Below, piece after piece: positions 1 to 28,241 of a stretch of 28,241 nucleotides of DNA. Source of the stretch: a virus; the IMG/VR virus record IMGVR_UViG_3300030109_005307, positions 1 to 28,241 of that record. The stretch is one strand, 5' to 3'. How positions within the stretch are numbered: the first letter of the stretch is position 1; the number at the start of each line of letters is the position of its first letter. The notes under the pieces were generated by a model that did not search any database, was not told where the DNA came from, and was given only the letters and a program-made list of their open reading frames with translations. Both the position numbers and the translations under genes were made by a program.

Positions 1-191
1 ACTAAAAAACTGCCTTCATTGAAATTTCTAACACCATCTTTTTCTTTGATTGTATTCTCATCTTCTGGCATTCTATGAGCAACACAATAGTAATCTACTT
101 CCCAACCATCAGGTACAATTTGTTGTGACATTTTCTCATAAAAATGTGAACTAAAATGCCAACCTGTAGCTACAACCAATATCTTTCTCAT
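1..191 (-). CDS. Unknown protein, N-terminal part only (cut by window edge)
   Basis: An open frame starts at an ATG at 191 and runs off the left edge, giving the first 63 residues, which begin MRKILVVATGWHFSSHFYE. The start overlaps the stop of the upstream methyltransferase gene as ATGA. The first strand (KILVVATG) followed by a helix resembles the start of a Rossmann or GT-B fold, so it could be a glycosyltransferase or another nucleotide-sugar enzyme, which would fit the operon. Too little is visible to name a family. The call that it is a real gene rests on the open frame, the coupled start and the absence of any other use for this stretch. Confidence 0.6.
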   Translation of the reverse strand, partial: MRKILVVATGWHFSSHFYEKMSQQIVPDGWEVDYYCVAHRMPEDENTIKEKDGVRNFNEGSFL

Positions 192-745
192 GAGAAATCC
201 AAATTATATATATCCGGATTGTAAATTGCTGATGCTGAGTATTTTACATTACCTGTTAATACTTTGTAACCTACTCTATCTTTTATATCATACATATTTT
301 TACCATCCACTCCGTGCAAATCTCTCTCTTTTGAACCACCCTCAAAGAAAACAACTGAACCATCTTTTATTTGGTCTTTAACGCCATCATATAACATCTC
401 TAACTTTTCTCCAGTATTATCAATATCAAAATACATAAAATCAAAGTCTTCCACATTTTTTATCCAATCAAAAAAATTGTTTTCGGTTAAAGTTATGTAA
501 TCGCCAACACTCCAAGCATCATACTCTGCCAAAGTAGCTTGTTTATTACCCCAATATTCATCAACCCACATATCATAAGACTCTATGTGACCATCTATAT
601 TATTTTCATGTAAAGCCTTAGCCATCGTTATTGTAGTGTAACCTCTTCCCGGACCAAACTCCACTATTTTTTTTGGTTTTAAAGTTACTATAAAATCATA
701 TAAAATTGGAAGCCATTCATATTTGCCGTGAACTGGTATACTCAT
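188..745 (-). CDS. Class I SAM-dependent methyltransferase
   Basis: This 185-residue protein carries a clear SAM-binding motif I at residues 28-38 (VEFGPGRGYTT) and an acidic post-motif strand (residues about 98-108, MYFDIDNTGEK), typical of the Methyltransf_24-like O-methyltransferases of polysaccharide clusters. The short length fits a single Rossmann domain with no extra substrate domain. Its ATG touches the stop of the DegT aminotransferase gene, and its own stop overlaps the next start as ATGA. By context it probably methylates a sugar or sugar nucleotide made by the neighbouring enzymes; the acceptor cannot be read from sequence. The fold assignment is firm, the substrate is inference. 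Confidence 0.75.
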   Translation of the reverse strand: MSIPVHGKYEWLPILYDFIVTLKPKKIVEFGPGRGYTTITMAKALHENNIDGHIESYDMWVDEYWGNKQATLAEYDAWSVGDYITLTENNFFDWIKNVEDFDFMYFDIDNTGEKLEMLYDGVKDQIKDGSVVFFEGGSKERDLHGVDGKNMYDIKDRVGYKVLTGNVKYSASAIYNPDIYNLDFS

Positions 746-1668
746 TATATATTCTCCTTAACTTTATCGATTATATATTCTGTATCATTAAATGATAATT
801 TCTCATTCATTGGCAAACTAACAGTTCTTCTTTGTGATTTTTCTGTTTTAGGAAGTCTAAGAAATTCTTTACCCTCATTATAGACAGAATTTTGATGTAG
901 TGCTGAATAATGTACACCACAAATTATACCATCTCTTTTCATATTTTCGATAAATTTCTTATTATCTAAAACCTCTATTCTATACAAATGTTTACTTGTA
1001 TTTTCATAACCGAACTCTTTATTATATATATCAACTAAATTACTCAAACTCCTCATTTTTTTATCAAAGTTTTTAAAGTTGTTCATTATTATTTTAGCTT
1101 GAATAGAGCTCATATAGAATTTATAGCCTGGAAAAGATATACCCCTCTCCCAATTATTATCAGCATATGTCATCCCATTCAATACAGCCGATTTAAACCA
1201 TTTATATTTATCATAATCATCAGTTACAATCATACCACCATCAGATCCACCAAGCGGTTTAGTTGGGTAGAAACTAAATATCATTAAATCATTTGATTCA
1301 CATTCTTTCATAAATTGATTAGGTTCTAACTTCTGTGCTGAATCTACTATCTTATAATCCTCAAATGTATGTAGAACATAAGAGTGTCCAACCCAATCTA
1401 CATCATCGTAAAACCTAACTTCATTACCACTTGTTATTATAGCATTAACAACAACTGGTGGAATCATACTTGGTATATTCACGACCGTATTCTTATTTAA
1501 CATAGATAAAAATATAGCATTAGTAGCACTATTAACTGAACAGGCATACTTAGCCCCAACATATGATGCAAATTTATTTTCAAGTTCAATCACAACATCA
1601 TCGTGTAGTAAATTAGAAAAATCTGAAGTGTCGATTATATGTGTATTTATATTAAATAATTGAATCAT
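745..1668 (-). CDS. DegT/DnrJ/EryC1/StrS-family PLP aminotransferase
   Basis: These enzymes transfer an amino group to a keto-sugar nucleotide. Residues 38-56 (GAKYACSVNSATNAI) match the family start, D109 in VDSAQKLE is the expected cofactor-pairing acid, and K137 in SFYPTKPLGGSDGG is the expected Schiff-base lysine. At 307 residues it is shorter than the usual 360-400, mostly through shortened loops. The start overlaps the upstream stop as ATGA. Together with the FdtA-type ketoisomerase and RmlC-like cupin about 3 kb upstream, it could give a 3-amino-deoxysugar, but it could equally act on the product of the adjacent TIM-barrel and nucleotidyltransferase pair. Family assignment is strong; the exact sugar is unknown. 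Confidence 0.85.
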   Translation of the reverse strand: MIQLFNINTHIIDTSDFSNLLHDDVVIELENKFASYVGAKYACSVNSATNAIFLSMLNKNTVVNIPSMIPPVVVNAIITSGNEVRFYDDVDWVGHSYVLHTFEDYKIVDSAQKLEPNQFMKECESNDLMIFSFYPTKPLGGSDGGMIVTDDYDKYKWFKSAVLNGMTYADNNWERGISFPGYKFYMSSIQAKIIMNNFKNFDKKMRSLSNLVDIYNKEFGYENTSKHLYRIEVLDNKKFIENMKRDGIICGVHYSALHQNSVYNEGKEFLRLPKTEKSQRRTVSLPMNEKLSFNDTEYIIDKVKENI

Positions 1669-2186
1669 GCAAAAACTACTCCGTACAATTGTAACAATTC
1701 AACACTATACTCATCACAAATTCTTTTTACTCTATCTTTAAGACTAAGAAATAGTTCAACATCGTTATTAACATCTGTATACAAATCTTCACTATCTAAC
1801 ATAATGTGATTAATCCTTTTGGTGTCGAACAATTTATCTAAATTTAATACTCCTTTCAGAGTTTCTATCTTCGGTACAAAGCTGGTGTGTTTTGGTAGTA
1901 AATCACAAATCAAATTCACCTCAGCAACCTCTTCTATATTTGAGGTAGCAAAATATTTTATATTATCATACTTTGAAAGAACGTTCAAAGAATCTGTAAA
2001 AGAAAGACTAGGAACTGGTGGTTTAGACCTTCCCTTTGGATAGTCTAAAAATATATCATAACCCCTATTTAAAAATTGTTTTAACTGTTTCATATCTTTT
2101 ACATGAGCCATATTAATTCTTATAACAACACCTTCTACTTTTTCAAACTCTTTCAATGTTAGTAAGTGGTTAGATATTAATATCAT
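1665..2186 (-). CDS. Small pyruvate-kinase / HpcH-HpaI-like TIM-barrel protein
   Basis: The 173-residue product looks like a shortened member of the phosphoenolpyruvate/pyruvate TIM-barrel superfamily. RINMAH at 23-28 resembles the RxNxSH motif of pyruvate kinase, FLDYPKGRSK at 46-55 lies where DLxGPKxR would be, and PKIETLKGV (105-113) followed by HIMLDSEDL (127-135) copies the KIExxxGVxN...IMxARGDL pattern. The nucleotide-capping B domain and C-terminal domain of pyruvate kinase are missing, and the final acid pattern is altered, so it is unlikely to be a glycolytic enzyme. A lyase or aldolase using pyruvate or PEP is more plausible. It starts at an ATGA overlap with a GAGG Shine-Dalgarno. 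It sits between a nucleotidyltransferase and an aminotransferase. Confidence 0.55.
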   Translation of the reverse strand: MILISNHLLTLKEFEKVEGVVIRINMAHVKDMKQLKQFLNRGYDIFLDYPKGRSKPPVPSLSFTDSLNVLSKYDNIKYFATSNIEEVAEVNLICDLLPKHTSFVPKIETLKGVLNLDKLFDTKRINHIMLDSEDLYTDVNNDVELFLSLKDRVKRICDEYSVELLQLYGVVFA

Positions 2187-2536
2187 CGTTTTTCCTCTCT
2201 TATCCTAGTAGCTGAAATTTCTTTTATGTCATCAGGCGGTATTAATTCATTCAAATCATAACCCACATCACGACCATAATTTACAGATTCAATAGGTGGT
2301 ATCACTATTACTTCAATGTCGCCTACATTTACTTCATCAAAAAATCTTAGAATAATTGACTTACGAACTGATTCAGTTGGAAATGGATTGTTCTCAGGCT
2401 CATCATCGTGAATGTCCATAATGGCTATACAAACTCTTTTACCTTCTCCTAGCATTTGTCTGACGCACCATTCGTGACCATCGTGAAATGGTTGAAATCT
2501 TCCTATATAAAATGAATATCTATTTTTAGAAACCAT
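2183..2536 (-). CDS. NMNAT/cytidylyltransferase-like nucleotidyltransferase
   Basis: This protein of about 117 residues has the nucleotidyltransferase-superfamily signature GRFQPFHDGH (residues 12-21 from the chosen start) and the C-terminal ISATRIR motif (about 107-113), both typical of the NadM/NMNAT and phospho-sugar nucleotidyltransferase group. I chose the ATG at 2536 because the longer frame begins inside the preceding sulfotransferase gene and the conserved core starts just after this methionine. The protein is short for NadM (about 170 residues), so an NAD role is possible but not proven. Placed next to a PEP-type TIM barrel and a DegT enzyme, activation of a small phosphorylated metabolite with CMP or AMP is an equally good reading. 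Confidence 0.7.
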   Translation of the reverse strand: MVSKNRYSFYIGRFQPFHDGHEWCVRQMLGEGKRVCIAIMDIHDDEPENNPFPTESVRKSIILRFFDEVNVGDIEVIVIPPIESVNYGRDVGYDLNELIPPDDIKEISATRIREEKR

Positions 2537-3161
2537 AATTAAATAAATCCAAATCTCTTTTGTATATATCAGAAACAATCTCTACTAATCTTTCTGTATA
2601 CAATTCTTTATAATTAGCAGAAGAATGTTCCTCTTTAGTTATATTCCCTTCAATATTTATTTTTTCAGCTAATGTTTTCCAATCCTCTTCTAAATTTTCG
2701 AACTTCCCTACATAATCTACAAAACGACAACCATCTGAATATTCAACATAATTGCTTTGGGGAAACCAATGGTCGTTAGTGAAAGAACCATCTTCGTATC
2801 TCAAATTCCTTGATCCTCTATCTACTACAAAAGAAGAAAAATTATTATCTACTCTATCATCTGTTTGCCTCCTATTGAAAACATTCCAAGCAGAAACTAG
2901 TCTTTCAAATGGATTTCTAACAAACGTAAACACAAAATAATCATTTGAAATTTCATCATCTGTTATATTTTCTAACCAATCATCAGTTCCCTCTTTGTAA
3001 TAATATGGTTTACTAACCTCTGTATTTTTTTGATTAATTGTATTTACAATAGTAGTGCTAGCAGACCTTCCAGGTTTCATATATATAAATTTATTTTCTT
3101 CATACACACGTGTAGTTATGAATTTATTATTTTTAATATGATTTCTAAATTTATAACTCAT
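2526..3161 (-). CDS. Carbohydrate-type sulfotransferase
   Basis: Sulfotransferases move sulfate from PAPS to a hydroxyl or amine. The 5'-phosphosulfate-binding loop is seen at residues 29-36 (KPGRSAST), and the 3'-phosphate-binding segment at 80-92 (FVRNPFERLVSAW) is almost the family consensus. A later YVGKFENLEEDW also matches the carbohydrate sulfotransferase (Sulfotransfer_2) pattern. Its 211 residues make a complete, compact enzyme. The ATG at 3161 has an AGAGG Shine-Dalgarno and overlaps the upstream SDR gene by 11 bases. The acceptor is presumably the sugar made or attached by this operon, while PAPS must come from the host or from a gene outside the window. Confidence 0.85.
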   Translation of the reverse strand: MSYKFRNHIKNNKFITTRVYEENKFIYMKPGRSASTTIVNTINQKNTEVSKPYYYKEGTDDWLENITDDEISNDYFVFTFVRNPFERLVSAWNVFNRRQTDDRVDNNFSSFVVDRGSRNLRYEDGSFTNDHWFPQSNYVEYSDGCRFVDYVGKFENLEEDWKTLAEKINIEGNITKEEHSSANYKELYTERLVEIVSDIYKRDLDLFNYGF

Positions 3162-3879
3162 CGATAACCTCTTTCATCTTTGATGTATCCATAGAACAAT
3201 CAGTTGCCATATTAACATCAGATATGTCTTTTAAATAAATAGGTTCAATATTACTATTTTCTTTTTTTACAAAATCATAAACAGATTGAGACTTGCCACC
3301 GACATTTATTATACCTGTTTCATCTAATAATTTTAAAGTAATTTTAGCAGCATCTTCAATCCACATTAAACTTTTTTTCATATCTCTCAGAGCTTTAGGA
3401 TGGGGGAATGGTTTTTTATTCATAGCCATCCTTAATATCAAATGATTGTCGTACATCTGCACAGCACACTCCCCACCTAGTTTAGACCAACCATATTTTG
3501 TAAAAGGCTTCATACAATCTGTTTCTTTATAGTTCCCATCAACCCCTTCATAAACGTAATCGGTAGAAATATAAATTATCTTTTTCTTATACTTTTCACA
3601 AGCCATAACAATATTAGCAGTTCCAACAATATTTGTTTTTATACTTAATGTAGGATTATCTTCGTGAATAACCATTGGTCTTGTTACAGCACCAGCATGA
3701 ATTACATAATCAAAATCATTTTCTCTTTTTCTGAAATAGTAATCCACATTCCAATAATCTCTTACATCTAATCCAGGATACATACTCTGTTTATGAGGAG
3801 TTATAAAAGAGTGTTCTTTTCCAACTCTAACTAAGTGTTTACAAAATTCACCATCACCGCCTGTAACTAATATTTTCAA
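3151..3879 (-). CDS. SDR-family NDP-sugar reductase/epimerase (RmlD-like)
   Basis: An extended short-chain dehydrogenase of 242 residues. The NAD(P)-binding loop is GGDGEF at 7-12, the catalytic Ser/Thr lies in ISTDYVY (104-110), and the YxxxK pair is Y129 and K133 in KYGWSKLGGE. The small size, the DYVYEG segment and the weak C-terminal domain match dTDP-4-dehydrorhamnose reductase (RmlD)-like proteins more than 4,6-dehydratases. The start is a TTG at 3879 with GGAG five bases upstream, overlapping the previous stop as TTGA; no in-frame ATG precedes the glycine motif. It probably reduces a 4-keto sugar nucleotide produced upstream in the same operon. Confidence 0.8.
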   Translation of the reverse strand: MKILVTGGDGEFCKHLVRVGKEHSFITPHKQSMYPGLDVRDYWNVDYYFRKRENDFDYVIHAGAVTRPMVIHEDNPTLSIKTNIVGTANIVMACEKYKKKIIYISTDYVYEGVDGNYKETDCMKPFTKYGWSKLGGECAVQMYDNHLILRMAMNKKPFPHPKALRDMKKSLMWIEDAAKITLKLLDETGIINVGGKSQSVYDFVKKENSNIEPIYLKDISDVNMATDCSMDTSKMKEVIDEL

Positions 3880-4520
3880 TCGAACTCCAAATTATTATTA
3901 AATTTAGCTTTTATTTGATTACCTTTCTTATCTTTAGACCAATACATCACACCTAAAGTTTTTCTATCCATACCCTTTGTAATTTCAGGTAATCCATGCC
4001 AAGAATTTTCAGAACATTTAAATACATTTAATTGATTAAATTTATATGGTATAGTTCCATATTCCTCTCCATTATGTATCCTCAAGTCAAAAGAAGAATC
4101 ATATTCTTCCGATAAACAAAGTATAGCACTGTATTCTCTTTTCCAATCATTATGTATTCCGTGATGACTTGCATCAACATGCATTCCTAAGTAACCACCT
4201 TCTCCATTTTTATTAGGAGTTAACATCATACCACCACCATAGTGAGACATATCAGGAAAAGCATTATCTGTCAAACCCATTACTATATTGGGATCAAAAT
4301 GTGTGGATATGTAGTCTAACAAAAGTAGAGCAGCGGGTGGTACATTCTCACGACCTAACTTAGAACAATACTGAATCTGTCCGGCATCATCTCCACCATA
4401 CTTTACCCAATCATCCACCAAATCATAACTCTCAGCAGCTGCTCTAACCAAAGATGGAGATGGTATAAAATCCTCTATTGTTATCGCTGGATATGGTTTA
4501 TCTATTCTGTTTATCTTCAC
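3876..4520 (-). CDS. Fe(II)/2-oxoglutarate-dependent oxygenase
   Basis: The iron-binding triad is visible as H114 and D116 in LGMHVDASHH and H175 in SWHGLPEI, with R186 (MDRKTLGV) placed to hold 2-oxoglutarate. The 214-residue length and the arrangement match the 2OG-FeII_Oxy_3 group of hydroxylases common in marine phages and polysaccharide loci. The start is GTG at 4520, supported by an AGGAG upstream, and overlaps the FdtA gene by 23 bases. It probably hydroxylates a sugar or lipid-linked intermediate, although phage oxygenases of this fold can also act on proteins or nucleic acids. A second, dissimilar oxygenase lies 2 kb upstream. Confidence 0.8.
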   Translation of the reverse strand: MKINRIDKPYPAITIEDFIPSPSLVRAAAESYDLVDDWVKYGGDDAGQIQYCSKLGRENVPPAALLLLDYISTHFDPNIVMGLTDNAFPDMSHYGGGMMLTPNKNGEGGYLGMHVDASHHGIHNDWKREYSAILCLSEEYDSSFDLRIHNGEEYGTIPYKFNQLNVFKCSENSWHGLPEITKGMDRKTLGVMYWSKDKKGNQIKAKFNNNLEFD

Positions 4521-4926
4521 TTTTCAATCTCCTAAACTTTTCATAATCCTCTATGTAATCGGAAGAATTGTATGCAGTATTAGCCAACACTAACAATATA
4601 GCATCGTGACCAACATATATTTGTTCATCCCATATCATTTCAGGTATGTATAAAGCCTTCCACGGTTGATTTAGTTTCCAAGTTCTGACACCACCCATTC
4701 CGTCATCACATTTCACATCAATAACTCCGTTTATCGAAATTAATAATTGTTTAGTTTTATAGTGACTGTGCTTTCCTCTGTCGTTTTGATTATGTACACC
4801 AAAGACATAAAACATTCTTTTGACTTTAAATGGAACATCTTTGTCAAATTCAATTGGAGCTAATCTACCATCAGATTCATCAAAGAATTTTAGATTAAAT
4901 CTTTTTACATCATCTATAGTTGTCAT
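4498..4926 (-). CDS. FdtA-type NDP-4-keto-6-deoxyglucose 3,4-ketoisomerase
   Basis: This cupin follows the FdtA/WxcM pattern closely: DGRLAPIE at 19-26, VPFKVKRMFYVFGV at 31-44, and the active-site stretch DRGKHSH at 49-55 with H53 and H55. FdtA enzymes convert a dTDP-4-keto-6-deoxyglucose into the 3-keto isomer, which a DegT-type enzyme then aminates to a 3-amino-3,6-dideoxyhexose. The 142-residue length is normal. It is coupled by ATGA to the RmlC-like gene and has a GGAG Shine-Dalgarno. The DegT protein in this operon could be the next step. The first enzymes, RmlA and RmlB, are not in the window and would have to come from the host or from elsewhere in the phage. Confidence 0.85.
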   Translation of the reverse strand: MTTIDDVKRFNLKFFDESDGRLAPIEFDKDVPFKVKRMFYVFGVHNQNDRGKHSHYKTKQLLISINGVIDVKCDDGMGGVRTWKLNQPWKALYIPEMIWDEQIYVGHDAILLVLANTAYNSSDYIEDYEKFRRLKSEDKQNR

Positions 4927-5306
4927 TTATTCTCCGTTCCCCACTCCTCTCCAAAATGTCCGACAGGAACTCTAAATTCGTCTTTCGGATTATACTTTTC
5001 TGTTAAGTAGTAAAGCAGTATAGAACCTGGCTCTAATGCTTTATAACCATGATATACACCTGGCTTCATTTCAATCACTCTTGGATTCCTATCTGATAAG
5101 TAAACAAATTCACAACCATCTTCTTCCGTAGCCATCCCCACCTTAAAAGAACCTTTTATACAAGTCCAATAATCAGATTGTATATCATGTTTGTGCCAAG
5201 CTACAATATGTTCTGTACTATTTACATATGATACATTTATCTGTCCATCTATAACTTCAAATACATCTAATAATCTTTGTGCTCTATCATCCTCATTATA
5301 ATACAT
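4923..5306 (-). CDS. RmlC-like dTDP-4-keto-sugar 3,5-epimerase cupin
   Basis: A single-domain cupin of 127 residues similar to the shorter RmlC-like proteins. The stretch WHKHDIQSDYW (37-47) carries two histidines of the active site, and PGVYHGYKAL (82-91) matches the PPGxxHGYKAL signature of the family, followed by YLTEKYNPKDE. Full RmlC is about 180 residues, so this is a trimmed version missing the extended N- and C-terminal arms. A strong AAGGAG lies six bases before the ATG. It directly precedes FdtA in transcription order, and the two may act in sequence or as alternatives on the same 4-keto-6-deoxyhexose nucleotide. Epimerase activity is expected from the family, not shown. Confidence 0.75.
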   Translation of the reverse strand: MYYNEDDRAQRLLDVFEVIDGQINVSYVNSTEHIVAWHKHDIQSDYWTCIKGSFKVGMATEEDGCEFVYLSDRNPRVIEMKPGVYHGYKALEPGSILLYYLTEKYNPKDEFRVPVGHFGEEWGTENK

Positions 5307-5316
5307 ACTATTCTCC

Positions 5317-6504
5317 TTATGAAAAATCCATTACTTGTGGAACGTGTGTTATAAACTTCCCACCATTTTGAACAAAATCTGATTCTTTATTTGCAATAAT
5401 ATCTTTGAAGTTCCAAGCACCTAAGAAAGCATAATCATATTTATTCAAATCTACAGACTCTCTATCAACTACAGGTATGTGACTACCTGGCGCTAATAAA
5501 CCTTGTTTATCAGGCGTTGTGTCTGTGATACAATCTATTAAGGAACTATCAATACCACAATAGTTAAAAACAGTAGTTGATTTAGATGTAGCACCTATAC
5601 TGACTATTCTTTTACCATTCTTTTTTAAGTTAGTTAATTTTCTGTTCAGTAATTCCTTTGATTGTTTGACTCTCTCTGCAAATATTTCATAAGTTTGAAA
5701 GTCATCTAATCCAAAAATCATCTCTTCATTTATATTCTGTTTTACATTTTCAGTAATGGTATTGTTAGATGGAATATTTGGCTTTTTGGCATATATTCTG
5801 TTAGAACCACCGTGAACTGATAAATTATCAACATCAAATATAATCAAACCATTCTCTCTTAAAATATTGTCAAGTGCTGTAACTGAAAATACATGCGCAT
5901 GTTCGTCATATATTTGGTCATACGAACCTCTTTCTAACATCCTAAGCAAAGATGGATCTTCAAATACAAACACTCCTTTATCACTAAGTAAGTTAGCGAC
6001 TGCTGAAAAGCAATCATCTAAGTCTTGTATGTGACATATACAATTAGCAGAGTAAATCAAATCCATTTCTCCATCAGAATCTTTAATCTTATTAGAAAGT
6101 TCTGTTGTCCAAAACTCCGTTCTAGTCATATATCCCATATCAGCAGTCACTCTTGCAAAATTATCACAAGGCTCTACACACAGAGAATCCTCTACTGGAA
6201 AGTTACTTATGAAAGGCCCATCATTAGAACCTATCTCTAAAACTTTCTTTGGTTGAAACCTATTCTCTAACATTTGGGCAGTCTGCCTGAAATGATTTAC
6301 CATTGGCGTAGACAATGATGTATTGTATTTATAATCTTCATTGAACATCAACTCTGGCTTAACAAAATCTTTCATAGAAACCAACTTAGTTTCCTCATCA
6401 AAAACTACTTTTAAATCAAAGAAGAACTCATCATTAATTTCATCTTCTTTTAAAAACTTATTTGCTATAGGTTGTCTACCTAAATCTAAAAACTCTTTTT
6501 TCAT
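5317..6504 (-). CDS. Sugar C-methyltransferase (TylC3-like) with truncated zinc domain
   Basis: The 395-residue protein has the layout of NDP-sugar C-methyltransferases: remnant N-terminal domain (LDLGRQPIANKF), SAM motif I VLEIGSNDGPF at 88-98, a DEHAHVFS segment in the middle, an HGGSNRIYA stretch, and a C-terminal Rossmann-like domain beginning GKRIVSIGATSKSTTVFNYC, as in Methyltransf_14. Relatives begin with a CxxC zinc motif about ten residues before LDLG. Here translation starts only five residues before LDLG, at the ATG at 6504, which overlaps the upstream stop as ATGA and has GGAG at the right spacing. The first half of the zinc site is therefore absent. It probably adds a methyl branch to a keto-deoxysugar, but some relatives are methyltransferases of unknown acceptor. 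Confidence 0.8.
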   Translation of the reverse strand: MKKEFLDLGRQPIANKFLKEDEINDEFFFDLKVVFDEETKLVSMKDFVKPELMFNEDYKYNTSLSTPMVNHFRQTAQMLENRFQPKKVLEIGSNDGPFISNFPVEDSLCVEPCDNFARVTADMGYMTRTEFWTTELSNKIKDSDGEMDLIYSANCICHIQDLDDCFSAVANLLSDKGVFVFEDPSLLRMLERGSYDQIYDEHAHVFSVTALDNILRENGLIIFDVDNLSVHGGSNRIYAKKPNIPSNNTITENVKQNINEEMIFGLDDFQTYEIFAERVKQSKELLNRKLTNLKKNGKRIVSIGATSKSTTVFNYCGIDSSLIDCITDTTPDKQGLLAPGSHIPVVDRESVDLNKYDYAFLGAWNFKDIIANKESDFVQNGGKFITHVPQVMDFS

Positions 6505-7241
6505 TTTAACTCCTTCCAACCAGTGCCTCTTCTCTCATTATATTCTATATCCATATTACGTTCTTTATCCCAACCAACATATCTTGTTGTTTCTTGCTCT
6601 TTAGAATGGTCTCCCTTTTCGTCTGAGTAATAATAACAACTTATAACTATTCTAGCGTTATCCTCATCACATTTAACTAAATCAAAACCGTGATACGATA
6701 TATCAGATGTATTAAATATAACCAAGTGATTAAATTCAGGAAGATATTTTTTATCAGCTACATATTGATTTTTTTCATCAATATATCCTAATTCATTATG
6801 TCCACCCCATTCATCTTCCCAATCTTTAGATAAGAAAAGTAACACATTAACTCTTCTCCACCCCAAATTAACATTCTTATTAAAATCTGTATGTGGTTCT
6901 AAATGACTACCTCTTGGTTCAAAATTTATGCCAGCTCCATACCAAGATTTATCGGAACGAAGATCATCTATTCCGGTTAGTTCTGATAAAAAGTTAGTCC
7001 ACTCATCTGACACTAAATAATCTGTCAAAACCTCTGCAGATTTACCAAAATCAGAAAAGTCATTTCCTGTTGTACACAATTTCCACCATTGGTAATCATC
7101 TTTTATTTCTAATATATTATCTAATAAATCATCTAACAATTCTGTAGAAAATAAGTTTTCTAGTTTTATATGTTCAAATGGTTTATTAGATTTGTACTCT
7201 TCTTTATTTTTCTGCGCTATTTCTTTTAAATTACTTATCAT
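6501..7241 (-). CDS. Fe(II)/2-oxoglutarate oxygenase, second copy
   Basis: A 246-residue oxygenase with the triad H117 and D119 (LEPHTDFNK) and H184 (SYHGFDLV), and R197 (ARIVISCYYYS) for 2-oxoglutarate. The residues ahead of the triad (SWYGAGINFEPRG) and the WGGHNELG segment match the 2OG-Fe(II) oxygenases that accompany glycan clusters (prolyl-4-hydroxylase-like fold). I prefer the ATG at 7241, which has AGGGAG eight bases upstream, over the frame that begins 24 bases earlier. It shares little sequence with the oxygenase at 3876-4520, so the two are not a recent duplication and probably act on different positions or substrates. Confidence 0.8.
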   Translation of the reverse strand: MISNLKEIAQKNKEEYKSNKPFEHIKLENLFSTELLDDLLDNILEIKDDYQWWKLCTTGNDFSDFGKSAEVLTDYLVSDEWTNFLSELTGIDDLRSDKSWYGAGINFEPRGSHLEPHTDFNKNVNLGWRRVNVLLFLSKDWEDEWGGHNELGYIDEKNQYVADKKYLPEFNHLVIFNTSDISYHGFDLVKCDEDNARIVISCYYYSDEKGDHSKEQETTRYVGWDKERNMDIEYNERRGTGWKELK

Positions 7242-7887
7242 AAACTTTCTCCCTAACAAATACAATATCTTCTTGCACTAATTTATTTTCATCATAATGT
7301 TCACCGATACTCATCTTCTTAGTGAATCCTATATCTTTCATATAATCCAGTGTTTGTTCTGCTGTTGGTGATCCTATGTTATGTTCTATAAAAGATACTT
7401 CTAATATAATAATCGATGTTCTACTAACAATATCTTTCCCACCTTCCAATATATCCAATTCAGAACCTTGTGTATCTATTTTAATTAAATCAAATACAGC
7501 TCCCTCTTCAAAAATATTATCTAATTTTTGCAAAGTAACTTTACTTTCCTGTACAAGTTGTGGTATATCCCAATAGTTATATTCTTTGTAATATGAATTA
7601 CCTTCTGTATGTGGTTTGTCACTTCGGGTGTAGAAAGTAACTTCTCTCTCCTTATCACCTAAAGCGGCTATTAAATATTTGTCACCATTCATCATAGCTA
7701 ATCTATCCAAAGAAGCTTCATGTAGTGGATTAGCCTCTATCATAAATACGCCAACATCAGGCCAAACTCTTTTAGACCAACTATGAAATTGTCCTGCGTG
7801 AGCTCCTATATCTAATATAGCATTTGGATTTATACCCATATCTCTGACTTCTTCAAGTCTCATAGTTTCACCTTGTCTATATCCCAT
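7231..7887 (-). CDS. FkbM-family methyltransferase
   Basis: SAM motif I is LDIGAHAG at 25-32, an acidic residue (E51) closes the second strand, and the family hallmark IKIDTQGSELDIL lies at 135-147. FkbM enzymes methylate hydroxyls on sugars or polyketides and are frequent in capsule, LPS and viral glycan operons. The product is 218 residues if translation starts at the ATG at 7887; a second ATG eight codons in, with AAGGTG before it, is also possible. It overlaps the upstream DUF5672 gene by 11 bases. The target is probably a hydroxyl of the glycan built by this operon. Confidence 0.85.
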   Translation of the reverse strand: MGYRQGETMRLEEVRDMGINPNAILDIGAHAGQFHSWSKRVWPDVGVFMIEANPLHEASLDRLAMMNGDKYLIAALGDKEREVTFYTRSDKPHTEGNSYYKEYNYWDIPQLVQESKVTLQKLDNIFEEGAVFDLIKIDTQGSELDILEGGKDIVSRTSIIILEVSFIEHNIGSPTAEQTLDYMKDIGFTKKMSIGEHYDENKLVQEDIVFVREKVYDK

Positions 7888-8596
7888 TTAATCTCTCTAA
7901 TTCCCTAACTTCGTTACAAACTTTTTTGATATTTTCGTAATACTTTCCCTGTCCTTTATTTTTATTTGTACCCCATGGATTATGTAGTGCAAAAGGAGCT
8001 TTATCTTCTAAAGGATACATATACCCATTATCTATACAAAAGCTCAATACCTCTTTTACTGTTGGTTTTTTGTCTAAGCATGCACTAACAAAATAATCCT
8101 CACAAGGATTACCACCATCTTTCAAATAAGATTCTAACCTATTTTCAATAATATCTAACATAAAACTTTTCTTTCTTAAAGATAATCCACCATTCATAAC
8201 TCTATTGTAAATAGAATCCAAAGGATTTAATATATTACCCCAATAACCACCAATAAAATCAAAATGCTCAAACTCCTCAATCACATGCTCTGAATTAGGA
8301 CACAACATAGAATCTGTTTGGAAAATTAAAATAGTTTCTCCCACACAAGATTCCCAAAAATTTTTAGATGTAAAAAGTTCAACATACTCATCATGATTTA
8401 AATCATCTACTTTTAAATTACTGAAAACGACATTTAAATTACTATCTTTACATATACTATTTACATACTCAAAGTTTTTATTTCCGTGAAAAATTTGTAA
8501 ACCCCATTCATCTGGCAGAATCGACATAACATTATTAAGAACAAAAGATAAAGCTTTGTGTTCTCTAGTTTCTACTATAACAGCTACCTTACTCAT
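7877..8596 (-). CDS. DUF5672 protein, putative glycosyltransferase
   Basis: The protein shows the DUF5672 pattern: QTDS at 93-96 in the place of a metal-binding DxD-like motif, DFIGGYWG at 113-120, NGGLSLRKK at 135-143 and EDYF at 166-169. This arrangement (a TDS motif, a NGG(L/F)SLR strand, then an acidic ED) is that of GT-A glycosyltransferases, and DUF5672 proteins are usually found next to polysaccharide genes. Length is 239 residues. It lies between the carbamoyltransferase and FkbM methyltransferase genes, overlapping both by 8 to 11 bases. A transferase role is family-based inference; donor and acceptor are unknown. Confidence 0.7.
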   Translation of the reverse strand: MSKVAVIVETREHKALSFVLNNVMSILPDEWGLQIFHGNKNFEYVNSICKDSNLNVVFSNLKVDDLNHDEYVELFTSKNFWESCVGETILIFQTDSMLCPNSEHVIEEFEHFDFIGGYWGNILNPLDSIYNRVMNGGLSLRKKSFMLDIIENRLESYLKDGGNPCEDYFVSACLDKKPTVKEVLSFCIDNGYMYPLEDKAPFALHNPWGTNKNKGQGKYYENIKKVCNEVRELERLNGI

Positions 8597-10256
8597 GCTT
8601 ACTTACTAATATACCGTAATCTCTGAAATATAAATAATCTATGTTAGTTCTTAAAAAGCAATCTAAAGCGTGTTGTGGTGTTTCTACGATCGGTTCTCTA
8701 TCATTAAAGCTAGTGTTTAAAACTATTGGAACATCTGTTTTACTCCTAAAATTATCTATAAAATTATAGTACCACTCATTATCTTCTTTACTAACAGTTT
8801 GCAATCTAGCAGTATCATCGAAATGAACTACGGCAGGAACTTTTTCTGACATGCTATCTTTGAACTTCATAGCTACATTCATATATGGACTGTCTACATC
8901 GTGAACAAACCAATCTTTTACATAGTCTCTCAACACCGATGGTGCAAAAGGTCTGAACCATTGACGATGTTTGACTTTCTCATTAACTATATCTTTTGTT
9001 TCTGCATGTCTTGGGTCTGCTAAAATACTTCTGTTACCCAATGCCCTACGACCTGACTCTGAACCACCACCAAAAACTGATATAATTTGTTTATTAATCA
9101 TTTTGTATATAACATAATCATCATCTGCTCCTGTAATTTCTATTTCATCACTTCTTTCATCTAAAGCTTCTTCAACTTCTTCTTCACTATATGTATAGCC
9201 AAGATATGGGCTACAATTCTGAGGTGTGTTGTATATTCTTGGATTATCCAATATTTGATGCCATAAATATCTTGAAGAACCTAAAGACAAACCAGCATCA
9301 TAAGGGATAGGGTCTACAAATATATTTAAATTAGGAAACCAATCGAACATCTTACCCACCGAAACACAATTCAAACTCACACCACCTGATAAGCACAGAT
9401 TTTTTGGTTTGTATTTTTCTATGTAAGGAGATAACAAATCTTTAATTAATATTTCAGTTCTAAGTTGTAAAGAAGCTGCTATATCAAATTTATTCTGTTC
9501 CGATTCCTTAGCTTCTTCAATTAATGTTTCTATATCTATTGGCGCCCAACCTTTCATCGAACCTCTAGTATCACGTAAATCAGACATATTATCAAAATGA
9601 GAAAAGTACTTATCTGGATTTCCCAAAGCAGCCATACCCATAACTGTTCCAGCTTGGTCTCCTCTTGGATCTCTCCAAGTTCCAAGTCCGAATATATGTT
9701 TAGTACAATTTGCCCAATAGTATCCAACATTTATAATACCGCTGGGAATCATTTCTAATGGTTCTATTTTATTACCCTTTCCATACCAAAAAGTAGTGCA
9801 GGTTACAATAGAACCACCTTTCTCATCCATCTCTGATATTTGAGGCGATTTATCAATTTCTGACTTTTCATGCAAAGAACCATCTATATTATCGATACCA
9901 CCACCATCAATAGTCATTATTAAAGCTTCATCATATTCACTAGTAAAAAAAGCATTAGCAGCATGAGATTGATGATGTCCAATTATGTAAAGTCCACCAC
10001 CATTACTTTTTGCTATTTCTTCACACTTATTTAAAGAATCAATGTAACTATTATTAATCATACCACCAGTTCTATGTGTTGTTACATATTTAATATCATT
10101 AAAATCTTTTTCATTATCCAAAAAGAATTGCATGGAATTAGCAACAGAATTTTTTCTTCTATTAAATCTTTCTAATTCATTATGAACTACTGATACACCA
10201 TCCTCTAATATACTGTAAGAAGAATCGTGTCCACTGTGAAATCCTACTATTTTCAT
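8589..10256 (-). CDS. NodU/CmcH-type O-carbamoyltransferase
   Basis: Both halves of the family are present in 555 residues. The N-terminal Kae1-like domain has HHQSHA (94-99) and TIDGGG (115-120) and then SGGVSLNC (290-297). The C-terminal carbamoylphosphate-handling domain has SESGRRALGNRSI (399-411), RPFAPSVL and NTSFNDREPIV. I placed the start at the ATG at 10256, which overlaps the previous stop as ATGA and has GAGGA upstream; the frame is open 12 codons further. The family uses ATP and carbamoyl phosphate to carbamoylate a hydroxyl, usually of a sugar. Some phage members instead carbamoylate 5-hydroxymethylcytosine in DNA. The glycan context favours a sugar acceptor here. Confidence 0.85.
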   Translation of the reverse strand: MKIVGFHSGHDSSYSILEDGVSVVHNELERFNRRKNSVANSMQFFLDNEKDFNDIKYVTTHRTGGMINNSYIDSLNKCEEIAKSNGGGLYIIGHHQSHAANAFFTSEYDEALIMTIDGGGIDNIDGSLHEKSEIDKSPQISEMDEKGGSIVTCTTFWYGKGNKIEPLEMIPSGIINVGYYWANCTKHIFGLGTWRDPRGDQAGTVMGMAALGNPDKYFSHFDNMSDLRDTRGSMKGWAPIDIETLIEEAKESEQNKFDIAASLQLRTEILIKDLLSPYIEKYKPKNLCLSGGVSLNCVSVGKMFDWFPNLNIFVDPIPYDAGLSLGSSRYLWHQILDNPRIYNTPQNCSPYLGYTYSEEEVEEALDERSDEIEITGADDDYVIYKMINKQIISVFGGGSESGRRALGNRSILADPRHAETKDIVNEKVKHRQWFRPFAPSVLRDYVKDWFVHDVDSPYMNVAMKFKDSMSEKVPAVVHFDDTARLQTVSKEDNEWYYNFIDNFRSKTDVPIVLNTSFNDREPIVETPQHALDCFLRTNIDYLYFRDYGILVSKHE

Positions 10257-10960
10257 ATTTTTTTCCTCATAAAGTTTAACATCGTTGGCCAAGTGTAATT
10301 TTTATAAGATTCAACACCAATCTTTGTTTCACACCAATCCAACTCATCTCTAATTTTATTTAACATTTCAGATGAAATGTAATTTGTTTCTGTTATTTTG
10401 TCATCTTTTTTAGATAAACTATCTAATAAATCTGTTGTTAATGTATCACCATCTTTTATAATCTCATAACCATACAAAGATTCCCATTGATTACTGCATG
10501 TATGCAAATCTTCAATAATATATAATCCACCGCCCTTCAAAGAATCCCATAAATAATTTAATGACATCTGCATCTGTTCCATAGAATGTCCACCATCATC
10601 TATTATCATATCAAAATCATTTCCATGCTCTGATATAAACCTTTGTAAATCTTCTTTGTTTGATTGATTTCCCTTAAACAATACAGACCTATCTAAGTAA
10701 GGATTACCTCTCTGCAATACTTTAAATTCTTCTACATAATTTGATCTATCTTGTTCATTAAACACATCAATACCATATATATTTGCGTTTGGAAAATACT
10801 CCAACCACATTCTATGAGATTTGCCTGTTTCTACTCCGATTTCTAATACTTTACTAAAATCATTTCTTACACTACTCAATATTTCATCATAGAGGTTAAT
10901 GTAACCTAAATCTAATTTATCAGCACCATATTTTTTAGCAAGATGTTCTAAACTAACCAT
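10253..10960 (-). CDS. Class I methyltransferase, MycE/CmcI-like
   Basis: Motif I is VLEIGVETGKS at 38-48, the second strand ends IYGIDVF (61-67), and IIDDGGHSMEQM (119-130) carries the paired aspartates and histidine that bind the metal and catalyse in MycE-type sugar O-methyltransferases. The opening segment LAKKYGADK and the later YIIEDLHT are also characteristic of this group. Length is 235 residues. The gene starts right after the stop of the glycosyltransferase upstream and its stop overlaps the carbamoyltransferase start. Methylation of a sugar hydroxyl is the most likely reaction. Confidence 0.8.
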   Translation of the reverse strand: MVSLEHLAKKYGADKLDLGYINLYDEILSSVRNDFSKVLEIGVETGKSHRMWLEYFPNANIYGIDVFNEQDRSNYVEEFKVLQRGNPYLDRSVLFKGNQSNKEDLQRFISEHGNDFDMIIDDGGHSMEQMQMSLNYLWDSLKGGGLYIIEDLHTCSNQWESLYGYEIIKDGDTLTTDLLDSLSKKDDKITETNYISSEMLNKIRDELDWCETKIGVESYKNYTWPTMLNFMRKKI

Positions 10961-11719
10961 CTAAATTCTTTTCTCTAAATAGTGATCTTGTACATTTGTA
11001 TGACCAACATGCAATATTATTTCATTACCACATCCAATATGTCCACTACCAACTCCCCATTGAATCGGCATTGAATAAGGATAAACTTTAGATTCCCAAG
11101 CTGCTCTACTCATATGTAATGGCGCTCTAACATTTGGATGTTTCTCTGACATTTGTAATCTTAACTCATCTAAATATCTTCTAGCTCTTTCATTAGATGT
11201 ATGAAAACTAGTCCACCATAAATCATATGTTAGTATATTTCCATTTGATTTATCTTCACCTATATGATAATCACCATTATTACCACGTGTATGTATACCA
11301 TCAACCTTTACCAATTGTCTCTCATTAGTTGGAACACATACTCCAAATTGCTTTGTTATATCTACAAGAGTTTTAACCTCATTAGAAGCAAACATTAAAT
11401 CAGAATCCATTGATATAGCTACATCAGCTTTAGATTGAAGTAATCCACAAATCTCATAGTAATCACAACAAAACCATCCCCAATAAGAATGTTCTTTCGA
11501 AAAGGGGCTGTCATTTTCTACATCTACAACTCTGACTTCAACATCTTTATAAACATCTCCTATCTCAGGACAATCTGTATAAAGTGTAAGTTTTGCTTTT
11601 GGAAAATATTGTTTTACTGATAAGTATGTGGGATCTAATCTACCCATTTCACCAAATTCTAATTTGTTATTATTATTTCTATTAGAACCAAACTCTGCGA
11701 ATATTATTTCTAATTCCAT
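10961..11719 (-). CDS. Putative GT-A glycosyltransferase (family not recognised)
   Basis: The 252-residue protein contains a DxD-type metal motif, MDSD at 104-107 in AISMDSDLMF, after a Rossmann-like N-terminal half with LTLYTDC at 44-50. This matches the general plan of GT-A nucleotide-sugar transferases that act on a hexose donor. A histidine near the C-terminus (LHVGHTN) could be the usual C-terminal metal ligand. I do not recognise the exact family. Translation begins at ATG 11719 after one of the few true gaps in the window, so it may head a transcription subunit. Confidence 0.6.
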   Translation of the reverse strand: MELEIIFAEFGSNRNNNNKLEFGEMGRLDPTYLSVKQYFPKAKLTLYTDCPEIGDVYKDVEVRVVDVENDSPFSKEHSYWGWFCCDYYEICGLLQSKADVAISMDSDLMFASNEVKTLVDITKQFGVCVPTNERQLVKVDGIHTRGNNGDYHIGEDKSNGNILTYDLWWTSFHTSNERARRYLDELRLQMSEKHPNVRAPLHMSRAAWESKVYPYSMPIQWGVGSGHIGCGNEIILHVGHTNVQDHYLEKRI

Positions 11720-11760
11720 TTAATACTTTCTGTTTATATATAAATATATATAATTATTGT
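11720..11760 (-). promoter_or_regulatory. 41-base AT-only gap with near-palindrome, possible promoter
   Basis: This is one of only three gaps longer than 30 bases. It is almost pure A and T and contains a 20-base near-palindrome at 11734-11753 (9-base arms around a 2-base centre). TATA-like hexamers occur on both strands, including TATAAATA on the plus strand at 11739-11746. It could be a promoter for the downstream decoration genes or simply a low-complexity spacer; an AT-only hairpin without a U-run and GC stem is a poor terminator. Confidence 0.25.
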
Positions 11761-12900
11761 TTAATACAATATTTTTTTAATTTCATCAAAAACTTCATCA
11801 GCTTTTATCAAGCTCATACATTTGCCGTCATATGGGCAAATAAATTGGTCGTGACAACTTAAACAATCTAATTCTTTTCTTACAAACTTTTTACCTAAAC
11901 CAAATAAATCTGTTTCTTGATATGGTGAAGGACCGAAAAAAGTAATAATGTTTTTTTCAAATCCTATCGCTAGATGAAGAGCCATTGTGTCTCCAGTCAC
12001 AATTACTTTCGATAAATTTATTAAGAAGCTAAACTCTTCTAAAGAATATTTGTTAGTAGTATCAATAACATTGTTATTATTATGTTCATGCAATAATTTA
12101 TGATTTCTCTCCAATTCATCTTTTGCTCCTGATAGTATAATTTTATTCTTTGAATCATTTAGAAGTTTTCCAATCAAATCTTTATAACCATCATAAGTCC
12201 ATTTTTTATGAGGGTAAACTTTACCACAACCTGTATTTAATAATATTAAATTATCATCAGTATTTAACTGATACTCTCTATAAAAATTATTCTTAAACTT
12301 TTCATATTTACTTTCATTTAAAGGAACAAATATTTTTTCATTATCATACTTTAATTCAGAAACATCGAACATCATTTTTTGATAAGTTTTCTTATTCTTT
12401 TGTTTTGCGCCCCAATTATCTAAGCAAATTTCATAATGATATATTGTTCCTTTATTTAAAGGATATGGATGACCAAATTTATTTAGTCCATAACCTCTCT
12501 TATCTGTTGAGTTAAATGATTCAATCATAGAAGTAGCCTTCGCATCCTTATCTAAATTTATTATTACATCAAACTCTTGACATTGTAGTATTCTAACATT
12601 TTCATCATTATATGAAACAACCTCATCTATAAATTTATTATCTTTTAAAAATAATGATGATTCAGTTTGAGTCATCCAAACTAACTTAGAGTTTGGATAT
12701 GCTTTTTTAATACCCTCTGCTAAAGGTGTACATCTGATAACGTCGCCTAACGCATCCAATTTAATTAATAATATTCTATGCGAATACTCACGATATAAAG
12801 GGCTATTAGAATCAAAGCAATTATGGTCTTTATCTATCCAATATTTTTTACAAGGCCTATCACCCTTAAAATCTTTACATAATCCAATCTTTGAAGTCAT
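11761..12900 (-). CDS. GT9 heptosyltransferase-like glycosyltransferase
   Basis: GT9 enzymes (WaaC/WaaF) transfer heptose from ADP-heptose to LPS core. The GT9 opening HRILLIKLDALGDVIRCTPL sits at about 41-60, LNTGCGKVYPHKKW marks the donor domain, and ITGDT-like and FFGPSPYQETDLFG segments follow, as in the family. Two cysteine groups are notable: C8, C17 and C28 in an N-terminal extension before the GT-B fold, and four cysteines in the C-terminal LDCLSCHDQFICPYDGKC, which may bind a metal together. The ATG at 12900 is preceded by AAAGG; a TTG one codon earlier is less likely. It overlaps the transaldolase gene by 26 bases and is a natural user of the sugar nucleotide made by the cassette upstream. 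Confidence 0.8.
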   Translation of the reverse strand: MTSKIGLCKDFKGDRPCKKYWIDKDHNCFDSNSPLYREYSHRILLIKLDALGDVIRCTPLAEGIKKAYPNSKLVWMTQTESSLFLKDNKFIDEVVSYNDENVRILQCQEFDVIINLDKDAKATSMIESFNSTDKRGYGLNKFGHPYPLNKGTIYHYEICLDNWGAKQKNKKTYQKMMFDVSELKYDNEKIFVPLNESKYEKFKNNFYREYQLNTDDNLILLNTGCGKVYPHKKWTYDGYKDLIGKLLNDSKNKIILSGAKDELERNHKLLHEHNNNNVIDTTNKYSLEEFSFLINLSKVIVTGDTMALHLAIGFEKNIITFFGPSPYQETDLFGLGKKFVRKELDCLSCHDQFICPYDGKCMSLIKADEVFDEIKKILY

Positions 12901-13540
12901 CAAGAAAACCTTTTACTGAATAATCTGTCAATGGATGTTCTAAAATAGATGGAAACAAATTATATCCTGCAGTTACTATGTGACCACCAGCTGTCCAAGA
13001 ATCAACAACATCTCTATCTTTTCTAATACTACCTACGATAATTTCTGAATGTATTCCGTTTCTGTCAAAATTATTTCTGACATTTTTAAGAACTTTCAGC
13101 GGATCTCCGCCGGAATCAAGCAACCTATTATAGAACAAAGAAACATATCTAGCACCAGCTAAAGCAGATAACTCCAACTGAGCTTCTGTAAAGCAACAAG
13201 TTACATTTACATCTATTGGATATTGAGACAACTTATTTACTACTTCAAGCTCTTCATAACCAACAGGTATTTTAATATTTAAATTGTCATATGAAAGTGA
13301 CTCATATATTTCAATTGCCTGATCGTACATATCATCTGCTTTTTCTGCAAATACTTCAACACTCAATGGAACTTCACCGTATTCTTCACAAACTTTTACA
13401 ATCTTTTTTATGTGTTTGATGAAATCTGATTTTGGTTCTTTAGACATCAAAGATGGATTGGTGGTAACTCCACTAGCGAATCCTTTTTTTAATGTTTCTT
13501 CAATATGTTCTAAATTTGCTGTATCTATAAAAAATTTCAT
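12875..13540 (-). CDS. talC: TalC-type transaldolase / fructose-6-phosphate aldolase family
   Basis: The small 221-residue transaldolase form: FFIDTANL at 3-10, GVTTNPSL at 24-31 and the Schiff-base lysine K90 in NIKIPVG. INVT-type and SIRKDRDV segments follow in the expected order. Enzymes of this group move dihydroxyacetone units, linking fructose-6-phosphate, erythrose-4-phosphate and sedoheptulose-7-phosphate, or act as aldolases. Marine cyanophages often carry talC with pentose-phosphate genes to feed nucleotide synthesis, but here it is embedded between a cupin and a GT9 transferase in a sugar cassette, which suggests it supplies or shapes a sugar phosphate for glycan synthesis. AGGAG lies five bases before its ATG. 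Confidence 0.85.
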   Translation of the reverse strand: MKFFIDTANLEHIEETLKKGFASGVTTNPSLMSKEPKSDFIKHIKKIVKVCEEYGEVPLSVEVFAEKADDMYDQAIEIYESLSYDNLNIKIPVGYEELEVVNKLSQYPIDVNVTCCFTEAQLELSALAGARYVSLFYNRLLDSGGDPLKVLKNVRNNFDRNGIHSEIIVGSIRKDRDVVDSWTAGGHIVTAGYNLFPSILEHPLTDYSVKGFLDDFKDWIM

Positions 13541-13542
13541 AA

Positions 13543-13962
13543 CTACTCCTTGTCTTCTATGAATTTATAAGTTTTACCATCCTCTACTAAATGAGAATCT
13601 CCATCATCATCTTTCGTGGATGCTTCTATTATTACAGTATCTTCTAATGCCATTCTCATGTGCATTAATCCTGGTTTTATGTGATATACATCTCCCTTTT
13701 CAAGTATCACAGATTTGTTTTTAGCTCTACCAACTCTGAGTCCAACTTTTAATTTGCCAGAATCTATATAATAAGATTCTACTTTCTTTACGTGATATTC
13801 TAAACTACTTTGAGAACCTTTTTTCATAAAAATCTTTTTCACACTATAATCATCTGTTTCAAATAATGTATCCATATGCCCCCAATACTTATCAATACTT
13901 TTTATTGGTTTGTTAATTGGTGGTATTTCAGTTATTCCATATTGTATTTCTTTATTGTCCAT
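13543..13962 (-). CDS. Cupin, phosphomannose-isomerase-type
   Basis: A 139-residue single cupin domain. KYWGHMDTLFETDDYSVK resembles the opening PWGxxxxL...YxVKxxxV of type II phosphomannose isomerases, SLEYHVKKVESYYIDSG supplies the histidine and glutamate of cupin motif 1, and DVYHIKPGLMHMRMAL is cupin motif 2. I chose the ATG at 13962, preceded by GGGGAG, rather than the one six codons earlier. Such proteins isomerise phospho-sugars or bind sugar nucleotides. Being flanked by the AraD-like epimerase and transaldolase, a role in the same sugar-phosphate pathway is likely. Confidence 0.7.
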   Translation of the reverse strand: MDNKEIQYGITEIPPINKPIKSIDKYWGHMDTLFETDDYSVKKIFMKKGSQSSLEYHVKKVESYYIDSGKLKVGLRVGRAKNKSVILEKGDVYHIKPGLMHMRMALEDTVIIEASTKDDDGDSHLVEDGKTYKFIEDKE

Positions 13963-14632
13963 AATAGCTGTTCTCCCCATGCTTTCTTAAAAAGTGTTTA
14001 TCAATTAAATTGGTATCCATATTTACATCGCCAAGTATACAAGTACGATAAGCTAACTTTGCTACATGTTCAAGAACTATAGCATTTTCTACAGCATCAT
14101 CTACAGAATCACCCCACACCACTGGACCGTGACTTGGTAAAAGAGCAGCTTTCATATGAAATGGATTGATTTTATTCTGTTTAAAAAAGTTTACAATTGA
14201 CTTGCCACTATTTTTTTCAAAATCATTATCTATTTCACTTTTAGTTAAATCCTCTACTACTGGAACATCACCATAAAAATAATCAGAATGTGTTGTTCCC
14301 ACACAGGATATTGGCAACTTAGCTTGAGAAAATATAGTAGCGTATTCAGAGTGTGTATGTATTACACTATTTACACCCTCAAATCCTTTGTATATTTCTA
14401 AATGTATATCAGTATCCACAGATGGCTTATGTTTAGATAATGTTTCATACTTCCCTTCATCTGATATATTAACTGTAACTAATTTTTGTATTGTTAAATT
14501 ATCGATAGGAACTCCTGATGGTGTTATAGTAATTAAATTTTTATCTGTAGAGCTTTTAACACTAACGTTACCCCACGAACCAATTACTAATCCACTTTCA
14601 CATATTTTTTTATATGCTTCATATACATTCAT
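13952..14632 (-). CDS. AraD-like L-ribulose-5-phosphate 4-epimerase (class II aldolase family)
   Basis: The 226-residue product tracks AraD along its whole length: SWGNVS at 19-24, TPSGV at 37-41, KPSVDTDIH at 69-77, the zinc pair H92/H94 in IHTHSEYAT, GTTHSDYFYG at 112-121, the third zinc ligand H168 in PSHGPVVWG, and the C-terminal LRKHGENSYYGQ, whose tyrosine corresponds to the essential C-terminal tyrosine of AraD. AraD interconverts L-ribulose-5-phosphate and D-xylulose-5-phosphate. No arabinose kinase or isomerase is present, so it is not a catabolic arabinose gene. With RpiB, a kinase and transaldolase next to it, it probably adjusts the stereochemistry of a phosphorylated ketose on the way to a nucleotide sugar. 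It is coupled to the kinase gene by TAATG. Confidence 0.8.
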   Translation of the reverse strand: MNVYEAYKKICESGLVIGSWGNVSVKSSTDKNLITITPSGVPIDNLTIQKLVTVNISDEGKYETLSKHKPSVDTDIHLEIYKGFEGVNSVIHTHSEYATIFSQAKLPISCVGTTHSDYFYGDVPVVEDLTKSEIDNDFEKNSGKSIVNFFKQNKINPFHMKAALLPSHGPVVWGDSVDDAVENAIVLEHVAKLAYRTCILGDVNMDTNLIDKHFLRKHGENSYYGQ

Positions 14633-15582
14633 TATAAACTTTCCAAATAATACTCTAATTCATCTCTCTTTGGACAAACTGTTCCGTGCTTTTCAACAGA
14701 CAGACCAGCCCAACAGTTACTAATAAATAGTGAATTTTCTGGATACTCCTTCCAATTTGTTAACGATAAGCACGAAATAAAACTATCTCCAGCACCGCAT
14801 GGATCTACTTCGTTTATATCAATTATATTTTGATGGTACTTTTTTCCATCCATATAAAGAATCGATCCATCCCTACCACTTGTAACACAAATATCACATC
14901 CGAATATTTTTGGTAAATCTTCCATTGACTGACCTTCGTCTAAATTAAATTCAGCTTCCAATTTGTTCATAACAATTAAATTAGCTCCTTTGAAATTGAT
15001 ATGATTTGAAACTAATCCTCTACCATAATCTGATATTTGAGAACTAACAACTATAGGAATCTCTTTATTAGTTAATACTGGCATCAAACTATTTGTAAAT
15101 TCCTCTGTAAATAATCCATGCCTATAATCTATTAGCATAATTACATCAAAATCTTCACTATGTATTAACTTTTTTACTTCATAACACATAGAAACTATTG
15201 TTTTCTGTTTAATCGCTTGATTGTCAATAACATTTATTTGTAAATGTTTGTAATTAGAACCACCTCTCTCAACCCAAAACCTTTCCTTAACAGTATTTTT
15301 TCTATTCTCTTCTACCATAGGAAAAAAATTACCTTTAAAATTAAAATCTTCATCATAATTTCTAAAGTACTCATCATCTCCGAGCAAAGTTAAAAAGGTT
15401 ATGTCGGCACCTAACTCTGATAAGTTTTTTACTACATTACCAGCTCCACCAAACGTATGTTTCTTTTCTGAAAACTGAGCTTTTAATGTAGGTGTCTCTA
15501 AAGATAAACCTATGGCTTTAGCATAAGTCCATACATCTAAAATTACATCACCTATTATAAGAACTTTTTTATTTTGAATCAT
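14632..15582 (-). CDS. HldE/RfaE N-domain-like PfkB sugar kinase
   Basis: This 316-residue ribokinase-family protein resembles the kinase half of HldE, which phosphorylates heptose-7-phosphate at C1. It opens KVLIIGDVILDVWTYA, has the GGAGNV substrate loop at 45-50 and LGADITFLTLLGDDE just after it, VMNKLEAEF late in the protein, and the catalytic GAGD at 263-266 (D266). The final WAGLSVEKHGT is also HldE-like. In Enterobacteria this domain is fused to the nucleotidyltransferase; here the latter is fused to RpiB in the gene directly upstream, with the two genes overlapping by 14 bases. The substrate is presumably the sugar 5-, 6- or 7-phosphate made by that isomerase. Confidence 0.8.
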   Translation of the reverse strand: MIQNKKVLIIGDVILDVWTYAKAIGLSLETPTLKAQFSEKKHTFGGAGNVVKNLSELGADITFLTLLGDDEYFRNYDEDFNFKGNFFPMVEENRKNTVKERFWVERGGSNYKHLQINVIDNQAIKQKTIVSMCYEVKKLIHSEDFDVIMLIDYRHGLFTEEFTNSLMPVLTNKEIPIVVSSQISDYGRGLVSNHINFKGANLIVMNKLEAEFNLDEGQSMEDLPKIFGCDICVTSGRDGSILYMDGKKYHQNIIDINEVDPCGAGDSFISCLSLTNWKEYPENSLFISNCWAGLSVEKHGTVCPKRDELEYYLESL

Positions 15583-16420
15583 TATCTTTTATCTTTCTTA
15601 TCACACCAGTAGTGGATTTGTCAACTACAAGTGGAAATATTTTAATAACTATATCCTCTTTTATTTCATCTCTTCTTCTTATTTCATCAGCAGTAAATTC
15701 TCCACCTCTAACAACCACATCAGGATTAACACTATCTCTAATATCCTTTGGTTCTATACTATCAAATATTACAACCTCATCAACACAATCTATAGATTCC
15801 AATATAGCCTTTCTATCTTGTTGAGAGTTTATTGGTCTATTATCACCCTTTAGTTTTTTTATTGAATCATCTGAATTTATAGCTACAATTAATTTATCGC
15901 CAAATGTTTTAGCAAATTTCAGTAAACCTATGTGTCCAGTATGTAATATATCAAAACAACCATTGGTAAAAACTATTTTATTAGGTTTATGTTCAGTAAT
16001 CTTCTCAACTCTTTTTACATGCCTTCCCTCACCAAATGGAGTTGATAACCAAGTATCAACGATTTGTAAAGATTGCTTTTCTGTTGTTATCCAAGATCCA
16101 AGACAGATAACATTTGAATCATTATGTTCTCTAGTCAACGGAGCTGTATCTAAATTATGAACTAATGATCCTCTAACATTTTTGAATCTATTGACTGCTA
16201 TACTCATACCAACACCTGTACCGCATATTAATATACCAAAATCAGCGTCTTTTTTATCAACTATGCTACCAAGTTGATAAGCATAATCTGTATAATCCAC
16301 ACTATTGTTACTATCTGGTCCTAAATCTACACATCGATAACCATTACTTTTTAAATGTTCATACAATACTTTCTTTAATTCTACACCATTGTGGTCAGCA
16401 GCTAATACTATTGTCTTCAT
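15569..16420 (-). CDS. Fusion of RpiB-type isomerase and HldE C-domain-type nucleotidyltransferase
   Basis: Two full domains in 283 residues. Residues 1-145 are a ribose-5-phosphate isomerase B fold with AADHNG (7-12), C66 in CGTGVGMS (66-73), H99 in LTREHND (95-101) and GEGRHVKRVE (130-139), so the known catalytic cysteine and histidine are kept. Residues 147-280 are an RfaE2/HldE nucleotidyltransferase with FTNGCFDILHTGHIG (151-165, HxGH at 160-163), RPINSQQDR (195-203), VVRGGEFTADEI and STTGVIRKI (269-277). The fusion implies that the isomerised sugar phosphate is destined for activation as a nucleotide sugar. A strong GAGGAG precedes the ATG, coupled by TAATG to the HAD gene. The nucleotide (ATP or CTP) and sugar are not known. 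Confidence 0.85.
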   Translation of the reverse strand: MKTIVLAADHNGVELKKVLYEHLKSNGYRCVDLGPDSNNSVDYTDYAYQLGSIVDKKDADFGILICGTGVGMSIAVNRFKNVRGSLVHNLDTAPLTREHNDSNVICLGSWITTEKQSLQIVDTWLSTPFGEGRHVKRVEKITEHKPNKIVFTNGCFDILHTGHIGLLKFAKTFGDKLIVAINSDDSIKKLKGDNRPINSQQDRKAILESIDCVDEVVIFDSIEPKDIRDSVNPDVVVRGGEFTADEIRRRDEIKEDIVIKIFPLVVDKSTTGVIRKIKDNDSK

Positions 16421-16725
16421 TATATCTCCTCAATTCTTTTTGTTCTATCACATATCAATAAATCATAGAAAGGTTTTTCACCAGCGCTCAACTCATGATA
16501 TTTAGCGCCCCATTTATCTAATTGGTTTTTTGTTAATTTATAGTAATCATTACCAGAAGTAGACCCTCTAGCAGTCCAATATTTAATATAATTACCATTT
16601 TCATATAATTTATTTATTTTTTTTATATTATCATACCACGGCACAGAATTTTGATACTGACTATCTGTAACTTGAGAACATATTGTATTATCAATATCTA
16701 CATATATAATTTTTTTATTTTTCAT
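16420..16725 (-). CDS. Small HAD-family phosphatase
   Basis: A 101-residue minimal HAD domain without a cap. The nucleophile motif is VDIDNTIC with D10 and D12, motif II is TARGS at 51-55, the motif III lysine is K84 in GEKPFYD, and the acidic motif IV is CDR at 92-94. I chose the ATG at 16725 because GAGGAG lies just upstream; the longer frame begins inside the previous gene. Similar proteins occur in capsule and LPS loci. Its place directly before the isomerase-nucleotidyltransferase fusion and the kinase suggests that it removes one phosphate from a sugar bisphosphate, the job GmhB does in the ADP-heptose pathway. That role is inferred from order only. Confidence 0.7.
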   Translation of the reverse strand: MKNKKIIYVDIDNTICSQVTDSQYQNSVPWYDNIKKINKLYENGNYIKYWTARGSTSGNDYYKLTKNQLDKWGAKYHELSAGEKPFYDLLICDRTKRIEEI

Positions 16726-17521
16726 ATAGCTCCTCATAAATTCTTTTCATCCAGTAAGTTCTATCTCTACCCATGTCGCTTGGTGGTATAGCATTAAACT
16801 GATACACCCAACCTGAATTATAAAGATTTTTTAAACTGTCTTCCCAATAGCATTGTGGGTGAAAATAAAATAACTGTTTTCTAACCATATCCATCATGCC
16901 AAATTGTCTCGGTAAAAGTTTCATCTCTAAACCAAACTCTTTTCTCATACAATTAATTAGTGATATATCACTTCCTGTTAACAGAGTATCATACGAATCA
17001 ATAATTTTTTGTTTGTTTTTTTCATAAAAATCAAATACTTTATCAAAAAACTCTTTGTGGTCTTTGTTAATAATAACAAAACCAGTTTGAAAAAACTCAA
17101 AAGATGGTATACAAAACTCTTTGTTCCAAAACATTTTAGAGTATCCATTTATAGCTCTATTAACCCACTCAAAATCACCATCTGTAAGAACGCTTGTGAA
17201 TTTATTATCTGTCATCTCAAAGAAATTAGGACAATCAGGATGAACCATAGAGTCAGCATCAACAACTAATACTTGATTGTATTCTATATCATTATGTTCT
17301 AGTATATTAAGAACTTGCCATCTCTGCCAAGTTATTAACATTTGAGATTCAGGACAAAGTAAATCTGACATAACATACACTTCATGACCATTCTTTTCAG
17401 CCCAAGCTTTCCAAGAATTTATACCATACTCATAACCCTGATGTCTATTTGCATGTCCTACACTAGCTTCTGTAAAGTTTGTTTCTCTTTTTATATATGG
17501 TATAAAAATTATATTCTTCAT
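16715..17521 (-). CDS. GT-A-type glycosyltransferase
   Basis: The 268-residue protein has a DxD motif, VVDADSMVHP at 86-95 (D88, D90), after a KRETNF...ANRHQGYEYG N-terminal part, and FFQTGFVIINKDHKEFFD later, a typical acceptor-side strand of GT8/GT-A-like enzymes. It lacks a signal peptide or membrane segment, so it is expected to act in the cytoplasm on a nucleotide-sugar donor. Its start overlaps the upstream DUF616 gene as ATGA. I cannot assign donor or linkage. Confidence 0.65.
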   Translation of the reverse strand: MKNIIFIPYIKRETNFTEASVGHANRHQGYEYGINSWKAWAEKNGHEVYVMSDLLCPESQMLITWQRWQVLNILEHNDIEYNQVLVVDADSMVHPDCPNFFEMTDNKFTSVLTDGDFEWVNRAINGYSKMFWNKEFCIPSFEFFQTGFVIINKDHKEFFDKVFDFYEKNKQKIIDSYDTLLTGSDISLINCMRKEFGLEMKLLPRQFGMMDMVRKQLFYFHPQCYWEDSLKNLYNSGWVYQFNAIPPSDMGRDRTYWMKRIYEELYEK

Positions 17522-18204
17522 TTTTTGCCTGTATGTTTATCTAAATAAAAATATAAATTATCTCTACAATCACTGTTCATATAGTTAAATTTGAATCTGT
17601 TTTTCCAAGCAACATAATTAAAACTTAATTGGTCTCTCTTACTACCATACCTAATTTCTTTCCACCAATCTTCCATTACTTTTATACAATCCTTTTCATT
17701 ATGTCTTCTCAATATTACACCACCTGTTATCAATCCATTATCTTCAGGATAACCATTATCCATATACCTTTGCATTTGATTAATTATAAGCTCTGGATTA
17801 TCCTTATAGTTCTTCATTCCTCTTTCAGGAGTTATTTTCATATTTTTTTCACCAAACATCAAAATAGTTTTAGCCTCATCGTAAATACAATTTCTTTTAT
17901 CATAAGCTGGTTGTGAATTATGATTATGAAAAGCAGCATTTGTATCATCTAAATACTTTTCTACTAACTCACCAACATCTCTTTTTACTATATAATTACC
18001 ATCTATGTAAATACTAATCTCATAATCGCTAAGAAATCTGTGAGGTAATATCTTAAACCTTTTAGCGTTCCTCATATTATCTTCGTATAATGGTAAGTTA
18101 TTTTCCTCACTAAAACACTTCCAATCCCAACCACTTGGCAATTTAGGTTTCACCACATTATCATAATTTCCAAATACTGATGTATACACAATCCTTTTAT
18201 TCAT
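17518..18204 (-). CDS. DUF616 (TOD1/MUCI70-like) glycosyltransferase
   Basis: The sequence matches the DUF616 plan: IVYTSVFGNYDNVVKP at the N-terminus, NAKRFKILPHRFLSDYEISIYIDGN around 46-70 with the IDGN motif at 67-70, the HNHNSQPAYDKRNCIYDEA stretch, and DQLSFNYVAW near the end. DUF616 proteins are GT-A-like transferases linked to polysaccharide synthesis in plants and bacteria. Length is 228 residues. It is coupled by ATGA to the GT9-like gene upstream and to the GT-A gene downstream, forming a run of four transferases in a row. Confidence 0.75.
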   Translation of the reverse strand: MNKRIVYTSVFGNYDNVVKPKLPSGWDWKCFSEENNLPLYEDNMRNAKRFKILPHRFLSDYEISIYIDGNYIVKRDVGELVEKYLDDTNAAFHNHNSQPAYDKRNCIYDEAKTILMFGEKNMKITPERGMKNYKDNPELIINQMQRYMDNGYPEDNGLITGGVILRRHNEKDCIKVMEDWWKEIRYGSKRDQLSFNYVAWKNRFKFNYMNSDCRDNLYFYLDKHTGKK

Positions 18205-19067
18205 AAGTAGGTTTCTCCCTCTACAAAGTTGTGTGCTATAGGAAATTGTCTTTGAACTTCATAACAGTCTGAGTATCTAGCCACTAAGTGATTAGCACCA
18301 CATTGATTACTTATGTTGACTTTAGCTTTTGATTTAATGTAAAGTTGTATTCTTAGATTCATATGTTTCATATCTAAAGCTCTATCAACTTCAAATCCAA
18401 TATCATCTAAATCTTTATAGCTCCAATAAAAGTACGGAAGTCTATTTTTATCTAAAAAATTTTTTACTTTAGAAAAATCATTCTCGTAAGATTTTTTATC
18501 ATACCTACCATATTGTGTACCAAATCTATCTGATATCAAAAGACAACCAAATTCTTTTTTCCCAACATATTCCTCTATTATAGCATCACCTAACTCTTTT
18601 TCCTCATCCAACCAATATAGCTCTGGTTGTGAATCTTTCATTTCTTCTTTACTAAATTGCCAGAAAGTTAGCATTTGTTTTATCAAAGGAACATTTGGAT
18701 TATCTTTATTATATATTCTGTAATGATCATGGAACACTTCACCTTCTATTTCATCAACAAAACCATCCACATAAGGATTGTTATCAAATACTATGTGAAC
18801 ATTATTATGTTCTTGTTCAAATAATTTTACCAATAGTTTTTTAGATGGAACATAAACTTTACAATTAGGATATTTTTGTTTAAGTAATCTTGGCATTGCT
18901 GATACGATTCCCCAATCTCCGATACCATTAGCAGCCTTTATAACCATAAACTTTTGTTTATCTAAATATTCATCAGGAATTCTCAAACCCTCTGATTTTT
19001 CAAAACCTAAAACATCAGTTTCTTTAATAGGGTAGATTTCATTATCTACTATCCTTTGGAAAATCAA
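18201..19067 (-). CDS. GT9/heptosyltransferase-like protein
   Basis: A GT9-style phosphate-loop opening is seen at residues 41-60 (MVIKAANGIGDWGIVSAMPR), followed by LLKQKYPNCKVYVPS, as in heptosyltransferases. The C-terminal SNQCGANHLVARYSDC occupies the place of the family's GxxHLA motif. At 288 residues it is shorter than GT9 enzymes (about 340). The start is TTG at 19067 with GAGG five bases upstream, overlapping the previous stop as TTGA. It is probably a second user of a heptose-like donor, though it could have drifted to another sugar. Confidence 0.6.
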   Translation of the reverse strand: MIFQRIVDNEIYPIKETDVLGFEKSEGLRIPDEYLDKQKFMVIKAANGIGDWGIVSAMPRLLKQKYPNCKVYVPSKKLLVKLFEQEHNNVHIVFDNNPYVDGFVDEIEGEVFHDHYRIYNKDNPNVPLIKQMLTFWQFSKEEMKDSQPELYWLDEEKELGDAIIEEYVGKKEFGCLLISDRFGTQYGRYDKKSYENDFSKVKNFLDKNRLPYFYWSYKDLDDIGFEVDRALDMKHMNLRIQLYIKSKAKVNISNQCGANHLVARYSDCYEVQRQFPIAHNFVEGETYL

Positions 19068-19708
19068 GCTTTCCTCACATTCATCTCTTTACTAAAATTT
19101 TGATTGTAAAATAAATTCTGTTGTTCTTGTTTTTCAATTGTTTTTGGATGGTACAGACTTAATTCTTCTTGTGGCGGTAAATGTGAATATGTCTTACAAC
19201 CTGAAATGTATTCATGCAAAGGTCTTGTCCATCTAATATCTTCTCTGTTTCTAAACACTCTTGCTTGGTAATCTGGATAATTTACCCAACCATTTTCCGT
19301 AACTCTCCATCCCCATCTATCTATATGTTTCTGTTCCATACTTTCTATAGTATTTACTCTTGGTATCCAAATCAAATCTACATCATTCATTTCTAATATT
19401 TGTTTGAGTTGTTGTATTAGTATTTCGTTTGGATACTCATCAGCATCTATATGAAATATATAATCACCTGTCGACTTTTCTATTACAGAGTTTTTTTGGT
19501 CTGAAAAGTTACCATCAAGTTTTCTCTTATAAACTATAGCTTTATTTTCAGATAAATATTCACCTAAAACTGCCTCTACCTTTTCATCATCTCCATCAAC
19601 ACAAACCACTATCTCATCTTCTGAATCTATATGAAGATTCAATATGTCCAATAACCTATGTAGTTCCTCAGCTTCATTGTAAACTGTGATACCATAACTA
19701 ATTTTCAC
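19064..19708 (-). CDS. GT2 glycosyltransferase (WaaE/KdtX-like)
   Basis: A 214-residue GT2 enzyme. YGITVYNEAEELHRLLD at 5-21 is the GT2 opening, VCVDGDDE (35-42) is the first acidic motif, and HIDADEYP (86-93) is the metal-binding DxD region. ARVFRNREDIRWTRPLHEYI resembles the acceptor half of WaaE-type transferases. No membrane segment is seen. The start is GTG at 19708 with an AGAGG upstream, overlapping the previous stop as GTGA. It is the first clearly glycan-building gene after the small phage proteins, and so marks the right edge of the glycan island. Confidence 0.8.
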   Translation of the reverse strand: MKISYGITVYNEAEELHRLLDILNLHIDSEDEIVVCVDGDDEKVEAVLGEYLSENKAIVYKRKLDGNFSDQKNSVIEKSTGDYIFHIDADEYPNEILIQQLKQILEMNDVDLIWIPRVNTIESMEQKHIDRWGWRVTENGWVNYPDYQARVFRNREDIRWTRPLHEYISGCKTYSHLPPQEELSLYHPKTIEKQEQQNLFYNQNFSKEMNVRKA

Positions 19709-20151
19709 TTAGCAGCCTCTTTCAACAATCTTCTTGGAAGAGATTCTAAATCATCTAAAAATACTAATGAGGATTCTTTTCTCATCTTTTTATAATCATA
19801 GGTTCTGTATAAATCATTCTTATTAGCAACCAATAGTTTTACTGAACTAGACAATTTTTGTCTTTCAGCGTCTAACTTTCTACCATCAAAATTAACTCTG
19901 TAAATTTCATTTTCCTCATCAACCAATTGTAAAGTACCAAGTTGTTTCAGTATAGTTAGAATCTTAGGAGCTGCTCTGTTATCTCTAGTCTCTAATTGTA
20001 ATCCGCTCATAAGTTCTACTTTTGAACCATCACTCTTTGTTAATTTATAATTTGGACTTATTACTAAAACAGTTCTTCTTTTTCTATTATAGGTAAATGA
20101 AATGATATCACCTGTAGAAACTTTGTTCCAACTGTATCTTAATTTAGCCAT
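19705..20151 (-). CDS. Unknown phage protein with SH3-like N-terminal part
   Basis: I do not recognise this 148-residue protein with certainty. It begins with a run of predicted beta strands (GDIISFTYNRKRRTVLVISP) that could form a small SH3-like barrel, then a strand-rich middle and a charged C-terminal half rich in K and R with an LLKEAAK tail. It is basic overall, has no signal peptide or membrane segment, and might bind nucleic acid or be a minor structural protein. It overlaps both neighbours slightly. Confidence 0.55.
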   Translation of the reverse strand: MAKLRYSWNKVSTGDIISFTYNRKRRTVLVISPNYKLTKSDGSKVELMSGLQLETRDNRAAPKILTILKQLGTLQLVDEENEIYRVNFDGRKLDAERQKLSSSVKLLVANKNDLYRTYDYKKMRKESSLVFLDDLESLPRRLLKEAAK

Positions 20152-20599
20152 TGTCTTTGATTATCCCCATAGACTTACAAGCTTCCATAAATTCAAACTG
20201 ACCAAACTTTTCGGCATTATCAACATCTAATCTTTTTTCGTGTCCGTCATACTTTTCTCTATCTTTTTCTGGTATTTCTACCACTTTAGCGTAGTACCAG
20301 TTCCAATTACTCATATCTCCTTCTGGATATATAATACCTTTTTCACCCATATTGATTACAGATGGAAACCAAACAATACCTCTTTCCTCATCCATTATTT
20401 TTAAATCGTTCATTAGCTTACTATGATTTTTAGTGTACTCTTCTAACTTATCACTATCGAAAGCTAGATAGGTATTTGATGTCATACCACATTGAAAACA
20501 TATGTAAGACTCAAAGGGTTTACCTTCTATCTCTGTTTGTTCTACAAAGCAGTTGTTATGGGTGTCTAAGTCGCAAGGACAATTTGTCTTTTGTTCCAT
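20144..20599 (-). CDS. Unknown protein with N-terminal zinc-binding cysteines
   Basis: The 151-residue product starts with cysteines at 7, 9, 17, 34 and 37 (CPCDLDTHNNC and YICFQCGMTSN), a likely zinc knuckle, followed by an acidic region with several tryptophans (WNWYYAKVVEIPEKDRE). No catalytic motif is apparent. An AAGGTG lies before the ATG and it overlaps the following gene by eight bases. The pattern suggests a small metal-binding phage protein of unknown role, adjacent to a large glycosyltransferase. Confidence 0.6.
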   Translation of the reverse strand: MEQKTNCPCDLDTHNNCFVEQTEIEGKPFESYICFQCGMTSNTYLAFDSDKLEEYTKNHSKLMNDLKIMDEERGIVWFPSVINMGEKGIIYPEGDMSNWNWYYAKVVEIPEKDREKYDGHEKRLDVDNAEKFGQFEFMEACKSMGIIKDNG

Positions 20600-20601
20600 A
20601 C

Positions 20602-21933
20602 TTACACCTTTTTTAATTTTGGTAATTTCATTTTTTGTGGTTCTTCCTTAATCTTTTTCAGTTTAGGTAATTTCAAATTAACTTGCTGAGGTTGTTCTTC
20701 AAATTTTGGCAAATAATTACTCAATATTCTATCAAATTCAGATGTCATCTTATCCAAAGTAAAATTTACTCTGTTGTACATAGCTTGTCGTTTACCTTTC
20801 AATATATATTCTCTTTTTCTCTTAAACACATCCATCATAATTTGTGAAGCATACTGATAGTTTACAGTAAACCATTGAGCTCCTTCAGCTAACATTTCTT
20901 TTGGTAGAGAAGACTCTGGAACATTAGTTAAAGATCCAGGTAAAAGAACTGAATTATTTTTGTGAAGAAAATCTTTATGCCCACTCCAATCAGGAGCAAT
21001 AACTATTTTCTCTGATATACTAGCCTCTAATAAAGGACGACCAAAACCCTCACCATGAGTAAAACTAATATGTGCTTTTACTTTTGGATGATTATACATT
21101 TCGTTCATTTCTTCGTCTGTCAAATCTCCATGTAAAAAATAAACAGATGGAAGTTTACCATTTACAGTGGATTTAATATCTTCTATCTTCTGTTTAATTG
21201 TATTTCTATCTATTATAGAAAAAGTAGCACCACTGGTTTTCATCAAAAGAGCTGGTGGATTAGGTTTGTTCTTAAATGTCTCTAAGAATGTCTTTAACAA
21301 CATACCCGTATCTTTTCTATCTTCTCCTAAATTACCTTGTAACCAATGACCAGTGTAAAGAAATACAAATTTCTCTTTAATATTATTCATTTCAGTATCA
21401 AATTTTTCAGATATTTCCGTTACCTTTTTGTAAATGTTAACATCAGCACCTTCAAATAATACTTCAATTGGTTTGTTTATTCTCAACTCACCTTTCTTCT
21501 GTTTTGTTTGTTCATCAAGCTCTTCATATACGATGGATTCAAATGTTGATTTTACAAATTTAGATGGAACTATATTCATATCCATTCTATTCATACCTTG
21601 AATCCATTCAGCTTTACAAGCAGTAGTCTCTATACCAGCGGTTATTCCAATATTGTATTTTGCCAAAGCTGTAAATTCATTTGGCACACTAATATGAATA
21701 TGTATTTCAGGTTGTCTTGGTAGATTCATATCCTCTATGATTCTATCAATTATTATTCTATCATTTGGATTTTTATCATCTAATGCATTCATTGGACAAT
21801 TACCCCAACGGAGTGAATTAATCCTTATATCAAACTTATCCATAGCTATAAGACTTCTTACTAAATCTCTACTATGAGAACCATATCCACTTCTAGTAGC
21901 AACTGGTCCCGTAATCAACATCATCGGTTTCAT
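20602..21933 (-). CDS. GT4-type glycosyltransferase with basic repeat tail
   Basis: A 443-residue GT-B enzyme. The N-terminal domain opens LITGPVATRSGYGSHSRDLV, NIVPSKFVKSTF lies at the domain link, and the C-terminal domain has FLYTGHWLQGNLGEDRKD and the donor-binding HGEGFGRPLLEAS (the E-x7-E pattern). It ends in a lysine-, proline- and leucine-rich tail (408-443) made of three similar short units. The ATG has GAGG upstream. Large GT4 proteins are common in marine T4-like phages, where they may glycosylate DNA, virion proteins or host targets. Nothing here identifies donor or acceptor. Confidence 0.8.
   Translation of the reverse strand: MKPMMLITGPVATRSGYGSHSRDLVRSLIAMDKFDIRINSLRWGNCPMNALDDKNPNDRIIIDRIIEDMNLPRQPEIHIHISVPNEFTALAKYNIGITAGIETTACKAEWIQGMNRMDMNIVPSKFVKSTFESIVYEELDEQTKQKKGELRINKPIEVLFEGADVNIYKKVTEISEKFDTEMNNIKEKFVFLYTGHWLQGNLGEDRKDTGMLLKTFLETFKNKPNPPALLMKTSGATFSIIDRNTIKQKIEDIKSTVNGKLPSVYFLHGDLTDEEMNEMYNHPKVKAHISFTHGEGFGRPLLEASISEKIVIAPDWSGHKDFLHKNNSVLLPGSLTNVPESSLPKEMLAEGAQWFTVNYQYASQIMMDVFKRKREYILKGKRQAMYNRVNFTLDKMTSEFDRILSNYLPKFEEQPQQVNLKLPKLKKIKEEPQKMKLPKLKKV
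20605..20712 (-). repeat. Short tandem repeat encoding the Lys/Pro/Leu tail of the GT4 protein
   Basis: The last 36 codons encode LPKFEEQPQ, then LPKLKKIKEEPQ, then LPKLKKV. The two later units are also very alike at DNA level. Such a tail looks like a flexible basic tether for nucleic acid or a partner protein rather than part of the GT-B fold. Confidence 0.6.
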
Positions 21934-21942
21934 ATTTTCCTC

Positions 21943-22086
21943 TTATCTAAATGGGCTTCTTAAAAATTCAATAAATCCGTCACGAACTTTTTTAAAAAAT
22001 ATATCTTCAGAACCTCTAAAGTTTCCAGCTATATTTTTTCTACGCCCTAATTGACGAGTTCTTGTGCTTTTATTTCCTACTCTCAT
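21943..22086 (-). CDS. 47-residue basic protein between two glycosyltransferases
   Basis: This small ORF fills the gap between the two GT4 genes. It starts at ATG 22086 with GGAG at good spacing and ends at TAA nine bases before the next ATG, whose own GAGG lies just past the stop. The product starts MRVGNKSTRTRQLGRRKNIAG, is strongly basic in its first half and ends GFIEFLRSPFR with a hydrophobic run. No known domain is visible. The good ribosome-binding site and the fit between neighbours argue for a real gene. Confidence 0.6.
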   Translation of the reverse strand: MRVGNKSTRTRQLGRRKNIAGNFRGSEDIFFKKVRDGFIEFLRSPFR

Positions 22087-22095
22087 AATATTCTC

Positions 22096-23490
22096 CTATC
22101 CTTCAAATATTGTATAACGTTTACGTGGTGTCCATTTCTCAAATGCTGTGTTCATATGACTTACAAAGTTATTACACATAGCAGTAGCTGACATCATAGC
22201 ATCATCACTCATAACAAATTCATGACCTAATTTACCACATCTTTTTCTTTCTTCATCTCCCATATCATACCACTCTTTTAATCTAGCAGCAAAGTCTTCT
22301 GAACGAGGTCTGTCATCGTAGATGTATGGTGTAGGTATTGAACCTTGTAGACTTCTATTTGATGGCCATACAGGCTTACACCAATCTCCCCAAGTTAGTT
22401 GAGGATTATTTTTCCATTTCTTCTCATCATGTAATGAATGTACCCAACTATAATCTTTGTATGTTAGTAACTCACTTTTGTATCTAAAACCACATTGGTC
22501 TTGTAATCCACCCGTAACAGTTACAGATATTGGTGTACCACACATCAGAGCCTCACAAGTTCCCAAACCAAACCCTTCATTAGATGCCATATTAATCTGA
22601 ACATCTGCTATATTGTAAAGGTAACGTAATTGTTTATCATCTAACTTTTTATGTGAAAATATAACATCATAGTTTGGACAAAGTTCCCTAACAACTTCAG
22701 GTAAATCTGTGCCATTCTCATCACGAGGTTGAGTGTGCATTACGAGAGCACACTTTTCAGCCTCTTCTTTTGGTAACATATCACAAAAATACTTGAAAGA
22801 CATCACAATATCACCAGGTAGCTTTCTTCTGATATTTCTATTATTCCAAAATATTACAAATTTATAATCTTTACCACCAGTCAAATTTCTTCTGAATTGT
22901 AGTAAATCTCCCCATTCTTTATGAGATTTATCTATTGGGTAATATTTTTTCTCATCTATACCATGAGGAATATAAGTGCTATCCCAATCTGTTCTTGGTG
23001 TTATCCTACAAACATTATCTACAATATTTACTGTCTGCTTAGATATATTCATAATCAAATCACAAGACTCATAGAATGGTTCATTCCATCTTGGATATGG
23101 TAAATCATCCCAAATATTGTAGTAAAATATTGGCATAGTCTGTCTGATTTCATGTTCCATCTCATACAACCATCCCCAAAATCTTGGGTCTGTGTAATGT
23201 AATATACCAACGACATCTTTCTCAATTTTTATTATTTGTCTTAGTAAGTCTGGAGTTCCATAACCATTTGTTGGATATATTTTAAGATAAGCATCTTCAA
23301 CGCCGGTTTCTTTACGAACAGCATCATTCATATCAACTATCTTACCTTGGTCAGGATGTTTTATAGCACCACCAATTTGAACCCACTCATATTCTTTTAA
23401 TGTACCCATTACAAATTCACGAGACATTGTTCCTATACCAGATGACATTCTCAAATCATCTGATAGTAATAAAATCTTTTTCTTAGCCAT
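22096..23490 (-). CDS. GT4-type glycosyltransferase
   Basis: A 464-residue GT-B enzyme opening KILLLSDDLRMSSGIGTMSREF, with YIPHGIDEKKYYP (173-185) at the domain junction and the donor-binding acids E305 and E313 in NEGFGLGTCEALMCGTPI. The nucleotide-binding strand FVIFWNNRNIRRK lies at 211-223. The ATG has AGAGG upstream and overlaps the previous gene by eight bases. It is related in plan, but not closely in sequence, to the GT4 enzyme at 20602-21933. In phages of this type it may modify hydroxymethylated DNA bases or virion proteins; the operon leaves this open. Confidence 0.85.
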   Translation of the reverse strand: MAKKKILLLSDDLRMSSGIGTMSREFVMGTLKEYEWVQIGGAIKHPDQGKIVDMNDAVRKETGVEDAYLKIYPTNGYGTPDLLRQIIKIEKDVVGILHYTDPRFWGWLYEMEHEIRQTMPIFYYNIWDDLPYPRWNEPFYESCDLIMNISKQTVNIVDNVCRITPRTDWDSTYIPHGIDEKKYYPIDKSHKEWGDLLQFRRNLTGGKDYKFVIFWNNRNIRRKLPGDIVMSFKYFCDMLPKEEAEKCALVMHTQPRDENGTDLPEVVRELCPNYDVIFSHKKLDDKQLRYLYNIADVQINMASNEGFGLGTCEALMCGTPISVTVTGGLQDQCGFRYKSELLTYKDYSWVHSLHDEKKWKNNPQLTWGDWCKPVWPSNRSLQGSIPTPYIYDDRPRSEDFAARLKEWYDMGDEERKRCGKLGHEFVMSDDAMMSATAMCNNFVSHMNTAFEKWTPRKRYTIFEG

Positions 23491-23713
23491 TTATAACCTC
23501 TTTATTATCCTTTCCAAAGAAGTATTTGTCTAATATTTCTAACTTATCATCATACTCCGCAATTATACCAATCTCCTTTTCTATAGTTTCCAATATATCA
23601 GGATGTTCAGCAACGCCGACTGTATTGTTCAATAGATTTTCTACATTGATTCTGTGTTTCTCAATATGTGCTTGAAAGTGTAATCTGCTAGCCTTCAGTA
23701 TTTGTTTTCTCAT
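23483..23713 (-). CDS. 76-residue helical protein, function unknown
   Basis: A short, acidic, mostly helical protein (MRKQILKASRLHFQAHIEKH... followed by ILETIEKEIGIIAEYDDKLEILDKYF). The heptad-like spacing of L, I and Y suggests a coiled coil or helical hairpin. Similar short proteins beginning with a QILKASRLHFQAHIEKHR-like stretch occur in marine T4-like phages, in my recollection, with no assigned role. GGGAG stands six bases before the ATG, coupled to the previous stop as ATGA. Confidence 0.65.
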   Translation of the reverse strand: MRKQILKASRLHFQAHIEKHRINVENLLNNTVGVAEHPDILETIEKEIGIIAEYDDKLEILDKYFFGKDNKEVING

Positions 23714-23898
23714 AGTGCACTCCCACTTGGTTTAAGGTTATCCCATTCGTTTATCTGTTTTCTAAATTCGTCATCGTGAACATACAAATCCATTGAACGA
23801 TTGATTAGTTTTTGTAAAGTAAAGTTATCATCTAAATTGCTTATTTTGAATTTTTTGTATAGATTATCTAATAACTTTACGGATGTTAGTTTTAACAT
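23710..23898 (-). CDS. Small ribbon-helix-helix-like protein
   Basis: The 62-residue product begins LKLTSVKLLDNLYKKF, a short strand followed by a helix, then a second helix (FTLQKLINRSMDLYVHDDEFRKQI), the plan of ribbon-helix-helix DNA-binding proteins that work as dimers. It has the most canonical Shine-Dalgarno in the window (GGAGGA at 23905-23910, seven bases before the ATG) and follows a 39-base gap, so it may be first in a transcription unit. A regulator of phage genes is plausible but not demonstrated. Confidence 0.55.
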   Translation of the reverse strand: MLKLTSVKLLDNLYKKFKISNLDDNFTLQKLINRSMDLYVHDDEFRKQINEWDNLKPSGSAL

Positions 23899-23937
23899 AA
23901 CATTTCCTCCGTATATATGTATATAAGTATATAAGAA
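23899..23937 (-). promoter_or_regulatory. Intergenic gap with canonical RBS and possible promoter
   Basis: A 39-base AT-rich spacer with repeated TATATA steps and GGAGGA at 23905-23910. A perfect TATAAT lies just upstream, overlapping the end of the SLOG gene on the minus strand (TGTATAAT), but no convincing -35 box is seen at 17 bases. A host sigma70-type promoter is possible; the AT bias makes the hexamer weak evidence. Confidence 0.3.
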
Positions 23938-24339
23938 CTAACTTATTATACAGTATTTTTTTTCTTTTTTTATCGCTTGTTTTAAAGCGCTTTCTGTTCC
24001 TTTGGATATGGTGTTTTTGGGTATGAAAGCAGCCATTACATCTGAATACTCTGCTATTTCTTTATTCCTATCATGATAATGCCATGCAGCATAGGGTCTT
24101 CCATACTTATAACTTTCAAGAACACAATGTTGATTGTAGGAATAATGAACAGGTGGAAACTCTGAGTATTTCACATCGAACTCTAAAGCATACTTCTTAG
24201 CATATCCATCTGCACCTTCTCTTTGTCCACCACTTACTATCTCTAAGTCTTTACCATACTTTTGCTTTAGTTTGAAGATAAACTCTTGTACACGTCTTTT
24301 GTTTGTATACTTTCTACTTCCTACTATTGCTACTCTCAT
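23938..24339 (-). CDS. SLOG-superfamily (DUF2493/YspA-like) nucleotide-binding protein
   Basis: From the ATG at 24339 the 133-residue protein begins MRVAIVGSRKYTNKRRVQEF and continues EIVSGGQREGADGYAKKYA, the two glycine-rich nucleotide-binding segments of the SLOG fold (VGSR and SGGxxGAD). PPVHYSYNQHC and FIPKNTISKGTESALKQA follow as in DUF2493. I chose this ATG because GAGGA stands seven bases before it; the longer frame reaches into the previous gene. SLOG proteins bind nucleotide-derived ligands and include cytokinin-producing and defence-signalling members. The role in phages is unknown. Confidence 0.8.
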   Translation of the reverse strand: MRVAIVGSRKYTNKRRVQEFIFKLKQKYGKDLEIVSGGQREGADGYAKKYALEFDVKYSEFPPVHYSYNQHCVLESYKYGRPYAAWHYHDRNKEIAEYSDVMAAFIPKNTISKGTESALKQAIKKEKKYCIIS

Positions 24340-24748
24340 AGTCATTCCTCTTTTGTTTCTTAGCTGGTTTCTCTGATGTACAAAATACAGCACATTTATG
24401 AAACTCATCTAATCCCTTTAATATGTATTCCTCACTACTATAAGTATATTGAAATCGAATCCTATCAGACAAGTCAATGTCTTTTCTATTAATAATATCA
24501 TACCATATAAAATCATTCTTTTTAAGTTTACTACCAACTTTTATTGTTGTTTTGAAATGTAATCTTTTTTCGTAATCTATCAAAAACCTCTTCAAATCTT
24601 CCGCTACTATAGAACCATCTTCATACCATAAAGTAAGATAGTATGTCACAGAATCTTTGTGAATCTCTTCTAATTTATTTATAACTTCTTTTTCATAAGG
24701 TTTATTAATAAAATCCGAAAGGTTTAATCTTAAAATTATTTTAACCAT
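24314..24748 (-). CDS. Unknown 144-residue protein
   Basis: No family recognised. The product starts with a strand (VKIILRLNLSDF), has a mixed alpha/beta middle (VTYYLTLWYEDGSIVAEDLKRFL and FIWYDIINRKDIDLSDRIRF) and a basic, low-complexity C-terminal tail (KPAKKQKRNDYESSNSRK). It lacks cysteine pairs or catalytic motifs. The ATG overlaps the nuclease stop as TAATG, with AGGAG upstream. Its place between the Cas4-like nuclease and the SLOG protein suggests a link to DNA metabolism, which is only guilt by association. Confidence 0.55.
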   Translation of the reverse strand: MVKIILRLNLSDFINKPYEKEVINKLEEIHKDSVTYYLTLWYEDGSIVAEDLKRFLIDYEKRLHFKTTIKVGSKLKKNDFIWYDIINRKDIDLSDRIRFQYTYSSEEYILKGLDEFHKCAVFCTSEKPAKKQKRNDYESSNSRK

Positions 24749-25623
24749 TACTTTACTCCTGCGTCACAAAATTCTGTTTGATTGAAATCGCAATATCTGC
24801 AATTCTTCTTAGATGCCACTTTACTATAAGTATGTTCGGTGTTATATTCTCCATTAGAATTAAAGCATTCTGTCATAAATTCATCTAATCTTTTTACTAC
24901 CTGATTGATAGATGGTTTACCATTTGCTGGCGCAAACTTCTGAACTCTCCTTTGTGGGAAGTCTAAGTTCTCATATAACTTTCGTTTGACAATAAAATAT
25001 TCTACCTCTATTCTATCCATTGGATGATTGAATTGCTTTGAGTAGAATTGTTTATACAATAAAAGTTGGTCTGTCTTATTCTTATCAGCCTTCATCCATT
25101 TGTTCCAACCCATAGTAGATGTTTTGATATCGTATATCTTTATCACATCTCTTACAGTATCTTTGATTACTACATCGATGTAACCGATAAACTTTATATT
25201 ATTAGGTAAATCATAATTTAATGGAACTTCTATACCAACTAATTCGTAACCTTTCTTACTGAAGTACTGAGCCCTTTTCTTTCTGATAAACTTTAGTATC
25301 TCTACACCATGCATATAGAACTCAACCATATCTTTTTCAGTACAGAACATCTCTCCACCATTGTTTTTTAATACATTTTCAAAGTTACGTTTCATTCTAG
25401 TTCGTAACATATCTTCTAATGGTAGAGCTTCAGCCATCTTTGCTGTGTCGTTGTACATCACTGTTAGAAAGGTCTGTATGACCTCATGCATCGATGTACC
25501 AAAGAGAGTATGTATATTATCTGAAAACTCTCTCTGCCCGTCTATGTATGCAGTTTTCCATCTATGTGGACATTGAGCCCACATTGAATATTGACTATAA
25601 CTTATTTTATTCAATCCATCCAC
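24748..25623 (-). CDS. PD-(D/E)XK nuclease, Cas4/RecB-like, with probable Fe-S cysteines
   Basis: The 291-residue protein follows the Cas4/AddB nuclease plan. The motif core is D150 in GYID (147-150) and D165-x-K167 in IYDIKTS (163-169), with H46 in GTSMHEV and QLLLYKQ after the core. Four cysteines (C18 in CPHRW, and C275, C278 and C286 in CRYCDFNQTEFC) sit where the iron-sulfur cluster of Cas4 and AddB is bound. It should cut or resect DNA ends in recombination or replication. The start is GTG at 25623 or, with AGGTGG at better spacing, TTG three codons later. Confidence 0.8.
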   Translation of the reverse strand: MDGLNKISYSQYSMWAQCPHRWKTAYIDGQREFSDNIHTLFGTSMHEVIQTFLTVMYNDTAKMAEALPLEDMLRTRMKRNFENVLKNNGGEMFCTEKDMVEFYMHGVEILKFIRKKRAQYFSKKGYELVGIEVPLNYDLPNNIKFIGYIDVVIKDTVRDVIKIYDIKTSTMGWNKWMKADKNKTDQLLLYKQFYSKQFNHPMDRIEVEYFIVKRKLYENLDFPQRRVQKFAPANGKPSINQVVKRLDEFMTECFNSNGEYNTEHTYSKVASKKNCRYCDFNQTEFCDAGVK

Positions 25624-25730
25624 CTACCGTGCTTTCTCAAATGCCAAAACCTATGTTTGAACATCTCCCATAGTAAACCAAACAAAGTATCTGATTCATA
25701 TATTCCAGCATTACATTCGTATTTATACAC
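25611..25730 (-). CDS. 39-residue conserved-looking small protein
   Basis: A GTG at 25730 overlaps the stop of the DUF1599 gene as TAGTG and opens a 39-codon frame ending at TGA 25611, inside the start of the nuclease gene. The product (MYKYECNAGIYESDTLFGLL... ending WHLRKHGRWMD) has clear amino-acid structure rather than random composition, and fills an otherwise empty 106-base gap. The arrangement of W, H and K resembles short ORFs I recall from marine T4-like phages. Function unknown. Confidence 0.55.
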   Translation of the reverse strand: MYKYECNAGIYESDTLFGLLWEMFKHRFWHLRKHGRWMD

Positions 25731-26119
25731 TACTTACCCCACTTACCATTCTTTACGATTGTAGCCATTATACCATAGTTAGATACATCTAAGTAAGCAT
25801 CTTCCATTGGTTCACCCTGCACTGCATTATCCCTACCACTCATCAATAAAGTCTTCAGTCTCTGTATCTTATCATTCATACGAAACCATAAACCAGTAAG
25901 TGACAGATGTACTTCTTCATCGGTTTGTAGTTGTGTTCCTACAGAAATATTACCAGGACCATAGTCATGTTGTTTTTTTAGAAACAATTCATATTGTTCC
26001 TGTTGTAACCTACGAAACTCAGCAGTCATCTCTGGCCACTCTTTCTCCATCTGTTTTACAATAGGATGAATATGTTCTGAATATTCTACTTTGTTTTTTG
26101 ATTCTTTTATATTACTCAT
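25730..26119 (-). CDS. DUF1599 protein (nucleotide modification associated domain 1)
   Basis: The 129-residue protein carries the DUF1599 signature: KKQHDYGPGNIS at 49-59, GLWFRMNDKIQRLK at 76-89 and a late D/E series (EPMEDAYLDVSNYG, 103-116). In the literature this domain is named nucleotide modification associated domain 1 because it accompanies DNA base hypermodification genes in phages. The all-alpha fold with conserved acids resembles MazG-like nucleotide pyrophosphatases. It follows two Mom-type genes here, which strengthens a base-modification role. The ATG has GGGGA upstream after a 36-base gap. Confidence 0.8.
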   Translation of the reverse strand: MSNIKESKNKVEYSEHIHPIVKQMEKEWPEMTAEFRRLQQEQYELFLKKQHDYGPGNISVGTQLQTDEEVHLSLTGLWFRMNDKIQRLKTLLMSGRDNAVQGEPMEDAYLDVSNYGIMATIVKNGKWGK

Positions 26120-26155
26120 TATAAATCCCCAATTTACAGTTAAATATACACATTT

Positions 26156-26752
26156 TTATGCATATGAGTCAAGCTTTTTTATAAAAATTATTTTCTTATT
26201 TTCACCAGTTGGTTTTACAAACATCTTATCTAAGTTGTCTTTATGCCATTTCATAGATACTGCTTTATGTTTAGGTAAACCAGCCGTTTCACCAATCTGT
26301 TTCCAATTATCTGCTTTGTATACAGCACCATTGTTACCACCAGCAACAAAAGTAATCAACCATCTCAAATCATCTCCATACTTTTTCTTCCATTCTATAG
26401 GCGCTTGTTTTCTAAGTTGTTTCAATATTTGTGTTCCTGCATTCTTAATATATGTAGTCATACAAAATCTCCAATTATTTCCAAACTCATTAAAACTATC
26501 TTTATACTCATCCTTCTTCATTTCGACATATCTTAGAATATCCTTTGGTGGTGGATAAACTGAAGAACCTATACCAATCATCCCAATCGGCTTTTCAAGC
26601 CCCAACACATTTGTATAATCTGAATGGTAAACTAACCAATCTATTCTTCTACCTACCGAATCGTTGGATGCTACATAACTATGGTGTTTTTCTATGATAC
26701 TTTTTACTGCCTGTTTCTGACTGTTGTCCTTTACCAATTCAATCTTTATCAT
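26156..26752 (-). CDS. Mom/DUF4338 (DruA)-like protein
   Basis: The 198-residue protein begins with a helix ending IIEKHHSY (19-26) and has NNWRFCMTTYIKN (92-104), an APIEWKKKYGD stretch, and TFVAGGNNGAVYKADNWKQIGETAG (134-158). The last stretch is the core signature shared by Mom-type and DUF4338 proteins (ETFVxxxxxxGxxYKAANWxxxGET). DUF4338 includes DruA of the Druantia defence system. It looks like a divergent partner of the Mom protein encoded directly upstream, sharing the EKHH block at the same position. Catalytic transfer to adenine is plausible; a defence or anti-defence function is the alternative. Confidence 0.65.
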   Translation of the reverse strand: MIKIELVKDNSQKQAVKSIIEKHHSYVASNDSVGRRIDWLVYHSDYTNVLGLEKPIGMIGIGSSVYPPPKDILRYVEMKKDEYKDSFNEFGNNWRFCMTTYIKNAGTQILKQLRKQAPIEWKKKYGDDLRWLITFVAGGNNGAVYKADNWKQIGETAGLPKHKAVSMKWHKDNLDKMFVKPTGENKKIIFIKKLDSYA

Positions 26753-27371
26753 TTAATTTTTTTATTTGTCTTTTGATTCTTTTGTTTAGATAGTATACAT
26801 AAATATGTTTGGGATTTGTCTTCTTCCAAAATATATTTTCGTCACCAGCTTTATATCTACGATTCAATTCTCTACCATATGGTCTCTTTATCTGATTAAG
26901 TGACCGACTATGTGTTTCTTTACCATCTACCATCAGTATTCTACCTTTAGCAGTTTCACCTAAGTAATCAAAGTTGGTAGCTTTGTAAATCACACCTGTA
27001 TGTCCGTGGTGTTGGTCAGCAAATGAAACTATAACTTCCATATCCGTATCTCTTTTTAGTAACTTAAATGTTTGTCCTATAAAATAACTTTCTGTATTCT
27101 TAGGCGTATCATCGATACAAACTAATCTTCTAAGTTCTAAACATTTCTCTGGATTGATAGGATTGTACTTAGCTGCTGTAGCAGGCATTGATGGATAAGC
27201 ATACATCATAGCTCCAATCATTTTTGGAATACCAAAGTTACCCTCTGTAAATAATCCATAGTGATATAGAGATTGGACACCATTTACATTATGTGAGTAA
27301 TGATGTTTCTCTATAAACTTTACTACTGACTTTCTAGGTATCTCCTCAACCGTAAAGTCTTTTACAGACAC
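26739..27371 (-). CDS. Mom-like DNA adenine hypermodification protein
   Basis: Mom of phage Mu converts adenine to N6-carbamoylmethyladenine, shielding DNA from restriction, and has a GNAT-like fold. This 210-residue homologue has FIEKHHYSH (19-27), MYAYP (56-60), the conserved CLELRRLVCIDDTPKNTESYFIG (77-99), and the hallmark SFADQHHGHTGVIYKATNFDYLG (116-138). The order and spacing match the family. The start is GTG at 27371, overlapping the clamp-loader stop as TAGTG. Unlike Mu, there is no com-like regulator next to it. It probably modifies phage DNA, with DUF1599 and the second Mom-like gene as helpers. Confidence 0.8.
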   Translation of the reverse strand: MSVKDFTVEEIPRKSVVKFIEKHHYSHNVNGVQSLYHYGLFTEGNFGIPKMIGAMMYAYPSMPATAAKYNPINPEKCLELRRLVCIDDTPKNTESYFIGQTFKLLKRDTDMEVIVSFADQHHGHTGVIYKATNFDYLGETAKGRILMVDGKETHSRSLNQIKRPYGRELNRRYKAGDENIFWKKTNPKHIYVYYLNKRIKRQIKKLNDKD

Positions 27372-27847
27372 TATATAAGACCAAGCTTTCTGACTTCTCT
27401 TTTTTCAACTCCATACTTAAACAAAACATCAGCTAGTTCAGCTTGACCACCCATAGATATATCATACATCTCCACAGCGTCATTAGCCTCTCTCATACTA
27501 CATTGTAAATGTTTAGCTACTATTTCATAAACCCATTTTGGATACTTCATTTTTTTATCTCCTTTAACATATCTTAGCCATTGTTTCTTCTTTGGTAAGA
27601 TGCTTGTATAAACTTTATATAACTCTTTTGGTTCTAATGGATACTTCTGCACCTCATTTACTAAGTCAATCCAATCTGATTTCATAGATAAGAATCTATT
27701 TACCATATAGTTTGACCAAGTCTTTTTATCTTCGTCTGAAATATCTTCCCAATAATTAGGATTTTGAACCGCTGTTACTTGATTTACGTGGTCGAATAGA
27801 CTTTTCTTTTTTACCAAAGATTTTTTCCCACTTTTTGTTCCACTCAT
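27371..27847 (-). CDS. Clamp-loader small subunit, gp62-like
   Basis: T4 gp62 joins gp44 to load the sliding clamp. The pattern SLFDHVNQVTAVQ...YWEDISDEDKKTWSNYMVNRFLSM (21-54) is the N-terminal signature of phage clamp-loader A subunits, PKKKQWLRYVKG continues it, and the C-terminal half is helical with a YGVEKREVRKLGLI end. Length (158, or about 147 if translation starts at a TTG ten codons in) fits the family. The N-terminal 30 codons overlap a second ORF (27756-27908). The large subunit and clamp genes are not in the window and probably lie beyond the right edge. Assignment is by remembered signature, not alignment. Confidence 0.7.
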   Translation of the reverse strand: MSGTKSGKKSLVKKKSLFDHVNQVTAVQNPNYWEDISDEDKKTWSNYMVNRFLSMKSDWIDLVNEVQKYPLEPKELYKVYTSILPKKKQWLRYVKGDKKMKYPKWVYEIVAKHLQCSMREANDAVEMYDISMGGQAELADVLFKYGVEKREVRKLGLI

Positions 27848-27908
27848 TTTGAGATATTCCTCTTCTTAGTTTATCACCTTTACCAGCACCAGTATCTTTT
27901 TTACTCAT
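27756..27908 (-). CDS. 50-residue basic ORF overlapping the clamp-loader subunit gene
   Basis: From an ATG at 27908 (overlapping the zinc-ribbon gene's TAA by eight bases) to TAA at 27756 a frame encodes a basic peptide starting MSKKDTGAGKGDKLRRGISQ and then NEWNKKWEKIFGKKEKSIRP. The GKGDK(L/P)R and (W/F)DxI(F)GKK elements resemble a small conserved ORF seen beside replication genes of T4-like phages. It overlaps the clamp-loader frame by 92 bases in another frame. It fills a gap that would otherwise be empty, and has a protein-like composition. Confidence 0.6.
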   Translation of the reverse strand: MSKKDTGAGKGDKLRRGISQNEWNKKWEKIFGKKEKSIRPRKSSNSGSKS

Positions 27909-28149
27909 TTCCTGTTGGCATTAACTTATCTGGAACTTTACCACAATTACCACAACTATATACCTGAATGGGCACCATAGCTTCTTGACCTGTTGGTGAT
28001 ACAATTGGTGATATTCTTCTTATGAAAAAGCATTGAATGAATGTAGCGTTACCACACTCATCACATACGATAGTTTCTGTATCGTTTATATCTATTTCTT
28101 GTTGTGGTTGTTTTGCGCCACCTATTGGTTTCATTGGTTTCGTACTCAT
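27901..28149 (-). CDS. Small zinc-ribbon protein
   Basis: An 82-residue protein with two CxxC pairs, C29/C32 (CDECGN) and C66/C69 (CGNCG), separated by a beta-rich stretch (FIQCFFIRRISPIVSPTG). This is a four-cysteine zinc ribbon, as used by small nucleic-acid-binding or transcription-related proteins. The first 20 residues are low complexity (basic, Gln/Pro-rich). The ATG has GGAG seven bases upstream and overlaps the previous stop as ATGA. It directly precedes replication genes; its precise role is unknown. Confidence 0.7.
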   Translation of the reverse strand: MSTKPMKPIGGAKQPQQEIDINDTETIVCDECGNATFIQCFFIRRISPIVSPTGQEAMVPIQVYSCGNCGKVPDKLMPTGNE

Positions 28150-28241
28150 TTTATCACTCCTAACAATTCTATTATCATAGCCATAGCATTTATCTCCTTA
28201 TCAACTACCTGACTATCCGATAACTGATACTTAGCGATTAT
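28146..28241 (-). CDS. C-terminal end of an unknown gene (cut by right edge)
   Basis: The frame is open from the right edge to a TGA at 28146, giving 31 residues that end INAMAMIIELLGVIK. Its stop overlaps the start of the zinc-ribbon gene as ATGA, the coupling used throughout the window, so it is probably the tail of a real gene. Too short for a family call. Confidence 0.5.
   Translation of the reverse strand: MIAKYQLSDSQVVDKEINAMAMIIELLGVIK

Follow-up and report, generated by a model that had tools for sequence, protein, structure and literature searches.

A conserved viral gene cassette with a ribose-5-phosphate isomerase-nucleotidyltransferase fusion and its probable role in sugar activation

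Since 2010 the so-called LPS genes of phages have been a puzzle: it was then suggested that they either have a function or serve as stuffer DNA, and the co-occurrence of the cyanophage genes T4-GC 304, 305, 307 and 308 was noted (PMC3037559). In bacteria, the ADP-heptose pathway employs GmhA, the HldE kinase, GmhB, the HldE nucleotidyltransferase and a GT9 transferase. In the lincosamide octose pathway, LmbR forms an octulose from fructose-6-phosphate and ribose-5-phosphate (PMC5854111), after which an isomerase, a kinase, a phosphatase and a nucleotidyltransferase act (PMC4351081). This octose assembly logic is familiar from the antibiotic lincomycin; literature searches found no viral example of it. 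Here we describe a gene cassette located in a 28,241-nucleotide stretch of DNA (the window) from the IMG/VR virus record IMGVR_UViG_3300030109_005307, which very probably encodes a dedicated sugar-activation pathway.

Composition of the cassette

All cassette genes lie on the minus strand, each overlapping or abutting its neighbour. Gene calls and family matches confirm the block proposed in the initial annotation, consisting of a HAD phosphatase, an RpiB-nucleotidyltransferase fusion, a kinase, an AraD-type epimerase, a cupin, a TalC-type transaldolase and a GT9 glycosyltransferase. Pfam and NCBIfam back every assignment except that of the HAD gene (16420..16737), whose single sequence gave no family match. 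Its ORF starts at 16737, the previously given 16725 being an internal ATG (MKNKK...), and encodes a minimal, cap-less protein of 105 aa of the capsule-biosynthesis type; an alignment profile searched against the PDB retrieved 9iqw, a 'capsule biosynthesis protein' (3e-21). The DxDxT motif, T55/R57 (T/A/R), K88 and D97 are kept in nearly all of 48 relatives, the gene being unrecognised in L111 and L114. The protein belongs to the same family as cyanophage T4-GC306 and is proposed to act as a sugar-bisphosphate phosphatase.

The next gene (15569..16420) encodes an N-terminal ribose-5-phosphate isomerase B (RpiB; residues 4-141, PF02502, 1.3e-49) joined to a C-terminal HldE-type nucleotidyltransferase (residues 151-255, PF01467, 1.6e-20). 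The fusion is real and forms a single ORF in 53/53 sequences compared. The RpiB half passes the curated cut-offs of NF004051 (170.5 bits vs 135) and TIGR01120 rpiB (144 vs 138.65), with D9, H10, C66, H99, R133 and R137, among them the catalytic C66 and H99, invariant (n=53). A LacAB-type identity was rejected, since canonical RpiB matches in the PDB outscore LacA/LacB by far. In the nucleotidyltransferase half, D157, G162, H163 and R195 are invariant (n=53) and the HxGH motif is present, with H160 in 51/53; its TIGR02199 score (151 bits) lies below the curated HldE cut-off (181.5).

The sugar kinase (14632..15582; TIGR02198, 3e-37) has a PfkB fold and is a proposed anomeric kinase. Its score is below the HldE curated cut-off (128.4 bits vs 345), the GAGD catalytic motif is present in 52/53 sequences, and the best PDB matches of its AlphaFold2 model (pLDDT 92.8) are the HldA structures 4e8z/4e84, with ribokinase behind at an E-value some seven orders of magnitude higher. 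The integrity of the kinase and nucleotidyltransferase pockets was one of two points on which the initial annotation had staked its reading. Active-site residues are kept in both, degenerate pockets are rejected and the reading is not refuted on this point.

The AraD-type class II gene (13952..14632; PF00596, 5.8e-45) is an optional component and encodes a proposed C4 epimerase. Its closest PDB entry is E. coli AraD 1jdi (7e-48), and its scores fall below the curated cut-offs of TIGR00760 (215.7 vs 389.1) and NF006047 (247.4 vs 257). Invariant in 48 sequences are the zinc ligands H92, H94 and H168, and D117 and Y224, the equivalents of the acid/base pair of E. coli AraD. The gene is missing from L071/L072, L243, L113 and L010, the pattern expected of an optional stereochemical step.

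The cupin (13543..13980), which resembles type II phosphomannose isomerases, matches PF01050, shows GMP_PMI similarity, and keeps E61, H63, E68 and H107 in nearly all of 52 sequences. Structure searches with its model matched a broad range of cupins, including D-lyxose isomerases and phosphomannose isomerase, with no single best functional match and no isomerase singled out, so its proposed role as a ketose/aldose phosphate isomerase rests on context. In line with the initial annotation, which saw no GmhA homologue in the window, no SIS_2/GmhA gene occurs in the window's 34-kb record, nor in six large relatives. The further suggestion that RpiB stands for GmhA fares less well: by its scores RpiB is a canonical ribose-5-phosphate isomerase, which does not have to take the place of GmhA, and the cupin is the better ketose-to-aldose candidate.

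The transaldolase (12875..13540; PF00923, 6.8e-39), a proposed ketose-phosphate builder, represents a specialised TalC subfamily. The Schiff-base lysine K90 is present in 54/54 sequences and the transaldolase-type E62 in 52/54; the score is below the curated TIGR00875 cut-off (160.5 vs 245.95) and the canonical VSPF(L/V)GR...ASIR segments are altered. In the tree, cassette TalCs stand apart from cyanophage and bacterial metabolic TalCs (support 100/99).

Overlapping TalC, the GT9 heptosyltransferase-like gene (11761..12903; PF01075, 2e-14, 54 bits vs a gathering score of 22) stays below the cut-offs of the heptosyltransferase equivalogs TIGR02193/02195 and is a candidate user of the cassette product. 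Its position directly after the cassette, emphasised in the initial annotation, holds for the window and for only part of the relatives; among 49 cassette records, 10/11 above-cut-off GT9 matches adjoin the cassette. A carbamoyltransferase is also found near the cassette.

Conservation and distribution

The fusion cassette, a block of six genes conserved together, is present in at least 54 IMG/VR contigs (50 plus four further) and in two bacterial MAG contigs, and the neighbourhood is hence not the accidental mix that would have refuted the initial annotation. The usual order is RpiB-nucleotidyltransferase, kinase, AraD where present, cupin, TalC and HAD; the fusion, kinase, cupin and TalC are found wherever contig extent permits. 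The gene set is kept across 27 lineages at <80% identity with near-invariant catalytic residues, and its genes are under purifying selection, dN/dS between the window and L066 being 0.06-0.18 for every gene. A chance neighbourhood was rejected on the basis of this conservation and of the low dN/dS. A second viral set (L215, L210, L211, L212, L218) contains the same enzymes unfused and reordered as AraD, RpiB, kinase, TalC and cupin, then HAD, nucleotidyltransferase and a second kinase. A gene set that is conserved, residue-intact and rearrangeable implies a pathway under selection.

Among INPHARED phages, no record matched the RpiB-nucleotidyltransferase fusion over 80% of the query. In the wider bacterial search, the class of G002 (1/385 genomes) and the phylum of G001 (1/291) each yielded the starting genome alone, so no bacterial donor was identified. 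The polysaccharide flippase PF01943 was found in 0/14 records including G000, possibly incomplete contigs, and in 13/14 control genomes, which weakens a role in O-antigen export. Almost all viral sets that carry the activation core without TalC also lack GmhA, making the cupin the likely isomerase in them. Transketolase occurs in 6/25 non-TalC kinase/core records vs 0/15 TalC-cassette records; these small numbers are suggestive of transketolase as an alternative skeleton builder.

Proposed pathway and alternatives

As a self-contained route, the cassette would yield a higher-carbon aldose activated by a nucleotide. The likeliest product is an NDP-octose, probably ADP-linked, an octose-specific version that we put forward tentatively, as one that could well be wrong. 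We infer the individual reactions, chain length, nucleotide and acceptor as follows. RpiB would convert ribulose-5-phosphate to ribose-5-phosphate, onto which TalC would load the dihydroxyacetone unit of fructose-6- or sedoheptulose-7-phosphate to give octulose-8-phosphate. AraD, if present, would epimerise C4 by cleaving and re-forming this same C3-C4 bond, and the cupin would turn the ketose into the aldose. Phosphorylation of C1 by the HldE-type kinase and loss of the terminal phosphate through the HAD enzyme would follow, after which the nucleotidyltransferase domain of the fusion would make the NDP-sugar for consumption by GT9 or neighbouring transferases. The two isomerases and AraD can allow more than one reaction order.

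The chain length is suggested by the transaldolase. An LmbR-like protein, the only TalC-type protein found among 396 Streptomycetaceae genomes, is encoded in an operon ordered R-S-O-P-Z-N-M-L-K, which is the lincosamide octose order (PMC12945683 Table 2). The canonical TalC residues P135, G138 and A170 are substituted in nearly all cassette TalCs and in this protein, which have in common a non-Pro 135, a non-Gly 138, an aromatic 137 and G170. These common residues are suggestive only, the LmbR-like sequence being very divergent (long branch) and carrying Q where cassette TalCs have E. To judge from its sequence, the specialised LmbR-like TalC favours a C8 (or C7) product over the pentose or hexose that had been listed beside heptose in the initial annotation. 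As a counterpoint to an octose, C7 is favoured by the HldE (heptose) type of the kinase and nucleotidyltransferase and by GT9 being a family of heptosyltransferases.

The main rival, close to the initial annotation and in our view unlikely yet worth serious attention, is an NDP-heptose. TalC would yield sedoheptulose-7-phosphate, RpiB or the cupin would replace GmhA, AraD would give the sugar an unusual configuration, and ADP-heptose for GT9 would come from the HldE-type kinase, the HAD and the nucleotidyltransferase. The nearest relatives of the kinase and nucleotidyltransferase, HldE/HldA, speak for it, as do the GT9 adjoining the cassette in a subset and the nearby carbamoyltransferase. Against it, sedoheptulose-7-phosphate is a normal cell metabolite, so that neither a specialised transaldolase dedicated to it nor RpiB would be needed; RpiB is of the canonical type that acts on pentose phosphates, and the scores stay below the curated HldE and heptosyltransferase cut-offs.

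An NDP-pentose would instead suit AraD and RpiB, both canonical for pentose-5-phosphates, with their residues intact and their genes side by side in the unfused arrangement. AraD would turn xylulose-5-phosphate into L-ribulose-5-phosphate, the RpiB domain a pentulose-5-phosphate into an aldopentose-5-phosphate, and kinase, HAD and nucleotidyltransferase would produce NDP-arabinofuranose or NDP-ribofuranose, which might for instance serve to decorate DNA or glycans; phage DNA decorated with pentoses is known (PMC6024577, PMC12838424). This alternative appears improbable, as AraD is absent from several lineages whereas TalC and the cupin are universal and would be left without a job. Least credible, and already disfavoured, is the view that RpiB, TalC and AraD serve pentose-phosphate auxiliary metabolism for nucleotide supply beside an unrelated glycan locus. 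TalC is indeed a common cyanophage metabolic gene, but the cassette TalC belongs to another clade, RpiB is fused to the nucleotidyltransferase, and the genes are conserved together in both arrangements and also in two bacterial contigs.

Should the product be an octose, the cassette would add a new source of nucleotide sugars with longer carbon chains, built by the same chemistry from different enzyme families, and a new glycan would be expected on the surface of the phage or of infected cells. It is conceivable, if rather doubtful, that a complete NDP-octose pathway, assembled independently, exists in many T4-like and other environmental phages. It would couple a lincomycin-style transaldolase to HldE-type activation, with the ribose-5-phosphate supply fused to the nucleotidyltransferase, and would place eight-carbon sugars on virions, on DNA or on the surface of the host.

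Relation to described pathways

Cassette profiles match all four of the nucleotidyltransferase, kinase, HAD and cupin of P-SSM2, P-TIM68 and S-SM2. The cyanophage T4-GC 304/305/306/307 module thus shares a homologous HldE-type nucleotidyltransferase and kinase, a small HAD and a cupin, clustered in T4-like phages. It differs in having neither the RpiB fusion nor TalC, cyanophage talC lying elsewhere in the genome, in carrying an AraD-like gene in S-SM2 only, and in the transketolase nearby in P-TIM68 and S-SM2. The activation core is therefore of a known kind, since part of it was noted in cyanophages in 2010 (PMC3037559), and to that extent the initial claim of a gene set undescribed in phages does not hold. 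New are the joining of RpiB to the transferase, the presence of AraD, and a transaldolase that differs from the metabolic TalC of cyanophages; literature searches found no description of the cassette gene set in viruses.

With the ADP-heptose pathway the cassette has in common the HldE-type kinase and transferase, a HAD step and a GT9 nearby. It differs in the absence of GmhA and of a recognised GmhB-type HAD, in the fusion of RpiB to the transferase and in the addition of TalC, AraD and the cupin. The earlier view that the cassette reproduces the isomerase-kinase-phosphatase-nucleotidyltransferase logic of ADP-heptose with exchanged enzymes is supported, and the cassette is conserved as a pathway. 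The lincosamide pathway (LmbR, LmbN, LmbP, LmbK, LmbO) likewise starts with a TalC-type transaldolase and continues with isomerase, kinase, HAD phosphatase and nucleotidyltransferase steps. The LmbR-like operon has its own SIS isomerase, a GHMP kinase, a HAD of another type and a MobA-like transferase, whereas the phage cassette employs a cupin, a PfkB kinase, a minimal HAD and an HldE transferase, plus RpiB and AraD. As the cassette contains no SIS_2 gene homologous to LmbN, and its kinase is of the PfkB type and not the GHMP type of LmbP, it would work like the lincosamide pathway rather than be that pathway.

A conserved phage cassette and its surroundings

The window covers the first 28,241 bases of an IMG/VR virus record of 34,134 bases, and gene calls place nearly all of its genes on the minus strand. 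Backbone genes of the phage code for a T4-type clamp loader and an exonuclease, whose closest named relatives, in Flavobacterium phage immuto and Microcystis phage Mel-JY01, are around 43% identical. The cassette (approximately 11761-16737) is embedded in a long stretch of glycosyltransferase, methyltransferase and sugar-enzyme genes, and its own genes overlap or abut from end to end, like a coupled operon. The boundaries and families proposed in the initial annotation agree with gene calls and family profiles.

Searches with the RpiB-nucleotidyltransferase fusion (RpiB-NT) matched 8 viral contigs with the protein as query and recovered the complete fusion in 50 viral contigs with an alignment. 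Cupin and kinase scans added four viral contigs bearing the cassette, which is also found in two bacterial MAG contigs, from Armatimonadetes (L010) and Proteobacteria (L011). Fusion contigs usually follow the order RpiB-NT, kinase, AraD, cupin, TalC, HAD; HAD leads in the window and in contigs L066, L092, L094 and L107, and AraD precedes the kinase in L092, L107, L111, L114 and L011. In a second arrangement, seen in viral contigs L215, L210, L211, L212 and L218, AraD, an unfused RpiB, kinase, TalC and cupin are followed further along by HAD, NT and a second kinase. That this enzyme set stays together in two arrangements argues more strongly than any other finding for a single pathway. Fusion cassettes form 27 lineages at <80% identity, alignments of cassette members reveal near-invariant catalytic positions in all six enzyme families, and dN/dS between the window and L066 is 0.06-0.18 per gene, all of which argues against a chance neighbourhood. 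The cassette is real and conserved, and is probably functional.

RpiB-NT, kinase, cupin and TalC occur in every contig of sufficient length. AraD is absent from L071/L072, L243, L113 and L010, and no HAD was recognised in L111 and L114. The GT9 gene, initially described as directly following the cassette, is often but not generally found beside it: of the 11 records among 49 with a GT9 match above cut-off, 10 have it adjoining the cassette according to mapped positions. In L073, L078 and L079 the main cassette is followed directly downstream by a second NT-kinase-cupin set, so one phage may make two activated sugars of a related kind.

The flanking glycosyltransferases, FkbM and C-methyltransferases, carbamoyltransferase and sugar epimerases point towards a glycan that carries decorations. 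A flippase was looked for in 14 cassette records and none turned up; since these records may be incomplete, this leans only weakly towards a cytoplasmic target (virion protein, DNA or host glycolipid) over an exported O-antigen. The carbamoyltransferase lies at 8589-10292, and such genes also stand beside the nucleotidyltransferase in P-SSM2, S-CAM1 and S-CAM3. A DegT/DnrJ aminotransferase (745-1668) matches only the second half of its profile (positions 160-359 of 360) and is possibly truncated or diverged. Two adjoining Mom-like DNA-modification genes (26156-26752 and, with a strong match, 26739-27371; both phrog_1384) hint that this phage may modify bases.

Active sites and the cyanophage activation core

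The active-site residues of kinase, NT and RpiB are intact, which speaks against a dead pocket. Kinase K99, R101, N206, E209 and GAGD, NT motifs HxGH and KGxxRP, and RpiB C66, H99, R133 and R137 are all kept among cassette members; the kinase structure model (pLDDT 92.8) has HldA as its closest solved fold. RpiB scores as canonical. The HldE-type kinase and transferase, AraD, TalC and the heptosyltransferase miss curated equivalog cut-offs, so these enzymes represent subfamilies that may have substrates unlike those of the curated families.

The gene set was initially noted as not known from phages. This does not hold for the activation core, as P-SSM2, P-TIM68 and S-SM2 carry NT, kinase, HAD and cupin homologues within one cluster; new relative to it are AraD, the joining of RpiB to NT and the specialised type of transaldolase. 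T4-GC 304, 305, 307 and 308 were reported to co-occur as LPS genes, whose functionality was left undecided (Sullivan et al. 2010, PMC3037559). In these three cyanophages, T4-GC 306, labelled 'phosphoheptose isomerase', belongs to the same HAD phosphatase family as the cassette enzyme, and T4-GC 307, labelled 'nucleotidyltransferase' or 'cysteine dioxygenase', is the cupin; both database names are misleading. None of the three has a SIS_2 gene, and among 36 cassette or core records one exceeded the cut-off in a single viral record (L247); therefore, the cupin is the best candidate for the isomerase of core-only sets. A transketolase lies within about 5 kb in 6 of 25 core-only or kinase-only records versus 0 of 15 TalC cassettes, as if the ketose-building modules were interchangeable.

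Proposed product and likeness to lincosamide octose synthesis

In lincosamide producers, LmbR takes a C3 unit from fructose-6- or sedoheptulose-7-phosphate and joins it to ribose-5-phosphate, which yields an octulose (PMC5854111), and LmbN, LmbP, LmbK and LmbO finish GDP-octose (PMC4351081). In the phage set, RpiB would supply ribose-5-phosphate and TalC would form the octulose in an LmbR-like manner; AraD, whose retro-aldol bond would be the one that TalC makes, could serve as an optional C4 epimerase. This octose scheme gives every cassette enzyme a reaction near known chemistry, and synthesis of an NDP-octose is tentatively the leading reading. An NDP-heptose, nearer to the ADP-heptose-like route first proposed, ranks second and appears rather unlikely, and an NDP-pentose comes third as the most doubtful of the three products.

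Cassette TalCs split from cyanophage and bacterial metabolic TalCs (tree support 100/99). The canonical segments are VSPF(L/V)GR and ASIR; in the cassette proteins G170 is present in 54/54 and P135 in 0/54, position 137 is aromatic in most and G138 is retained in only two. Among 396 Streptomycetaceae genomes, a single TalC-type protein was found (locus L286, G819:C12:261500-281400), its gene being followed in order by DegT aminotransferase, MobA-like NTP transferase, GHMP kinase, GFO/IDH oxidoreductase, SIS isomerase, epimerase, UDPG/MGDP dehydrogenase and HAD. The SIS protein there is short (202 aa); LmbN, its counterpart, carries an extra carrier domain. Lincosamide octose genes are ordered R-S-O-P-Z-N-M-L plus K (PMC12945683), and the L286 gene order agrees with that operon (R-S-O-P-Z-N-M-L-K). 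Its LmbR-like protein and the cassette TalC have L135, C138, an aromatic residue at 137 (W) and G170 in common.
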